From contig JAJZLY010000014.1 of the NCBI GenBank assembly GCA_021850485.1, positions 33,526-97,525 of the forward strand: a DNA stretch of 64,000 nt, in the 5' to 3' direction. The first letter of the stretch is position 1, and each line of letters starts with the position of its first letter. A program made the position numbers and the translations under genes. Source of the stretch: Bacillota bacterium. GTDB taxonomy: Bacteria; Bacillota; Sulfobacillia; JAJZYS01; JAJZLH01. The notes below the pieces were generated by a model. The model did not search any database and was not told the origin of the DNA. It was given only the letters and a program-made list of their open reading frames with translations. Shown piece by piece: positions 1 to 64,000 of this stretch.

Positions 1-890
1 TTTGCGACCCGGGCGGCGAGTCGGTCCTGATCGCCGGCGTGGCGGCCTACCTGATAGCCCATGACCAGCTTGCTCTGGTCGACCGGCTGAAACTCCTCAA
101 CTCGGCGGACTGTCGACTTCGGCCGCTCCTGTGGCGGCTGATATGGGTCACCTGCGCGCCCTGGCAGGTCGCCAAACAGCCGTTCAATCTGGCGGATCAT
201 GTCGTCTGCGTCCATGTCGCCACTGGCGGCCACCGTGATCGGTGCCTGGGCCAGGAGTTCATGGTAGGCGGCTGCCACCTCTTGGGGCCCGGTCTGGTCC
301 AACTGCTCGATGGTTCCATAGGCCGTCTGGCAGTATGGGTCTCCCTCGAACATCGCTTCCAGCATCCGGATTTGGGCGTACTCGGTCTTATTGTTAAAGA
401 TGCCTTGCAGCTCACTGGAGATGGATCGCCGCTCCTCCTCCAGATAGCCGGCGTGGAAACCGTCGCCGTCTATCAGCGGCTCGCGCAGCACCTCGGCCCA
501 CAGGCCGAGGGCCTTGTCCCAGATCGGTTCAGGCAGGATGCGATCCGATACGCAGCCTAGCCTCAGATGCAACAGATGGGCGTTACCGAGCTTGCTGGCG
601 GCGCCAGTCAGGGACGCCCCGTAGAGGCTGTCCAGGAGTGCGCGCAGCTGCAAGGTCTCCGGGACGCGGCTACTTCCCCGCACCAAGACGGCAGGGACCA
701 ACGCCTGAGCCGCAGTCTGACTTCCCAGCCGCAAGCGGCAGGTGAGCATGATGCTCCGCCGGCGGAACTTACGGCTGGGCAGCAGCAAGATGCGGATGCC
801 ATTGCTCAAGTGGTGGGTCACCAGCCGGCTGGAAATCGCCGATTGGGTCCCCTCTTTGCGTTGCGGGTGAAGGGGTGAGAAAGCGCTCAA
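1..890 (-). CDS. yfmF: YfmF-like M16 family peptidase homologue, 3' end outside the window
   Basis: The minus-strand reading gives a protein of the M16 (insulinase-like) superfamily. The stretch [20 protein letters not shown] followed by [13 protein letters not shown] matches the N-terminal core of YfmF, the non-catalytic partner of YmfH linked in Bacillota to 5-aminopentanol modification of EF-P. The zinc motif HxxEH is absent from the visible part, as expected for YfmF. A TTG at 890 overlaps the ftsH stop as TTGA and is preceded by a GGAGAGAAGG Shine-Dalgarno, so I take it as the start. A GTG at 821 is the alternative and would begin at [11 protein letters not shown], close to where family homology starts. 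The gene is the third member of a tilS-ftsH-yfmF unit and runs off the left edge. Function in EF-P modification is family knowledge, not visible here. Confidence 0.75.
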
Positions 891-2698
891 CTGGCCTTCT
901 CTCCGACACCCATCAGCTGCTCAAACTCCGGCCCCTCTAGGGTTTCTTTCTCAAGCAACTCGGCCGAGATCTTGTCCAGCTGCTCACGGTGCGCCACCAG
1001 CAGGTCCTTGGCCTTCTGATAGCACTCGCCGACGATGCGCCTGGTCTCGTCGTCAATGGTGGCCGCCACCTTTTCGGAGTAGTTCCGGTCGCGCAGGAAG
1101 TCGCGTCCCATGAACACGGTATCTTGCTTGGTGCCGTAGGTCATGGGGCCCAGCGCGTCTGACATGCCGAACTCGGTAATCATCCGCCGCACCATCTTGG
1201 TCGCCTTGTCGAGGTCGTCGCTGGCACCAGTGGTGATCTCGCCAAACACCACTTCCTCGGCTGCCCGCCCGCCCAGAGCGGCGGTCACCCGGTCGGTGAA
1301 CTCCTCCTTGGAGACCAGATAGCGATCTTCTCTCGGCATTTGCATGGTATAGCCCAGTCCCATCCCGCGCGGAATGATCGTCACCTTGACCACCGGATCA
1401 GCATGCTCCAAGACGGTGGCGACCAGGGCGTGACCGACTTCGTGAAAGGCCACGACGCGCCGTTCTTTCTCGTTCATGACCCGAGCCTTGCGCTGGGGGC
1501 CGGCGATCACCCGCTCCACAGCCTCGCGCAACTCGTCCATGCCGACCCGCTTCTTGCGACGGCGTGCGGTCAAAAGGGCGCCTTCGTTCAGCATGTTGGC
1601 CAAATCGGCACCGGTAAATCCCGGTGTCATCCGGGCGATGTCTCCAAGGTCGACCTCTTTTTCAAGCGGCTTGTTGCGGGCGTGCACGTCCAAAATCTCC
1701 TGCCGGCTCTTCAGGTCCGGCCGGTGGATGACCACCTGGCGGTCGAAGCGGCCGGGACGCAACAGGGCTGGATCCAGCACGTCCGGGCGGTTGGTGGCGG
1801 CCATCACGATGATGCCCTCGTTGACACCAAAGCCGTCCATCTCTACCAGCAACTGATTCAGCGTCTGCTCTCGCTCGTCGTGACCGCCACCGTACCCAGC
1901 ACCACGCATCCGGCCCACCGCATCGATCTCATCGATGAACACGATGCAGGGCGAGCTCCGCTTTGCCTGATCAAACAGGTCGCGGACCCGGGAGGCGCCG
2001 ACGCCCACAAACATCTCGACGAAGTCGGAGCCAGAAATCGAGAAAAACGGCACCCCAGCTTCGCCAGCCACGGCACGAGCCAAAAGCGTCTTGCCGGTGC
2101 CCGGTTCGCCGAACAGCAACACACCCTTGGGGATGCGCGCCCCTACCTCCAGATATCGGCGCGGGTGCTTTAGGAAGTCGATGATCTCGGCCAGCTCTTC
2201 TTTGACTTCGTCGACGCCGGCCACATCCTTAAAGGTCACCCGCGTCTTCTCGTCGTTGTTGTGCATGCGCGCCCGGCTGCGTCCGAACTGCATGACCCGA
2301 TTCCCGCCACCTTGGCTCTGTTGCATCATGAAGAAGAACAATCCGCCGATGACCAGGGTCGGCAGCAGGTAGATGAGGAGCGTGGACCACCACGGGCTCT
2401 GGGCCGGCGTGGCGATCGAAAACGCCACGTGCTTGGCCGCAAGCAGCGAGATCAGGCTGCTGTCGGAGGTGGGAAGCACCGCCTGGAACTGCTGGCCGTT
2501 GACCAGGGTTCCGGTCATGATCTGGGTCTGCTCGTTCAGCTGGGCACTCTTCAACGATCCCGCCTGCACCGCGGTCAACATGTGGCTGTACGACCATGTC
2601 GGCAGGACAGGGGTCGGCGTCGACACGTACTTGGCCAAGGCCAAGAAGAAAACAATGGCCAACAGGGGGACAATCAGGCGCCGGAGCATGTTGTTCAT
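887..2698 (-). CDS. ftsH: ATP-dependent zinc metalloprotease FtsH
   Basis: FtsH is a membrane-anchored AAA+ protease that degrades misfolded and short-lived membrane and cytoplasmic proteins as a hexamer. The 603-residue product has an N-terminal transmembrane segment (about residues 8-24), a periplasmic stretch, and a second hydrophobic segment near residue 105-125. The AAA module carries Walker A GEPGTGKT and Walker B IVFIDEID, plus the second region of homology [18 protein letters not shown]. The protease domain has the zinc motif HEVGH. Length is normal for the family. ATG at 2698 overlaps the tilS stop (ATGA), so translation is probably coupled to tilS. The order tilS-ftsH is common in Bacillota. 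Confidence 0.97.
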
Positions 2699-4071
2699 AA
2701 GCGGGCGGACGCCCCTTTCCTGACGGGCCTACCCCTAGCCACACGGTGTTTCGGCGCAGGTTTCTTAAGATTACCACAATCGCTCGCTGCCGCACCCAGC
2801 CCAACAAGAGGTAGGCGCCTGTCCCTCAGCGTGGCGCGCTCGGCGGAAAACTCCAGTTCGCCCTCGCCCTGCCATGGGCCACGCACGCCCAGCACCGCGG
2901 CCACCCCATGCTCGGTCACGATCAGGGGCACTCTGGTGCGCAGCGGCATCGGCACGCCAGCGCCGTCCCAAACGTCGGCCAGGCCCCCGCCGGAGGTCAG
3001 CCGATCCCCGGGCTGCCAGCCACGGATCCACATCGGCGTAGCGATGTCGGCCAGTTGCATGTCCGCCAGGCCAGGCGGCAACGGCGCCGGAATGCAGATG
3101 GTCTGGCCGGGGCCGGGGGCCGCCTGCAGCGGCAATTCTGGCCGCACGCCGCTAGGTCCCAACCACACGCTGGCGCCCATCTTTCCCACCCAAAGTCCGC
3201 GCCCGCCGCCGCCACCGGTCGCCAGGGCACGGCCAAGCGCCGTCACCTGCCCCTCTGTCGGCCTCCGATTCAGACGTACCAAGAGGGCGTAGGCGATGCG
3301 AGAGACTACTGCGCTGGGCAGCCCCTCGGGCAGATCGAGGACCAAGCCACCGCACACCGGTCGCACCGTGGCCAGAGACCGCTCGGCCTGCTCACCCAAG
3401 GCATCGTCGTCCCATGCGGCCAGCCGAGCCGCCCGCCCCAAAATCCGCTCGATCTGCGGCTGGCGTGTTGCTATCGCCGGCAGCAGTTCCAGCCGGATCC
3501 AATTGCGCAGGCGCACTTGGTCGACATTGGTCGGGTCGTCCTCATAGGGGATGTGTGCGGCATCGGCCCACCGCCGCAACTCGCCGCCGGGGACGTCGAT
3601 CAGGGGACGTAGCCACAAGCCTTCCGACCACTGGCGCATGCCCCGAATGCCATGGCTGGTGGTGCCCTGGATCAGGTGGGCAAGCACCGTTTCTGCCTGA
3701 TCCGACCCATGGTGGGCCAAGATCACGGCCTGGGCGTCCACGACGGCGGCCACATGGGCGAGAAATCGCCTGCGCTCCAGGCGTGCGCGCTCCTCTGTCG
3801 CCGCCCACCTGGCCGGAAGGTGACCGACGCTCAAAGGCAGCCCGAGGAGCTGGGCGCGGGCGGCGACCAGTTGTGGTGCCCGACTTTTCCGCCAGCCGTG
3901 ATCCAGGCAGGCGATATGCAGAAAAAGCCCGATCTGCGGTGCGATCTGGGCCATCGCCTCGAGCAGCGCCATGGAGTCGGCCCCGCCACTCACCGCAACC
4001 ACGGCGTGAGGCTGAATCCTGTCAGCGAAAGCCGCCTGCACCCGCTGACGCAGCGTCAACATCCAGTCCAT
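2695..4071 (-). CDS. tilS: tRNA(Ile)-lysidine synthetase TilS
   Basis: TilS uses ATP and lysine to convert C34 of the CAU anticodon of tRNA-Ile2 to lysidine, which switches its specificity from Met to Ile codons. The 458-residue protein begins with the PP-loop [17 protein letters not shown] (SGGxDS), followed by the family features [16 protein letters not shown] and RPLIDVP. A weakly conserved C-terminal substrate-binding region follows. It lies 97 bases downstream of a tRNA-Glu gene on the same strand and overlaps ftsH by four bases. Essential in most bacteria. Confidence 0.95.
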
Positions 4072-4126
4072 AGTCCGCTGTTCGCCAGCCCTTCTCCGCT
4101 GCCCTGTGCCAGCTCTCGAAAGCAGT

Positions 4127-4153
4127 CAGGCCGGACCTCTGCGGTCCAGCCTG
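4127..4153 (-). terminator. hairpin downstream of tRNA-Glu
   Basis: Read on the minus strand, CAGGCTGGACC and GGTCCGGCCTG pair over 11 positions with one wobble around a five-base loop. It sits 15 bases after the tRNA 3' end and is followed by ACTGCTTTC. The T run is short, so it may terminate only partly or serve as a processing structure; tilS begins 56 bases further on. Confidence 0.55.
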
Positions 4154-4167
4154 GCCAAGATGCGCAT

Positions 4168-4243
4168 TGGTGACCCCACCGGGATTCGAACCCGGGTCTT
4201 CACCGTGAAAGGGTGACGTCCTAGGCCTCTAGACGATGGGGTC
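4168..4243 (-). tRNA. tRNA-Glu (anticodon UUC)
   Basis: The minus strand folds into a 76-nucleotide cloverleaf. The acceptor arm GACCCCA pairs with TGGGGTC, discriminator A is followed by an encoded CCA, the anticodon loop CTTTCAC carries UUC, and the T arm contains GGTTCGAATCC. The sequence closely follows bacterial tRNA-Glu. It lies just upstream of tilS on the same strand. Confidence 0.95.
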
Positions 4244-4285
4244 TGGCGGAACATTATAGCATGGTTCCAGAGATCGCCCGTCTGC

Positions 4286-5332
4286 CTAGGCCGCCCCCAC
4301 CTTGCGGACTCCCTGGACCAGGGCCTGTAGCTTGCGCACGGCCTGCCAGCGGGGTGTTTGCGAAAATCCGCAGTCCGTGGTCAGGCTGAGGTCCTCGGCC
4401 GCAACGTGGCGCAGAAGGGTTTGCACCCGCCACGCCACATCGTCTGGGGTCTCGATGTACGAACTCTTGACGTCGACCACCCCGGCTGCCAGGAACAGAT
4501 GCCGGCCAGCCTGATCCAGCCACTGCGGCCACAACTCCACCTCTGCCATCTCTCGGTTGGCGAACTCCAGCACCCACTCGTCTGCCGGGATCTTCACTAG
4601 TTCCCGGACCAGTGGGTCGTAGCGGCGCCAGGCAAACGGCCGCCCCTGATTGTCGCCAAAACAGATGTGGACGGATTTGGCGACGTCGATTCCTGCGAGC
4701 GCTCGCTGAGCGGCCTCCACCGCCAGCAGTGGGTCCTGGTCGCGCGCGATCATCGGTTCATCGATCTGCACGTGGCTGGCCCCGGCCCGGATCAGGGCCT
4801 TCAACTCGCGATTGACCAGATCGGCCAATGCGAGCACGGCGTCGGGGCGGCTGGGGTAGCCGGCCGTGACCTCGATCGGAGTGGCCAGCGTGATCGGGCC
4901 AGCTACGGTCGCCTTCACCGGACGCGATGCAAAGGATTTGGCTACGGTCCAGGTCTCCACGGCGCCCAGCGTGACCTCCGTTGACAGGGCGGCACTCAGT
5001 TTGCGCTGGGGCATCTGGTCGTAGCCAAAGGGGCCCAGCCGACGAGCCACCGGCTGCAACGGCATGCCAAGCGCATCGTAGTACTGACCGAGGAAGCCAC
5101 CGGCAACGTAGATCTCTCCACTGCCGATCTCATCGAGACCTGCTCCCTCCTGGTCGATAACCGCCAGGTGCGTGGCATCGCGGGCGGCCTCAGCCAAATC
5201 TGCCGGGCCGACCGACGGATCCTGTAGCGCCCGCACCCGCAAGGAGATGAGCCAGCCTGGCGCCGACATGCTGCCTACGGCTGTCGTCCTCAGCCCCCCG
5301 AAGGCATGGTTTCCCGGCCGCACTGCGTCCAC
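4286..5332 (-). CDS. MetE-family (cobalamin-independent) methyltransferase, catalytic domain only
   Basis: The protein resembles the C-terminal catalytic barrel of cobalamin-independent methionine synthase, found alone in many archaea and bacteria. Visible landmarks are the N-terminal TTAVGSM, the VAGPITLA strand, HVQIDEP, and the probable zinc site formed by VHICFGD (His, Cys) and the late LTTDCGFSQTPR (Cys). There is no N-terminal folate-binding half, so the methyl donor is uncertain; short MetE-like proteins can use methylcobamide or act on other thiols. GTG at 5332 follows GGGAGGG with seven bases between and fits the family N-terminus better than an upstream ATG at 5380. Divergent from the next gene. 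Confidence 0.85.
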   Translation of the reverse strand: MDAVRPGNHAFGGLRTTAVGSMSAPGWLISLRVRALQDPSVGPADLAEAARDATHLAVIDQEGAGLDEIGSGEIYVAGGFLGQYYDALGMPLQPVARRLGPFGYDQMPQRKLSAALSTEVTLGAVETWTVAKSFASRPVKATVAGPITLATPIEVTAGYPSRPDAVLALADLVNRELKALIRAGASHVQIDEPMIARDQDPLLAVEAAQRALAGIDVAKSVHICFGDNQGRPFAWRRYDPLVRELVKIPADEWVLEFANREMAEVELWPQWLDQAGRHLFLAAGVVDVKSSYIETPDDVAWRVQTLLRHVAAEDLSLTTDCGFSQTPRWQAVRKLQALVQGVRKVGAA

Positions 5333-5479
5333 TTGCGTTCCCTCCCGCATTCGTGTGCTGAACGGACCATTCGTGATCAACTGGCTCGATCCCGCGCCGG
5401 CTGTGGCAGATGCCCCACCGAGAGACTATGCTGAGATGTAAACTCTGGCTCGCTAGGGCAACCTGAGGAGGTAGGCGCC

Positions 5480-5947
5480 ATGGCTCAGTTGACCCTCTAT
5501 CAGTTCGACACCTGACCCTATTGCGTATTGGTTCGCCGCCGGCTCGGAGAGCTCGGCCTCGCCTTCCAGGTGATCACCATCCCCCGTCCGCGCAGTGAGC
5601 GTCAAGAGGTTCTGGCCGTGAGCGGACAGCCCACGGTACCAGTCCTGGTCACCGACGATGGCGTCTTTGCTGATGAAAACGACATCTTGGCCTATCTGGA
5701 GCGGACCTATGGCCCGGCGCCCAAACGGCCGCAGGCCAAGGCCGAGCTATGGCCAACCGACTTAGCGGCCAAGCTAGATGCCCTGGCCACACGCCTAGCC
5801 GAGAGCAGCGAAGAGCTTTTGGCCATCTCCCGCGCTGCCCAAGTTCATCAGGCCGTGGACCTCACCAACGTGTTGCAGGTCGCTGGCCAGGCGGCTGCCG
5901 ATGCCGCCCGCTGGACGGCCGGACAGGCGGAGTCAGCGCGCTCCTGA
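5480..5947 (+). CDS. glutaredoxin/GST-N-like protein with in-frame TGA (probable selenocysteine)
   Basis: An ATG at 5480 sits behind GAGGAGG and opens MAQLTLYQFDT-TGA-PYCVLVRRRLG. The TGA (5513-5515, codon 12) occupies exactly the first cysteine of the CPYC redox motif of glutaredoxins, and the frame stays open for a further 143 codons. Downstream are the cis-proline element PTVPVLV and FADENDILAYLERTYG, both typical of thioredoxin-fold GST_N/glutaredoxin domains. A C-terminal helical, alanine-rich tail (about residues 85-155) has no recognised function. A hairpin with G residues in its loop follows the TGA at a spacing suited to a bacterial SECIS. I infer a 155-residue selenoprotein with a U-P-Y-C redox centre. 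A pipeline that treats TGA as stop would annotate only the part from TTG 5528. Confidence 0.82.
5538..5557 (+). promoter_or_regulatory. candidate bacterial SECIS hairpin
   Basis: GCCGGCTC (5538-5545) pairs with GAGCTCGGC (5549-5557), leaving one bulged C, and closes a GGA loop. The stem begins 22 bases after the TGA and the loop lies about 30 bases after it. Bacterial SECIS elements are coding-region hairpins shortly 3' of UGA, typically with G in the first loop positions. The structure was paired by eye; no folding energy was computed. Confidence 0.6.
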
Positions 5948-6056
5948 GGCCCGGGAGTGGCTATACCGCGACCCAGAAAACCCCTCTCCCCAGTCTTGGT
6001 CCCGAGCCGCCGGCGACGAAGCGCTCCGGCCTCTGGCCTCACCCTGTGGCGCTGAG

Positions 6057-7232
6057 CTAGGCATGTGGGCCTAAGAGCTCGGCGCCGTCATTAGCACATA
6101 GCTGGGCAAGGAGTCGGGCGGCTGGGCGCCAGGAAAAGCGCTGCCCAGCGCTCGGTGGCGGGCAAAGCCCGAAGGCCGGGCCCCAGCCTTCTCGCCACTC
6201 GAAATTGTCCCAAAGCGTCCAGTACAGGTAGCCCGCGACATCCAACCCCTGCTGCCTTGCCTCCAGCAGCACCCGCACGTGGCTGCGCAGATAATCGCAG
6301 CGCAAGTCCTCATCCAGCGTGGCGATGCCGTTTTCGGTGATCAGCACGGGCAGACCCATCGGCTTGAGCCAGGACAAAACGGCAGCCAGATCGGCGCTGT
6401 CCGTCACCCAACCCATCTGGCTGAGTCGTTCTCCCGGCCTGCTGCGGCGCACCTGGGTCAGGCCACGGGCATAACTGCGGGCATAGAAGTTGACACCCAA
6501 GAAGTCATGAGTGCCTGCGGTCCACTGGTAGAAGTACTGGTTGAACACCGCGTCCTGCAGGCGGCTGCCCAGCTGGTCCATCAGGTGGTGCGGGCGATGG
6601 GGCCAGATCCGGGTCAGATGTTTGGCGACACCCACGCGCCTGGCCGGGTCGATCTGATGCAAGATTTGAAAAGCCTGCCGATGGGCCCGTGCCAATGCGC
6701 GCCCTACCCGATTCACCTCGGTCAGAGAGCGACGACCCGGGGGCCACTCACCGAGCAGGTAACCCATCACCGCCAGCACCATCGGCTCGTTGATGGTCAC
6801 CCACCAGGTGGCATCGAGCGCGCTGCCCACCACCTTGCACAGGCGGGCGAAGTGAGTCGTGAAGTTTGGGCTGAGCACGCCGCCCTCTGCCTCCAGCCAC
6901 TTGGGCAGTGTGAAGTGGTGCAGCGTGACCACCGGTTCCAATCCGCAGTTCCTGGCCGTATCCACCATCTGCCGATAGTGGGCCAGGGCCGCCTGGTCCG
7001 TGGCACCAGGCGCCGGCTCGATCCGGCTCCACTCCACCGAAAAGCGATAGGCATTCAATCCCAAGGCCGCCACCTGACGAATGTCGTCCAGTGCATGCAG
7101 GTAGTGCTCGCAAGCCTTCCCCGCACCTTGGAACCCAGGTGTGATCGTCCGCTCGAATCTGGACCAGTCGGCGTGGTCGATGTTGCCTTCTACCTGGTAC
7201 GAAGAGGTCCCGACGCCCCAAAGCACGCCCAC
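6057..7232 (-). CDS. glycoside hydrolase family 1 (beta-glycosidase)
   Basis: GH1 enzymes hydrolyse beta-glucosides or galactosides with retention. The N-terminal GVGTSSYQVEGN, YRFSVEWSRIEP, the acid/base glutamate in VTINEP and the nucleophile glutamate in VLITENGIA are all present, as is the late YLYWTLWDNFEWREGW motif. At 391 residues it is shorter than most family members (around 440-480), apparently from shortened loops. There is no signal peptide, so it is cytoplasmic. The start is one of two GTG codons (7232 or 7226) behind GAGGAGG. The gene is divergent from the thymidylate kinase, with no sugar transporter nearby. Confidence 0.92.
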   Translation of the reverse strand: MGVLWGVGTSSYQVEGNIDHADWSRFERTITPGFQGAGKACEHYLHALDDIRQVAALGLNAYRFSVEWSRIEPAPGATDQAALAHYRQMVDTARNCGLEPVVTLHHFTLPKWLEAEGGVLSPNFTTHFARLCKVVGSALDATWWVTINEPMVLAVMGYLLGEWPPGRRSLTEVNRVGRALARAHRQAFQILHQIDPARRVGVAKHLTRIWPHRPHHLMDQLGSRLQDAVFNQYFYQWTAGTHDFLGVNFYARSYARGLTQVRRSRPGERLSQMGWVTDSADLAAVLSWLKPMGLPVLITENGIATLDEDLRCDYLRSHVRVLLEARQQGLDVAGYLYWTLWDNFEWREGWGPAFGLCPPPSAGQRFSWRPAARLLAQLCANDGAELLGPHA

Positions 7233-7316
7233 CCCTCCTCGCCGTTGCGCCGACAGGTTTTCGCTTCAGCCAAGGCGAACGCCTTCGCACTTCGCCCAGG
7301 CGCCTGAGGAGGCATC

Positions 7317-7928
7317 ATCACGCCAGGCACCCTGATCGCCGTCGAGGGCATTGATGGCAGCGGAATCAGCACCCAGTCCCAATCCCTGGTCCAGTGGCTG
7401 CAAGGCACGGGGCGTCCCGCCCTTGGCACCAAGGAGCCCAGCGATGGTCCCGTCGGTCAACTGATTCGCCGTGCCCTGCAGGCCCAGGGAGAGGCGGCCC
7501 AGGTCAGCGAGCCGGTCCTGGCCGCCTTGTTCGCCGCCGACCGCATCGACCACTTGCAGCGGGTGATCGAGCCGGCCCTGACCAGTGGCCAGATCGTGGT
7601 CTGTGACCGCTATCTTCTCTCTTCGTTTGCCTACCAGTCCCTGGCCGTGGACATGGATTGGCTACGCCAACTCAACCGCCAGGCCCGGCGCCCGGACCTC
7701 ACGCTGTGGCTCACCGTCTCCCCGGCCACCAGCCGCCGCCGCCGCTGGCAGCGGCCGGCTGACGAACGCTATGAGGCGGACGACCACCTGGCCAGGGTCG
7801 CAGCTCAGATGGGTGACGTCTCAAGGCAGCTGAGGTCCGAGCTCCAGATCGTGGCCGTGGACGGTGAAGGCAGTGCCCAGGAGGTACTCACCCGCCTGCA
7901 AGCGGCGGTGATGGAAAGGCTGCGCTGA
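7317..7928 (+). CDS. tmk: thymidylate kinase, non-canonical start codon
   Basis: Thymidylate kinase phosphorylates dTMP to dTDP. The reading frame shows TLIAVEGIDGSG at the N-terminus, then TKEPSDGPVGQLIR (TREP-like), LFAADRIDHL, CDRYLLSSFAYQ and the DLTLWL strand, all in family order. An in-frame TGA (7305-7307) bounds the frame upstream and no ATG, GTG or TTG occurs before codon 71, so the N-terminal P-loop must begin at ATC 7317 or ACG 7320, which lie 4 and 7 bases after GAGGAGG. The P-loop reads GIDGSGIST, with isoleucine where the ATP-phosphate-binding lysine normally stands. It could be a divergent or impaired kinase; no second copy is in the window. The 3' end overlaps the convergent methyltransferase gene by 41 bases. 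Confidence 0.8.
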   Translation: MTPGTLIAVEGIDGSGISTQSQSLVQWLQGTGRPALGTKEPSDGPVGQLIRRALQAQGEAAQVSEPVLAALFAADRIDHLQRVIEPALTSGQIVVCDRYLLSSFAYQSLAVDMDWLRQLNRQARRPDLTLWLTVSPATSRRRRWQRPADERYEADDHLARVAAQMGDVSRQLRSELQIVAVDGEGSAQEVLTRLQAAVMERLR

Positions 7929-8781
7929 TGCGAGCGTTGGCAAGGCGTACGTAGTCCGCATCCGATTCCACGCCCAATCCCTTTCGTCCCCGCCGCATGG
8001 CGGCAATCACAGTCTGGCCACTGCCGGCGAACGGGTCCAGCACCACATCATCGGGATAGGTGTACAGCTCGATCAATCGCCCGGGCAGTTCCTCAGGGAA
8101 GGGTGCTGGGTGGCCGACCCGCCGGGCCGAGACCGATGGGAAGTGCCAAACGCTGCGGGTGAGCTCGGTGAACCGGGCAGCCTCCAGGGTTCCGTCTTGA
8201 TCGCCCTTTCGGCCGTAGCTTTCCTTGGAGAACACCAGCACGTACTCGTGGACATCGCGCAGCGTCGGATTGGCCGGCTGCCGCCAGCTGCCCCAGGCGG
8301 TGGAAACCCCGGCGCTGGCGCCCTTGTCCCACACCACCTCACCGCGCATCAGGTAGCCGATGTCGATCAGGTCGAGGGCGATGTAACTGGCCAATGGGAT
8401 GTACGGCCGTCGGCCCAAGTTGGCAACATTCACCGCCAGCCGGCCACCGGGCACCAACAGCCGATAGATTTGGGTGAAGACCTGCCGCAATAGGAGCCGA
8501 TACTCGGGCAAGGTGAGATCAAGGTCGTAATCCTTTCCAGCGTTGTACGGCGGTGACGTGACGACCAGGTGGCAGCAGCCATCGGGCAAGAAGTCCAGCT
8601 GGCGGCTGTCGGCGGCAATCACTTTGCCGAGGAGTTCAGGAGCGATCTGACCGCCCGGGCCAGATTCCGGTGGTGCCTCGCTGGCGGTAGGACCGTAGAG
8701 CTTGCGCTGATAGAAAGCGGCGGCGTCATGTCCCTGTCGCCCAGGCATGCCAAAGGTCTCCGTCTTGGTCCGCCGTCGCAT
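7888..8781 (-). CDS. DNA methyltransferase, beta-type motif order (N4-cytosine or N6-adenine)
   Basis: The catalytic motif IV VVTSPPYNAGKDY comes early and the AdoMet-binding motif I VVLDPFAGSGQTV comes near the C-terminus, the order of beta-class amino-methyltransferases. FxGxG-like DPFAGSGQT is followed by GLGVESDADYV. ATG at 8781 follows GGGGAGATGAGG and is preferred over a longer frame reaching 8955, because that extension would run into the promoter region of the divergent transporter. No cognate restriction endonuclease is adjacent, so it is probably an orphan methylase or a regulator of expression or replication. Specificity cannot be read from the sequence. Confidence 0.9.
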   Translation of the reverse strand: MRRRTKTETFGMPGRQGHDAAAFYQRKLYGPTASEAPPESGPGGQIAPELLGKVIAADSRQLDFLPDGCCHLVVTSPPYNAGKDYDLDLTLPEYRLLLRQVFTQIYRLLVPGGRLAVNVANLGRRPYIPLASYIALDLIDIGYLMRGEVVWDKGASAGVSTAWGSWRQPANPTLRDVHEYVLVFSKESYGRKGDQDGTLEAARFTELTRSVWHFPSVSARRVGHPAPFPEELPGRLIELYTYPDDVVLDPFAGSGQTVIAAMRRGRKGLGVESDADYVRLANARISAAFPSPPLAGG

Positions 8782-8927
8782 GGCCTCATCTCCCCGCTCA
8801 GAAGTTCGCGTCTTAGTGGCTGCCTCCTTGTCCTGCTGTCCTGGCCAAACGGTTTCGCTGAAGGTGCCCTGCGCCGACCTGAATGTGTACAATGTGGGAC
8901 GTGTCCGCAAGGAGGCGTCGGCTGCCG

Positions 8928-10403
8928 ATGGACGCGGTTTCGCACTCCGCCTCACCTACTCCACCTGCTGCACCCCAACCGGTCAACTACTGGCGAGTGG
9001 TTGGTACTGTCTGTATCGGTGCCTTCATGGCCGCTCTCGACGCTAGCATCATCACCGTCGCCATCCCCACCCTGCACACGTACTTCCACGCCCCGGTTGG
9101 CGTAGTCGGATGGGTCGCAATCGCCTACCTGCTCACGCTCAGTTCTCTGCTGATCATCTTCGGCCACTTGGCCGACCGGATCGGCCGGGCCCGCATGTAC
9201 GCCTATGGCTTTACCGTATTCATCATCGGTTCGGCCCTGTGCGGCGTGGCACCGACGATCATGGTTTTGATTATCGCCCGTATCTTCCAGGCATCGGGTG
9301 CTGCGATGCTGCAGGCCAACAGCGTAGCCTTGGTCACGGCCTACACACCGCCTCGTCAACGTGGCCGGGCGATCGGCATTCAGGCCGCCGCCCAGGCGCT
9401 CGGTCTGTCAGCAGGCCCGGCGGTGGGCGGTGGCCTGTTAGCTCTCTTCACCTGGCGGGCGCTATTCTACGTCAATGTGCCGATCGGCATCATCGGCACC
9501 CTGCTGGCCTTGCGCTTTTTGCCCAAGGACCCAGAAGGTACTCCCAGTGAGCCCTTCGATTATGCGGGGGCGGGGTTGATGATTCTGTGTCTGGTGCTAT
9601 TCATGTGGGCACTCAACCAGGGCTACCTCTTGGGCTGGGGATCACTGCCGATCATCCTCAGCTTTCTGGTGTCAGTGGCCGCCGGCTACCTGTTCGTCCA
9701 CCGTCAACTCGGCATTTCCCATCCGATCCTGGACCTGACCATGTTTCGTAACTGGGTGTTCTCCTCCGGGAACGTCTCCGGAATGCTGTCCTATACCCTA
9801 CTTTATGGCACCTTGTTCCTCGGCCCCTTCGAACTTCAACTAGTCCAGCACCTACCGATCTCTCAAGAGGGATTGGTATTGACCGCCGTGCCGGTGGCCA
9901 TGACCGCCTTGTCACCGATCAGCGGGCGACTGGCCGACCGTTGGAGCGCCAAGGACCTGTCTCTTCTCGGCATGGCGATCGGCACCGTTGGTGCCTTTGT
10001 GTTGGCGTTCACTGCCGGCGCCGCCTCGATCGGCGCCACCCTGGCCGGGTTGATGCTGGTCGGCGTCGGCATGGGCCTGTTCACCCCGCCTAACAACTCT
10101 TCGGTGATGGGCGTAGTCCCTCGAGCCCGGCTCAGTTCAGCCGGAGGCTTCTTGAACATGGCCCGCTCGCTGGGCATGAGCATCGGCGTAGCGGTGGCAG
10201 GCTCCTTGTACGCCGGCATGCTGCTCTCCACCATCGGCAACGATAACCCCAGCCGGGCCCAGTCTCCGGCCGTGGGTCATGCGCTGATGATCGCCTTTAT
10301 CGGCATTGGTGTGGCCGCCTTGATCGCCACCATAATTTCTGCCATCAAACCGAACTTCAAGGTGGAACATCATGGCGACGCTGAGCCGCAGGATCTGATG
10401 TGA
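8928..10403 (+). CDS. MFS transporter, DHA2 (EmrB/QacA) drug exporter family
   Basis: A 14-helix major facilitator protein. The first helix CIGAFMAALDASIITVAIPTL carries the DHA2 signature (motif D1), GHLADRIGRARMY is motif A, and GLSAGPAVGGGLLALFTWRALFYVNVPIG is the motif C plus DHA2 loop. Such proteins export hydrophobic drugs or dyes using the proton gradient. The start is uncertain: AAGGAGG at 8909 is 12 bases before ATG 8928, and an in-frame CTG (8922) has better spacing. A TACAAT at 8888 may be the -10 element. The next gene, an ArsB-like pump, follows 34 bases after the stop. Confidence 0.9.
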   Translation: MDAVSHSASPTPPAAPQPVNYWRVVGTVCIGAFMAALDASIITVAIPTLHTYFHAPVGVVGWVAIAYLLTLSSLLIIFGHLADRIGRARMYAYGFTVFIIGSALCGVAPTIMVLIIARIFQASGAAMLQANSVALVTAYTPPRQRGRAIGIQAAAQALGLSAGPAVGGGLLALFTWRALFYVNVPIGIIGTLLALRFLPKDPEGTPSEPFDYAGAGLMILCLVLFMWALNQGYLLGWGSLPIILSFLVSVAAGYLFVHRQLGISHPILDLTMFRNWVFSSGNVSGMLSYTLLYGTLFLGPFELQLVQHLPISQEGLVLTAVPVAMTALSPISGRLADRWSAKDLSLLGMAIGTVGAFVLAFTAGAASIGATLAGLMLVGVGMGLFTPPNNSSVMGVVPRARLSSAGGFLNMARSLGMSIGVAVAGSLYAGMLLSTIGNDNPSRAQSPAVGHALMIAFIGIGVAALIATIISAIKPNFKVEHHGDAEPQDLM

Positions 10404-10437
10404 GGACAACAGCCGTGGGGCCAGGATTCTGACTCCG

Positions 10438-11712
10438 GTGCTCAGCCTGCTCCTGTTCCTGGCGGTCGTGGTGGCCAGCGTGCTCCGGCCCTGGCGGCTT
10501 TCTCCGGGCTTATTCGCCGGCGCAGGCGCCGTGGTGGCGGTGGCCGCCGGCTTCACTGCGCTGCACAGCCTACCCACCATCTGGTCGTTGATCTGGGACC
10601 CCACCTTGGCCTTCGTGGCCGCAATCGTCATGTCGCTGGTGCTGGATCAGATCGGTGTCTTCGCCTGGGCCGCCCGCCACGTACTTCGCTCCGCCCGCGG
10701 GCATACGGCTTTGGCGTTCGGTGGACTCTTGCTGTTGACTGCGGCAGTCAGCATGCTCTTCAACAACGACGGCGCAGCCCTGATCATGACCCCAATCGCC
10801 CTCGAGCTGGCAGCACTCTATGCACTGGGACCGGGTCCGGCCATGGCGTTGCTCCTGGCGGTCGGGTTCATGGTGGATGCTGCCTCCTTGCCGTTACCGG
10901 TCAGCAATCTGGTGAACATCCTAGCCACCGACGCTGCCCACATCAGCTTTCTAGCGTTTGCCCATATCATGATGCCGGTCGACGTGGCGGTGGTCGCTGT
11001 CAGCGTGGTGCTCTCCTGGGCGCTGCTTGGCCGTAGGCTTCCAGAGGACGTGGCGGCGCAGATCCCTGACCCGGCGGCCACCCTGCCGGACCTTACGCTG
11101 TTTCGCCGCGCCCTGCTCTTGGTGGCAGGGCTGGTGGTCGCCTACGTGGCCAGCGGCGCCCACCCCTTCCCTGTATCCGTGCCGGCGTCCGTGGCCGCCA
11201 TCTTGCTGGTCGCCATGGCCTGGCAGCGCGGCCTGCTCCGCCCCAAGGCACTCCTGGCCACCGGTCCGTGGCAGGTCGTCGTCTTCTCGGTGGGAATGTA
11301 TGTGTTGGTCTTCGCCTTGGCCCAGAGCGGCTGGCTGGGCAGCCTGCAGGCCGCCCTGGCTTGGGCCAGCCGACTTCCTCCCGCTGCCGGTGTGTTCGCG
11401 GTTGGCCTCATCACCGCTACCTTAGCTGCGGTGCTGAACAACTTGCCGGCGATCATGGCGGTGATGCTCAGTCTTGGCCACTTGGCACTGTCGCATCCGG
11501 CCAGCCTATCTTTGACCGCCGCCGCGACCATCGGTGCCGACATCGGCCCCAAGGTCTCGCCCATCGGGTCTCTGGCTACGTTAATCTGGCTGCATCGACT
11601 GGAACGGCACGGGATTTCGATCAACTGGCGGACCTATGTCGGCGTAGGGGTGGTTCTCACGGTGCCGGTGCTGCTGGTGGCCCTGACCACCCTGGCGTCG
11701 ATCCCAGGCTGA
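10438..11712 (+). CDS. ArsB/NhaD-type ion transporter (arsenical pump-like)
   Basis: The 424-residue protein is almost wholly hydrophobic with about 11-12 helices. The two hallmark half-helix regions of the ArsB/IT superfamily are present: MLFNNDGAALIMTPIALEL and AVLNNLPAIMAVMLSLG. VSNLVNILATDAAH fits the same fold. Family members export arsenite or antimonite, or act as Na+/H+ exchangers; no arsR or arsC lies nearby, so substrate is unassigned. GTG at 10438 is the first canonical start and has no strong Shine-Dalgarno. It lies 34 bases after the exporter stop, suggesting cotranscription. Confidence 0.82.
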   Translation: MLSLLLFLAVVVASVLRPWRLSPGLFAGAGAVVAVAAGFTALHSLPTIWSLIWDPTLAFVAAIVMSLVLDQIGVFAWAARHVLRSARGHTALAFGGLLLLTAAVSMLFNNDGAALIMTPIALELAALYALGPGPAMALLLAVGFMVDAASLPLPVSNLVNILATDAAHISFLAFAHIMMPVDVAVVAVSVVLSWALLGRRLPEDVAAQIPDPAATLPDLTLFRRALLLVAGLVVAYVASGAHPFPVSVPASVAAILLVAMAWQRGLLRPKALLATGPWQVVVFSVGMYVLVFALAQSGWLGSLQAALAWASRLPPAAGVFAVGLITATLAAVLNNLPAIMAVMLSLGHLALSHPASLSLTAAATIGADIGPKVSPIGSLATLIWLHRLERHGISINWRTYVGVGVVLTVPVLLVALTTLASIPG

Positions 11713-11750
11713 AGCGGTCCGCTGGTAGGCCCCCGAAGGAGGAGCTGGCA

Positions 11751-12725
11751 ATCGACACATCGGCCTGGCCCAGCATAGAGCAGATGCGCGAGGCGCATCT
11801 GGCCTTCTCAGCCGGCGGCGGGCTGCGCACACCGACTCTGTCCGCACCCGGACTGGCCGCCCAATTGCACCTGGACGCGCTCTATCTCAAGGCCGAGTGC
11901 CTGCAGGTGACCGGCTCCTTCAAGTTTCGTGGGGCCTTCACCAAGGTGCATCGGGTGGCGCCGGCCCTAAATGGGCGCGGGGTCGTCACCTATTCGTCCG
12001 GCAATCACGGTCAGGCGGTGGCCGCGGCAGCCCAGCGCCACGGTCTGGCTGCCGTCGTGGTCATGCCGGAAGATGCCGTCGCCGAAAAGGTCGCCGGCGC
12101 CATGGCCCTGGGGGCAGAGGTGCGGTTTTCGGGTACGACTTCGGTGGCGAGGCAGGTTACCGCAGAGGCGATTGCCCAAGAGCGCGACTGGGTGGTCATT
12201 CCTCCCTTCGACGACCCCTGGGTGATTGCCGGTCAGGCCACCATCGGCCTGGAGATCGCCGAAGATGCACCCGATACGGACGCGGTGCTGGTACCGATCG
12301 GCGGCGGCGGCATGGCGTCCGGCATCAGTCTGGCGCTCGCCCAAGTCCGCCCGCACTGTCCGGTGTTCGGGGTCGAGCCCGCTGGCGCAGACGACGCCCG
12401 GCGGTCTCTGGCAGCTGGTGAACTGGTCAGCTTGGACCACCCGGACACGGTCTGCGACGGTCTGCGTACCAGTCGCCTCGGGCAGCTGCCGTTTGCCATC
12501 CTCTGCGCACACCTGCGCCAGGTGCTCAGCGTCTCCGATCAGCAGGTCGGGCAAGCCGTTCTCCGCCTGCTCCAAGAGGCCAAGCTGGTGGTGGAGCCGT
12601 CCGGCGCGGTCGGTCTGGCTGCCCTGTGGGCCGGCTTGGCTGGTCCAACCCGCCGACCGACGGTGGTGCTCTCCGGCGGCAACATCTCCGGGTCTTACCT
12701 GAGCGCTCTGCTCGCCGGCGCCTAA
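11751..12725 (+). CDS. threonine/serine dehydratase (PLP-dependent), ATC at the expected start
   Basis: PLP-dependent ammonia-lyase that deaminates threonine (or serine) to 2-oxobutanoate (or pyruvate). The PLP lysine lies in GSFKFRGAF, the substrate loop in SSGNHGQAVA, and the phosphate-binding loop in VPIGGGGMASG. At about 324 residues it lacks the C-terminal regulatory ACT domain, so it is the catabolic or unregulated type. The family N-terminus needs roughly ten residues before REAHLAF. The codon at the right place, eight bases after GAAGGAGG, is ATC (11751). The first canonical codon, ATG 11784, has no Shine-Dalgarno. It follows the ArsB-like gene by 38 bases. Confidence 0.88.
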   Translation: MDTSAWPSIEQMREAHLAFSAGGGLRTPTLSAPGLAAQLHLDALYLKAECLQVTGSFKFRGAFTKVHRVAPALNGRGVVTYSSGNHGQAVAAAAQRHGLAAVVVMPEDAVAEKVAGAMALGAEVRFSGTTSVARQVTAEAIAQERDWVVIPPFDDPWVIAGQATIGLEIAEDAPDTDAVLVPIGGGGMASGISLALAQVRPHCPVFGVEPAGADDARRSLAAGELVSLDHPDTVCDGLRTSRLGQLPFAILCAHLRQVLSVSDQQVGQAVLRLLQEAKLVVEPSGAVGLAALWAGLAGPTRRPTVVLSGGNISGSYLSALLAGA

Positions 12726-12791
12726 TTCCAGACAGGACATTTTCTGGCTGGTCCGAAAAAGAATGAACAGGGGTCCCACCGGCGGGGGCTC

Positions 12792-15026
12792 ATGCATTCG
12801 GCGCTGACGCCAGAGGAAGCGATGTTGGTGGCCACAGGCTTGGGCCCCCGGGGCCGGCTGAGCGAACTCTCCAACAGCGACCTGCAGACCTTGATCCAAA
12901 CCTGCAGCGAGATCTGCCAGACTGCCACCAGCCTGGCGGCAGGGTTAGCCGCTCTGCGACCAATCCAGACCCTGACGGCTGCCCAGTCTGCTGCGGTCTA
13001 TCTCTACGTGCCGCCGCACCAGCTGTCGGCTCTAGCGGCGAGCGGCGATCCGCCCGCTCTGATCCCGGTTGACGACTCTGCGCCATCACTCGAAGCCGAA
13101 GTGTACAGGACAGGGCGCTCGGTGGTGTGGGGCGGCGGCCCGGATGAGACCCCAGGCCTCAGACCCGCGGCGCCTGGCGCAAGCTCGGCGATCATCACGC
13201 CCTTACAGGTGCAAGATCAGATCTGGGGCGTCCTAGCGGCATACCGGGAACACACCGGGTTCACCGACCGCGACCTGGCTGTTTTGGAAACAGTCGGGCA
13301 GGCGGTCGCGGTGGTGGTGGCGCTGCGGGCCTCGATCAGCCAGCAAGAGAGTTTGTGGGCGGGCGCCCCCTTGGGCATGGCTTCGTTCGACTTGGAGGGC
13401 CGGTTCATCAACGCCAACGACACCCAGGCCAAGATACTGGGCGTGCCGCTGACGGAGTTGATCGGCCGCTCGATGATGGACTTTGTGGGCACCTCAGATG
13501 CAGTGCGCGTTCGCCAGCTCTTCACGGATCAGACGCTCGACACGAACCCGCACAGCCACCTGCTTACGGCGCACCGGGCCGATGGGAGCCCTTTGGTGGT
13601 GGAAGCCTGGACAGCACCGCTGACGGTAGCCGGAGCGACAGTCGGCGTCCAGGTGGCACTGCGGGACCTGACCGCCGAGCGCCATGCCACCGAGCGCCTG
13701 GAGTGGCTGGCCACCCACGACCCGCTCACGGCCCTGGGCAACCGCCGCTGGCTGGAGCATGGCTTTGCCACGATGCTGGCCGACGATGCGCAACGGCGGC
13801 TGACATTGATCTACATCGACGTGCTCAACTTCTCGTACATCAACGAGACCTACAATCACGACATTGGTGACCACCTGTTGGCTGAACTGGGAAGGCGGCT
13901 GACCCGGGTCTTGTCGGATCGTGCCATCTGTGCTCGGGTCGGAAGCGACGACTTTGCGGTGCTGCTGGGCGAGTCCGCCGACGACCCGCCGTTTTTGCAG
14001 CTGCTCGAGGGCATCAAGAGCTGCTTCGAGCAGCCGTTGACCGTCGACGATCAGGTGGTCTCCCTGCGACCGGCCATCGGTGTCGCCCTCTATCCGCGCC
14101 ACGCGCCAGACTGGCACACGTTGTTACGAATGGCTGCGGTGGCCGCGTCCCAGGTCCAGGCCACAGGACCGGCTGTGGTCTTTCATGCCGAGGGTGCCAG
14201 CGGGCATCAGAGCGCAGCCGCTGAGATTGCCCAGCGCCTGCCCAGGGCCCTGGCGGCTGGCTACCTGGAGCCTTTTTACCAGCCGATCGTCGACCTAAAG
14301 ACCTCGAAAGTGGTGGCCGCAGAGGCGCTGTGCAGATGGCACGATCCGGATCTCGGCCTGATCTATCCCTCGCGGTTTATCCCGCTGGCAGAAGAGAGCG
14401 GGCTGATCGTCAGCATCGGGCGCTTCATGTTGCAGGCCGCTTGTCGGCAGCTGAAGCAGTGGCAGACCGAATTCGCTCGGCCAAGCAGAGTGCAGGTCAA
14501 CGTGTCCGCTCGGCAGTTCGAGGAGCCAGATTTCCCGGAATTGGTTGCCGAGATCATCCGAACAGCGGGCCTGCCGCCAGGCTCCGTGGCGCTGGAGTTG
14601 ACCGAGAGCGTGCTGGTGCGCATCCGGGAGTCGACCGTTGACCCGCTCCAAGCCCTAGCCCGGCACCAGGTTCCGGTGATCATCGACGACTTCGGCATCG
14701 GCTTCTCATCGCTGAGTTATCTACACCAGTTCAAGGTGGACGAGCTAAAGCTTGACCGCTCATTTCTCGAGCCAGCTCAAAATGGCATGTCGTCAAGGGA
14801 CCTGCTGACGGCCATCGCCGAGTTTGCCAAGCGCCTGGGCATGCTGATCACGGTCGAGGGCGTGGAGCACTTCGACCAGATCGCAGCCTTGCGTCGACTC
14901 GGCTTCCAGCGTGCCCAGGGCTATGCCCTGGCCCCGCCGGCAAGTGCACCAGCCTGTGCCAGTTGGCTGGAGCAAGGCAAGATCAATCCCGCCAAGCCGG
15001 CGAAAGCCGCCGGAATCGACGCCTAA
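12792..15026 (+). CDS. GAF-PAS-GGDEF-EAL cyclic-di-GMP protein, probably a phosphodiesterase
   Basis: A 744-residue soluble signalling protein. Residues about 45-180 look like a GAF domain and 185-300 like a PAS domain with GMASFDLEGRFINAND. A GGDEF domain follows (WLATHDPLTALGNRRWL), but its active-site loop reads RVGSDDF rather than GGDEF, so cyclase activity is doubtful. The EAL domain is intact: AAEALCRWHDPDLG, LTESVL, DDFGIGFSSLSYL, KLDRSF and TVEGVEH. I infer a c-di-GMP hydrolase with a degenerate GGDEF that may bind GTP or act as a regulator. No transmembrane segment. The ATG at 12792 is preceded by GGCGGGGG. Confidence 0.9.
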   Translation: MHSALTPEEAMLVATGLGPRGRLSELSNSDLQTLIQTCSEICQTATSLAAGLAALRPIQTLTAAQSAAVYLYVPPHQLSALAASGDPPALIPVDDSAPSLEAEVYRTGRSVVWGGGPDETPGLRPAAPGASSAIITPLQVQDQIWGVLAAYREHTGFTDRDLAVLETVGQAVAVVVALRASISQQESLWAGAPLGMASFDLEGRFINANDTQAKILGVPLTELIGRSMMDFVGTSDAVRVRQLFTDQTLDTNPHSHLLTAHRADGSPLVVEAWTAPLTVAGATVGVQVALRDLTAERHATERLEWLATHDPLTALGNRRWLEHGFATMLADDAQRRLTLIYIDVLNFSYINETYNHDIGDHLLAELGRRLTRVLSDRAICARVGSDDFAVLLGESADDPPFLQLLEGIKSCFEQPLTVDDQVVSLRPAIGVALYPRHAPDWHTLLRMAAVAASQVQATGPAVVFHAEGASGHQSAAAEIAQRLPRALAAGYLEPFYQPIVDLKTSKVVAAEALCRWHDPDLGLIYPSRFIPLAEESGLIVSIGRFMLQAACRQLKQWQTEFARPSRVQVNVSARQFEEPDFPELVAEIIRTAGLPPGSVALELTESVLVRIRESTVDPLQALARHQVPVIIDDFGIGFSSLSYLHQFKVDELKLDRSFLEPAQNGMSSRDLLTAIAEFAKRLGMLITVEGVEHFDQIAALRRLGFQRAQGYALAPPASAPACASWLEQGKINPAKPAKAAGIDA

Positions 15027-15640
15027 TCTGCTCTTGGCTGGTGCCAGGGAGGTCCATGGCCGGTCAGCAACCAACTGGGACCAATGGCCATAAGACGTGT
15101 GGCACTAGCTCTGGCCTGCTCTTGATCCTCGTTCAGCCAGGACCGAGGCATGATCGGGCCCTGGCGGCCAACGACCAGGGCATCGCCAGCGATCACCACC
15201 CGATCCGCCAGCCGCACCAGCGACAGGTGCCCAGCCGTATGACCAGGTGTGTGCCAAACTGCGAAGCCGGCTACCTCGGCCCCAGGGTCAAGCCAGCGGT
15301 CGACCGCCACCGGCCGCATCAGCTGAGCCATCACCCGCCGGACCAGGCGCCGCGGCCGCAAGGCGCCTTCCAGAAACGAGCGCTCCTCGCTACCAGCCCA
15401 CACCTGCGCACCTAGGGCTGAGGCCAGTTGCGCCGCCTGGCCTCGATGGTCCACATCACCATGAGTCAAGACCACGGCATCCAGGCGCCATCCGCTCTCG
15501 GACAGCCAGCGACTGATCTCCTGGCGATCGCTGGGCATCCCGGCGTCCACCAGCACGGTCAGCGTCTTGTCGTGAACCAGATAGCAATTCGACTGCCGCA
15601 GGCGGGGACCAGCGAACACCCCGGGCACTAGCTCCACCAC
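15023..15640 (-). CDS. MBL-fold metallo-hydrolase
   Basis: The metallo-beta-lactamase fold is shown by VVLTHGDVDHRGQ (metal motif 1), VWHTPGHTAGHL, VIAGDAL and the terminal LLTGHG. YLVHDKTLTVLVDAG is the usual N-terminal strand pair. The family is large (glyoxalase II-like and others), so the substrate is unassigned. The frame is open upstream into addA, but GTG 15640 behind GAGGGGGAG gives a normal N-terminus (VVELVPGVFAG) and lies 24 bases after the addA stop. The 3' end overlaps the convergent GGDEF-EAL gene by four bases. Confidence 0.87.
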   Translation of the reverse strand: MVELVPGVFAGPRLRQSNCYLVHDKTLTVLVDAGMPSDRQEISRWLSESGWRLDAVVLTHGDVDHRGQAAQLASALGAQVWAGSEERSFLEGALRPRRLVRRVMAQLMRPVAVDRWLDPGAEVAGFAVWHTPGHTAGHLSLVRLADRVVIAGDALVVGRQGPIMPRSWLNEDQEQARASATRLMAIGPSWLLTGHGPPWHQPRAD

Positions 15641-15663
15641 GCCTACTCCCCCTCGCCCAGTTC

Positions 15664-18600
15664 CTATGCCAGGTCGGCCAGGTCCGGATCGATGATCATC
15701 TGCTGAATCTGGCTGAAATACAGGCACACGGTGACCGTCCGTCCCGGATAAAGCGCCATGACCGCTCGCCGGTAGCTGTGCATCTGCGGCTTGTACTGGC
15801 TGGCACGACGGCTGGCATCTTGGGCGCTGATGCGGTCTGTCTTCAGATCCACCACCAGCACATCATCCATGCCCACCAGCAGGGCGTCGATCTGTCCGTG
15901 CAACAGCGAGCCGGCGAGCGCCACCGGTTCCTCGGCCAGCAGCGTAAACGGCACCTCGCGCTGGACAAGGTGATGCTCCGCCGCCAGCCGTCGGCCGACG
16001 GGGGTGACGAACAGTGCTGCCAGACCCGCAATATCGATATGGCTTGCCTCGTCAGGCAATAATACCTCGGCTGCGACCAGTTCCTGGCACTGCCGGGTGA
16101 TCTCAGCCACGGCATCCGCCTTCGGGTAGCGCAGGTGCCGCAACAGGAGATGGGTGGCGGTGCCGACGGCCGCTGGCTGCAGGGCCGCTGCCCCGGGCAA
16201 GGCCACCACGGACTGGTGGTGGCTTTCAAGTTCCACCTCCAAGTCCCCTTCGGCCAGGGAGGTGGCGGTCACCACCTCTGGTGCACCTGGGTCGGCCAAC
16301 TCGAGTCGTTCGTCCCACAGGTCCTGCGGCCAGGCCGGCGGCGGACTCGCGGCCGGCGCCGAAAAACCGGATGCAGGAGCGGTCGTGGGCCAGGACAAGG
16401 ACACGATGCCAGGGGTCTGCAGCGCCACCGGCGCCACCCAGTCCAGATAGGAGCGGCCGCTCGCCCAGCGTCTGGCAGGCTGCAGGCGGCCGGCCGCCCG
16501 CCAATTGCCGATGGCGCGCATGCGGTCTCGCACCGTGCCCACAACCACCAGCCGATCTTGGGCCCTGGTCATGGCCACGTACAGCAGACGCGCCTCTTCC
16601 TGGCGATCTTCTTGGGCCAATGCCGTCTCGATGCCGGTGGCCAGCGGGGTCAGACGGCGCACCGCTCGCTCGGGATCGGGGGCCAGCAGGCCGATCCCGA
16701 GGTGACGGTGGATGGCGAGATACGGCGCCTTGCGGCGGTGACTCAAAAACGGCAACTCCACGCCAGACGCGGCCAGCACCACCACCGGGAACTCCAGACC
16801 CTTGGCCTGATGGATGGTTAGAATCTGGACGGCGTCAGGCGTCCCGGCCTGTGGCCGGTCATGAAAGACATCACCTGCGCCCTCCCTGCTGGCCTCCACA
16901 AAGGCCTGGGGGCCACCAGGCCATCCCTGACTGAACGCCTCGGCCCAGTCCAAGAATGCCAACAGGTGATGGTGGCGCCTGGGCCCGTGGGCCATGTTCA
17001 GCACCCGGTCGGCGTAAGCGGTCTCGTGAAGCAGACGAGCCACCAGTTCCCCGACCGGCAGCCACCGCCAACTCTGCCAGGTGCGGATGCGGCCGGCGGT
17101 CCGAGCGTCCAGCTCGCTGACACCAGCCGCCAAGCCACCTGGGCCGCCGCTGAGCACCATGGCGGCCAGCTCGTCCAGCCCTACACCAACGATCGGCGAG
17201 CGCAGCACGGCGGCCAGATCTAATTCCGTGTAGGTGTCCGCCGCCACCGCCACCAGGCTCTCCATGGTCTGCCATTCCAGAGACTGCCGGGGCCGCCGCC
17301 CGCTGCGGATCTGGCTGGGGAGTCCCAACTCGGAGAATACTTCCTGAAAGACACCTACCGACTGTGCGCTACGCACCAGCACCGCCACATCGGAGGGCCG
17401 CATCGGCCGCAGACCTACCTGGCGGTCAAAGATCAGCTCGCCGTCCGCGCACCACCGGCCGATGGCGCGGCCGATCACCCCGGCTTCAGCTTCCGGCCGC
17501 TCCAGCACTGCGGCCTGGTCGTCCTCAACCTCGGCGGCGTCGCCGGGTGCGCGCTCCAGTGCCCAGACCTCCACGAACGGCGGCTGCACGTGCGGATAAC
17601 TGCTGGCATCTCGGGCCGGCACGAGTGGAGCCGCGCCCTCGATACCGGGAAAATCACCGGTAACCGCCTGCACTGCGGCCAAGATCTCGGGCCGGCTGCG
17701 GAAGTTCTCAGCCATTTCCAAACGCTGGCCTCGGACTGGCAGGCGCTCGGCCAAGGTCGCCAGCAGTTCGGGCAGGGCATGCCGGAACCGGTAGATGGAC
17801 TGCCGATGGTCCCCCACCACCAACAGTCGTGGTGGGGTGGAAGTGGCTCTCAGAATGCGGTCGAGCAGGGCATCTTGCAGCGGATTGGTGTCCTGGTACT
17901 CGTCGACGAGGACGACATCGAGGCCAGCTGCCAACTCCCTGGCCACCGCCGACGGCGCTCCGTCGGTGGTGAGGATCTGATACGCCAACTGCAATTGGTC
18001 ATCGTAATCGATCAGCCTGCGCTGACGCTTGATGCCCTGGTAGGCCGCGAGCCAGGCCACACTGAGTTCGCTGACGGCGCTGGCGACCGGAGCTAAGGCC
18101 ATGGCCTCGGCCGCCAGCGCCCCCGGCAGGGTCGATGCTCGAAGTCCGCGAGCGGTCTCTCTGGCCGTCTTGGCGATGGCGCGCAGTTGGTCCCACACCT
18201 CGCGGTCGCTTTCCGTCAGGCCAGCGAGCCGCTTGGGCAAGGTGTCTTCTGACACAGCCTGCCAGTTGCCGTCGGCCAGCTCGGCCAAGGCGGCGGCGAG
18301 GCGACTTGTCGCCTGGCCCAGAGTGCGGTCGGCGATCGGAGTGTCCGCCAGTTGTGCGACTTGGCCTTGCCATTGCCCGGCTTGCCGGCTGAGGTCGGTG
18401 GTCAGCACATCGATCAGGGCGTGCAGCCTCTGCTCATCGCTGAACTCACTGCCTAGATGTCCCAGGAAGCCCTCCGGGTCCGGCATCGAACGAGCGAACT
18501 CGATCAGGCGGCGCAGCGCCTGCCGGGTCAGAGGCTGCGTTCGCTCGTCCCAATGCCGGGCCAGCCGCACCCGCTGATCCGGGTGTCTGCTGACCGCCTC

Positions 18601-19017
18601 CTGCCAGGCATCTAGCCACAGCTGGGCCTGGGTCAGGGGATCGACCACCGACAATTGCTGCGGCTGGCCGATGGTATGCCCGTAGCGCCGGATCAGGTGA
18701 TTTCCGAAGGCATGAAACGTCTCCACCTGTGCGTGAGGCAGGAGTTCGAGTTGGCTCTGTGCGATGGCATTGCGGGCCGGGTCGGCCAGCGCGGCGATCA
18801 GCTCTTGGCCAAGGCGCGACCGCATCTCCTGTGCCGCCTTGTCCGTGAACGTAACGATCAGGGCCCGGTTCAAGGACGCGCCCTGACCCTGCTCCAAGTA
18901 GCGCATCACCCTGGCCACCAGCACCGCTGTCTTCCCAGAGCCGGCCGCGGCGGTCAGCACCAGTGCGCCTCGCCTTGCCGCGGCCAGTGCCGCCTCCTGA
19001 TCCGGTGATAAGTTCAT
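15664..19017 (-). CDS. addA: ATP-dependent helicase/nuclease subunit A
   Basis: AddA is the UvrD-like 3'-5' helicase and one of two nucleases of the AddAB recombination complex that processes double-strand ends. Near the N-terminus are the Q motif LSPDQEAAL and Walker A TAAAGSGKTAVL. VVLVDEYQDTNPLQ (motif II), VVGDHRQSIYRFRHA (motif III) and LTIHQAKGLEFPVV (motif V) follow, and the C-terminal RecB-type nuclease has GQIDALLVG then VVDLKTDRIS. ATG 19017 overlaps the addB stop (ATGA), so this start is preferred over one 93 bases upstream. About 1117 residues, normal to slightly short. Confidence 0.95.
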   Translation of the reverse strand: MNLSPDQEAALAAARRGALVLTAAAGSGKTAVLVARVMRYLEQGQGASLNRALIVTFTDKAAQEMRSRLGQELIAALADPARNAIAQSQLELLPHAQVETFHAFGNHLIRRYGHTIGQPQQLSVVDPLTQAQLWLDAWQEAVSRHPDQRVRLARHWDERTQPLTRQALRRLIEFARSMPDPEGFLGHLGSEFSDEQRLHALIDVLTTDLSRQAGQWQGQVAQLADTPIADRTLGQATSRLAAALAELADGNWQAVSEDTLPKRLAGLTESDREVWDQLRAIAKTARETARGLRASTLPGALAAEAMALAPVASAVSELSVAWLAAYQGIKRQRRLIDYDDQLQLAYQILTTDGAPSAVARELAAGLDVVLVDEYQDTNPLQDALLDRILRATSTPPRLLVVGDHRQSIYRFRHALPELLATLAERLPVRGQRLEMAENFRSRPEILAAVQAVTGDFPGIEGAAPLVPARDASSYPHVQPPFVEVWALERAPGDAAEVEDDQAAVLERPEAEAGVIGRAIGRWCADGELIFDRQVGLRPMRPSDVAVLVRSAQSVGVFQEVFSELGLPSQIRSGRRPRQSLEWQTMESLVAVAADTYTELDLAAVLRSPIVGVGLDELAAMVLSGGPGGLAAGVSELDARTAGRIRTWQSWRWLPVGELVARLLHETAYADRVLNMAHGPRRHHHLLAFLDWAEAFSQGWPGGPQAFVEASREGAGDVFHDRPQAGTPDAVQILTIHQAKGLEFPVVVLAASGVELPFLSHRRKAPYLAIHRHLGIGLLAPDPERAVRRLTPLATGIETALAQEDRQEEARLLYVAMTRAQDRLVVVGTVRDRMRAIGNWRAAGRLQPARRWASGRSYLDWVAPVALQTPGIVSLSWPTTAPASGFSAPAASPPPAWPQDLWDERLELADPGAPEVVTATSLAEGDLEVELESHHQSVVALPGAAALQPAAVGTATHLLLRHLRYPKADAVAEITRQCQELVAAEVLLPDEASHIDIAGLAALFVTPVGRRLAAEHHLVQREVPFTLLAEEPVALAGSLLHGQIDALLVGMDDVLVVDLKTDRISAQDASRRASQYKPQMHSYRRAVMALYPGRTVTVCLYFSQIQQMIIDPDLADLA

Positions 19018-21893
19018 GCGTCGATCCAGCTCACAAACTGGGTGCGCGTGACCGACGGCACCTGACGCTCTCCTGTTCCCTCGTACCGGCAGATCGGTTG
19101 CAGCGGGCAACTGTCGCAGGTGAGCGTCCGGCCCAACCGGATCGGATCGGGAGCGCTGGCACCGCTCCTGGCAGCAGCAACGAGATCGGTCAGGCGCAGT
19201 AAAGTCAGGTCAATCAGCCGGGCCAGCTGATCAGGTGCCAGGGCACCGCCGCGCTGGGACACCGTACCATCGGGATTGACCAACCGTTGGCCCTCATGGC
19301 TGCCGAGCACCGCCTCCAGACCCGGGTGTGCGGCATACAACCCAATTCGGCTCAGCGTCTCGTGCACCTCGCCGGCATCTTCGTCATTGCTCCAAGGCGT
19401 GGCCAAAGACACATACTCCAGGGCGAGTGGTATCAGGCCCTGTTGCCTGACGGCCAGTCCATAGGCCAGCAACTGAAGGTCAACCTGGGCGCGCAGCCGG
19501 GTCCAGCGACCGGCGCGCAAGGTGTTCACCGCCGCGCTCTTATAGTCCACCACCCTGGCGGACTCGCCGAAGCGATCCAGCCGGTCGATCCGTCCACGCA
19601 CCCGGACGGCGCTGCCGTCGGCGAGCGTGAGGCTAATTCCGCCACCCTCTTGGTCCGAACCGAAGGCAATCTCCTGAGTGCTCTCGTCACACTGCGAGCG
19701 CTCCAGCTCACGTCTGATCTGCGGCGCCAGTGTACTGATCACCTCAGTGATCCTGGACTGCCAGTGGGCGCGTTCGGCGGGGTCAGTCAGTTCTGGGACG
19801 GCCAGCGTGTCCAGCGCACGGGCGACTTCGGCCACCCAGTCCACGGTCGAAGAACTGGCCGCCTTTGCCAACAGGCCATGCATGACGATCCCCCAGGCTC
19901 GGGCGTCCATGCCGTCTGCGGGTTCTTGCCAGCCCAGAGTGCGCACCAGATGACGGGTGGGGCACTTGGCCCGCTCCTCCAAGTCGGTCACCGAGAATGA
20001 GCCGCCGAACAGGCGCTGCGCCAGGTCGGCCGTGAGGTCCTCGTGGCCCCTGGCGACCTGCGGGCCGAGTCTTAGGCCCCACTCCGCCACCTCAGGCATC
20101 GCTGGCACTGCATCGAGGTCTGGCCCGCTCTCGCTGCTCACTGATCCGCCGCCTTGTAGGGCCATGATCCGCCCCACCTGCTGGACAGACGATACAGTAG
20201 CGGCCCGCCCCAGCGTGCTCGTCTCAGCCACGGCCACGCCTTGCTGGCGCAATTCCTCCACCCACAGGGCCGGCGTGCACTGGGCACCATCGGCGTCACG
20301 CCTGGGGTAGCTGGCCCAGACCTCGCCAGTCGCAGCGGCTAACAGGCGGGCCACCAGCGCCTTCTCTCGCTCTTCTTGTTCGTCGAGCCACGACCGCCAG
20401 CGACCGTCTGCGGCAACGGGCAACTGGCGGTCAGCCGTGGCGGGCAGGGTTCCGGCCACCAAACCGCTGAGCCACAGCAGATCAGACGGCAGGCCCACCG
20501 CCTGGCTCAAGGTCACAAGCTGCACTTGGTGACGGCCGCCAGGCACATCCGCAAGCGCCAGCGCCGGCAGGCTTTCGCGCAGCATATCGGCCCACCTTTG
20601 GCGGGACACGGTATGCGTTCGCGCCACCTGAGCCAGCTGACGCAGCAGTGCCAGATGGTGGTTCAACGCCGAAACCGCCTCCGGCCCAAGGTCTTCGACC
20701 CGGTTCACCAAGTTGGCGTCGCCAAACACCGAAAACAGCCGTTCCATGTGCTGCTCGACCGTGGCCGCAGCCGGCCAGGTCAGCAGATCGGACAAGGAGG
20801 CCGGCGGCGAGCGGAGCCAGCCAGCCAGGGTCAATTTCCGCAGCAGCCGACTGCCAGCCGGTGGCGGCACGTCCGAGGACGCCAGGCCACTATCGGTCAA
20901 CCCCTGCCAGGCATCCACCCGGGTGGGCTCGTGAATCAGACCTGCCACAGCACTCAGCCAGCGCTGTCCTGCCCAGTTCGGGCGCAGGCCGTGGCGGCAC
21001 AGCGGCCGCAAGCCGGCAGCGGTCAACGCCCGAGCCATGGCCGGCAGCTGACTTTCCAGTGCGACCGCCACCACAACCCGTTCCGGATCCATCCCTGCCC
21101 GAACGGCCCGCCGTACCGTGGCCGCCACCAGTTGCGCCTCGGTGCCGACATCATCTGCGGCCAGCAGCGAAAGGTGGTCCGGTGTGCCAGTCGGGCGCCC
21201 AGATCGCAGCTGGTCGGCCAAATTCTCTCCTGGCGTCGGGGCACCGGTCAGCTCGGTTGCGGCCAGGTGCACTGGCAGCGTGAGGGTCTCCATGTTCGCT
21301 CTGGACGCTGCCTGCGCCATCGCCTGCTGACTGGCCGATGTATCGTCCAACATCAGCAGCCGTCCACGCTGGTTGCCCTCCATGGAGATCAGAGCGTCTC
21401 GGCCCAGCCGGTGCAGATCGGCCGGCATCTTCAGTCGCGCCAGGTGCGCGACCGCCGCCTGCTCCAGTTGGAGAGCGCTGGTGCGCCAGGGTTCGGCCAG
21501 TTCTTGCAGCCAGGCAGCGGCCGACGCGCCCAGACTCGCCTCGTGCGCAGACCAGACCAAGTCGGCCGCCACCGGCACCGACCCCGGCCCCTCCGCCGCC
21601 AGCGCCAAGCTGATCACTCGCCAACTGCTGCGGTCCAGGGCCTCCGGGACGGGCCGGCGTGCCTGAGCCAGCCACTCCTGGCTGAGCCGCGTCCCAGAGC
21701 GCAGACGGATTCGGTTTGAGACCGAAATCCCGGCCTTGGCTAAGAGCCACCGCTCCAACGGTGCCTGAGCCGCGGCCGCAGGGTCAACCCACAAAATCGG
21801 CCCGGACTGGGACCCGAGCTCGGTGAGCCACCCGCTCAGCCGCTGGTAGGCCCGCTCTCGGCCCTCTGGCGCTGGCGTGGGCGCTTTTTTCAC
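19014..21893 (-). CDS. addB: ATP-dependent nuclease subunit B
   Basis: AddB is the partner that carries an inactive helicase fold and a second RecB-family nuclease, and reads Chi in Bacillota. The C-terminal nuclease core shows GRIDRLDRF and VVDYKSAAV, then the QLLAYGLAV helix. The four cysteines of the iron-sulphur staple are present: one in LEERAKCPTRHL and three in TCDSCPLQPICRYEG. At 959 residues it is shorter than Bacillus AddB (about 1160), and no clear Walker A is visible at the N-terminus. It directly precedes addA with a four-base overlap. The aspartase gene lies 10 bases upstream, which suggests one long transcript. Confidence 0.92.
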   Translation of the reverse strand: MKKAPTPAPEGRERAYQRLSGWLTELGSQSGPILWVDPAAAAQAPLERWLLAKAGISVSNRIRLRSGTRLSQEWLAQARRPVPEALDRSSWRVISLALAAEGPGSVPVAADLVWSAHEASLGASAAAWLQELAEPWRTSALQLEQAAVAHLARLKMPADLHRLGRDALISMEGNQRGRLLMLDDTSASQQAMAQAASRANMETLTLPVHLAATELTGAPTPGENLADQLRSGRPTGTPDHLSLLAADDVGTEAQLVAATVRRAVRAGMDPERVVVAVALESQLPAMARALTAAGLRPLCRHGLRPNWAGQRWLSAVAGLIHEPTRVDAWQGLTDSGLASSDVPPPAGSRLLRKLTLAGWLRSPPASLSDLLTWPAAATVEQHMERLFSVFGDANLVNRVEDLGPEAVSALNHHLALLRQLAQVARTHTVSRQRWADMLRESLPALALADVPGGRHQVQLVTLSQAVGLPSDLLWLSGLVAGTLPATADRQLPVAADGRWRSWLDEQEEREKALVARLLAAATGEVWASYPRRDADGAQCTPALWVEELRQQGVAVAETSTLGRAATVSSVQQVGRIMALQGGGSVSSESGPDLDAVPAMPEVAEWGLRLGPQVARGHEDLTADLAQRLFGGSFSVTDLEERAKCPTRHLVRTLGWQEPADGMDARAWGIVMHGLLAKAASSSTVDWVAEVARALDTLAVPELTDPAERAHWQSRITEVISTLAPQIRRELERSQCDESTQEIAFGSDQEGGGISLTLADGSAVRVRGRIDRLDRFGESARVVDYKSAAVNTLRAGRWTRLRAQVDLQLLAYGLAVRQQGLIPLALEYVSLATPWSNDEDAGEVHETLSRIGLYAAHPGLEAVLGSHEGQRLVNPDGTVSQRGGALAPDQLARLIDLTLLRLTDLVAAARSGASAPDPIRLGRTLTCDSCPLQPICRYEGTGERQVPSVTRTQFVSWIDA

Positions 21894-21903
21894 CGCCCGG
21901 CGC

Positions 21904-23289
21904 CTACTCGGTCTTGCCCAGCAGGTTGATCACGACGGCCTGGAACAATTTCTCGTAGGTGGCTTCGTCAACGTACTCTGGCACTGCGACCTGACGAATG
22001 GTGCGGCCGGTTGCCAGCACCTTCTTGGCTAATTCGGCGGCCTTCAGGTAGCCGATCACGGGAGCGAGGGCGGTGGCCAGGGCGTTTGACGTTTCGAAGT
22101 AGCGGTGACAGACCTCACGGTTGGCCTCGATGCCTTTGAGACAGCGCTCGGTCAGGGCACTGAGGCCGTTAGCCAAAATCCGCATCGAGAACAACATGGC
22201 GTAGGCGACCAGCGGCATCATCACATTGAGTTCCAGCTGGCCGGCTTCGACGGCAAAGCTGACCGCCGTCTCCTGGCCGATCACCTCAAAACAGACCATG
22301 TTCATCATCTCGAGCATGGAGGGATTGACCTTGCCCGGCATGATCGATGACCCGGGTTGCACGGCCGGAAGTGTCAGCTCGCGCAGGCCCGTGGTGGGGC
22401 CAGATGCGAGCAGCCGCAGGTCCGAACATACCTTCGACACCTCGATCGCCAGACTCTTCAGGGCCGCCATGTAGCGGCCAAAGTCGAGTAGGCTCTGGGT
22501 GATTTGGAAGGGGTTGTCCGCAGGCTGCAGGGGCAAGTCGGTGAGCTCAGCCAGTGCTTTTACCACCGCCTGGCGATATCCCGGCGGCGTGTTCAAGCCG
22601 CTGCCGATGGCGGTTGCGCCCAGGTTTAGCTCCAACAGGCTGGTCCTGGCCTCTTGCAGATGGTTCAGCGCACGTTTCAGAGTTGCCGCATAGCCGCCGA
22701 ACTCTTGGCCAAGTGTCATGGGGACGGCGTCTTGAAGATGGGTGCGCCCGGACTTCAAGATATCCGCGAATGCCTGAGCCCGATCGCCCAGGGCCTCCAC
22801 GGCGTCTGTCACCGCACGCTCCAAGGTGGGGTGCAAGTCCAAACAGGCCAGCCGAATGGCCGTTGGGAAGGCGTCGTTGGTGGACTGCGACATGTTCACG
22901 TGGTCGTTGGGAGAGAGTTCCTCGTACTCGCCGCGCTTATGGCCCAGGATCTCCAGGGCGCGATTGGCCAGCACCTCATTGGTGTTCATGTTGTGAGAGG
23001 TCCCGGCGCCCGCCTGGAACACATCGACGATAAACTGGTCTCGATGGTGTCCGGAGAGGACCTCATCGGCGGCCTTGACGATGGCCTTGCCCTTGTCCTT
23101 GGCCAAGACGCCCAGCGCCATGTGGGTGAGTGCCGCCGCCTTCTTGATCCGGACCATGGCATCGACCATCAGCGGATCGGGGCCTAGTTGACTGATCGGG
23201 AAGTTGGCCTTGGCCCGGGCCGTCTGGATCCCGTACAAGGCCTCGTCCGGCAACTCCATCATGCCCAGTGAGTCTTTTTCTTGGCGCAC
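21904..23289 (-). CDS. aspA: aspartate ammonia-lyase (fumarase/aspartase superfamily)
   Basis: Reversible deamination of aspartate to fumarate. The superfamily signature is PGSSIMPGKVNPSMLEM, with the flexible SS loop that holds the catalytic serine. AGAGTSHNMNTNEV, DHVNMSQSTNDAFP and SGRTHLQDAVP form the other active-site regions. NLGATAIGSGLNTPPGYR resembles aspartases more than class II fumarases (which have GGTAVGTGLN); family-level assignment is firm, substrate less so. Length 461 is normal. It lies between kdpD and addB on the same strand, 10 bases before addB. Confidence 0.85.
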   Translation of the reverse strand: MRQEKDSLGMMELPDEALYGIQTARAKANFPISQLGPDPLMVDAMVRIKKAAALTHMALGVLAKDKGKAIVKAADEVLSGHHRDQFIVDVFQAGAGTSHNMNTNEVLANRALEILGHKRGEYEELSPNDHVNMSQSTNDAFPTAIRLACLDLHPTLERAVTDAVEALGDRAQAFADILKSGRTHLQDAVPMTLGQEFGGYAATLKRALNHLQEARTSLLELNLGATAIGSGLNTPPGYRQAVVKALAELTDLPLQPADNPFQITQSLLDFGRYMAALKSLAIEVSKVCSDLRLLASGPTTGLRELTLPAVQPGSSIMPGKVNPSMLEMMNMVCFEVIGQETAVSFAVEAGQLELNVMMPLVAYAMLFSMRILANGLSALTERCLKGIEANREVCHRYFETSNALATALAPVIGYLKAAELAKKVLATGRTIRQVAVPEYVDEATYEKLFQAVVINLLGKTE

Positions 23290-23366
23290 CTCGGGCCCTC
23301 CTCACAGCAGTATTAAGGGCGACAACAACGCTCGCCTTGACCAGTATAGCCGAGCCCTGGGACGAC

Positions 23367-24497
23367 TCAGCGGGCCACGATCAAGACGTCGGCCCGGGTC
23401 GTCTCCTTGAGAATCTTCCAGATCACCGATCCGTGTCGCAACTCTTGCCACCGGCTTTGGGCAGATTCCCCGAGCACGATCTGGGTGGCTTTGGCCTGGT
23501 TGGCGATCTCGACGAGTCGACTAGCCACCCGGACGTCTTGAGCCTGGACCACGGTGGCTCCCAGCTCGTGTGCCAGTTTGAGGTTGAGGTCCAAACCGGT
23601 CGCCCGCTCCAGATCCATCGGGTGGCTTGGGTCGGTGACGGTGGCGACGTAGAAGTCGCCCTTGAGGCGCTGCGCCATGCGATAGCCGCGACGGATCAGG
23701 ACCTGGCCGCTGGGGCTGGGCGTGACACAGACCAAGACGCACTCTTTGGTCCGCCATGGTCCCTGGATGTTCTTGGCCCGCATATAGGCGTCCAAATCTT
23801 CTTCGGCGGTATCGGCCACCGTCCGCAACACCAACTCGCGTAGGGCCGTTAAATTGCCCAGGCGAAAAAAGTTCTGCAAGGCCTGCTTGGCCTGTTCTTC
23901 GCCGTAAATCTTGCCCTGCTTCAAGCGGCTGATCAGAGCCTCAGGCGCCAAGTCAATCAGCCGGATTTCCTGAGCCTCTTGGACCACCGAGTCGGGCACC
24001 GTCTCCCGGACCCGCACGCCCGTGATCTCGAACACGACGTCGTTCAGGCTCTCCAGGTGCTGAATGTTCAGCGTGGAGTGGACGTTGATGCCCGCTTCCA
24101 AGATCTCCTGAACATCCTCGAAGCGCTTGCGGTGGTTGCCGCCAGGTGCATTGGTATGGGCCAGCTCATCGACCAGCACCACGTCCGGTTGACGGCGAAT
24201 CACGGCGGCCACGTCCAGCTCCGGCAGGGTCATGCCATGGTAGGGAACCTGCAAGGTGGGCACCATCTCCAGCCCGGCGAGCAGAGCCTCGGTTTCCGGC
24301 CGGTGGTGCGGCTCGATGATCCCCGCTACCACATCGACGTCGCTGTGCCGCAAGCTTTCGGCCTCGGATAACATGGCGTAAGTCTTGCCCACTCCGGCGG
24401 CCGCTCCCAAAAAGATCTTGTGGCGCGCCTTGCGCAGGCGCTCGATTTCCCGGAGCACCTCTTCTGAGGTTCGCCGACGGTACTGGGTCAGGCCCAT
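23367..24497 (-). CDS. kdpD: stand-alone KdpD sensor module (KdpD N-domain plus Usp), no kinase
   Basis: The 376-residue protein corresponds to the N-terminal cytoplasmic part of KdpD only. The KdpD domain has the Walker-type FLGAAAGVGKTYAML and VVLVDELAHTNAPG, and GNHRKRFEDVQEIL. From about residue 250 there is a universal-stress-protein domain (CVLVCVTPSPSGQVLIRRG, QIVLGESAQSRW). There are no DUF4118 helices, no GAF domain and no histidine kinase, and no kdpE lies in the window. Such short KdpD proteins occur in Bacillota and cyanobacteria; the Usp domain of some KdpD proteins binds c-di-AMP, which fits the c-di-AMP riboswitch at the head of this operon. It may modulate the pump directly. 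Confidence 0.88.
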   Translation of the reverse strand: MGLTQYRRRTSEEVLREIERLRKARHKIFLGAAAGVGKTYAMLSEAESLRHSDVDVVAGIIEPHHRPETEALLAGLEMVPTLQVPYHGMTLPELDVAAVIRRQPDVVLVDELAHTNAPGGNHRKRFEDVQEILEAGINVHSTLNIQHLESLNDVVFEITGVRVRETVPDSVVQEAQEIRLIDLAPEALISRLKQGKIYGEEQAKQALQNFFRLGNLTALRELVLRTVADTAEEDLDAYMRAKNIQGPWRTKECVLVCVTPSPSGQVLIRRGYRMAQRLKGDFYVATVTDPSHPMDLERATGLDLNLKLAHELGATVVQAQDVRVASRLVEIANQAKATQIVLGESAQSRWQELRHGSVIWKILKETTRADVLIVAR

Positions 24498-24561
24498 GTC
24501 ACAGCCGCCGGAACTCTAGCGGCACCGGCGGTCCCCTCCTCTCGCCCAGCAATACCTGATC

Positions 24562-24648
24562 CTAGATCCGCTCCGGATACAGCAATACGTAAAACAAGTA
24601 GACCACGGCCGCAATGCCGAGCACGCTGCCAATCAAGTCAAGACTCAC
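24562..24648 (-). CDS. kdpF: KdpF, small subunit of the Kdp K+-ATPase
   Basis: A 28-codon gene starting GTG 24648, eight bases after GAGAAGG. The product MSLDLIGSVLGIAAVVYLF followed by YVLLYPERI is a single transmembrane helix with the aromatic Y-L-Y-L pattern and charged end of KdpF, the lipid-like stabilising subunit of KdpFABC. Its position after kdpC, rather than before kdpA, is unusual. It is too short for most gene callers. Confidence 0.8.
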   Translation of the reverse strand: MSLDLIGSVLGIAAVVYLFYVLLYPERI

Positions 24649-24672
24649 CGGGTCACCTTCTCTCCAGTTCCA

Positions 24673-24756
24673 CTAAAGCCGGTCGCAGGCCCGGATGTAA
24701 AGGGCGCAGACGGCGACGAAGGCAACGACGGCCGCCACGCCCAGCAGGTCGATCAT
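24673..24756 (-). CDS. 27-residue single-helix membrane protein in the kdp operon
   Basis: ATG 24756 overlaps the kdpC stop (ATGA). The product starts [20 protein letters not shown] and ends IRACDRL. It is one hydrophobic helix followed by a short charged tail of the Y-x-R-x-C-D-R-L type. I recall similar tiny proteins next to kdp genes in other bacteria, usually annotated hypothetical, but cannot verify that here. It may be a second small accessory subunit beside KdpF. The perfect coupling to kdpC and separation from kdpF by 24 bases argue that it is translated. Confidence 0.65.
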   Translation of the reverse strand: MIDLLGVAAVVAFVAVCALYIRACDRL

Positions 24757-25367
24757 CCCTGCCCGCCTCCCCCGCCGACCAGCGCCTCCAGCTTGAGGTT
24801 CAACTCCAGCACGTTGACATGCGGTGCGCCGAACAGGCCAAGGAATCGGCCCCGCTCTTGGCTCTTCACCAGCGCCAGAACGATGGCTTGGCTCAGCCCG
24901 TTTTGAGCTGCCACTCGGGGCACCTGGACCAGGGCAGCTTGAATCGAAATGTCAGGGTCGACACCGCTATCCGAACTTTCCACCAGATCGACCGGCACCC
25001 GAGCCACGCTCAGACCCGGATTGGCAGCCAGCACCCCTTGCAAGGCAGCTGCCACATCGCTGATCAAGGTCGGATTGGTAGGTCCGAGGTTGCTTGCCGA
25101 AGAGGCGTTTGCGGCGTAGCCGGTGGCAGACGGCCGCCCCTGGAAGAAGCGGGGGGAGGTGAAGGCCTGGCCGATCAAGGCCGATCCCACGACCTGGCCG
25201 TTTTGAACGATCAGGCTGCCGTTAGCTTGCGCGGGGAACAGCAGTTGGCCAAGCCCGGTGATGACCAGTGGATAGATGAGGCCGGCGATCACCGTGAACA
25301 CCACGGCCAGCCGCAGGGCGGTCCACAGGTGACGGATGACGCCCGCTTGCTTTTGCATGTCGCTCAT
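24753..25367 (-). CDS. kdpC: potassium-transporting ATPase subunit C
   Basis: KdpC couples the P-type ATPase KdpB to the channel-like KdpA. The 204-residue protein has one N-terminal helix ([20 protein letters not shown]), then the conserved [22 protein letters not shown] block and the [13 protein letters not shown] motif near the C-terminal third. ATG 25367 overlaps the kdpB stop (ATGA). Confidence 0.95.
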
Positions 25368-27421
25368 CGCAGTGCCACCAGGCCAAGCGCCGTGATCATC
25401 ATGTCCAGCAGCTTGATGCCGATGAAGGGCAAGAACAGGCCACCCAATCCATAGACAAATAGGTTGTTGCGCAAGGTGGTGGCGGCGCTCTGTGGCCGAT
25501 AGCGCACACCGCGTAGCGCTAGCGGGATGAGCATCGGAATGATCAGGGCATTGAAGATGACGGCCGACAGCACCGCCGACTCAGGCGAGGTCAGATGCAT
25601 CACGTTCAACGCCTCCAGGCCAGGGAAAATCGGTACGAACATGGCTGGCAAGATGGCAAAGTATTTGGCGACGTCGTTGGCGATGGAAAACGTGGTCAGG
25701 GCACCGCGGGTGATCAGGATCTGCTTGCCGATCTCCACGATGTCAATCAGTTTGATCGGGTTCGAGTCAAGATCCACCATGTTGGCCGCTTCGCGGGCAG
25801 CGGAGGTGCCAGAGTTCATGGCCACCGCCACGTCTGCTGCAGCCAGAGCCGGCGCGTCGTTGGTACCATCTCCGACCATCGCCACCAGGTAGCCTTCCGC
25901 CTTTTGCTGTTCGATATATTCCAGTTTCTTCTCGGGCGTCGCTTGGGCCAGACATTCGTCGATACCCACCTCGTCGGCGATGGTGCGGGCCGTGATCGGG
26001 TTGTCACCGGTGATCATCACCGTCCGGATGCCACTTTTGCGGATGGCGGCGATGCGGTCCCGGATGCCGACCTTGACGATGTCCTTCAGGTGGACGACAC
26101 CGATCACCCGTCCGCCGTCGGCCACCGCCAAAGGGGTGCCGCCTTGATGTGCGATACCCTCCACGATCTCAGTCAGGGCCTTCTCCAACTCGGCCGGCAC
26201 GCCGCCGACGTAGGCGGCCACCGCATCAGGTGCGCCCTTGCGCACCTGATGCGCGCCAAGGTCAACGCCGCTCATCCGGGTCTGGGCCGTGAATGGGTGG
26301 TAGACCGGCGGCTCGCTGCCGCTTTGCGGATCCTCCAGACCAAATTGCTCTTTGGCCAGAGCCACGATCGATCGCCCCTCTGGCGTGTCGTCGGCCAGGG
26401 AGGCGATTAGGGCGCACTGGGCCAGGTCCCTGATCTCGACACCAGGCAGCGGCATGAATTCGGTGGCCATCCGGTTGCCGTAGGTGAGGGTACCGGTCTT
26501 GTCCAGCATGATCACGTTCACGTCGCCAGCTGCCTCAATCGCCCGCCCGCTCATCGCCAGAACATTGTGTCGCAACAGGCGGTCCATCCCGGAGATGCCG
26601 ATCGCCGACAAAAGGCCGCCGATGGTGGTGGGCGCCAGGCAGACCAACAGCGCCACCAAGATCACCAGCTGCAGGTGCAGGCCGGAATACTGGGCAAACG
26701 CCTCGGTGGTCATCACCACCACCACGAAGATCAGGGTCAACCCGGCCAGCAAGATGGCCAGGGCAATTTCATTGGGCGTCTTCTGGCGGACCGCTCCTTC
26801 GATCAGGCCGATCATGCGGTCCAAGAACGTTTCTCCGGGGTTGGCTGTGACCTCAATCCACACCTCGTCGGAAAGGATCCTGGTGCCGCCGGTGACTGCG
26901 CTCTTGTCACCGCCGGCCTCTCGGATCACCGGAGCAGACTCGCCGGTGATGGCGGACTCGTCGATGGCCGCCGCCCCCTTGATCACCGTGCCGTCCGACG
27001 GGATCAGGTCGCCGGCGGAGCACATCACCACGTCGCCACGGCGCAGTTCGGTGGCCGCCACTTCTTCCCAAATCGATCCCTTCTGGCGCTTGGCCGTTGC
27101 ACTCACCTTGGTGCCGCGCAGTGCCGCTGCCTGGGCGTGCCCCCGCCCTTCGGCCAGGGCCTCGGCAAAGTTGGCAAACAGCACCGTCAGCCACAGCCAG
27201 ACGGCGATCTGCATGGTGAAGTCGGCGACCGGGATCTGGCCCTGGGCGTACAGCCGGATCGCCACCACGGTGGACAGTGCCGAGCCCACCTCGACCACGA
27301 ACATCACCGGGTTCTTCACCATCCAGGCCGGGGAGAGTTTGTGAAAGGAATCTCCAAGTGCTCTCCAGATCAACTGGCGGTCGAACGCACTGGCCTTCTT
27401 GCGGGACATTTGCGCACTCAC
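25364..27421 (-). CDS. kdpB: potassium-transporting ATPase subunit B
   Basis: The catalytic P-type ATPase subunit of KdpFABC. The phosphorylation site is in [17 protein letters not shown]; the actuator loop is [20 protein letters not shown] (TGES-type); [16 protein letters not shown] is the hinge. Seven or so transmembrane helices are distributed as usual. Length 685 is typical. Four-base overlaps on both sides couple it to kdpA and kdpC. Confidence 0.97.
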
Positions 27422-29136
27422 TTAGGTACACCTCCGAACAGGTGGCCGGCCTGCATGGCGAACTGCTCGGCCAGTGGGCCAAGGGCGAGGGCCGGGAAGA
27501 AGACCAGGGCACCGACGATCACCACGGTGCCGATCAGGAGCAACCCGAACAACCAGCCGTTGGTCGGGAAAGTACCGATGCTGGGCGGCACCCGTTGCTT
27601 CTTGACCATGGACCCGGCGATGGCCAGGGCAGGGATGTACATCGGGAAGCGGCCGATCAGCATGGCGAAGCCCACTGTCCAAGTGTAAAAGGGTGAGGCA
27701 GCGTTCAGGCCACCCATCGCCGAGCCGTTGTTGCCGACGCCGGAGCTAAAGGCGTAGAGAACTTCAGACAGGCCCTGCGGGCCTGGGTTGAAGATGCCGC
27801 TGACGCCACCTCGGCTGCTCACCGCCCAGGCGGCAAAACCCAAGATCACAAAGGTGGGCACGATCATGGCCAATGTTGCCATCTTGACCTCGTAAGCCTG
27901 GATCTTCTTGCCGAGGTATTCGGGTGTGCGACCGACCATCAGCCCGGCCAGGAAGACGGCCAGGATGGCGAAGGCCAGCATGCCGATCAGTCCAACCCCC
28001 CAGGCGCCGATGATCACCTCGCCGCTCATCATGTTGAACAGCAAGATCAGGCTGCCGATTGGCGTGAAGCTGTCATTAGCTGCTGCTGTCGATCCCCAGG
28101 AGACAGCCGTGGTGCCGGTCTCGAATAGGGACGAGCCAGCCACTCCGAAGCGCGTCTCTTTGCCTGTCATGTTGGGCACGGCGTGTTGCAAGAGGTGAGA
28201 GACGATCGGATTACCCGCCGCCTCCGCCCAGTACGTGACGAACACACCGAACATAAACATGACCATCATCGCCGCAAAGATGGTCCAGCCCTGGCGCGTG
28301 TCCCCGGCCTTCTTGCCGAAATAGTAGGTGAGCCCGACCGGCACCAAAAAGCCAAGGGTTAACTGGAACATCAAAGATGCGGCGTTTGGAGTCTCAAACG
28401 GGTAGCCGGCGTTGGTATTGAAGTAGCCACCGCCGTTGTCGCCGAATTGCATGATCGAGGTCATGCTGGCCACCGGGCCTTGCGGCAGTATCTGCTTGGC
28501 TCCTTGCAAGGTGTGGACGATGGTGTAAGGGGCGAGGTTCTGCGGTGTGCCGAGTGCAATCAGGACCAATGCGGCCACGGCGGCAACCGGAAGCGCGATC
28601 CACAAAAACGCCCGGGTCAGGTCCACCCAGAAGTTGCCGAGCGTGGTCGCATTCTTGCGGGTCAAGCCACGGATCAGGGCGAGCACCATGGCTAGGCCGG
28701 TGATCGGCGACAGGAACTGCTGCACCGTCAGCCACATCTGGGACAGGTAGCTGAGCGTCGACTCGCCACCGTATGCTTGCCAGTTCGTATTGGTCACAAA
28801 GCTGACGGCCGTGTTCCAGGCGACGTGGGCCCCGACCGCCGGCAGGTGCTGGGGATTTAGCGGCAAGACCCCCTGCAGGCGGAGCACCGGATAGAGCAGG
28901 ACAAAGCCCACCAGATTAAAGGCGAGTAGCGCGAACAGGTACTCGGTCCAGCGCATCTCCTTGGCGGGATTGACGCCGCCAACTTTGTAGATGGCCCGCT
29001 CGACAGGGGCTAGGACCGGGTCCAGCCAGGTGCGACCGCCGTCGAACACGTTGTATAGGTAGAGCCCGACCGGCTTTACCACCAGGGTCACGACCACTAA
29101 GAAGAGGACGATGCCACCGATGCCGACAAGGGTCAT
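27418..29136 (-). CDS. kdpA: potassium-transporting ATPase subunit A
   Basis: KdpA is the K+-selective channel-like subunit related to Trk/Ktr transporters. The selectivity-filter regions are visible as [45 protein letters not shown] and [17 protein letters not shown] 29136 gives the normal N-terminus ([16 protein letters not shown]) and 572 residues. A TTG at 29181 is in frame but would add an unrelated 15-residue extension. The ATG overlaps the stop of a 17-codon leader (29133-29186), so initiation is probably coupled to that leader, which itself follows the c-di-AMP riboswitch. Confidence 0.96.
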
Positions 29137-29186
29137 CTTCCGCAACCCGCATTCGAGACAAGGCGCGACGCTACAAGGCAAGTCAC
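29133..29186 (-). CDS. 17-residue leader peptide coupled to kdpA
   Basis: GTG 29186 lies eight bases after AAGGAGG, the best ribosome-binding site in this leader. The frame encodes [17 protein letters not shown] and stops with TGA inside the kdpA start (ATGA). kdpA itself has no comparable Shine-Dalgarno. The AAGGAGG begins immediately after the 3' strand of the riboswitch closing stem. I infer a translational-coupling leader; the peptide sequence may not matter. Confidence 0.55.
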   Translation of the reverse strand: MTCLVASRLVSNAGCGR

Positions 29187-29201
29187 TATCGAGACCTCCT
29201 T

Positions 29202-29308
29202 GGGCTTACGAGGTGAGCTGACGGGCTCGGTTGGAGGTACACCCGGCCACCTGCGGTGGCTTCGCCCCGATTCATGGTTCCCCCGTCCGCCAGATGGCGG
29301 CTCAGCCC
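29202..29308 (-). ncRNA. c-di-AMP riboswitch (ydaO/yuaA type)
   Basis: On the minus strand the leader ends with CCGAGCCCGTCAGC-TCACCTCGTAAGCCC, almost identical to the highly conserved 3' part of ydaO riboswitches. The 5' part has GGGCTGAG (closing-stem strand), then CGGGGGAACCATG and CGGGGCGAAG, matching the other conserved blocks. GGGCT and AAGCCC close the structure. ydaO riboswitches turn genes off when c-di-AMP is high and are well known upstream of potassium transporters. Here it controls kdpABC and the following small genes. Confidence 0.92.
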
Positions 29309-29323
29309 TAACAAACATCGGTC

Positions 29324-29351
29324 AGTATACACCCAGCCCGCACCTTGACAA
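29324..29351 (-). promoter_or_regulatory. sigma70-type promoter of the kdp operon
   Basis: TTGTCA (29346-29351) and TATACT (29324-29329) on the minus strand are separated by 16 bases. Transcription would begin about 7 bases downstream, a few bases before the riboswitch closing stem. Confidence 0.7.
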
Positions 29352-29489
29352 GACGACGCACAGGGCGGTTTCAGGCCTGCGCTGCCATTAGGAGGTGACG
29401 GCCTGGCCCGACGCCTGATTCATCACATCTTTATTCGTCTAGAGCCTCATTTTCTCCGCATTCCGTTACTTTTCATCGTTCTACCTCAC

Positions 29490-30740
29490 TCAGTTCGCGG
29501 GCGCCTCAAGCGCCGCCCTCAACTGCAAGATCGCCGCCAGCACATCGGAGAAGCTGGTGCACAGGGGGCTGGGACACAAGCGGATGATGTCTGGTGGCCG
29601 AAAATCCCCGACCACTCCCGCAGCTCGCAAGGCGGGGACGAGTTGTGCGGCGTCGACGTGGTGCAGGGCGACGTGGCCACCTCTGCGCTGGGGCTCCCGC
29701 GGTGTGCCAACGGATACGCCATGGCTGGCCAGCAGCGCATCTGTCAGTTCGATTAAGAAGCCGGTCAGGGCCAAAGACTTAGCGCGCACCCGGTCAATGC
29801 CCGCTTCAGCCAACAACCCCAATGAGCCTTTTAACGGAGCCATCGACAACACGTGCGGTGAGCCGATTTGAAAGGCACCGGCACCCAAGGCGGGCGTGAA
29901 GGCTGGCGACATATCGAACTGGCTGGCCTTGTCTCCACCGAACCAGCCCCACAGGGCCGGCCGCTGGTGGTGGTGGCGGGGGCTCAGGTAGAGTGCAGCT
30001 GGTGCGCCTGGACCGCCATTCAGATACTTATAGGTGCAGAAGACGCAGAAATCGGGATCGAGCTCATCCAGGCGATGCGCAACCACGCCTGCTGAATGGG
30101 ACAAATCCCAACCGATCGGGATTCCTCGGGCCCGGGCTGCTTTGGTGATACGCCCCATGTCCAGCAGCTGCCCGGTGCGAAACACCACAGAAGGCAGCAA
30201 CACCAGTGCCACGTCTGGTCCGAGAGCGGCCAAGACGTCGTCTTCCCGGATCAGTCCGTCGGCCCCAGGCGACACCAGCCGGAGCGCCGACTCATCTTGG
30301 CCGTGCAAGGCCAGCTGACTCTTCAGGGCGTACAGATCGGACGGAAAGTTGAGTGGGTCAGCGACGATCAGGCGACGGGTTCCTTGCGGCTTGTAAAAGG
30401 TGGCGACCAGTTGATGCAGGTTGACCGTGGTAGAACCAGCCAACACCAGGTCACCGGCGTTGCCTCCGACCAGCGGCGTGAGCATCTGGCCCAAGGTTTC
30501 GGCCAGGTAGAACCAGCTGGGCTGGCCCTCCTCCCATCCCTGCACCCCCAGGCGCCGCCACGCATCGACCGCTTCGAACAGGCTGCTCTCTGCCCGCCGG
30601 CTGATCAGGCCGAGGGAATTGCCGTCTAGGTAGATCCCCGTAGTCGGTCGATAGAAATCGTCTCGAAAGTCCTTTAACGGATCCGCCTCGTCTCGTTCCC
30701 GAGCTTGGCGCTTCCACACCTCGGTGTCGGTCGCACTCAT
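29490..30740 (-). CDS. kynU: kynureninase
   Basis: PLP enzyme that cleaves kynurenine to anthranilate and alanine. Diagnostic regions are YLDGNSLGL at the N-terminus, GSTTVNLHQL, the aspartate-containing WDLSHSAG, the PLP lysine in FCTYKYLNGGPGAPA, and GWFGGDKASQFDMSP. Length 416 is normal. AAAGGGG eight bases before ATG 30740 supports the start. No tryptophan dioxygenase or kynurenine formamidase is in the window, so it may serve salvage of exogenous kynurenine or be partnered elsewhere. Confidence 0.95.
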   Translation of the reverse strand: MSATDTEVWKRQARERDEADPLKDFRDDFYRPTTGIYLDGNSLGLISRRAESSLFEAVDAWRRLGVQGWEEGQPSWFYLAETLGQMLTPLVGGNAGDLVLAGSTTVNLHQLVATFYKPQGTRRLIVADPLNFPSDLYALKSQLALHGQDESALRLVSPGADGLIREDDVLAALGPDVALVLLPSVVFRTGQLLDMGRITKAARARGIPIGWDLSHSAGVVAHRLDELDPDFCVFCTYKYLNGGPGAPAALYLSPRHHHQRPALWGWFGGDKASQFDMSPAFTPALGAGAFQIGSPHVLSMAPLKGSLGLLAEAGIDRVRAKSLALTGFLIELTDALLASHGVSVGTPREPQRRGGHVALHHVDAAQLVPALRAAGVVGDFRPPDIIRLCPSPLCTSFSDVLAAILQLRAALEAPAN

Positions 30741-30846
30741 CTGTCACGCCCCTTTGCGCACGGGCTTCCGCACGACTCATCCGGCTCCTTCCGGGAGGGG
30801 CCGAGCGAGACTTCGGGAATGCCTGTGCAGCAATGAGGAGGCGTGG

Positions 30847-31743
30847 ATCATCAGAAGATTGACTCCCGACCGCTGGCAGCACCTCGGCTCCTTGCACCTG
30901 CGCCACTCCGAAGTCTACGCCCTGGTCAGCGCCGTGGTGGTGAGCCGCCGAGCGCTTTGGGTCGTCGACCCGGGGTTCTTGCCCGCCGAGGTAGATGACA
31001 TTCGCCTTCAGGTGAATCGCTTGCTCTCCCGGCTGGCACCTCGTGCCCGCTATCTGCTCCTGACCCATGCCGATTTTGACCACATCGTGGGCGTTCATGC
31101 CTTTTCGGACTTTCAGGTGATCGCCGCTCAGGCGGCGGTGAGGCGCCTCCCCGGTCGCTTAGTGCGAGCCCAGGCGGTCGATGGAGAGTTGTTGGTGAGC
31201 CGTCCGCAAGCGGCCTATGAACCTTTTCCCATCGCCCGCCTGGTCGCCCAGAGTAGCCTTGACATTGCCGGTGCCACCTTGTACCCAGGGGCCGGTCACA
31301 CCACCGACGGGGTGCTCGCTGATCTGACCGCCAGCGATGGTCAACGCCTCGTGGTGGCCGGCGATTACCTATCCGCCCTGGAGGGCCCGCACATCGGCCA
31401 CTGGGCAAGCGTGACCGCGACCTTCGAAACACTCGCCCGGCTGTTGGGCTCCACCGACTGGCTGGTGGTCGGGCACGGCGCGGCGGCCGATCAACCTGAT
31501 GCCTGGCGCCGACTGGGGACAGACGCCGGGTATTTGGCCGACCTGTTGCGCAAGCGGGCAGATGGCTGGCCACGTGACCACGTGCTGGCCGGGCCGCCGC
31601 CGCTTGGCCCAACTCCAGTCGAAGCCGCTCGCTACCACCGCGACAACGTGCACAGCTTGTTTCGCACCGTCCCCCAGCAGGCGGCGCGGGCCTTAGCCGA
31701 GCGGATGACTGGCGTCGCTGAGGTGAGCAGGCGCCGTAGTTAG
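30847..31743 (+). CDS. MBL-fold metallo-hydrolase, ATC at the expected start
   Basis: The MBL motifs are LLLTHADFDHIVG (metal motif 1), YPGAGHTTDGVL, VVAGDYLS and WLVVGHGA. The HTTDG element and the second half resemble uncharacterised MBL proteins, so the substrate is unknown. The in-frame region before RRLTPDRW has no ATG or GTG. GAGGAGG (30835-30841) is followed by ATC at 30847 and 30850 (5 and 8 bases away), while the first canonical codon, TTG 30859, is 17 bases away. I therefore favour ATC initiation. Divergent from kynU. Confidence 0.82.
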   Translation: MIRRLTPDRWQHLGSLHLRHSEVYALVSAVVVSRRALWVVDPGFLPAEVDDIRLQVNRLLSRLAPRARYLLLTHADFDHIVGVHAFSDFQVIAAQAAVRRLPGRLVRAQAVDGELLVSRPQAAYEPFPIARLVAQSSLDIAGATLYPGAGHTTDGVLADLTASDGQRLVVAGDYLSALEGPHIGHWASVTATFETLARLLGSTDWLVVGHGAAADQPDAWRRLGTDAGYLADLLRKRADGWPRDHVLAGPPPLGPTPVEAARYHRDNVHSLFRTVPQQAARALAERMTGVAEVSRRRS

Positions 31744-31768
31744 CTCCAGCGATCGGATCCGGACGAGG

Positions 31769-32764
31769 CTAGGTGGATGTGTGCGCCTGGTCGTAGATGG
31801 GGGTCAGCCAGCCCAGGCGAGTGGGGTCCAGCCCCCGCACCGCCTTGAAGAACTGCTCTTGCAGGCGCCGGGTGATCGGGCCCACCTGTCCGTCCGCCAC
31901 GGGCCGGCGGTCCACCGATGTCACAGGTGCAACCTGCACGCCTGTCCCGGTCAAAAACAGCTCGTCAGCCATGTACAACTCAGTGCGGTCGACTTCTCGT
32001 TCCAGACACGGAATTGCGAACTGATCGGCCAGTTCGAGCATCATCTGGCGGGTGATCCCCTCCAGGATATCTGCAGTCACAGGCGGCGTGATCAGTGTCC
32101 CTGAACGCACGATGAACAAATTGGCTGCCGACGCCTCCGCCACATGACCGCCCTGATCCAGCAAGATGGCATCGTCGTAGCCGTCGGATTTCGCCTGGTC
32201 GAGGGCCAAAGACGCATTGACGTAGGAACCTGTGGTCTTCGCCCGGCTGGGAATTGCGTTATCAGGAATGCGCCGCCACGACGACACTTGCACGGCCAGG
32301 CCGTCCAGCGGCAGGTAGTCGCCCAACGGCGTTGTGTAGACCGCGACCAAGGGGCGCAGAGGGCGCAGCCCGACCTTGATCGATCGACTGACCTTTAGGG
32401 CAAGCGGCCGGATGTATACATCCTGGCGCACATTTTGGCCCTTGAGCAGGTCACATGTCGACCGCGCCATCTGTTCCGGATCAGCTGGGAGTTCGATCCG
32501 CAACAGGGCAGCGGAACGGGCGAACCGCTCATAGTGTTCCAGAAGTCTCAGCACGTAGAGTTCTTGGTGCTGTTCTTGCCAGTAGCCGCGGATTCCCTCA
32601 AAGCAGCCGGTGCCATAGTTCAACCCGTGTGCCGCCACGCTGACCGAGGCCTCCGCCAGCGGGATGACCTGACCATCGACCAATGCCCAACCCCGCTCAT
32701 CGATCTCTGCTTCGGGGGCTGGCCCTTGGGCTCCCGCTTGGGCCGGCTCTGTGCGCTCCATCAC
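31769..32764 (-). CDS. ilvE: branched-chain amino-acid aminotransferase (class IV)
   Basis: Transfers amino groups between branched-chain amino acids and 2-oxoglutarate. Class IV landmarks are GLNYGTGCFEGIRGYW, the PLP lysine in SRAKTTGSYVNASLA, ILLDQGGHVAEASAANLFIV, and GITRQMMLELA. The 331-residue length with a roughly 25-residue N-terminal extension is close to IlvE. Start is the GTG-ATG pair behind GAGGGG. Downstream of asnB on the same strand, 108 bases apart. Confidence 0.92.
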   Translation of the reverse strand: MMERTEPAQAGAQGPAPEAEIDERGWALVDGQVIPLAEASVSVAAHGLNYGTGCFEGIRGYWQEQHQELYVLRLLEHYERFARSAALLRIELPADPEQMARSTCDLLKGQNVRQDVYIRPLALKVSRSIKVGLRPLRPLVAVYTTPLGDYLPLDGLAVQVSSWRRIPDNAIPSRAKTTGSYVNASLALDQAKSDGYDDAILLDQGGHVAEASAANLFIVRSGTLITPPVTADILEGITRQMMLELADQFAIPCLEREVDRTELYMADELFLTGTGVQVAPVTSVDRRPVADGQVGPITRRLQEQFFKAVRGLDPTRLGWLTPIYDQAHTST

Positions 32765-32872
32765 CTCACGCCCCTCGCTCCGGCATCAATGCCGCACATT
32801 CTGCGCCACGTATTGGTGCACAGCCCTTTGGTCTCACAGCGCACCGACAGGTCCGGTTTCATCCCGCCCGGA

Positions 32873-34783
32873 TCAGGACAGCCTCTCTCTGCCGGCCGCC
32901 GAGTCCATGGCCGCGCCGACGTCGGCCGGGGACTTCCCACCGATGAACATGTCGTACCACAGGTGGAATACGAGCAGGGTGTATAGACGCCGGGTGTGAT
33001 CGTGTGCGGTGGACTGGTGCTCTTGCCACAGCGCCTCGACGGAGACTCGATCTAAAATGCCGCCGCAGTCGCTGTCCATCAGGGTGGCCCGCACTCGGTC
33101 CCGCAGTTTGGTCTTGAACCACTGCCTGGTCGGTACCGGAAAGCCAAGTTTCGGTCGGGTCCGGGCAGCCTGTGGCACGATTGAGCGCATGGCTTCGCGC
33201 AACACGTGCTTGGTGGTTCCGTCGGCCAGTTTGAGATTGGTCGGCAGGCGGCGGGCCACCTCGAACACCTCACGGTCCAAGAACGGCACGCGCAGTTCGA
33301 TCGAGTTGGCCATCGACATCTTGTCTGCCTTCATCAAGATGTCTCCGGCCAACCAGAAGGACAGGTCCAGCTGTTGCATCCGGGTCGGGCCATCGAGTCC
33401 ACTAAAGCGCTGGTAAATCGGTGCAGTCAGAGCAGTCGAGGCAATCGGTGGTGCCTCTCCCGACCAGTGGATCAGGGCCCGCTTGGCATCCTCCGAAAAC
33501 ATCTTGGCTCCACCCACATACCGTTCCTCGAGGGTCTGTGAGCCGCGCAGCAACAGGCTGCGGCCGCGCATGCCAACCGGCAATCTGAGCCCCAGCTGGT
33601 GGATCTGATGGCGCACGCCAGGCGGCAGACCGGACAGGCGGCTGAGCGAGAGCGGCTCGCGGTAGATCGGATAGCCGCCAAACAACTCGTCAGCGCCCTC
33701 GCCAGAAAGCAGGACCTTGACCTCGGACCGGGCCACCTCGGTCAGAAAGAAGATGCCCGGCGCCGCCGGGTCGGCAACCGGCCCCTCTTGGTACCAGACC
33801 ATGCGCGCCAGGTCATCCGCATAGCGGTCCGGCGAGATCAGCACCTCGTGGTGGTTGGTACCCAGGGCGGCGGCCGTGGCTCGGGCGGCAGCCAGTTCAC
33901 TCTGGGCGTCCGACGCCTCCTCGAAGCCGACGGAAAAGGTGGAAACTGGACCCACTTCGCGCATCAGCGCCACCACGGCACTCGAGTCAATGCCACTGGA
34001 CAAGAAGGCGCCGCAGGGGACGTCGCTCATCAGATGTGCTTGCACCGACCGGCGCATCACATCGCGCACCTCCGTGGCCGCCTCGGCGAGAGGCATCTGC
34101 GGGTTGGGCGCGAAGGTGAGCTCGCCATAGGGGCGCACCGCGGCCGTCCCCTGAGAAACGGTCAGGTAGTGATACGGGGGCAGCGTCCGGACTCCGTCGA
34201 TCAAGGTGCCCGGATCCGGTACGTACTGAAAGGTCAAATAGTGCCACAAACCCTGCAGATCGATCCGGCGGTCGACCAAGCCAGAGGCCAGAACCGCCCG
34301 AATCTCCGAAGCGAACACCACGCCCTGGGCTGTCTCGGCATAGTACAGCGGCTTGATCCCAAATGGGTCTCGCACCACGACAACGCGGTCACGGCGCCGG
34401 TCGGCGATGGCAAAGGCAAACATGCCGCGCAGCCGATCGAACCCGTCCACACCATGTTGTTCATACAAGTGGAGGATGACCTCGGCATCGCTATGGGTGG
34501 CAAAACGGTGGCCCAGGGCCTCCAGTTCGCGTCGCAAGTCATGCTGGTTGTAGATCTCGCAGTTCGCCACCAGCGCCATGGTCCCGTCCTCGTTCACGAT
34601 CGGCTGCCGGCCGCCTGCCACATCAACGATGGATAGACGGCGGGTGCCCAGCCCAATCTCACCCCAGGCCACCTGACCGGCGTCGTCCGGGCCACGGTGC
34701 ACCATGACGTCAGTCATGCGCGTCAGCAGGCCGGTGTCGTCAACGCGCTGGCCTGGCAGGATCAGGCCGCAGATGCCGCACAT
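32873..34783 (-). CDS. asnB: asparagine synthase (glutamine-hydrolysing)
   Basis: Class II glutamine amidotransferase that makes asparagine. ATG 34783 is immediately followed by Cys2 (MCGICGLIL), the catalytic N-terminal nucleophile, which fixes the start. VHRGPDD, GTRRLSIVDV and ANCEIYNQ belong to the glutaminase domain. AFLSSGIDSSAVVAL is the PP-loop of the synthetase domain, followed by LLSGEGADELFGGYP. About 636 residues. Divergent from an MFS transporter gene. Confidence 0.95.
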   Translation of the reverse strand: MCGICGLILPGQRVDDTGLLTRMTDVMVHRGPDDAGQVAWGEIGLGTRRLSIVDVAGGRQPIVNEDGTMALVANCEIYNQHDLRRELEALGHRFATHSDAEVILHLYEQHGVDGFDRLRGMFAFAIADRRRDRVVVVRDPFGIKPLYYAETAQGVVFASEIRAVLASGLVDRRIDLQGLWHYLTFQYVPDPGTLIDGVRTLPPYHYLTVSQGTAAVRPYGELTFAPNPQMPLAEAATEVRDVMRRSVQAHLMSDVPCGAFLSSGIDSSAVVALMREVGPVSTFSVGFEEASDAQSELAAARATAAALGTNHHEVLISPDRYADDLARMVWYQEGPVADPAAPGIFFLTEVARSEVKVLLSGEGADELFGGYPIYREPLSLSRLSGLPPGVRHQIHQLGLRLPVGMRGRSLLLRGSQTLEERYVGGAKMFSEDAKRALIHWSGEAPPIASTALTAPIYQRFSGLDGPTRMQQLDLSFWLAGDILMKADKMSMANSIELRVPFLDREVFEVARRLPTNLKLADGTTKHVLREAMRSIVPQAARTRPKLGFPVPTRQWFKTKLRDRVRATLMDSDCGGILDRVSVEALWQEHQSTAHDHTRRLYTLLVFHLWYDMFIGGKSPADVGAAMDSAAGRERLS

Positions 34784-34919
34784 CGGGGGATGGATCCCCT
34801 CCTCGTTGCGATTGAATGACTCCGTCGCCCATCCTACCACGCCACCGCCAAGGTGCGCCTGGCCGGATCGGTGCCGCTCCGTTAGACTGACCAGAGCGAA
34901 CCACACTGGAGGGGTCCCG

Positions 34920-36137
34920 ATGGCTGCCGCTCAAGAGACATCGTCCCGGCCCTGGCTGACCCGCGACGTCTTGTCCATTTCGCTGTCCGCCGGATTCGCC
35001 GATCTAGGTTATCAGGGCGTGATGGCCGCGTTCCCGCTGTTCTTGGTGCTGGTCTTGCACGCACCCGTCTGGGCGTTTGGCTTGGCCATGGCACTGAGCT
35101 ACGGCGGCGGCGCCTTGTTCGCCGCTTGGGGCGGCCGCACTGGTGATCGCATCGGTCATCGCCGGACGGCGATCTTGGGCAACAGCTTGATCCCGCTGCT
35201 GTCTCTGACCGGACTCTTTGCGCTACCAGTGGCCGCCGTTTCGTTTCTCTGCGCCGGCTGGTGGGCACGAAACTTTCGTAGTCCGTCTCGTCGGGCCATG
35301 CTGGTCGAAGCGACCGCCGACCAACACCGCAGCGCAGCCTTTGGCTTCTTGCACGGGGTGGACGTCGCCGGCGGCATTTTTGCCGCGGTCTACGTCACCC
35401 TCTTGATCACAGCTAAAGTGGCCTGGAGCTGGGTGTTTTTGGTCTCGCTTCTCCCGCTCGCTGCCTCCACCTTGATGCTGACCCGGGCCCGTACCGGCCG
35501 TGCACCGGATCCAGAGGTAAGCCCGCCGCCACCGCCGCCGCTGGCCCCCGCCCGCCAGAGTGCGTTACGGAACCTGCTGTGGGCCACCGCCGTCTACGGA
35601 TTTAGCTCCTACAGCACCGGGTTTCCGGTGCTGACCGCGGCCATCAAAACCGGCTCGCTGATCGGCGGATTGCTCGCTTTTTTTGTCCTGCAGGTCGTTT
35701 CGTCTCTGACCGGTCTGTTTCTGGGCGGCTCGTTCGGCCAGACGCTGATCAGCCGTTTCCAGCATCTGTCGGTTTATGGCTATGGCTCGGCTGCTGTTGG
35801 CTCTGTGTTGTTAGCGGTCGGGTATGGATCGAACCAACCGACCTGGCTGGTCTTTTTGGGCGTCGCCATCATCGGCTTTGCGCTTGCCGTGATCGAAACA
35901 CTGGAGCCAACCCTAGTCAGCACCCTCAATCGGGCAGGTATGGCCGGACGCGGCTTCGGCGCCCTGACTGCCTACCGCTCTGTCGGGTTGCTGGCCGCCA
36001 ATGTGGTCCTGGGAGTGCTCTATTCAGTCGGTGCTGACTACTCCTACGGCTACGCCGCCCTGCTGGCCGCCCTGGCTGCCGTCTTGATCCTGACTGGCCT
36101 TCCCGCCCTGCGCCGGGAGGCATCGCTCCTCACCTGA
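34920..36137 (+). CDS. MFS transporter
   Basis: About 405 residues with 12 predicted helices. The loop between helices 2 and 3 reads GGRTGDRIGHRR (MFS motif A). FRSPSRRAMLVEATADQHR resembles the helix 4-5 loop of the MFS_1 group of multidrug-like exporters. A proline-rich cytoplasmic stretch (SPPPPPPLAPA) lies between the halves. ATG 34920 follows GGAGGGG. No substrate clue from neighbours. Confidence 0.85.
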   Translation: MAAAQETSSRPWLTRDVLSISLSAGFADLGYQGVMAAFPLFLVLVLHAPVWAFGLAMALSYGGGALFAAWGGRTGDRIGHRRTAILGNSLIPLLSLTGLFALPVAAVSFLCAGWWARNFRSPSRRAMLVEATADQHRSAAFGFLHGVDVAGGIFAAVYVTLLITAKVAWSWVFLVSLLPLAASTLMLTRARTGRAPDPEVSPPPPPPLAPARQSALRNLLWATAVYGFSSYSTGFPVLTAAIKTGSLIGGLLAFFVLQVVSSLTGLFLGGSFGQTLISRFQHLSVYGYGSAAVGSVLLAVGYGSNQPTWLVFLGVAIIGFALAVIETLEPTLVSTLNRAGMAGRGFGALTAYRSVGLLAANVVLGVLYSVGADYSYGYAALLAALAAVLILTGLPALRREASLLT

Positions 36138-36163
36138 GCCGCCGGTACGATGATCGCACGCGC

Positions 36164-37570
36164 TCAGCTCTGACCGCGCAGTTCCTTGCCGCGCAGAACA
36201 GAAAGTGCCAAAGCCACGGCGATCAGGATCGCCGCCAGGATCAGTGCGTTGTGCATGCCTGACACGAAGGCCGTCGCCAGGGCTCCATTCAGCTGGCTCA
36301 CGCCCAGAAAGATGGCGAACACGTAGGCTCTCGGAATGGCGGCCGTGGCGGCGACCAAGGCAACGGCAAAGCTCGCCACCATGCCGACGTTGGAGAACGT
36401 CCTGAGCAGTCCAGACGCCACACCGTACTGATGGGACGGCGCGTTGGCCATCACTGCACTGTTATTGGCCGGGAAGAAAAAGCCGCTGCCGACCCCATTG
36501 GCCAGTGCAGCGACCACCACAACCACCAGCGGCGTGGTCAGTCCCAGCGTGCTGTAGATCACAAAGGCCACGATTTGTAGCGCGAGTCCAATCGAGGCTG
36601 GGGTGCGCGCCCCCAAGCGATCTGATAGGCGACCGGCGTAGGGAGCGATCACGCCTCCCAGCACGTATCCGGGCACCAGCAGCAAAGAGGCGTCGAACGG
36701 GCTGAGGCCCCGCACGCCCTGCAGGTACATGATCACCAGGAACAGCACGGCGAACCCGCCCAAACCCTGGAAAAATGCCGCTAGGACAGAGGCAGCAAGG
36801 ACGCGCTGGCGCAAGATCGCCAACTGCAGAACCGGCTCAGGGATCAGCCGCTCCCACAGAGTAAAGCCAACGAGAGCCAAGACACCGCCTGCCAGCTCCA
36901 ACACACCCGCTGAGGTCCAGCCGCTACTCGCCGACTGGGTCAGCGCCAAAAGGGCCAGAAACAGACCGCCGCCAAGCAGGACGACTCCTGGTACGTCCAG
37001 TTGGTGCGATGCCGTGCGTCCCTTCTCGCGCAGTGTCCTGATCGAAATCCATAGTGCGATCGCCCCAAGCGGCACATTGATGAAGAAAATGTCCCGCCAG
37101 CCAAAGAAAGTGATGATCACACCGCCGAGCAAAATCCCCAGCACAGCGCCGACATTCCAGCCAATACTGGTGATGCCGTACGCGCGGCCGCGACTCGCCG
37201 GCGGCACCGCGTCGGCGATGATGGCGCCGCTGTTGGATGCGATCAAGGCGCCTCCAACGCCCTGCACGACGCGAAATACGATCAACTGAGGGGCCGATTG
37301 GGACAGACCGCACAATAACGAGCCAATCGTGAAGACCAAAAAGCCAAGGTTGTACATCCGCACTCGACCGTAGATGTCTCCCAGCCGTCCGACCTGGGTG
37401 GACAAGACGGTCACAGTCAGGAGATACGCCATGATCACCCAGATCAAACTTGCCATACCCGTATGCAGCGCGCCGCGCATCACCGGCAGGGCGAGTACGA
37501 CGATCGTGGTGTCAACGGCTGCAAGCATGATCCCAAGCAGCACGACGATTAGTACGAGCGTAGTGCGCAC
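36164..37570 (-). CDS. MFS transporter, DHA2 (EmrB/QacA) family
   Basis: A 468-residue, 14-helix exporter. LLGIMLAAVDTTIVVLALP is the DHA2 helix 1 signature, TQVGRLGDIYGRVRMYN is motif A, and GWRDIFFINVPLGAIAL is the DHA2-specific loop. It is distinct from the similar gene at 8928, with only family-level resemblance. GTG 37570 lacks a clear Shine-Dalgarno, so the start is uncertain. The neighbouring MFS gene at 34920-36137 converges on it with a 26-base gap. Confidence 0.88.
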   Translation of the reverse strand: MRTTLVLIVVLLGIMLAAVDTTIVVLALPVMRGALHTGMASLIWVIMAYLLTVTVLSTQVGRLGDIYGRVRMYNLGFLVFTIGSLLCGLSQSAPQLIVFRVVQGVGGALIASNSGAIIADAVPPASRGRAYGITSIGWNVGAVLGILLGGVIITFFGWRDIFFINVPLGAIALWISIRTLREKGRTASHQLDVPGVVLLGGGLFLALLALTQSASSGWTSAGVLELAGGVLALVGFTLWERLIPEPVLQLAILRQRVLAASVLAAFFQGLGGFAVLFLVIMYLQGVRGLSPFDASLLLVPGYVLGGVIAPYAGRLSDRLGARTPASIGLALQIVAFVIYSTLGLTTPLVVVVVAALANGVGSGFFFPANNSAVMANAPSHQYGVASGLLRTFSNVGMVASFAVALVAATAAIPRAYVFAIFLGVSQLNGALATAFVSGMHNALILAAILIAVALALSVLRGKELRGQS

Positions 37571-38120
37571 AGGTGCCGGGTCGGGTTCGGTGCCTGCGCT
37601 CTGGGTGCGATCAGCCGTGGTTGGTCAACTCCTTGCGCCTGCTGGGTAGCGATCACAGCCAGCGGGAAATCTCTGCGGCCCCGAAAACTCGTGCCAGAAC
37701 GGGTGCTGGTCCTCTCAATCGACCGCGCCGACAGGTTCAGCGATACGGAGCGTCGGCGGCTCGTTCCCTGGCAACGGCAGCCTCGAGCATCCGGCTGATC
37801 TTGAGCCCCAGAGCCCCTTCGCTAGCCCAGCCTCGGCCCCAGGAACAGCCGCGTGGTGCCCACCTGCAACGGCTCATCGGCTAGCCGACGGGTTTGAGAA
37901 ACTTCCCCGATGATAGGCGAGTTTGATGCCGCTGTCACGGAGACCCGTGGTAGCGAAGCGCCGGAAATCATGCTCTGACAACCCAGCACCAGCGGTTCAG
38001 CTTGGCCGCCTCTAGACCCTCGCACCGAAGCGGTGGTGGCTCGGCTTCGGCGGCGTCTTCGACGGTCCCCTTGGAGCCTCGGCTCAACGCTCAACTCTGA
38101 TCGGTTCACATCCGTCGGAA
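37571..38120. other. 550-base stretch without a recognisable gene
   Basis: It lies between the start of the DHA2 transporter and the terminator of the M23 gene. Short open frames exist on both strands but none shows family motifs, a good ribosome-binding site or typical codon use. The transporter promoter should lie here, but I cannot single out a convincing one. Confidence 0.5.
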
Positions 38121-38164
38121 AGGAGGTCCCCTGCAGCCACTGCGGTGGCCGCAAGGGACCTCCT
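38121..38164 (-). terminator. long palindromic hairpin after the M23 peptidase gene
   Basis: AGGAGGTCCC and GGGACCTCCT are a perfect 10-base inverted repeat. Inside it GCAGCCAC and GTGGCCGC pair at seven of eight positions around TGCG. The structure starts 17 bases after the M23 stop on the minus strand and is followed by TTTCC, so it most likely terminates that gene. Confidence 0.65.
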
Positions 38165-38180
38165 GTTACCATTGATTGAC

Positions 38181-39215
38181 CTAGGGGAAAATGGCAGAAT
38201 CCGCTGGTACCAAGGGCTGTATCGCCTTCGAGCCGTGGCTCAGCGTGGTTGTGACCTTGGCGGCTGTGGCAACCCGCACCCGGCTCGTCCATTCCGCCAC
38301 CAGGCCAGATTCATTGGCGGCGAGCCACCCTTTGAACGCCTGCAGCGGCGAGACAGAGAGAAAGGTTCCCGGATCAACCCAGGCCCCGTTCACCATGATC
38401 CCGAAGTGCACGTGGGGACCAGTGGACATGCCGGTGCTGCCGGAAAGGGAAAGCACCTGACCGCGCACCACGTGCTGCCCGACCTTGACCAGAATCTTTG
38501 AGTTGTGAGCATAGACGGTGGTGACCCCAAAACCGTTGTTCAAGACAACGAAGTTACCATACCCATTGTATTTTCCAACGCCCCACGAGGCGTACACGAC
38601 GGTGCCCGCTCCCGTTGCATGCACCGGTGTCCCAATCGGAACCCCGATGTCGAATCCATAGTGAAATTCCATCCCATGGCCCGTCATCGGGTTGATCCGC
38701 CACCCATAACCGGAGGTCAGGATGCCGTGCACCGGTAGCATATCCGGTCTCGAAGCCAAGAAATTAGCCTCAAGAAGTGCCGCCTGCTGCAACACCGGCA
38801 CCAAGGTGGTCACGTTCTGGAGAAGTTGGTTGAGACTCGCCGCACTCTGCGGCTGGGAGAGAGCAGCCACCGGCAGTGATACCTTGGCGGCTGCCTGGGT
38901 CACGGCCTTGGTGATCGTCGGCGCCGTGCTCACCAGGACCTTAGCGGCGTGGCCGGCCTTCTGGTAGGCGAGTACCTGGTGCTTGGCCGCGTCTGCCGTC
39001 TGTTGCAGGTGGACGATGGCCTGCTGGCGAGCAGCCAGGGCGGCGTGGGCGTTGAGGTAGCCACCGATTGCCGCCATTCCCAGCGAGATTGAGAAGGCAA
39101 TGCCCACCAGGGCAACGACTAGGCCTGTCTGGAGGCGCGGCGGGAGACGAACTTCTGCCTGCTGTCCATCGTGCTCCGACATGAACACCAGTCTGTAGCC
39201 TGTCGTGTCGCTCAA
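38181..39215 (-). CDS. membrane-anchored M23 family peptidase
   Basis: A cell-wall peptidase or peptidase-like protein. One N-terminal transmembrane helix (about residues 30-50) anchors an extracytoplasmic coiled-coil-like region (55-150). The LytM/M23 domain follows: SGYGWRINPMTGHGMEFHYGFD contains the first metal His and Asp, VYAHNSKI and GPHVHFGIMVNG the others. All zinc ligands of active M23 peptidases appear present. TTG 39215 is seven bases after TTAGGGGG. It ends at a strong hairpin. The next gene upstream is the HTH-TPR regulator on the same strand. Confidence 0.9.
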   Translation of the reverse strand: MSDTTGYRLVFMSEHDGQQAEVRLPPRLQTGLVVALVGIAFSISLGMAAIGGYLNAHAALAARQQAIVHLQQTADAAKHQVLAYQKAGHAAKVLVSTAPTITKAVTQAAAKVSLPVAALSQPQSAASLNQLLQNVTTLVPVLQQAALLEANFLASRPDMLPVHGILTSGYGWRINPMTGHGMEFHYGFDIGVPIGTPVHATGAGTVVYASWGVGKYNGYGNFVVLNNGFGVTTVYAHNSKILVKVGQHVVRGQVLSLSGSTGMSTGPHVHFGIMVNGAWVDPGTFLSVSPLQAFKGWLAANESGLVAEWTSRVRVATAAKVTTTLSHGSKAIQPLVPADSAIFP

Positions 39216-39367
39216 TCACGAACCCCCTAATCGGCATACAGCTGCATCTGGCAAGAGAATATGCAGGCACCGGACAGCGTGGTTCGGTGGTTGGAGTGTT
39301 TGCCGTCTGGACCGCCGGCGGCAGTGTATCAGATTCTACTGACGCTGTCTCGGCCAATTTCTGGCAT

Positions 39368-40561
39368 TCAAGGATCAGCCTGATAGGCGCCCACAGCAGC
39401 AGTCTGCGCCTGCATCGCGTCAGATGCCCAGTGCAATGCCGCTCCCAGTCGCTCCTCATATCCCTCATTCAGTGGAGAATTAATGGGACTCACCGGCACT
39501 TCCCATCCGCGACTCAGACAGATCACACGCACGGCGGCCAAGTCTTCGCCATCGGCGACAGCCAGTAGCGACCGGAACTGCTCCAGTGTCTGATCCACGG
39601 GCTCATCACCAGGCAGCATGACCTGGCATAACAGCATCTCTGCGAGCGTGCCTGCCAGTGCCGCCTGCCCGTCGCACCATGTCTCAGCCAGGCTCTCCTT
39701 CAAGAGCGCAACAGAAGTCTTTACGTCACCCAGCTGGCGGTGGAGGACGGCCAGATTGTGTCGCGTACGCTGCCGCTGGGCGACGTCAGACGCTCGCTCG
39801 AGCAGGTGCCTAGCCATCGGAAGGGCTGCCTGCGGTCCCCTCCAGGCCCAGGTTGCTACCATCTCGCCCAGGCGGCTTTCGAAGCCAGCACCCTGCCAGC
39901 CCAATAAGTGCCCAGCCTTGCGATACTCACTGACCGCTTCCTGATACGAGCGCAGGCGACTGAGCAGATGGCCGCGCGCATAGTGAACCATGGCCCGATC
40001 CTTCGGCAACCGACGGCAAAGGCGCTCGGCCCTGTCCAGCCTGTCCAGAGCTGCATGGTATCGGCCGACGCCGGCCAGGGCCAGCGCATGATTGAAGGCG
40101 CCGCGCAGTCGGCGCTCGGGGCTACCTTGGCGCTGGTACGCCCGCTCCATGCGTGCGAACCACAGGCAGGCCTGTCTGGCTCGGCCCTGCTTGAACCTCA
40201 TGATGCCTGCCAGCCGGCACAGCTCGCCGGTATATCGGCCACGGTAGGATTGCCGGGCCATGGCGACGACCCGGCCCAGCACAACACCCGCTTCCGGGAG
40301 CCAGCCAGCGTTGATTAACTGCTCTGCCAACTCCAAAAGCGAGTGGCAGCGCGACTCACCGGCCAAATGAGCCGTCAGCCAGTGGTTCGGGTCCAGCGCG
40401 AACAATCGCGTCGCTTCCACCTGCAGCCGTGCACTGGGCAGGCGAATCCCGGCCTCAATGCTTTGCACATAGCGTTGGCTGACCCCCAGCGCCCGTGCCA
40501 CATCCGAGGTTGTGAGGTGGTGCCCTTGCCGAGCCTGCTTCCACCAACCGCCGCCACTCAT
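39368..40561 (-). CDS. HTH-TPR transcriptional regulator, RRNPP-like peptide receptor
   Basis: From ATG 40561 the product is about 397 residues. The first 35 form an XRE-type helix-turn-helix (LTTSDVARALGVSQRYVQSI). The rest is all-helical with TPR-like repeats, for example AFNHALALAGVGRYHAALDRL, VHYARGHLLSRLRSYQEAV and ARHLLERASDVAQRQR. An N-terminal HTH followed by TPRs is the architecture of RRNPP regulators (PlcR, NprR, PrgX), which bind exported signal peptides encoded next to them. A 54-codon signal-peptide-bearing gene starts divergently 103 bases away. In-frame starts up to 40672 would add a 37-residue tail and overlap that gene, so I prefer 40561. The Shine-Dalgarno there is weak. 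Ligand and targets are unknown. Confidence 0.72.
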   Translation of the reverse strand: MSGGGWWKQARQGHHLTTSDVARALGVSQRYVQSIEAGIRLPSARLQVEATRLFALDPNHWLTAHLAGESRCHSLLELAEQLINAGWLPEAGVVLGRVVAMARQSYRGRYTGELCRLAGIMRFKQGRARQACLWFARMERAYQRQGSPERRLRGAFNHALALAGVGRYHAALDRLDRAERLCRRLPKDRAMVHYARGHLLSRLRSYQEAVSEYRKAGHLLGWQGAGFESRLGEMVATWAWRGPQAALPMARHLLERASDVAQRQRTRHNLAVLHRQLGDVKTSVALLKESLAETWCDGQAALAGTLAEMLLCQVMLPGDEPVDQTLEQFRSLLAVADGEDLAAVRVICLSRGWEVPVSPINSPLNEGYEERLGAALHWASDAMQAQTAAVGAYQADP

Positions 40562-40663
40562 CGATTGGGAAGCGAACAAAGCGGTCGTCTGCCTCCCTTG
40601 AGCACTCAGTCGGTGGTGGTCGACGCTGGGTGACGGCATCGAAATGGACGAGGAGGTTATCCA

Positions 40664-40828
40664 TTGAGACATCGGCTGGTGCGCTCCCTCGGATGGTTCT
40701 TAGTGCTGTTGTCGGCGCTTGGTTCGGTGGCGACCGCTCCGCATCCTGTCATTCCCGCCAACTCTCACCAAATCGCGACGGTCATGACCACCGAGCCCAA
40801 CGGTCCCCTGCCGCCGCAGCCGATGTAG
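40664..40828 (+). CDS. 54-residue secreted peptide precursor, candidate signalling peptide
   Basis: TTG 40664 lies seven bases after a full AGGAGG (40651-40656). The product has a textbook signal peptide: RHRLVR, a hydrophobic core (LGWFLVLLSALG) and an A-T-A cleavage site after residue 25. The predicted mature part runs from PHPVIPANSHQ to the end EPNGPLPPQPM, about 29 residues without cysteine. Short size, export signal, proline-rich C-terminus and divergent pairing with an HTH-TPR regulator match pro-peptides of RRNPP systems (PapR, NprX, Phr). The stop is immediately followed by the start of the flavoprotein gene. No homologue is recognised; function is inferred from context. Confidence 0.68.
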   Translation: MRHRLVRSLGWFLVLLSALGSVATAPHPVIPANSHQIATVMTTEPNGPLPPQPM

Positions 40829-41404
40829 TTGGCATTGAACGTCCTCCTAGGCGCCAGCGGTGCCATCAATACAGTCAACTTGCCGCATTACGTCAGCGAG
40901 CTGACCCGGCGCGGACACCGGGTCAAGGTCATCCTGACTAAGTCCGCCGAGTCGTTCGTCCCACCGGCTGTCCTGCGTGCCAGCACAGGCGTCGAGGTGT
41001 TCACAGACCGAGACTTTGTACCGGAATTGGTGCCGCACCACGTGGCGCTCGCCCACTGGAGCGAGGTGGTGGCGCTGGCACCGATGACGGCCAACACTCT
41101 TGCCAAAGTGGCACTGGGCATCTCTGACAATCTGCTGCTGGCCACCGCACTGGTCGAGCCTCCGGCCGTGGCCGCCCCTTGCATGAACGTTGCCGCCTAC
41201 CAGCATCCGGTCGTGCGCGCCCATCTGGCCGAGTTGGCGTATCGGGGAACTGTGGTGTTGGCACCGGTGATCGCCGCCTCTGAGCAGGGTGACCGTTTGC
41301 GGATGATCGGGCCGCGCCAGTTGCGGCGAGCCATCGAAGGGGGTGGCCGGGCAACACCGCGTCTGGCCACTGTTGGGGCCCGCAGAATTGAGGACAGCCA
41401 CTAG
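40829..41404 (+). CDS. HFCD-family flavoprotein (Dfp/EpiD-like)
   Basis: The 191-residue protein has the flavoprotein fold of the HFCD group (phosphopantothenoylcysteine decarboxylase, EpiD, UbiX relatives). ALNVLLGASGAIN is the FMN-binding N-terminus, LAPMTANTLAKVALGISDNLL matches the PATANT region of Dfp and EpiD, and APCMNVAAYQHPVV is the PxMNxxMW-type motif with altered aromatic residues. The usual N-terminal histidine region is not obvious. TTG 40829 abuts the stop of the peptide gene with no ribosome-binding site of its own, so it is translationally coupled. It could modify a thiol or supply a flavin-dependent step; the substrate is not evident. Confidence 0.72.
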   Translation: MALNVLLGASGAINTVNLPHYVSELTRRGHRVKVILTKSAESFVPPAVLRASTGVEVFTDRDFVPELVPHHVALAHWSEVVALAPMTANTLAKVALGISDNLLLATALVEPPAVAAPCMNVAAYQHPVVRAHLAELAYRGTVVLAPVIAASEQGDRLRMIGPRQLRRAIEGGGRATPRLATVGARRIEDSH

Positions 41405-41464
41405 TGCGAAGGACCGGCGACATGCAGGCTGATGATCCAAGCGGTCGTAGGCGCCGGCTTGAAT

Positions 41465-42415
41465 TTAAGGGAGTCCGATCACGGCCATGGCGACGTATCC
41501 CAGGGCGTGGATGATCGCCAGGGATTTGAGCAGGATATCCCGGCGCAACTCGTCGCCATGGTCACCAGTCCGAGTGCGATGGATGATGACGACACCGACT
41601 GCGACCACCAGCACGGACCACCAGATGCGCGAGGCAACCAGCCACGCCGCACCTACAGATAGCGCCAGCCCGACCACTTGGTAGCCAAGGGCTACCTCGC
41701 GTCCCGGTCGGCCAACCTGGCGCTGCCAGAAGGCAGGCGATGTTCGCTTGCGGGGGTGGGCCGCCCAATCGCTGTCGATATCCACCAGGTGGTGTTCCAT
41801 CACCGAGGCTACGCATACAACTCCCTGGATCACAGCGACCGCCAGCAGCTGCACCGACCATCGCTCGCTGACCGCAAATCCGGCGGCAAGCGTCCCGCAC
41901 ACCAAGGCCGGGAAGATGCCCAGCCACTCACCAGTCAACGGCCGGTAGCAAAGGCGCAACGGCGGTACGCTGTAGGCGGCGGCCGTGATCAGGGCGATGC
42001 CGCCCAGGGCCGCCAGGATACCGCCGCGCCAGCTGGCGAGCCAGATCAGCAAGATCACGCTGGCCAAGGTGGTTGCGAGGACGACGCGCCACATCTGTCC
42101 GGTGGTTAGCAGACCTGCACGCAGCACATGGGACCCCCCTGAAATGACTCCCGGGGTGGTTTGATCGGTGCCGGAATGCCAGTCGTAAAGATCATTTAGA
42201 CCGTGGGTGATATATCCTTGGAGTAAGATGCCACCGGCCAACACCATGATCAGCGCACCTGGCCAACCGGATCGATAGTCAGGCGCGTTCGCCCAGCCCA
42301 AAGCCACCGATGTGGCGCTCCAGGTCAACAGAGGTAGCGGTCTCGCCAACTGGAGCACGCCCTTGAGGTATCCCTGCACGGCATTCGCAACTCCCCGCCG
42401 CCCAGTGGCGCTCAT
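41465..42415 (-). CDS. UbiA-family prenyltransferase
   Basis: An integral membrane protein of about nine helices. The first aspartate-rich motif appears as HGLNDLYDWHSGTD (NDxxD-like) and a second acidic region as EHHLVDIDSDWAAHPRKRT, as in MenA and related aromatic prenyltransferases. The spacing suggests a polyprenyl-transferring enzyme of the MenA-like branch, but no other quinone gene is adjacent. Convergent with the flavoprotein gene, 60 bases between stops. Confidence 0.8.
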   Translation of the reverse strand: MSATGRRGVANAVQGYLKGVLQLARPLPLLTWSATSVALGWANAPDYRSGWPGALIMVLAGGILLQGYITHGLNDLYDWHSGTDQTTPGVISGGSHVLRAGLLTTGQMWRVVLATTLASVILLIWLASWRGGILAALGGIALITAAAYSVPPLRLCYRPLTGEWLGIFPALVCGTLAAGFAVSERWSVQLLAVAVIQGVVCVASVMEHHLVDIDSDWAAHPRKRTSPAFWQRQVGRPGREVALGYQVVGLALSVGAAWLVASRIWWSVLVVAVGVVIIHRTRTGDHGDELRRDILLKSLAIIHALGYVAMAVIGLP

Positions 42416-42560
42416 TCCTAGCTGACTGGAAAGAGATTCCTCCCGTTATCTACAAGTCCTGGCAGGGTCTGTGCTCCTGTGGACCGACCGACACCATGGA
42501 GGGGGCCAAGCGCCGCCAGCGAAATCTCGCTCGGGTTCCCAAATTGAGAGGGGCGATACC

Positions 42561-42923
42561 ATGGCCCATGTTACCGTCGAGACGACTGGCGTCAGTGTGC
42601 ATCTGAGTCTCGGCGACGAGATTTTGGCCATGCACGGTTCCTTGCACATCCCCTTGACCCACATCAGCGCCGTGTCTACCGACCGGGTTCCGGAAGCCTT
42701 CTTCCGTGGTTTCAAGATCGGAACCAATGTGCCCGGAGTGAAGACGGCGGGTAGCTTCATTACTGGCGACGGCATGATCTTCTATGACTTCCACGACCCC
42801 AGCCGCTGTCTTACCCTTGCGCTCACTCACGAAAAATACGGGCAGGTCGTGGTCGAGGTGGACAGAGACCAGGACCTTACGGCTTTGGCCCAAGACATCC
42901 GTGCTCGACTCAGCGCCACGTAG
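42561..42923 (+). CDS. bacterial PH-like domain protein
   Basis: A 120-residue soluble protein. HVTVETTGVSVHLSLGDEIL, HIPLTHISAVSTDR, GFKIGTNVPGVKTAGSF and VVVEVDRDQDLTALAQDIR resemble the small bacterial PH-fold proteins, in which a seven-strand barrel ends with a helix. Molecular function is unknown for this group. ATG 42561 is seven bases after GAGAGGGG. Confidence 0.65.
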   Translation: MAHVTVETTGVSVHLSLGDEILAMHGSLHIPLTHISAVSTDRVPEAFFRGFKIGTNVPGVKTAGSFITGDGMIFYDFHDPSRCLTLALTHEKYGQVVVEVDRDQDLTALAQDIRARLSAT

Positions 42924-43132
42924 CATCTGGCTGTTTGCAGGCGCGACGGTGCCGGTTTGCCAAGAGCTCTCACCCAGCGCCAACAGTCGCCAGAACCCCA
43001 TCATGAAAGCTGGTTTTCGCAACGGCCAAGGCTGAGTTCAACCGATCCGGCGACGGCGATGGCCAGGTTGAAGGAGTAGCCTTCGACGGCCATCGTCTGA
43101 TCGGCCCGGCTCGGATCACCTGGCGGACCGGG

Positions 43133-44509
43133 GTGATCACGGCGGTCGAGGCCCTACCCCGCAGTCCTCAGCGCCGAACTGTCCTGCCTGGTCTGATCGA
43201 CGCCCATCTGCATCTGACGTCCTACGCCGAATCGCTGATGGATCTGGACCTTACCAACCTAGATGGTCCCGCGATCCTGGCGGCGATCGCCGCCGAGGAC
43301 ACTAAGGCAGCCGGCGGGCAGTGGATTCGGGCACGCCACGTTGCCGCTTCTAGTTGGTCTGCCATCGCCGATCGGCGGGTGCTGGATCGGGTGACCCGCC
43401 GCCCGCTCGCCCTCTGGGCGACGGACCTGCATCGGCTCGCGCTGAATACCACGGCCCTGTCCCAACTTGGCGTCGATGCATCGCCAACGCCGCCAGGCGG
43501 CACGATCGTTCGTGATTCCCATGGCTTTGCGACGGGGGCACTGGAAGAAAGGGCGGCAGAAGAGGCTGCCCGCCGCATCCCCCCACCCTCTGGCGATCAG
43601 ATACGCCACGCCATCGGCCTTGCCATCCGCAAGTGCCAGGCGGTCGGGTTGGTCGGTGCCGCATCTTATGAGACACCGTCCGGCCTGGAACACCTGACCG
43701 CCTACGGCACCGACCCGACCTTCGCGCTGCGGCTGTTTCAGTACGGACAGGACCTTGCCCCCGCCGATCGCCCAGGCAACATTGCGCCAGGACTGCCGAT
43801 CATTGGTGCCAAATTCTTTTTGGACGGTACCCTGGGGTCTCGCACCGCCTGGATGAAAGAGCCATTTTCCGACCGTGGCGGCTGTGGAACCTGCCGCATG
43901 TTGCCTGACGCCATCTCGGTGGTGGCTGGCCTGCGCGCCCGCGGTTATGTAGTTTCTCTGCATGCCATCGGCGACGCCGCCTTTGCGGCGGCGCTCACAC
44001 TCCTACAAGGCCAGCCCGGCCGAGTCGAACACATTCAGGTCATCGATCCGGTTGACCTGGATCGAGTCTCGCCCCACCTGATCGCCAGCGTACAGCCCGC
44101 CCATCTGGTCGGCGACCGACACGAGGCCGCCAGCGCTTGGGGAGAACGCATCCGGCACGCCTACCCCTACCGCTCCTTATGGGAGCGGGGGGCAACGCTG
44201 GTGTTCGGCTCGGACGCGCCAGTGGTGTCGCCCGATCCGCTGGTCGGCTTACAGATGGCCATAGACCGTCGCTTGGGCGACGAGGCCGCCTTCGGACCGG
44301 AGCAGGCCCTGCCATTAGAAGTGGCTCTGGCCGCCTACACCAGCGGTCCCGCCCGCACTTTGGGCATCGGTCTGGGCCAGATCGCGCCAGGGGCACCGGC
44401 CACCTTGACCGTGGTCGATGGCGATTTCAGCCGGCGATCGGAACGGCGCACCGCCACCGTCGCGGCGACCGTGGTGGCCGGAGAGATCGTCTACGGCCAA
44501 TTAGTCTAG
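43133..44509 (+). CDS. amidohydrolase, YtcJ-like; true start upstream and unclear
   Basis: A metal-dependent amidohydrolase. PGLIDAHLHLTSYAESL is the HxH motif, then AKFFLDGTLGSRTAWM, SLHAIGDAAFAAAL and VFGSDAPVVSPDPLVGLQ, which are typical of the YtcJ/amidohydrolase 3 group. LGIGLGQIAPGAPATLTVVDGD is the C-terminal sandwich domain. GTG 43133 is the first canonical start, but the same frame upstream encodes AFDGHRLIGPARITWRTG, which is the expected first strand of the fold. That part begins near 43082, five bases after GAAGGAG, with no usual start codon. Substrate unknown. Confidence 0.82.
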   Translation: MITAVEALPRSPQRRTVLPGLIDAHLHLTSYAESLMDLDLTNLDGPAILAAIAAEDTKAAGGQWIRARHVAASSWSAIADRRVLDRVTRRPLALWATDLHRLALNTTALSQLGVDASPTPPGGTIVRDSHGFATGALEERAAEEAARRIPPPSGDQIRHAIGLAIRKCQAVGLVGAASYETPSGLEHLTAYGTDPTFALRLFQYGQDLAPADRPGNIAPGLPIIGAKFFLDGTLGSRTAWMKEPFSDRGGCGTCRMLPDAISVVAGLRARGYVVSLHAIGDAAFAAALTLLQGQPGRVEHIQVIDPVDLDRVSPHLIASVQPAHLVGDRHEAASAWGERIRHAYPYRSLWERGATLVFGSDAPVVSPDPLVGLQMAIDRRLGDEAAFGPEQALPLEVALAAYTSGPARTLGIGLGQIAPGAPATLTVVDGDFSRRSERRTATVAATVVAGEIVYGQLV

Positions 44510-44512
44510 TTC

Positions 44513-45055
44513 CTAGACAGGCGGCTTTTCATGAATCTCCACACTCTGCAGCACCACATCTTCGATGGGGTGCGACCGTTCGCCCGACGGACCGGGCCGG
44601 ACAGCCACATGATCGATCGCTTGGACCGTGTCGTGGCCAGCGGAAACAACACCGAACACGCTGTAGTTGGGGTTTTGGTTCAGTCCCTTGGCGCTGGCGC
44701 CAGAGCAGATGAAAAACTGCGATCCGTTGGTGTTCGGCCCGGCGTTGGCCATCGCCACCACACCCACGTCATACGGGCGTACCGGTGGCAGCTCATCGGC
44801 AAACCGATAGCCCGGACTGCCGGCCCCGGTGCCGGTGGGATCGCCGGTTTGCACCATGAAGCCGGACACCACCCGGTGAAACGTGATGTTGTCGTAAAAG
44901 TGGTCTCGCGCCAGGGCCACGAAGTTGTTCACGGTCTGCGGCGCCTCTGCAGCCAGCAGGTCAACTGTGACGTCCCCTTTAGACGTGTGCAAGATGGCCT
45001 GATAGGTCGCTCCAGGAACCAGCTGCAGCGGGTGCGGAGCTGGGTATGACTTGGC
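44513..45055 (-). CDS. cyclophilin-type peptidyl-prolyl isomerase
   Basis: Catalyses cis-trans isomerisation of prolyl bonds. VNNFVALARDHFYDNITFHR, SGFMVQTGDPTGTGAGSPGY, MANAGPNTNGSQFFI and the catalytic Arg in FHRV are present. TTG 45055 follows AAAGGGGA by seven bases and gives AKSYPAPHPLQL; longer frames exist but lack a ribosome-binding site. No signal peptide, so probably cytoplasmic. Convergent with the amidohydrolase. Confidence 0.92.
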   Translation of the reverse strand, partial: AKSYPAPHPLQLVPGATYQAILHTSKGDVTVDLLAAEAPQTVNNFVALARDHFYDNITFHRVVSGFMVQTGDPTGTGAGSPGYRFADELPPVRPYDVGVVAMANAGPNTNGSQFFICSGASAKGLNQNPNYSVFGVVSAGHDTVQAIDHVAVRPGPSGERSHPIEDVVLQSVEIHEKPPV

Positions 45056-45376
45056 CAAGGATCTGTCCCCTTTCGTAACATCAGCGCTCAAAATGGCTCG
45101 CCCCACCGTACCAGAAACAAGGCGGCCAGGGCGACCCGCAGAGGCCGACGATGCGGCAGCCCTCCGCGCGCCAGGCGGATGAGCGTTGGCATCCGTTTCC
45201 GGGAGAGATTCTGTTGCCTGCTGCCGTCAGGTAAGATCAGCCTTCTACTCCATTTGAGGGATTCCATGGTAATTCGTAGTCGCTACAATCTGGGAGTCGA
45301 GGAGTCGTGCGGAGCCAGGCGGTCGCGACGGGTTCCAACATACCGCACCGCCGGCACTCGAGAGGAAGGAATACTC
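45056..45376 (+). promoter_or_regulatory. leader region of the aldolase-dehydrogenase operon
   Basis: This 320-base stretch holds no convincing gene. A TACAAT at 45284-45289 could be a -10 element for the plus-strand operon, but no good -35 is found 16-18 bases upstream, so an activator-dependent promoter is possible. The LuxR-type regulator at the far end of the operon is a candidate activator. Confidence 0.3.
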
Positions 45377-46477
45377 TTGCGATTCGCCTTCCAGGATCCG
45401 GCGGACGAGCCAGTTTGGTATGGCAGCTTTCGCCGCCAGCTTGAGCACGAGTTCACTGACCATGGCCATCTGCTCACCGGGCCAGAGGACCCCGATCTGG
45501 GTCTCGTCTTTCATGTCGTAGATCCCGCCGCTCCTCACCCTTTCCTCCGAAAGCACCGGGCCACCTTCTCCGTCGGCGTGGTCGCCGTCTCGGGGAGTAC
45601 GGGCGACGACCTGCTGAAGGAGGTCTATCCCTACTTGGTCCGGACCATCTCAAATGGCCTGGTGGCTCTGGATACAGGCACGCCCGTGCATCCGTGGCTG
45701 ATCACCCCGGAGCTCGGGTGCTACCGGTTGGGTGATGGGCCAGGGGAGCAACCGTATCCGGCCCTCTATCAGGCCCTTGCGCCAATGGCCATGTCCAGGC
45801 TCGTCATCGACAACCGCTTCCTCCCCGACCTTCCAGCGGACCTGTGGGCAGGCACCGATGAAACCCGCGAACTCACCTGGGCCAGCCGCGTCGTCGATGA
45901 CTGGGGGCTGCTGCCGAGTCCCTTCCCCATCCAGAACCTGCTCTCTGCTGCCGATTGGAGATATCTCAAACATCTCTACGGCATCGGCGGGCTCAGTTAT
46001 GGCAACTTCAGTATCCGACACGACGACTCCCGATTCTGGATGAGCGCCAGCGGTGTCAACAAGGGCAATCTGGTGGACATTGGGCGGGACATCCTATTGG
46101 TCACAAACTACGATGCCGAGGCGGAGGTCATGGTCCTGAGCGTTCCTCCTCAGGTGCAGCCGCGGCGGGTCAGCGTCGATGCCGTTGAGCACTGGATGAT
46201 CTACCAACGCTTCCCAGAGATCAGGGCCATGATGCATCTGCATGCCTGGGTGCCGGACATCCCGGTAACTAGCTTCAACTATCCCTGCGGAACCCGAGAG
46301 GTCGGGGAGGAGATGTCAGGCTTACTGGCCCGAGAACCGGATCCCGGGCGGGCCGTGATCGGCCTCCGCAACCACGGGATCACCGCCACCGGTCCAAGCT
46401 TCCGCGACATTATCTCCCGCCTCCAGGGTAAAGTCCGCCCCCAAGTCCCGATGGCTGCCGTCGGGACTCACAGTTGA
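45377..46477 (+). CDS. class II aldolase/adducin-like protein with a novel N-terminal half
   Basis: TTG 45377 is six bases after AGAGGAAGGA and yields 366 residues. The second half (from about residue 200) shows class II aldolase features: GGLSYGNFSIRHDDSRFWMSASGVNKG, MHLHAWVPD (metal His pair) and AVIGLRNHGITATGPS. The first 190 residues (FAFQDPADEPVWYGSF, LGLVFHVVDPAAPHPFLRKH) match nothing I recognise. It heads a six-gene operon with two dehydrogenases and a phosphatase. A retro-aldol or dehydratase step on a hydroxy-acid or sugar-derived substrate is possible. It overlaps the next gene by four bases (TTGA). Confidence 0.68.
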   Translation: MRFAFQDPADEPVWYGSFRRQLEHEFTDHGHLLTGPEDPDLGLVFHVVDPAAPHPFLRKHRATFSVGVVAVSGSTGDDLLKEVYPYLVRTISNGLVALDTGTPVHPWLITPELGCYRLGDGPGEQPYPALYQALAPMAMSRLVIDNRFLPDLPADLWAGTDETRELTWASRVVDDWGLLPSPFPIQNLLSAADWRYLKHLYGIGGLSYGNFSIRHDDSRFWMSASGVNKGNLVDIGRDILLVTNYDAEAEVMVLSVPPQVQPRRVSVDAVEHWMIYQRFPEIRAMMHLHAWVPDIPVTSFNYPCGTREVGEEMSGLLAREPDPGRAVIGLRNHGITATGPSFRDIISRLQGKVRPQVPMAAVGTHS

Positions 46478-47616
46478 AAACACGGGCCGCCGTCCTTCGG
46501 GAGTACGAGGGTCCGATCGAAGTGACACAGTTGGAACTGAGACCGCCTCAGTTGGGGGAGGTCCTGGTGGAGATTGCTGCCAGCGGCGTCTGCCACTCTG
46601 ATCTGCACGTCGTCAATGCCGACCTGCCACTGCCCGTCCCGATGGTTCTCGGACATGAGGGGGCGGGGGTCGTTCGAGCCGTCGGTCCGGGCGTGCAAAG
46701 ACCTAAGGTCGGCGACCAGGTGGTGCTCTCCTGGATTCCCGCTTGCGGCATCTGCCGCTTTTGCCGAGAGGGGGCTCCTCACCTTTGCGTCGAGGCTGCG
46801 GATGCCACTCGGGAGGGACGGCTACTCACCGGTGAAACCCCCTTTTCCGACCAGGCGGGCAAGGTTTATCCCTTCAGCATGACCGGAACCCTGTCCGAGT
46901 TCACGGTCGTACCCGCCGTCGGTGCTATCCCGCTGCCGGACGGCATCCCCCTGTACATGGCAGCTTTATTTGGATGTGCAGTCATGACCGGTGTGGGAGC
47001 TGCGCTGCGCACGGCTCCCGTCCGCCCTGGCGACCGGGTGGCTGTGTTCGGGGCAGGAGGTGTCGGTCTCAACATCGTGCAAGGGGCGCGCATCGCCGGC
47101 GCCTCATCGATCATCGTGATCGACCGATTACCGGCTAGACTCCAACTGGCCCGCACCCTGGGAGCCACCGCCACCGTCAACGTACACGACGAGGAACCGA
47201 TTCAAGCTGTGCTCGACCGCACCGGCGGCTTCGGGGCAGACTTGAGCTTCGAGGCTATAGGCTCACCGGAAACCATCGCCCAGGCCTTCAACGCCGCCAG
47301 GCGCGGCGGAACAGCTGTGATCGTGGGCGTGGCACCACCTCACGAGGAAGTGAGTCTGAACGCCTTCGCCTTCCCCTCACAGGAGAAGACGCTCAAGGGT
47401 TGCTGGTACGGCAGCGCCAATGGCCCCCGCGACATCTTGCTGTTGGCGGACCTCTTCCTCTCAAGTCAGCTGTTGTTGGCGCCATTCGTCACCCGCACCT
47501 ATTCCCTAGACGATGTCGCTACTGCCTTCGACGACCTTGCCATGGGCCGGGTGGGACGTCCATTGGTCATCATGCCCCTGGGCCAGAAGGAGGAATCCCC
47601 AGATGGCACGCTTTGA
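46474..47616 (+). CDS. zinc-dependent alcohol dehydrogenase (MDR family)
   Basis: Medium-chain dehydrogenase of 380 residues. Catalytic zinc ligands lie in SGVCHSDLH (Cys), GHEGAGVV (His) and FGCAVMTG (Cys); the structural zinc site is CGICRFCREGAPHLC. VFGAGGVGLNIVQGARIAGA is the Rossmann loop, followed by IDRLPARL with Asp at the end of strand 2, which favours NAD. The pattern fits class I/III ADHs and aryl-alcohol dehydrogenases. TTG 46474 overlaps the upstream stop. Confidence 0.93.
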   Translation: MKTRAAVLREYEGPIEVTQLELRPPQLGEVLVEIAASGVCHSDLHVVNADLPLPVPMVLGHEGAGVVRAVGPGVQRPKVGDQVVLSWIPACGICRFCREGAPHLCVEAADATREGRLLTGETPFSDQAGKVYPFSMTGTLSEFTVVPAVGAIPLPDGIPLYMAALFGCAVMTGVGAALRTAPVRPGDRVAVFGAGGVGLNIVQGARIAGASSIIVIDRLPARLQLARTLGATATVNVHDEEPIQAVLDRTGGFGADLSFEAIGSPETIAQAFNAARRGGTAVIVGVAPPHEEVSLNAFAFPSQEKTLKGCWYGSANGPRDILLLADLFLSSQLLLAPFVTRTYSLDDVATAFDDLAMGRVGRPLVIMPLGQKEESPDGTL

Positions 47617-48019
47617 GAGTACGGAAGAGCTGGAAGAGGTCCTGGGCGGCTTTTTCGACAGGGTCACTCGGACTCCGCAGGCCCACCTCATCCATCAAGT
47701 GGGAGGCGTCATCGACTTCATCTATCACCGACCGGAGGCTAGGTTGAGATGGGTCCCTGCGCCCGGCGCCCCGCTGCCGTTCTATGTAGAGAAGGGAGCT
47801 GGAAGTGGCGCCCCTCTTCTCGTCTTTGAGCAAGACGGGGACACTGCGCATAGGTTCTGGCTGGGCAGGCTGAATCTTCAAGACGCCCTGGCCCGCCAAC
47901 TGGTTCGTGCCAGGGGCCCGCTCTCCCGGGCCATGAAGCTCATCCCCAACCTCGACGACGTCTATCCGATCTACGCTGCATTCCTCCAAGAGACGGGTCG
48001 AGAGAGCTGGCTGGAGTGA
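47603..48019 (+). CDS. SCP2 sterol-binding-domain-like protein
   Basis: A 138-residue protein beginning nine bases after AAGGAGG, within the end of the preceding gene. DTAHRFWLGRLNLQDALARQL followed by RGPLSRAMKLIPNLDDVYPIYAAFL matches the second half of SCP2-type lipid-binding domains. Such proteins often ride in operons for lipid, sterol or terpenoid breakdown and may present a hydrophobic substrate to the enzymes. The GTGA overlap couples it to the aldehyde dehydrogenase. Confidence 0.75.
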   Translation: MARFESTEELEEVLGGFFDRVTRTPQAHLIHQVGGVIDFIYHRPEARLRWVPAPGAPLPFYVEKGAGSGAPLLVFEQDGDTAHRFWLGRLNLQDALARQLVRARGPLSRAMKLIPNLDDVYPIYAAFLQETGRESWLE

Positions 48020-49503
48020 GCCCTGACATTTTCTCCCGGGCCGAAGGCCAGATCTGGCTGGCCGGCCGCTTGACTCCCGCCACTGGCGGCCTCAGGGACA
48101 TCGTTTGCCCGGCCACCGGCGAGGTGGTCGGACGTAGCGGTATCACCGATCTGCAGGATCTGGATCAAGCCGTGCTCGCCGCCCAGCAGGCGCACGATAG
48201 CCACCTCTGGTCGTCGATCCCCAGCCTGGAGCGGGGGCGGATTTTGTCCCGGGCGGCGACTGGCATCCGCGCCCAGGAGCTGGCATTCCAGTCCGTTATC
48301 TCGGCAGAAAACGGCATGCCTCCTTCGGCCGCCCGTTTCATCGAGATAGCGATGGCGGCGGACGTGCTCGACTATTATGGCGGGGCCACCAGCCGTCCTT
48401 ACGGCGAGGTGCACCCGTTCAACCTGCCCGGGGCGACCACCAACTACCTTGTCCTGACCATGCGGGAGCCGATTGGTGTTGTTGGCCTCATCACGCCGTG
48501 GAATTTCCCGCTCCTGATGCCCACGTGGAAACTAGCCGCAGCCCTGGCGGCTGGCTGCTCGGTGATCCTGAAACCAGCTCCCGAGACCCCATTCACGGCG
48601 CTGCTGCTGGCAAAGGTGCTGGCTGAGGCCGGTCTGCCGGAGGGCGTGCTCAGCGTCCTGCCAGGAGGAGACGATGTCGGCGAGGCGATTGTGTGCCATG
48701 AGGGCATCCCCCAAGTGGCCCTGACCGGCGGCCTCGCTGCCGGCGCTCAGGCCAGAGTGGCCGCCGCCCAGTGCGGCAAACGGCTGAGTCTGGAACTGGG
48801 CGGCAAGTCGCCGCTCATCTTATTCGAAGACGTCGACTTGGAGGCCGCTGTCGACGCCGCCTTGTTCGGGATCTTTCTGAACGCCGGACAGGTCTGTCAG
48901 GCGTCCAGCCGGGTCTTGGTTCAGGCCTCCATCCACGACCTCTTCCTGGCCCGTTTCTCAGAGCGGGCCCGGGCCCTGCGGGCGGGGCCCCCTTCGGACA
49001 CGCTGGCCGACATCGGGCCGGTGATCAGCGGCGAGCGGCTGGCGACGATCGATGCCATGGTTCAGGCAGCGCGGCAGGCTGGCGCTACGGTCCATACTGG
49101 CGGCTCACCGCTTGCCGGGCCAGGCTTCTTCTACCCACCGACCGTGATCTCGGGCATCGCCGTCGACATGCCGCTGGCCCGCGAGGAGGTGTTCGGCCCC
49201 GTGGTGGTCGTGATGCCCTTTGACGACGAGGAGTCGGCCATCCGGTTGGCCAACGATACGCTCTATGGCCTGACCGCGGCGGTGTGGACCAAAGACATCA
49301 AACGGGCCCTTCGCGTGGTCCGCCAGCTGGCGGCGGGAACAGTCTGGGTCAACGCGGTCCAGGTGCTCACTCCAACGGCTCCCTTCGGTGGCTTCAAGGG
49401 CAGCGGTGCGGGACGCGATCTGGGAATAGAGGGCATGGCCCAATTCCAAGAGACAAAGACAGTGATCGTCGATCTGAATGACTGGCCGATGGCCTTCTTC
49501 TAG
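48016..49503 (+). CDS. NAD(P)-dependent aldehyde dehydrogenase
   Basis: The 495-residue ALDH oxidises an aldehyde to the acid. The cofactor-binding region shows ITPWNFPLLMPTWKLAAALAAG, the general base lies in LELGGKSPLI, and the catalytic cysteine in NAGQVCQASSRVLV. EEVFGPVVVVMPFDDEE and PFGGFKGSGAGRDLG are the C-terminal signatures. Presumably acts after the alcohol dehydrogenase of the same operon. Confidence 0.95.
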   Translation: MSPDIFSRAEGQIWLAGRLTPATGGLRDIVCPATGEVVGRSGITDLQDLDQAVLAAQQAHDSHLWSSIPSLERGRILSRAATGIRAQELAFQSVISAENGMPPSAARFIEIAMAADVLDYYGGATSRPYGEVHPFNLPGATTNYLVLTMREPIGVVGLITPWNFPLLMPTWKLAAALAAGCSVILKPAPETPFTALLLAKVLAEAGLPEGVLSVLPGGDDVGEAIVCHEGIPQVALTGGLAAGAQARVAAAQCGKRLSLELGGKSPLILFEDVDLEAAVDAALFGIFLNAGQVCQASSRVLVQASIHDLFLARFSERARALRAGPPSDTLADIGPVISGERLATIDAMVQAARQAGATVHTGGSPLAGPGFFYPPTVISGIAVDMPLAREEVFGPVVVVMPFDDEESAIRLANDTLYGLTAAVWTKDIKRALRVVRQLAAGTVWVNAVQVLTPTAPFGGFKGSGAGRDLGIEGMAQFQETKTVIVDLNDWPMAFF

Positions 49504-49513
49504 GATTGCCAGC

Positions 49514-49600
49514 ATGCCGGTCCTGCTCATGGTGCCGATCGGCCGACCGGGGCAAGATCGCCTCACCCTCGTTGATGACACCCGTGCGGCCCGTTTCTGA
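49514..49600 (+). CDS. possible 28-residue peptide gene in the operon gap
   Basis: ATG 49514, weakly preceded by AGGA, encodes MPVLLMVPIGRPGQ then DRLTLVDDTRAARF. It fills half of a 192-base gap between the aldehyde dehydrogenase and the second alcohol dehydrogenase in an otherwise overlapping operon. No family is recognised. It could be chance. Confidence 0.25.
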   Translation: MPVLLMVPIGRPGQDRLTLVDDTRAARF

Positions 49601-49631
49601 GCCTTCGTGCCGGGAGCTTAGGAGGCAGGTC

Positions 49632-49694
49632 ATGGGGGTGGAGCCTGAACCAGCCGCCGAGCCGTGCCCACTGCCTGCCCTAAGGAGGAAATGA
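49632..49694 (+). CDS. possible 20-residue leader peptide
   Basis: ATG 49632 is six bases after TTAGGAGG, a strong ribosome-binding site, and encodes MGVEPEPAAEPCPLPALRRK. Its stop lies one base before the GTG of the second alcohol dehydrogenase, and its last codons contain that gene's AAGGAGG. The layout suggests a translated leader that couples or tunes the next gene. Peptide function unknown. Confidence 0.4.
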   Translation: MGVEPEPAAEPCPLPALRRK

Positions 49695-49695
49695 T

Positions 49696-50964
49696 GTGAG
49701 TGGACCGCTGACCGACGGTGATGTGGAGGGGACGATCGGGTCGCTCAGCTACCGCTTCTCGCTGCTCAGCTACGCCCGCAGCCTGTTCTTGCAAAAGATC
49801 GGCTATCCAGCCCTGGCCGTGACCTCAAGCCCCCTGGTCTATCAACGCACGCCTCGTCCCTCACTTCCGGGGCCGGACTGGGTGCGGGTTCGCATGCACC
49901 TGATGGGCATCTGCGGGTCGGACATTGGCATGCTGAAGGCGACGCTCTCCCCTCAGTTGAGCCCCTTCGCATCGTTTCCGGCCATCATGGGCCACGAGGG
50001 AGTGGGCGAGATCGTGGAGGCGGGGCCAGCCAGTGCTTTTGCCGTCGGCCAGCGGGTGGTGGGGGATCCCTTCCTCGGTTGTGCCGTCCGCGGTCTCGCG
50101 CCCTGTCAGCCTTGTTCAGCAGGAGTCCCGGCCCTCTGCGAGCACACAACAGAGGGCCGCTTTTCACCGGCGATGCTCCTTGGCACCTGTCGGGATCTGC
50201 CCGGAACCTGGTCCGAGGAGACCCTCTACCACGACAGCCAACTCCACGTGGTTCCCGATGGGGTGGCGGATGATCAAGCCGTTTTGGTCGAGCCGCTGGC
50301 CGTGGCGGTTCATGCCGTCCTATCTACGCCACCGGGTCCCGGCGATCAGGTCTTGGTGGTGGGCGATGGCACCATCGGCCTTCTGACGGTGACGGCCCTC
50401 AGGCTCCTCGGCTTCGATCACCGCGTGACGCTGGTTGCCCACCACGCCGAACGGGCCGACGAGGCCCGACTGCTAGGAGCCAGCGACGTCCTGCTGGCGC
50501 AGGGTGGGCTGTCCTCCCTGGCCTCTCATCTGGGCGCCCGGCTGGTACGGGCCGTGGACCGCTCTGAGGTCATGATCGGCGGCGCCGACGTGGTGTACGA
50601 CGCCGTTGGTACCAGGACCGGACTTGATCTGGCGCTGCGCTCAGCCCGGGCCTGGGGCCGGGTGTGTCTGGTCGGATCGCCTGGCAATCTAGGGCATCTG
50701 GACGTGACCGCCGTCTGGTCCCGGAACGTGGAGGTAAGGGGAACCTTGGCTTACGGCCGCGAGGCTGCCTACGGCGGTCTCCATACCTTCGATCTGGTCA
50801 CCAGGCTGCTCCAAGATGGCCCCTCGCCTCCGGTCCAGCGCCTAGTCACCCACCGGTTCCCTCTATCCGAGGTGCGTCAGGCACTCGCCACCGTGTGTGG
50901 CAAGGGAGCGGGACGTCCCGGGAAAGTGGTTTTTACAGCCGTGCAGGGAGGAACTTCAGTATGA
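49696..50964 (+). CDS. zinc-binding dehydrogenase (threonine/sugar dehydrogenase-like MDR)
   Basis: A 422-residue MDR protein with about 60 extra N-terminal residues. MGICGSDIG (Cys), IMGHEGVGEI (His-Glu) and VLVEPLAVAVHAV (Glu) form the catalytic zinc site of the GDH/threonine-dehydrogenase branch. A structural-zinc-like cluster occurs as CAVRGLAPCQPCSAG plus PALC with unusual spacing. VVGDGTIGLLTVTALRLLG is the Rossmann loop. GTG 49696 follows AAGGAGG by seven bases. Unlike the first dehydrogenase of the operon, it probably acts on a polyol or hydroxy-acid. Confidence 0.88.
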   Translation: MSGPLTDGDVEGTIGSLSYRFSLLSYARSLFLQKIGYPALAVTSSPLVYQRTPRPSLPGPDWVRVRMHLMGICGSDIGMLKATLSPQLSPFASFPAIMGHEGVGEIVEAGPASAFAVGQRVVGDPFLGCAVRGLAPCQPCSAGVPALCEHTTEGRFSPAMLLGTCRDLPGTWSEETLYHDSQLHVVPDGVADDQAVLVEPLAVAVHAVLSTPPGPGDQVLVVGDGTIGLLTVTALRLLGFDHRVTLVAHHAERADEARLLGASDVLLAQGGLSSLASHLGARLVRAVDRSEVMIGGADVVYDAVGTRTGLDLALRSARAWGRVCLVGSPGNLGHLDVTAVWSRNVEVRGTLAYGREAAYGGLHTFDLVTRLLQDGPSPPVQRLVTHRFPLSEVRQALATVCGKGAGRPGKVVFTAVQGGTSV

Positions 50965-51677
50965 TCGACGCCGTGTTTTTCGATCTCGACAACACCCTTC
51001 TCCAAAGCGACGGTGATCAGTTTTTGGAGGACTTCCTCGGCGTCCTGGGACAGCGTCTGGGGGTCGCCTCGGACCGCTTTTCCGAGGCCTCCATGGTGGC
51101 TGGTGCAGCGGTCATGAGCGACCACCCAGATGCGACCAACCATGAACTGCTCGTCAGCACCTTGGCCGGTGAACTCGGCCTGCCAGTCAAACAGATAGAT
51201 GACTCCGTCAGGCATTTTGAGGCGGCGGAGATGGGCAACCTGGGACTCCCCTGGGTCCTGCTCCCAGAAGCGCGCCAAGTGGTACAGGCTGTGATAGCCC
51301 AGGGCAAGCAGGTGGTCCTGGCCACCTCACCGATCTATCTGGAAGGTCCGATTCGAGAACGTATGCGGCGCGCCAACGTGGACGACCTGGACTGGACTCT
51401 GGTCACCACATCCGATCGCCTGCACAGTGCCAAGCCGCACGCTCGGTACTTCACGGAGGCCGCACAGTTGATCGGGTGTTCGCCAGCAGCATGCGTGATG
51501 GTGGGGGACAATCCTTTCCAAGACCTGCCTGCACGCAAGGCAGGGTTTCTCACCTATTTTGTAGGGCAGGCTCTGCCTGGGCTCGACACCGGTCCCTCCG
51601 GCCACCTCAAGGACTTCCCTGAGTGGCTGCAGGCACAGGATATCAGGCAAGCATCAGGTACGTACAAGCCGCTGTGA
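50961..51677 (+). CDS. HAD-family hydrolase (phosphatase)
   Basis: A 238-residue haloacid dehalogenase-type protein. Motif I FFDLDNTLLQ holds the nucleophile Asp, motif II is VLATSP, the lysine is in SAKPHARYF, and motif IV is MVGDNPFQDL. A helical cap lies between motifs I and II. ATG 50961 overlaps the dehydrogenase stop (ATGA). Last gene of the operon; it could remove phosphate from an intermediate of the pathway. Confidence 0.9.
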   Translation: MIDAVFFDLDNTLLQSDGDQFLEDFLGVLGQRLGVASDRFSEASMVAGAAVMSDHPDATNHELLVSTLAGELGLPVKQIDDSVRHFEAAEMGNLGLPWVLLPEARQVVQAVIAQGKQVVLATSPIYLEGPIRERMRRANVDDLDWTLVTTSDRLHSAKPHARYFTEAAQLIGCSPAACVMVGDNPFQDLPARKAGFLTYFVGQALPGLDTGPSGHLKDFPEWLQAQDIRQASGTYKPL

Positions 51678-51718
51678 CTTGTTAAGCCTTCGGGAGTTGC
51701 CCCGTCGCCCGGCCGCCG

Positions 51719-52246
51719 TCACAGGTGCAGCAGGCTGACGGCCTGAAGACGGCTTTTGGCTCCCAGTTTAGCCATCAGATTGCGCACGTGGGTGCGCACG
51801 GTGGAAGCCCTGATCCTCAGCTCCTCGGCGATGCGCTGCGTGGATGCCCCCTGATCCAGGTGGGCGAGCACCCGCACCTCTTGCGGCGTCAGTTGGTCGA
51901 GCACCGGTAGCGGTCGCAGGAAGTGCACCACAGTGCCGCGTTGGTCGCCTCCCGTCGGTACGCTGACCGTGGTAAGCAGCATGGGACGGCCGCCCTGAGC
52001 ACTCAGCCAGACCAGGGTGCGGTTGCACTCTGACTGGCCGCAGCGGGCGGCTTGCAGCATGGGACAACCAACATAGCAAAGCGGCGTGGCGTTGGTCGCC
52101 TTCCACATCTGCATGGTCAGCTCGCAAGAGCCTGTCCGGACCTTCTCCGAGGGCCGATGGGTGAGTCCGGACAGGGCCTCGTCCCAGACCACGATGCGGC
52201 CGTCGTCTGCGACCGCAAAAACATGTCCTGCGCTTGGCGATTCCAC
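51719..52246 (-). CDS. PAS-LuxR transcriptional regulator with a cysteine cluster
   Basis: About 175 residues. The C-terminal 60 residues form a LuxR/FixJ helix-turn-helix (LTPQEVRVLAHLDQGASTQRIA, ASTVRTHVRNLMAKLGAKSR). The N-terminal part looks like a PAS domain (VFAVADDGRIVVWDEALSGLTH) and contains CELTMQM, PLCYVGCPMLQAARCGQSEC, five cysteines within 36 residues. I infer a redox, metal or Fe-S-dependent sensor. GTG 52246 is five to six bases after GAGGGGAG; ATG 52252 is the alternative. It converges with the aldolase-dehydrogenase operon and may control it. Confidence 0.85.
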   Translation of the reverse strand: MESPSAGHVFAVADDGRIVVWDEALSGLTHRPSEKVRTGSCELTMQMWKATNATPLCYVGCPMLQAARCGQSECNRTLVWLSAQGGRPMLLTTVSVPTGGDQRGTVVHFLRPLPVLDQLTPQEVRVLAHLDQGASTQRIAEELRIRASTVRTHVRNLMAKLGAKSRLQAVSLLHL

Positions 52247-52792
52247 ACCCATCTCTCCCCTCACTGTCGTCGACCGCCGCCTGTCAGCGGACCACGGTGG
52301 TCCTCATCCAGCGGTCAGGCGGCGCCTACGCCGCATGGGTAGGATCCCCTCTCCGTCCCTGGTCTCAGTATCGACCGGATCCAGCGTCGCTCTCCTTCTC
52401 TCATCCGACTCATCAATGATCGGTTGATCTTGGTCGGCCCCACCACATCTCCCTGCGTGCCAGGGCCTATGGTCGGTCCCTGGCGGACCAACTCCGAGGA
52501 GGAAGCCCGCTCCCGGCTCACTTCTCATTTCGCCAACATCAACTGACAACACCTCTCCCGGTGTGGGAGTGCGTTGCATACGACCGTCCGATCGCCAGAC
52601 CTACCGTGACCGCAGCGGTACCATGACCAGACCAGTGCACGAGCCCCGAGTGTGCAGCGATCTAGCTGAAGGGCTTCCAACTATGAGCCGCATGTCGAAG
52701 GATGGGTCTACCTCGGCGCTGACGTGGAGCTCAAGGTGTTCACTCCGGCTTGCTCTCCCATCTTCATGCCCCAGGTTTCACCAGGACCTGCG
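52247..52792. other. non-coding stretch between the PAS-LuxR gene and the tRNA remnant
   Basis: No frame here has recognisable motifs together with a ribosome-binding site. The promoter of the PAS-LuxR gene should lie near its left end; no clear -35/-10 pair is visible. Confidence 0.5.
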
Positions 52793-52826
52793 CCAAAACA
52801 AAGGATCGGGGCTAACCTCGATCCTT
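52793..52826 (-). terminator. rho-independent terminator of the tRNA-Lys locus
   Basis: On the minus strand AAGGATCG and CGATCCTT form an eight-base stem around AGGTTAGCCC, followed by TTTGTTTTGG. It lies 17 bases after the CCA end of the tRNA-Lys fragment and looks like the original tRNA terminator. Confidence 0.8.
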
Positions 52827-52843
52827 GTAACCCTTGGTATATC

Positions 52844-52888
<45 letters not shown>

Positions 52889-53209
52889 GTCCCCGGGCGG
52901 TGCTGGCCCCTCCCAGTGCCCCTCTGGAACTTAGAATACACGCGCATTCCCAGGACTCGGAATGCCGACCTGCTTGTCAGCGCCAGTCATGCCGAGAGCC
53001 GAGGACTACCATAGATGTCCGCTATTGGGGCAACTCGGGCCGCAACCAGCAGTCCGGCTCACGGCGTAGGAACGAGACACCATCCGTCAGCTTACTACCG
53101 GCCTTGCCACAACTGGGCCCGGGATGGTCTGCTAATCTCGCACCGTCTCTGCCAGTATCTGGCTGCTTGCTCTTTCCAAACCGACGTGATCTCCCGCATG
53201 TGACGTCGC

Positions 53210-53437
53210 CTATAAGAGCGCAATGAATTCGTCAGTCGAGATGCCCGCTTGTCGCAGTATGCTGCCCAGCGTCCCTGAAGGCACGACCTGTCCGGCGTGA
53301 ACCGGAACGGTGACGATGCCGGGAACGCCAACCTTATGAAGATGATGGTGGCTACCTGTAACACGCACGGCGCCGAAACCAATCTTTTCAAGGGCCCGGA
53401 CGATCCGAAGTCCGCTTACTCGCGGAAGGCGGCTCAC
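53210..53437 (-). CDS. hicA: HicA-like toxin (mRNA interferase)
   Basis: A 75-residue protein with the double-stranded-RNA-binding-like HicA fold. RVSGLRIVRALEKIGF and the active-site region RVTGSHHHLHK with the catalytic histidine are visible, then VTVPVHAGQVVPSGTLGSIL. HicA cleaves mRNA and is neutralised by HicB. It overlaps the upstream hicB by four bases. A slightly long but normal HicA. Confidence 0.9.
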   Translation of the reverse strand: MSRLPRVSGLRIVRALEKIGFGAVRVTGSHHHLHKVGVPGIVTVPVHAGQVVPSGTLGSILRQAGISTDEFIALL

Positions 53438-53679
53438 TTCGAGACGGCTACCTGCACTGTTTCTACAGATGCCTCTCCGGGTCCACGAGGCATCAACTCG
53501 CCAATGTCCCGCAGAGCCTCAAGATGGCCTGAGATGGCTTCTTCTGCACGCTCCATGGCCTCTGCGCGAGTCGCCCCAAAGGTGAAGCACCCGGGTAGCG
53601 CAGGGACGGTGACACTCCACGCCCTGCTGTCTTCGTCCCACTCCAGCACGACGCGGTACGTGACCGTTGTTTTTGCCAT
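53434..53679 (-). CDS. hicB: HicB-like antitoxin
   Basis: An 81-residue HicB domain: YRVVLEWDEDSRAWSVTVPALPGCFTFG is the partially degraded RNase H-like fold, followed by ATRAEAMERAEEAI. It lacks the C-terminal DNA-binding domain found in longer HicB proteins, so autoregulation may rely on another factor. ATG 53679 follows GAGGGGGG. Antitoxin first, toxin second is the less common but established order for this family. Confidence 0.88.
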   Translation of the reverse strand: MAKTTVTYRVVLEWDEDSRAWSVTVPALPGCFTFGATRAEAMERAEEAISGHLEALRDIGELMPRGPGEASVETVQVAVSK

Positions 53680-53712
53680 GATGGTCGGCCCCCCTCATCA
53701 CCAAGTAAAGTT

Positions 53713-53744
53713 AGTATAGGCCAGTCGGGCGCCACATGGCGCCC
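53713..53744 (-). promoter_or_regulatory. candidate hicBA promoter -10 and palindrome
   Basis: TATACT on the minus strand (53713-53718) lies 34 bases before the hicB ATG. A perfect palindrome GGGCGCCA-CA-TGGCGCCC (53727-53744) sits about where the -35 region should be, suggesting an operator; it could also be a hairpin. Confidence 0.45.
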
Positions 53745-54067
53745 TTCTGTCACGGCCCTGAGACGGTGTATGCGCCCAGCAGATTCTAGTGATGTAGTGA
53801 CGCTCGCAGGCATGTCCGCCAGCCGTGCGTCAATGCTCGCACCGAGAGAGTCAGGAACTCAAGCGCGAGAGGCAGGCACCACAAGACCAGACTTGCGGTA
53901 CGCGAGACCCCGGTGTCAGTCGGCTTCGACACGGTGTTCGGACCTGCACCAAGGGCCGAGCGATCTCACGGACTGATCCCCTACATTCCCCTTAGGCAGC
54001 CCCTTCTCCGCCAAAACCAGGGCCTTTCCGGCATCTCTCACCATCTAGTCTTGACGGCCCGTTCAAA
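53745..54067. other. 323-base stretch without a gene
   Basis: Short frames only, without motifs or ribosome-binding sites. Codon use does not resemble the surrounding genes. Confidence 0.45.
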
Positions 54068-54418
54068 TTAGGAGCGGCGCGCCCGAAAGACGGAGTGCGC
54101 TCCTTCTCCCTCAGGCATCGTAGTCTCCTCAACGACCTGCATTCCTGCTCCGACCAGCCAGTCCTCCTCGGACCCCGTCCACGACTGCTCTCCAGCAGTC
54201 AGTAAGAGCCACCCTCCTAGCCGCAACCACCAGCCGATCCGGCCGAGCAGCGGCGCCTGGCTGTCCAGGGGCAGATGAATGATGGTATACAGGCAGACGA
54301 TGGCGTCAAAGCAACTTTCCCTGCACTCGATCGCCGTCACATCGGCGTTGATGAACGTGGCGTCTAGTACACGCTTGCGGGCACGCTGGATCTGGACGTC
54401 GCTCAAGTCTACTCCGGC
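54068..54418 (-). pseudogene. truncated SAM-dependent methyltransferase
   Basis: The frame begins in the middle of a class I methyltransferase: GVDLSDVQIQRARKR is the end of strand 2, then FINADVTAIECRESCFDAIVCLYTIIHLP (motifs II-III) and IGWWLRLGGWLLLTAGEQSW. The glycine-rich AdoMet loop that must precede is missing; an in-frame TGA (54419-54421) and unrelated sequence replace it. I interpret this as a 5'-truncated gene, in line with a rearranged accessory region. Confidence 0.65.
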
Positions 54419-54421
54419 TCA

Positions 54422-54784
54422 AGGTTGGGTGTCCCGAAAAGGGGGTCCTCCTCCGTCGGCTGAAACCCGCTCTGGTGGCGAGGCCTTATCTCAGAGAACG
54501 GGCGTCCCGAAAAGAAGTCCTTTTGATAGGGACGGATCATGGCATGACACCTGGCTGGATCAAGGTCGGCATCTCTTCCTCGTGGTGATATCAGCCCTCG
54601 GGTGAAGAGAGCACCGAAGCCCTGGCAATCAACACGAAGGAGGCGATGGTCCCAATGTCCAAGATCGCCGTCGTAGCCCCGAGACACGCTGGAGACGGGT
54701 ACCCCGTCGGCCCTCACAGCTTAGAACGGCCAACGAGAACCAAGGCCGTTATTCGTCTACTCCTGCGCCATGTTGCCGCTTCTC
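54422..54784. other. rearranged intergenic region with short repeats
   Basis: GTCCCGAAAAG occurs twice (54431-54441 and 54504-54514). The reverse complement of the second copy and its flank, GGACTTCTTTTCGGGACGCC, resembles sequences between the lipoprotein genes (near 56233, 57782 and 61347). It may be debris of the same duplicated block. No gene is supported. Confidence 0.35.
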
Positions 54785-56032
54785 TTATTGGCCCGTTGCG
54801 GGAGTCTCTTGCAGCGAGGTGACCTCTCCCCAGTCGAGTCCTCCGGCAGGCAGTCTCCATGTACGGAACGTTGCGGCGATGAGGGGAACGCAACACAGGG
54901 CTCCCCAAAACGCGAAGGCTCCGCCAAGAGACCACACGTGCGCCACAACCCCGGTTACGGCCGCTCCGAAGGGATAGAAGACGCTTCCGATCATGGACAT
55001 TCCGCCTTCTACTCTGCCCATCGCCTCCTGAGGAACTCTCGTCATGATGTGAGAGCCAAGAGCGATGACGGGTGGCTGACTCAGTGCACCGGCCACGGCC
55101 GCTAATCCAATGACGATCCATGGTGTGTATGATACAAATCCGACAAAACCTACGAGGGCAAACAGTGCGGCGTAAGAAGCCATCATCAGTTGGTAGCGAG
55201 TTGACTTAAGTCGCACCGCCATGAGAGATCCCAACAGGGACCCCACGCCAAGAATGGCAAAGCCCACCCCGACAGACACCCCTCCGAGCGCCGTCATCCA
55301 AAATATCGCGGCGTAGATGATTCCCTCCGAGGCAACGTTGACCAGGGCGTTGGTCAACGAATAGACGCGCAGAAACCGACTTTTGAGCACTGCCCTGATC
55401 CCCAGTGTCACCTCTCCGGCCCCGCTGGGCAGGTCATACCCACCGCCGAGACTGCTTCGCAAGGACGCCAAAACCAAAAACTCTACCAGGAAGGAAACGG
55501 CGTCCAGAGCGAATGGGAGCACCGGAGATACGGTGTAGAGTAGCCCCCCGACCAATGGTCCGACCAGCATGGTGCCCGCATACTGCGACTGCCACGCGCT
55601 CATCCCCTGTTGGACCTCATCGTCAACAAGAGTGCTGCGGAGGGCAGCGCTTTGCACGGGGCTCAGACCGGCTCCCACAAATCCAAGAAGCGTCCACGCG
55701 ATGCCGATCAACCAGTACTGCGCTGACGGGTGCCAGAGCACAGACGCGGCCACCACAGCCATCAGAATTGAAGCGATGATCGCGCCAGACATAAGCAGCG
55801 GACGGCGGGTCCACCGATCGGCTACGTATCCGGCAGGTCCCCTGACCACCAGGTGCCCGATCATGCCGGCCGAGACGACGATCCCTGCCAAGGCGTAGGA
55901 ATGCGTAGTGCCCATCACGTACAAAGGAAGCGCCACCATACTGGTGGCAGTTCCGGTCTCAGAAAGGATGGACGCCAGCCAGAGCTTGCGGAAGTTCTGG
56001 TTCCTTCCGAGGATGTCACCGATCTCTTTCAC
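54785..56032 (-). CDS. MFS transporter (MFS_3/EntS-like exporter)
   Basis: A 415-residue, 12-helix transporter. NQNFRKLWLASILSETGTATS is the typical N-terminus of MFS_3 proteins such as EntS and macrolide exporters; GPAGYVADRWTRRPLL is motif A, and SPVQSAALRSTLVDDEVQQG the helix 4-5 segment. The last part has RVPQEAMGRVEGGMSMI. It lies inside the putative island, between the methyltransferase remnant and the lipoprotein array. Upstream is a degenerate copy of the array's shared promoter block. Codon use is somewhat less GC-biased than in the core genes. Confidence 0.9.
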   Translation of the reverse strand: MKEIGDILGRNQNFRKLWLASILSETGTATSMVALPLYVMGTTHSYALAGIVVSAGMIGHLVVRGPAGYVADRWTRRPLLMSGAIIASILMAVVAASVLWHPSAQYWLIGIAWTLLGFVGAGLSPVQSAALRSTLVDDEVQQGMSAWQSQYAGTMLVGPLVGGLLYTVSPVLPFALDAVSFLVEFLVLASLRSSLGGGYDLPSGAGEVTLGIRAVLKSRFLRVYSLTNALVNVASEGIIYAAIFWMTALGGVSVGVGFAILGVGSLLGSLMAVRLKSTRYQLMMASYAALFALVGFVGFVSYTPWIVIGLAAVAGALSQPPVIALGSHIMTRVPQEAMGRVEGGMSMIGSVFYPFGAAVTGVVAHVWSLGGAFAFWGALCCVPLIAATFRTWRLPAGGLDWGEVTSLQETPATGQ

Positions 56033-56154
56033 TCAAGCGTCGCCGTCCTCTTCGACGAGCCAGCATCCACCCAAACCACGATAGCAGTCGCCGCCTCCTC
56101 AGGGTCCGGGAACGCGATACCTTCGGCTGGTTCAACGACAGCCACTAGGACCAA

Positions 56155-56179
56155 GAGACGAAGGCTGGGCCAATATTCC
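56155..56179 (-). promoter_or_regulatory. degenerate copy of the array upstream block
   Basis: GGAATA ... GTCTC on the minus strand, with CCCAGCCTTC between, resembles the blocks in front of the lipoprotein genes but has two fewer spacer bases. It precedes the MFS gene by about 120 bases. Confidence 0.35.
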
Positions 56180-56264
56180 CGGGCACGCGGACCTCCACCT
56201 GCCACGGTGCCTGTGCGGTCACTGCCCGTAACGGAAGGAAGTCGTTCCGGGACACCTGTGACGG

Positions 56265-57665
56265 TTAGGGCGTGATCCGGAGGAAGGCGGCCCCGTATGT
56301 GCACCAGATGTATCCGCCCCGGCTGACCACAAGGTGACTTGGGAGATGTCCGATCGTTTGCATGATGGAGCTGGCAATGCGATAGAAGGGCAGGGCCTTG
56401 GTGGATGTGGTGACCACCCCGGCAGGCGAGATCCGGCCGAGCGAGGCGCCACCTGTCCGAAACCAAGGGTTCCCGCCTGGGCTCAATAGGAGCTGATAGG
56501 GCTGGTAGCCGGAGGTATTGGTGAAAGTAATGTCACCTGCGGATGTGATCCGACCGATCGCACCGGAACCATCGCTGAGGGCTACGGAGAACCAGAGGCT
56601 GCCGTCCGATCCTCGAACCATGCTCCCCATTGCGGCCCCGTCCGGAATAAGACCCTTGCCAAAGAGAGTGATAGTGCCAGATGGAGTGATTCGGCCAATT
56701 CCTATCAGGATGGGTGGCCAACCACTAGTTGGGCCCGTTTCGAACCAGATGTTTCCCTCAGGACCGGCCACCATTCCTCCCAGAGAGCTCCCTGCGGGAA
56801 GACCCTTGGTGAACAGAGTGATCGTCCCCGAGGGGGTGACCCGGCCAATGGCGCCGCCGCGGTTGGTCTGAGCAGTGAACCAGAGATTTCCGCCCGGGCC
56901 GACAACGGGGCCCCCCAGGGATGCGCCCGCGGGAAGACCCTTGGTGAACAGGGTGATCGTCCCCGAGGGAGTGACCCGGCCAATGGCGCCGCCGCGGTTG
57001 GTCTGAGCAGTAAACCACAGGCTCCCGTCTGGAGACCTTGCCATCGTCATCCCCGGGATAGTCCCTGGGGGCAGACCTTTCGTAAAGAGGGTGATGATGC
57101 CTGAGGGCGTGACGCGGCCAATCGCCCCGCTGGTGTACGAATTGGTGGTAGGGTCCAGAACGGAGTTGGTAAACCAGATGTTACCATCTGGGCCGACGGC
57201 AAGGCCGCTCGGAGAGCTACCAGCGGGCAGACCGTTGGTGAACCAGGTGATCATCGCCGCATTGGGTGCAGCGATGATCGACACCACCGTAGTGGCGGAG
57301 GACGCCACAGCCTTTCCGTTGGTGACCAAGACGGCCCTCAGGCTGTAGGAGCCATCAACCAGGGCGAGGGTGGTAGAAGGTGCAGAAAGTCGGGCCACCA
57401 AGGTGCGGTTTTCGTAGAGCCACACCTTCCCAGTGCCCGGTTTGTCGCCGCTTGCGGCAGCGACCAGGGTGAAGTTCGAGATTGCCAACCGGACAGTAAT
57501 GGTGCCGTTGCCTGAGCCTGTGCTCACTACTGAGCCGCTCGCAGGCGAGGTGATGCGCACCGTCGGGTGGGCGGTGCTCTGGGCGCTCGATGCCGATCCA
57601 CAGCCAGCGACCGCCAGCAGCACGGCGGTGATCAAGCAGGGGCGGGTCACAAGGGTCAGTCGCAT
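56265..57665 (-). CDS. lipoprotein with Ig-like domain and Vgb-like beta-propeller, paralogue 1
   Basis: ATG 57665 behind GGGAGGG starts a 466-residue lipoprotein: signal peptide with lipobox LLAVAGC, then an Ig-like segment (TVRITSPASGSVVSTGSG to about residue 125). After that comes a series of roughly 40-50-residue repeats of the form GRVTPSGTITLFTKGLPAG-GPGGNLWFT, about seven of them, ending ITP. The repeats are those of virginiamycin B lyase/SMP-30-like propellers. Very few histidines occur, so lyase activity is unlikely. Probably an exported, membrane-anchored binding protein. First of at least five tandem paralogues. Confidence 0.8.
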   Translation of the reverse strand: MRLTLVTRPCLITAVLLAVAGCGSASSAQSTAHPTVRITSPASGSVVSTGSGNGTITVRLAISNFTLVAAASGDKPGTGKVWLYENRTLVARLSAPSTTLALVDGSYSLRAVLVTNGKAVASSATTVVSIIAAPNAAMITWFTNGLPAGSSPSGLAVGPDGNIWFTNSVLDPTTNSYTSGAIGRVTPSGIITLFTKGLPPGTIPGMTMARSPDGSLWFTAQTNRGGAIGRVTPSGTITLFTKGLPAGASLGGPVVGPGGNLWFTAQTNRGGAIGRVTPSGTITLFTKGLPAGSSLGGMVAGPEGNIWFETGPTSGWPPILIGIGRITPSGTITLFGKGLIPDGAAMGSMVRGSDGSLWFSVALSDGSGAIGRITSAGDITFTNTSGYQPYQLLLSPGGNPWFRTGGASLGRISPAGVVTTSTKALPFYRIASSIMQTIGHLPSHLVVSRGGYIWCTYGAAFLRITP

Positions 57666-57704
57666 CGGATGCCCTCCCAGGTTCGGCGCCAGCCTCGTGA
57701 TCAA

Positions 57705-57731
57705 GAGACCAGGACTGGACTAAATGGTTCC
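57705..57731 (-). promoter_or_regulatory. shared upstream motif of lipoprotein gene 1
   Basis: Minus strand GGAACC, 15-16 bases, GGTCTC. The same pattern stands at equivalent places before paralogues 2, 3 and 4. GGAACC with a GTC-type -10 resembles ECF sigma factor promoters. About 40 bases before the ATG. Confidence 0.5.
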
Positions 57732-57807
57732 CGGGTGCAGATGTGTCGGCCTGCCAACGCGATTTCCCGGTCACGGTCTGTCTCGAAAGCAAGTCGTTTC
57801 GGGACGC

Positions 57808-59379
57808 TTAGGGCGTGATCCGGCCAATAGCAGATCTATCCGTTAACCACAAGGTTCCCCCCGGACCCGCCACTAGGCACGCACCGATGACTCCGGTAGG
57901 CAGCCTCTCACTGAGCACTGAGATCTTCCCTGACACAGTGATTCGGCCGATACCGCCGGCAGTGTTTCGGTCGATGCCTGTAGTGAACCAGAGGTTCCCC
58001 CTTGGGCCGGCCACAACACAGGATGGAGAACTCAACGGGGGGAGTCCCTTGGTAAACATAGTGATGGTCCCAGAAGGCGTGATCCGACCGATGCCTCCGA
58101 AGTCGTCTGCGAACCAGAGGTTGCCATCGGGACCGAGTACTACGCTTGACAGCTGGGCTGGAGAGAACTCGCCACCGGGAGGCAGACCTTTAGTGAATAG
58201 GGTAATGGCACCAGACGGGGTGATCCGACCGATCGCGTTGGTGCCAGTCGTGGTGCCGGTGTTGCCATAACCGGTTGACAGCGTGAACCAGAGGTTGCCA
58301 CCCGGTCCAAGAACGATGGCCGTGGCGAGGCTACCAAGTGGCAACCCCTTGGTAAATAGCGTGATCTTCCCAGATGGAGTGACCTGCCCGATGGCGGCGC
58401 CTGATGCAGTGTCAGCGGTAAACCACAGGTCTCTATTCGGGCCGACCAGGAGGCCGCCGTACAGCTGAGTACCGGCGGGAAGGCCCTTGCCGAACAGGGT
58501 GATGGTCCCTGACGGCGTGATCCTGCCGATCGCACCCGTGCCACTCGTGCCATTGTGGACCGGACCCGAAACGGTGAACCACAGGTTGCCGTCTGGTCCC
58601 GCCACCAGGTTGCCCGGAGCACCACCATTCGGAAGTTCGCCCTTGTCGAACATGGTGATCACCCCGGCCGGCGTGATCCGCCCGATGCCTCCTGGTTCAA
58701 AGACGAAACAGCCGCCGGTCCCGAACCAGAGGTTTCCATCGGGTCCGGCAACGATCTCCAAGGTTCCAGAAGTGGATGGCAGGCCCTTTGTAAACATGGT
58801 GATCACCCCTGCTGGCGTGATCCGCCCGATTCCGGACCCGTCCGTGAACCAGAGATTCCCATCTGAGGCTGCCGTGATCTCTTCTAGACAAGGGCTAGTG
58901 GGCAGGCCCTTGCTGAACAGCGTGACACTTCCGACAGAAGACCTCGCAGTACCTCCAGGGACGCCGGTCGTCGGGTTGGGTGCAGCGACGACCGATATTA
59001 CGGTCGTGGCTGAAGATGCCACAACCTTACCGTTGGTGACCAAGACGGCTTTCAAGGTGTGGGTGCCTTCACTCAGGGTGAAGGTGGTAGAAGGTGCCGA
59101 AAGTCGGGCCACCAAGCTGCGGTTTTCGTAGAGCCACACCTTCCCAGTGCCCGCCTTGTCGCTGGTTGGGGCAGTGACCAGGGTGAAGTTGGCGATGGTC
59201 AGCCGGACCGTGACAGAGCCGGTGCCCGATGCTGTACTTACCACCAAGCCACTGACTGGCGAGGTGATGCGCACCGTCGGGCGTGCGGTCGTCTTGGCAG
59301 GGGCCGCGGTGCCGCAGCCGGCGATCGCCAGCAGCAAGGCGGCCAGCACACAGGTGCGGGTCACAGCAGCAAGTCGCAT
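57808..59379 (-). CDS. lipoprotein with Ig-like domain and Vgb-like beta-propeller, paralogue 2
   Basis: ATG 59379 follows GAAGGAG. The 523-residue product has lipobox LLAIAGC and an Ig-like domain nearly identical to that of paralogue 1 (GTGKVWLYENRSLVARLSAP). About nine propeller repeats of the GRITPSGTITLFGKGLPAG / GPDGNLWF type follow. Early repeats carry cysteines (GLPTSPCLEEI, GTGGCFVFEPG), which the paralogues lack. The extra repeats suggest seven- to nine-blade packing or two partial propellers. Probably anchored outside the cytoplasmic membrane. Confidence 0.8.
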   Translation of the reverse strand: MRLAAVTRTCVLAALLLAIAGCGTAAPAKTTARPTVRITSPVSGLVVSTASGTGSVTVRLTIANFTLVTAPTSDKAGTGKVWLYENRSLVARLSAPSTTFTLSEGTHTLKAVLVTNGKVVASSATTVISVVAAPNPTTGVPGGTARSSVGSVTLFSKGLPTSPCLEEITAASDGNLWFTDGSGIGRITPAGVITMFTKGLPSTSGTLEIVAGPDGNLWFGTGGCFVFEPGGIGRITPAGVITMFDKGELPNGGAPGNLVAGPDGNLWFTVSGPVHNGTSGTGAIGRITPSGTITLFGKGLPAGTQLYGGLLVGPNRDLWFTADTASGAAIGQVTPSGKITLFTKGLPLGSLATAIVLGPGGNLWFTLSTGYGNTGTTTGTNAIGRITPSGAITLFTKGLPPGGEFSPAQLSSVVLGPDGNLWFADDFGGIGRITPSGTITMFTKGLPPLSSPSCVVAGPRGNLWFTTGIDRNTAGGIGRITVSGKISVLSERLPTGVIGACLVAGPGGTLWLTDRSAIGRITP

Positions 59380-59428
59380 GGTTTCTCCTTCCGATTCCCT
59401 CGGTCCCGAAGACAGGTACCGTGATCAA

Positions 59429-59455
59429 GAGACCAAGACTTGAGCAAGTGGCTCC
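59429..59455 (-). promoter_or_regulatory. shared upstream motif of lipoprotein gene 2
   Basis: Minus strand GGAGCC ... GGTCTC with the same spacing as in the other copies (one base differs in the first hexamer). About 50 bases before the ATG. Confidence 0.45.
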
Positions 59456-59581
59456 CGAATGCGACCGTGTCGCCCTAGCGGAGAGGGTGCGGGGGCACTT
59501 CATCGCCAAGGTGGCGGCAAGTGGCCTCAACGGTGCCTACTCCACTCAGGCGGAGGCCAGCGAGCACAGCAAGGGTGGCGA

Positions 59582-61231
59582 TCACGGGGTCAGCCTTACC
59601 GATCCAGACGCAATGGAAACGGTGCCCGACGCCCCACCTGTAGTTCTGAACGCCACTGTGGCCAGTGGCTGCTCAGATACTGACATCGTCAAGATGACCG
59701 CACCTGTGTGGCCAGGGACGAGATATACCTTCTGGAGCCCGTGCCAGTAGTCAAAGATAATCACCCCCTGCGATGGATCGTTACCTAGTGCGCCAGCCAA
59801 GATGGTGTATCCGGCCGGATCCAGAAGGTAGTCGGTGATCGAGTACTGACCTGGCGCCCCAAACTCGGGAGGCAGCACCTCGGCACCTGGCGGTGGGGCC
59901 ACTGGCGAAGTGTTCGACCAAACGAGGCGCGCCGGAGCTAGCTTAGGGTATGTTGCTGCTGGAGTGAAGATAGGCTTGATCCGGCCAATGGCAGATCCAT
60001 CCGTGAACCAGATGTCTCCGCCAGGTCCCACCGCAAGCTTTCCAGGCACACTGCCCGCCGGCAGACCGTGGGTGAACAGCGTGATCACTCCGGACGGCGT
60101 GATCCGTCCGATCGCTCCACGGGTACCACCGGCCGACGCGACCGTAAACCACAGATTGCTATCAGGGCCAGCCACCAACCCTTCAAGGAAGCTTCCCGCT
60201 GGCAGTCCTTTGGTGAACATCGTGATCGCACCCGAGGGCGTGATCCGCCCGATTGCTCCACCAGTTCCCCGGGCCAGTGTGGTTGTGAACCACAGATTCC
60301 CGTCCGGGCCAACCGTGATGCTCCATGGGGTGCTGCCAGGGATAAGCCCCTTCGTGAACAGGGTGATCACCCCTGATGGCGTGATCCGCCCGATCTCGCC
60401 CCCGGTGCCACCTGCCCCGACTCCGTCGGTGAACCACAGGTCGCCATCGGGTCCGACTGCGATAGAAGACGGTGAGTAACCGGGGATCAGGCCCTTGGTG
60501 AAGAGGGTGATCACGCCGGAAGGTGTGACCCGTCCGATTGCCGGGGTGGCGTGGTCCACGTTGCCTCCAGAGGCAAACCAGATGGCACCGCCTGGGCCGA
60601 GGACCATGGAACTAGGCCGCGCCCCACCGAGACCCTTAGTGAACTCGGTGATCACTCCAGACGGCGCGATGCGGCCGATCGCCTCAGCCGTCGTAGTCAC
60701 ACTGCTGGCCGTGAACCAGAGGGTGCCGCCCGTGCCGACAGTGAGACCGCTGGGATGGCGCGCCGCACTTAGGCCCCTCGTGAACAAGGTGACCGTGCCG
60801 TGAGGCGTGATCCTCCCAAGCGCCCCTCGGGAAAAGGTGCCTGTGGCGAAGTAGGTGAACCAGAGGTTGCCGTCCGGGCCCCCGACGAGCTCGTTGGGTG
60901 TGGCCCCGGCGGGCAGGCCCCTGGTGAAGAGGGTGATTACACCGGATGGTGTGATTCGTCCGATGGCCACAGACGTACAGGGGCTGTTGGAAGGCGGACA
61001 CACTGAGTTGATAAACCAGAGGTTTCCGTCCGGACCTGTGGCCAGACTTCCGGGAGAACTGCCAACAGGCAGCCTCTTCGTAAACGTGGTGATGGCTCCG
61101 GTTTTGAGGCTGTTAGGTGCCTCGGTGGAGCTAGGCTTTACCTTCGTGGTCAGTGGCGTAGCGCCACAGCCTGCAACCGCTAGGAGCAGAACGATAATAA
61201 GGAAGGTCCGAATCGTGGTTGTCGGTCGCAT
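59582..61231 (-). CDS. lipoprotein with Vgb-like beta-propeller and distinct C-terminal domain, paralogue 3
   Basis: ATG 61231 follows GGGAGG. The 549-residue product has lipobox LLAVAGC but no Ig-like domain; the propeller begins about residue 40 after a short linker. Eight or so repeats (GRITPSGVITLFTKGLIPG, VGPDGDLWFT) follow. From about residue 410 an unrelated C-terminal domain begins (FTPAATYPKLAPARLVWSN, GVIIFDYWHGLQKVYLVPG), absent from the other paralogues. This domain swap suggests a different binding partner. Confidence 0.78.
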   Translation of the reverse strand: MRPTTTIRTFLIIVLLLAVAGCGATPLTTKVKPSSTEAPNSLKTGAITTFTKRLPVGSSPGSLATGPDGNLWFINSVCPPSNSPCTSVAIGRITPSGVITLFTRGLPAGATPNELVGGPDGNLWFTYFATGTFSRGALGRITPHGTVTLFTRGLSAARHPSGLTVGTGGTLWFTASSVTTTAEAIGRIAPSGVITEFTKGLGGARPSSMVLGPGGAIWFASGGNVDHATPAIGRVTPSGVITLFTKGLIPGYSPSSIAVGPDGDLWFTDGVGAGGTGGEIGRITPSGVITLFTKGLIPGSTPWSITVGPDGNLWFTTTLARGTGGAIGRITPSGAITMFTKGLPAGSFLEGLVAGPDSNLWFTVASAGGTRGAIGRITPSGVITLFTHGLPAGSVPGKLAVGPGGDIWFTDGSAIGRIKPIFTPAATYPKLAPARLVWSNTSPVAPPPGAEVLPPEFGAPGQYSITDYLLDPAGYTILAGALGNDPSQGVIIFDYWHGLQKVYLVPGHTGAVILTMSVSEQPLATVAFRTTGGASGTVSIASGSVRLTP

Positions 61232-61271
61232 CGGTTGGCCTCCCCGACTCAGAGACAGGCACCGTGATCAT

Positions 61272-61298
61272 GAGACCAAGACTGGAGTAAATGGTTCC
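61272..61298 (-). promoter_or_regulatory. shared upstream motif of lipoprotein gene 3
   Basis: Minus strand GGAACC ... GGTCTC, then ATGATCACGGT, matching copy 1 closely. About 40 bases before the ATG. Confidence 0.5.
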
Positions 61299-61429
61299 CG
61301 AGCACAGAGGTGTCGGCCTGCCAGCGTACTCTCGCAGTCACGGCCGGTGCCAGAAGGAAGTCCTTTCGGCGCGGGCCGGGTCAAGGGCTTGGCATGGGCG
61401 GACGATGGGCAACAGAGGGCCGCTGGCGG

Positions 61430-63058
61430 CTAAGGGACGATACGGCCGATGGCATTGGTGGTGGCGACACCGCAACCAGACACGGGAGGCACCAGGAACC
61501 ACAGGTTGCCGTCCGGGCCTGTCACCAGGTTACCTGCGCCACCGCCAGCGGCCAGAGCCTGACTATTGAACACGGTGATGGCGCCAGACGGCGTGATCCG
61601 ACCGATCTCGCCGTTCACAAGGAACCACAGGTCGCCACCCGGGCCTGTCACCAAGTTTCTGACGAAACCGCCAGAGGGCAGGCCGTGGCTGAACACGGTG
61701 ATGACCCCAGACGGCGTGATCCGACCGATGGCACCGGTACCGAAGCCGCGGTTCACAGTGAACCACAGGTTTCCATCCGGGCCGGCTACGAGGCTGTACA
61801 GCTGACTGCCAGCAGGCAGGCCGTGGCTGAACACGGTGATGGTACCCGACGGCGTGATCCGACCGATGCCGTTGGCGCCGTTGCTGCCGGTATTCGTCGG
61901 GGTCGCGGTGAACCATAGATTGCCGTTCGGGCCGACCACGAGGTGGCCTGCGCCCGTCTTCCTGCCATAGTTCGAATCGCCTCCCGCCAGGCTACCAGCA
62001 GGCAGGCCGTGGCTGAACACGGTGATGGAGCCAGACGGCGTGATCCGGCCGATGCCGATGGCGCTGCCGCCGCTGGCGTTCGTCGGGGTCGGATAGACAG
62101 GAAACCACAGGTCGCCGTCCGGAACCGTCACCAGACGACCTACGACACTGCCAGCGGCCAGAGCTGGACTATTGAACACGGTGATGGCGCCAGATGGCGT
62201 GATCCGGCCAATGCCCCCGCTCACAGGGAACCACAGGTCGCCACCCGGGCCGACCAGGAGTTGGGTGTCCCAAGGCAGGCCGCCAGCGGGCAGGCCGTGG
62301 CTGAATACGGTGATGGCGCCAGACGGCGTGATCCGGCCAATGGCGCCGGCGCCGTTGGCACTCGTCGAATTCATAGTGAACCAGAGATTGCCGTCCGGAC
62401 CCGTCACCAGTTTAACTGGCCAACCGCCAGCGGCCAGAGCTGGACTATTGAACACGGTGATGGCGCCAGACGGCGTGATCCGGCCGATACCGAAGTAGGC
62501 GACGTTGGCATTCGTAAACGCCTCCACAGTGAACCATAGGTCGCCACCCGGACCGGCCACGAGACCTAGGACCGCATCGCCAACGGGCAGGCCTCGGCAG
62601 AACAAGGTCATGGTTCCCGCCTTGAGGCCTCTGCTGGGTTGCGGGGTGGGGGCACAGGAGACGGGATTCGGAATCGACACCACGATCGGAGCGGAAGATG
62701 CCACTGGTTTTCCGTTGGTGGCTAGGACGGCCTTCAACGAGTAGCTACCGGGGGTTAGGGCCAAGGTGGCAGTGCTGCTTCCACGGTGCGACACGATGTG
62801 CCCGTTCACATAGATCCACACTTGGCCACTCCCCGCCTTTTCGGGCCCTGCCGGGCCCGGTACCAGGGTGAAGTGGGAGATGGCCACACGGACCAATACA
62901 TTGGCCATTGACGGGGTGAGCTGAGTGCGGCTGATCGGTGAGACGATGCGTACCGTCGGGTGTGCGGTGCTGTGGGCAGTGGAGGCCACCCCACAGCCAG
63001 CGACCGCCAGAAGCAAGGCGGCGATCAGGCAGGTGCGGATCACCGTGGTCAGTCGCAG
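61430..63058 (-). CDS. lipoprotein with Ig-like domain and Vgb-like beta-propeller, paralogue 4
   Basis: The product (about 542 residues) has lipobox LLAVAGC, an Ig-like segment (TVRIVSPISRTQLTPS) more divergent than in paralogues 1 and 2, and eight or more propeller repeats such as GRITPSGAITVFSHGLPAG and GPDGNLWF. By alignment with paralogue 1 the start falls on CTG 63058, eight bases after GGGAGGG, where the paralogue has ATG; the first canonical codon is GTG 63043. The last repeats, ending GCGVATTNAIGRIVP, are nearly repeated in paralogue 5, showing recent duplication or gene conversion. Confidence 0.8.
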   Translation of the reverse strand: MRLTTVIRTCLIAALLLAVAGCGVASTAHSTAHPTVRIVSPISRTQLTPSMANVLVRVAISHFTLVPGPAGPEKAGSGQVWIYVNGHIVSHRGSSTATLALTPGSYSLKAVLATNGKPVASSAPIVVSIPNPVSCAPTPQPSRGLKAGTMTLFCRGLPVGDAVLGLVAGPGGDLWFTVEAFTNANVAYFGIGRITPSGAITVFNSPALAAGGWPVKLVTGPDGNLWFTMNSTSANGAGAIGRITPSGAITVFSHGLPAGGLPWDTQLLVGPGGDLWFPVSGGIGRITPSGAITVFNSPALAAGSVVGRLVTVPDGDLWFPVYPTPTNASGGSAIGIGRITPSGSITVFSHGLPAGSLAGGDSNYGRKTGAGHLVVGPNGNLWFTATPTNTGSNGANGIGRITPSGTITVFSHGLPAGSQLYSLVAGPDGNLWFTVNRGFGTGAIGRITPSGVITVFSHGLPSGGFVRNLVTGPGGDLWFLVNGEIGRITPSGAITVFNSQALAAGGGAGNLVTGPDGNLWFLVPPVSGCGVATTNAIGRIVP

Positions 63059-63106
63059 CGATGGTCCCTCCCACTCGCTCGGTTAACAAACAGATACCGT
63101 GACAAA

Positions 63107-63133
63107 GAGGCCAAGGCTGGAGCAAGTGGTTCC
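63107..63133 (-). promoter_or_regulatory. shared upstream motif of lipoprotein gene 4
   Basis: Minus strand GGAACC ... GGCCTC at the same spacing; one base differs in the second element. About 50 bases before the start. Confidence 0.45.
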
Positions 63134-63221
63134 CGAACACTCAAGCGGCAGCCTGCCAACGCGCTTTCCCGGTCAAGGGCTTGGCATGAACGGACGATGG
63201 ACAACAAGAGGCCGCCGGCGG

Positions 63222-64000
63222 CTAAGGGACCATCCGGCCGATGGCGTTGGTGACGGCGGCACCGCAACCAGACACCGGAGGCACAAGGAACCACAGGTTG
63301 CCATCCGGGCCTGTCACCAGGTTGCCTGCGCCACCGCCAGCGGCCAGAGCCTGACTATTGAACACGGTGATGACGCCAGACGGCGTGATCCGGCCGATGG
63401 CGCCGTTCACAAGGAACCACAGGTCGCCACCCGGACCCGTCACCAGGTTGCCTACGAGACCGCCTGCGGGCAGTCCGTGGTGGAACACGGTGATGACGCC
63501 AGACGGCGTGATCCGGCCGATTCCGCCGGCGCCGTTGACGCTCATCGAATTCATGGTGAACCAGAGATTTCCGTCCGGGCCCGTCACCAGGAGGTTACCT
63601 AGGAAACTGCCAGCGGGCAGGCCGTGGCTGAACACGGTGATGGCACCAGACGGAGTGATCCGGCCGATGCCAGTGGTGCCGGTGCTGCCGGCACTCGTCG
63701 GGGTCGGATACACAGGAAACCACAAATTGCCGTCCGGGCCGACCAGGAGTTGGCCTACGCCTGTCTTGGCGGCGTTCGAATTGCCTCCAAACAGGCTGCC
63801 AGCGGGCAGGCCGCGGCTGAACACGGTGATGACGCCAGACGGCGTGATCCGGCCGATGCCGATGGCGCCGTTGCCGCCGGGAGTCGTCGGGGTCGGGTAC
63901 ACAGGGAACCACAGGTTACCGCCTGGACCCGTCACCAGGTTTCCTGCGCCACTGCCGGCGGGCAGGCCGTGGCTGAACACGGTGAGGGTGCCAGACGGCG
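63222..64000 (-). CDS. Vgb-like beta-propeller protein, paralogue 5, 5' end outside the window
   Basis: The open frame runs off the right edge. It contains five repeats of the form GRITPSGVITVFSRGLPAG / GPDGNLWFPV and ends GCGAAVTNAIGRMVP, very close to the end of paralogue 4. The lipoprotein signal and any Ig-like domain would be beyond position 64000. DNA-level similarity to paralogue 4 is high over the terminal repeats. Confidence 0.8.
   Translation of the reverse strand, partial: PSGTLTVFSHGLPAGSGAGNLVTGPGGNLWFPVYPTPTTPGGNGAIGIGRITPSGVITVFSRGLPAGSLFGGNSNAAKTGVGQLLVGPDGNLWFPVYPTPTSAGSTGTTGIGRITPSGAITVFSHGLPAGSFLGNLLVTGPDGNLWFTMNSMSVNGAGGIGRITPSGVITVFHHGLPAGGLVGNLVTGPGGDLWFLVNGAIGRITPSGVITVFNSQALAAGGGAGNLVTGPDGNLWFLVPPVSGCGAAVTNAIGRMVP

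Follow-up and report, generated by a model that had tools for sequence, protein, structure and literature searches.

A putative RRNPP-type receptor and propeptide pair with a proline-rich peptide tail in the bacterial class that holds Sulfobacillus

The window (the whole stretch of 64,000 nucleotides that was analysed, with a GC content of 63.9%) derives from a MAG of the Bacillota, in the class to which Sulfobacillus belongs (Sulfobacillia in GTDB). It encodes a regulator with an N-terminal HTH domain and TPR repeats head-to-head with a 54-codon ORF, which is followed by a flavoprotein gene (Table 1). The preliminary description of this DNA had claimed the head-to-head arrangement; both ORFs are present as described and kept in two congeneric genomes, and the flavoprotein gene, which was left unmentioned, is added here. 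The relatives that bear names are likewise Bacillota MAGs, and NCBI taxonomy still lists Sulfobacillus under Clostridia incertae sedis. The host is outside the Bacilli, as had been claimed, but still belongs to the Bacillota, the phylum from which RRNPP systems are known (PMC10075063, PMC12700828, PMC9765709), and so is less exotic than had been implied. The window also contains a c-di-AMP riboswitch (ydaO/yuaA, positions 29189-29317 of the reverse strand, 71.6 bits).

Table 1. Features of the receptor-peptide locus (positions within the window)
Feature	Position	Strand	Basis
Receptor/regulator, N-terminal XRE-type HTH followed by TPR repeats	39368..40561	-	ORF and Pfam
Candidate operator GCGAACAAAGCGGT	40572..40585	+	EM motif; class consensus GtGAaCAAAnCnGT
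Shine-Dalgarno GAGGAGG of the peptide gene	40650..40656	+	Sequence; SD match length 7
Propeptide gene, 54 codons, TTG start	40664..40828	+	Frame and length kept in two congeners
Codons of the predicted pheromone core GPLPPQPM	40802..40825	+	Alignment of 17 class peptides and pattern scan
CoaC-like HFCD flavoprotein, 191 aa	40829..41404	+	Pfam Flavoprotein, E 1e-24

The longest receptor frame spans 39368-40672 (reverse strand), with possible starts at ATG 40561, TTG 40579 and ATG 40672; ATG 40561 or TTG 40579 is likely to be the true start because of conservation with relatives and the boundary of the HTH domain. The product has the TPR repeats and, at 397-434 aa, the size (about 250-500 aa) that characterize RRNPP receptors, and possesses the HTH DNA-binding domain found in all of these but Rap (Pfam HTH_3, E 7.3e-7, above the cut-off; TPR repeats are matched too, most TPR models scoring below their cut-offs). 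Its orthologs in the two congeneric genomes are 75% and 59% identical. NCBIfam, which may not model every named RRNPP subfamily (PlcR, NprR, Rap, AimR, Rgg, ComR, PrgX), contains no receptor match near its curated cut-offs; among solved structures, the natural bacterial regulator that ranks best in sequence-profile searches is PlcR (E 4e-10). A phage origin was rejected for lack of any match in phages, and a plasmid origin was rejected as well, Bacillus plasmids matching only the HTH domain of the Sulfobacillus thermotolerans receptor used as query.

The AlphaFold2 model of the receptor (pLDDT 94.5, pTM 0.87, from a 24-sequence alignment) comprises an HTH domain and a TPR superhelix resembling RapI and NprR. 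When this model is compared by VIA-align, LGN, a eukaryotic peptide-binding protein, ranks first (Z 24-25); RapI (Z 22.7, rmsd 4.1, 313 residues) and NprR (Z 20.2, rmsd 6.0, 297 residues) are also matched, and several Rap-peptide complexes rank after these two. The modelled fold is compatible with an RRNPP receptor but not diagnostic of one, because one TPR superhelix looks much like another. A name for the receptor based solely on Foldseek was rejected, the top matches being generic TPR proteins (LGN and designed repeats).

Upstream of the peptide gene, the strong ribosome-binding site that had been claimed is confirmed 7 nt before the start codon, which is TTG. The distance from the peptide ORF to the receptor ATG at 40561 is 102 bp, and both this spacing and the length of 54 codons fall within the limits set for RRNPP propeptides (a length of 10-100 aa and a position between -60 and 400 bp relative to the receptor gene; PMC10075063). 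The peptide has no Pfam match. It consists of a basic N-terminus, a hydrophobic stretch and the C-terminal sequence TEPNGPLPPQPM, the first two being recognized as export features by a simple rule of hydrophobicity and charge. The A-T-A cleavage site proposed in the preliminary description is followed by Pro at +1; its counterparts in relatives are AVS or ATV. The site is not conserved and is at most a tentative point of cleavage.

The same pair with conserved C-terminal peptide residues, a finding in relatives that had been set beforehand as a check, is present in 3/3 genomes of the genus. The peptide is exactly 54 codons long in all three, with no indel, and ends in PPQPM; 15 of its first 42 residues are invariant versus 12/12 in TEPNGPLPPQPM. 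Differences in the C-terminal part are mostly synonymous (pN 0.03-0.07, pS 0.19-0.50, versus pN 0.23-0.32, pS 0.46-0.61 for the whole ORF), a contrast that rests on few synonymous sites, since DNA identity of the last 12 codons is also high (30/36 sites). Purifying selection is centred on the C-terminus of the peptide. Judged by sequence, an invariant tail joined to a diverging leader is the pattern expected of a prepeptide whose mature part would be the C-terminus. A chance ORF was rejected on the grounds of the synonymous bias of C-terminal change and the class-wide association with the receptor described below.

The stop codon of the peptide abuts the start of the flavoprotein (TAG/TTG), which has no obvious Shine-Dalgarno sequence of its own, and the order of the two genes is the same in 3/3 genomes of the genus; the flavoprotein gene is probably co-transcribed and translationally coupled with the peptide gene. 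It is a second, stand-alone CoaC-like copy, a separate CoaBC-type copy being located at G000:C1. EpiD/CypD enzymes act on a C-terminal Cys. The abutting genes and their constant order, together with a putative active-site His and a PxMN motif, both kept in the flavoprotein, might indicate that the peptide is a ribosomal precursor modified by an EpiD/CypD-like neighbor, with the HTH-TPR protein as regulator of the cluster. This is very improbable: the peptide of all three genomes ends in Met and has no Cys in its tail, the flavoprotein scores 21.8 bits against the RiPP decarboxylase model (cut-off 215), and no flavoprotein was found near the pairs of other families among the part of the ORFs that was searched against Pfam. 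The same junction and missing Shine-Dalgarno sequence could also mean that the small ORF is only a leader that couples translation of the flavoprotein and has no extracellular role, which is more improbable still, given that the tail stays conserved at the protein level while its codons change synonymously and that comparable ORFs accompany receptors where no flavoprotein is seen next to the peptide.

A profile search with a 6-row alignment finds clear receptor homologs in families f1, f3, f4, f10, f42, f43 and f46 of the class. Outside the class, the draw of genomes from the phylum contains one distant receptor match (G214), and its locus (L099) has no convincing peptide. The surroundings of the receptors were searched for ORFs 28-90 codons long that have a Shine-Dalgarno sequence, a net positive N-terminus and a hydrophobic stretch, counting the 30 receptors for which 500 bp or more of upstream sequence is available and only those peptides that are divergent and no more than 300 bp away. 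Such an exportable-type ORF is present at 15/30 receptor loci, versus 5/428 starts of other long ORFs and 1.9% of positions chosen at random. With about 2% expected, the association has p about 1e-18, a value that is too small because the 15 loci are not all independent (L076/L077 and L083/L084, for example, are near copies). The occurrence of the pair in relatives extends class-wide, with a common C-terminal core.

The remaining half of the scanned receptor homologs have no divergent peptide under this strict rule. Receptor homologs without an adjacent peptide had been named in the preliminary description as evidence that would count against the pair; some exist (tandem paralogs, G020 and two copies in G092), but several have peptides elsewhere in the cluster or are situated at contig ends. 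In the receptor tree of f4, one clade occurs in tandem without divergent peptides, and the peptides are found at the end of the cluster. Peptide copies beside f4 receptors are in near-identical tandem in G007 and paired in G006, and several of the contigs concerned stop at these copies. Peptide ORFs beside tandem receptors are located near contig ends at L070, L071, L072, L073 and L075, in two tandem copies at L071 and L075, and repeats probably broke the assemblies at these five loci.

Alignment of 17 peptides of the class reveals the core [G/A/S]PxxPxx[L/I/V/M/F] in most tails, and the form GPxxPxx-hydrophobic is found in families f1, f4, f42 and f43. Besides GPLPPQPM of the window, the core tails include GPGDPGPF, GPGGPGTL, GPGDPGPL, GPADPGPL, APGGPGPL, GPTWPPVL and GPPWPPTV/L, along with SPGDPGVI, APGDPGTL and APGNPPAL of the f4 arrays; looser forms include NGPDPVIL and GSTGPAPIML (f10), the second from the tail region of the S. 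thermotolerans pair, and GPKNCDPVL (f3). The proline-rich C-terminus that had been pointed out earlier is part of a wider pattern, with a tail of 12 residues invariant in the genus and a core common to the class. A tail of the form [GAN]P.{0,4}P is present in 14/15 of the divergent ORFs versus 4/42 other candidates, and those four also lie in receptor loci. The core pattern alone is not unique (29/2418 small ORFs, about half of them unrelated); what is specific is its combination with export features and adjacency to a receptor.

The genes that adjoin the pairs differ between families: the flavoprotein in the window's genus, an amidase at L083, a glycosyltransferase at L088, and genes for a Cys-rich exported peptide, a thioredoxin-like protein and FtsX at L076/L077. 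For this reason, the flavoprotein is a local target or passenger outside the core pair. The Cys-rich exported peptide (76 aa; L076:3672-3902, L077:6493-6723) comes after the pheromone-like ORF and at L076 is followed by the thioredoxin-like protein and the FtsX-type permease; it may be a bacteriocin-like product with disulfide bonds, controlled by the pair. The genes beside another receptor-peptide pair (L080:812-4310) encode thioredoxin-like, MauE-like (membrane) and weakly MauD-like proteins together with an ABC exporter, a set resembling a peptide export and maturation cluster. The export and redox gene sets that adjoin some f4 pairs (L076, L080) would suit a different reading, namely that the small exported product is an effector (bacteriocin-like or acting at the cell surface) under an HTH-TPR regulator that senses something else, with no feedback by the peptide. 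This is unlikely: what is conserved is a short tail rich in proline, receptors whose neighbors are unrelated come with the same tail pattern, and propeptides duplicated in tandem have been described as a pheromone pattern of RRNPPA systems (PMC11343458).

The divergent promoters of the pairs have an element in common, GTGAACAAAnCnGT. In an EM analysis of 13 divergent regions, GtGAaCAAAnCnGT emerges in f1, f3, f4 and f42 at a distance of 19-25 nt from the start of the HTH gene, with a log-likelihood of 58.1 versus 42.3 +/- 2.2 for mononucleotide shuffles, a difference inflated by the kinship of the three f1 sequences. By its sequence, GCGAACAAAGCGGT is a candidate operator; in f1 and in the window's genus the element overlaps possible 5' codons of the receptor. 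The whole genome contains only two exact matches to it, and the second (G000:C32:1988-2001) is inside an OppA-type gene, probably by chance. Sites with at most one mismatch number 16, versus 5 for a reversed-pattern control, which is too weak, and calling a regulon from the element was rejected. A simple search for inverted repeats in the divergent regions found little.

With a probability of about 85%, the pair is an RRNPP-type peptide quorum-sensing system; the likeness in architecture to PlcR-PapR, NprR-NprX and Rap-Phr that had been proposed is supported by conservation, class-wide pairing and the common core. For export, maturation, uptake, binding and the direction of regulation we infer the following scheme. 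The 54-codon propeptide would leave the cell through the Sec pathway and undergo extracellular trimming to a short peptide from its C-terminus, with NGPLPPQPM at the centre; an oligopeptide permease would re-import this product (the genome encodes three OppA-type binding proteins and has eight BPD permease matches, one of them adjoining an OppA gene). The divergently encoded HTH regulator may then bind the mature peptide in its TPR superhelix, and binding would alter the action of the regulator at an operator in the shared promoter region of about 100 bp. Population density would thereby control the peptide operon, which here includes the flavoprotein, and probably the receptor as well.

We conclude that the pair in the window belongs to a subfamily that extends across the class and has a proline-rich peptide code of its own. 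When 83 acidophile genomes were surveyed, Sulfobacillus was credited mainly with an AHL-degrading enzyme and not with a complete signalling system of its own (PMC9040811). The literature yielded no report of a peptide signal in the Sulfobacillus class, and no paper joining Sulfobacillus with RRNPP was found in main texts, an unnamed listing in supplementary tables being possible. It is rather probable, with clearly less confidence than for the pair itself, that the missing quorum sensing of the Sulfobacillus class is an RRNPP-like subfamily with a GPxxPxx-hydrophobic code and co-diversifying receptors, peptides and operator; in the same class-wide reading, some lineages have several such pairs per genome. 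If so, bioleaching and acid-mine communities would have a testable signal, RRNPP-type systems would extend to a class kept apart in the genome scheme used, and natural receptor-peptide pairs would be available for study of the evolution of specificity. S. thermotolerans, a cultured species, carries a pair, so the idea is directly testable.

What is new here is rated as a subfamily within the already known RRNPP kind of system. Like NprR-NprX and PlcR-PapR of Bacillus, the pair comprises a cytoplasmic HTH and TPR receptor and an adjacent short propeptide, here putatively of the Sec type, but it differs from them in its GPxxPxx-hydrophobic tail, its divergent gene order and a host class outside the Bacilli. 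Rap-Phr systems are similar in the TPR part, which superposes on RapI, and in their paralogous multi-copy families, but Rap lacks a DNA-binding HTH (PMC9765709), which the present receptors possess. Numerous paralogous pairs with an HTH-TPR receptor are also a feature of AloR-AloP, 'subfamily 08' of the Paenibacillaceae and AimR-AimP. The peptides of AimR and subfamily 08 are reported to carry a DPG motif (PMC12700828), and several f4 tails read GDPG, but the tail of the window has no DPG. The mature peptide of AloP13 is SHGRGG, and the AloP ORF is downstream of its receptor (PMC7425212), whereas the peptide ORFs described here are mostly divergent.
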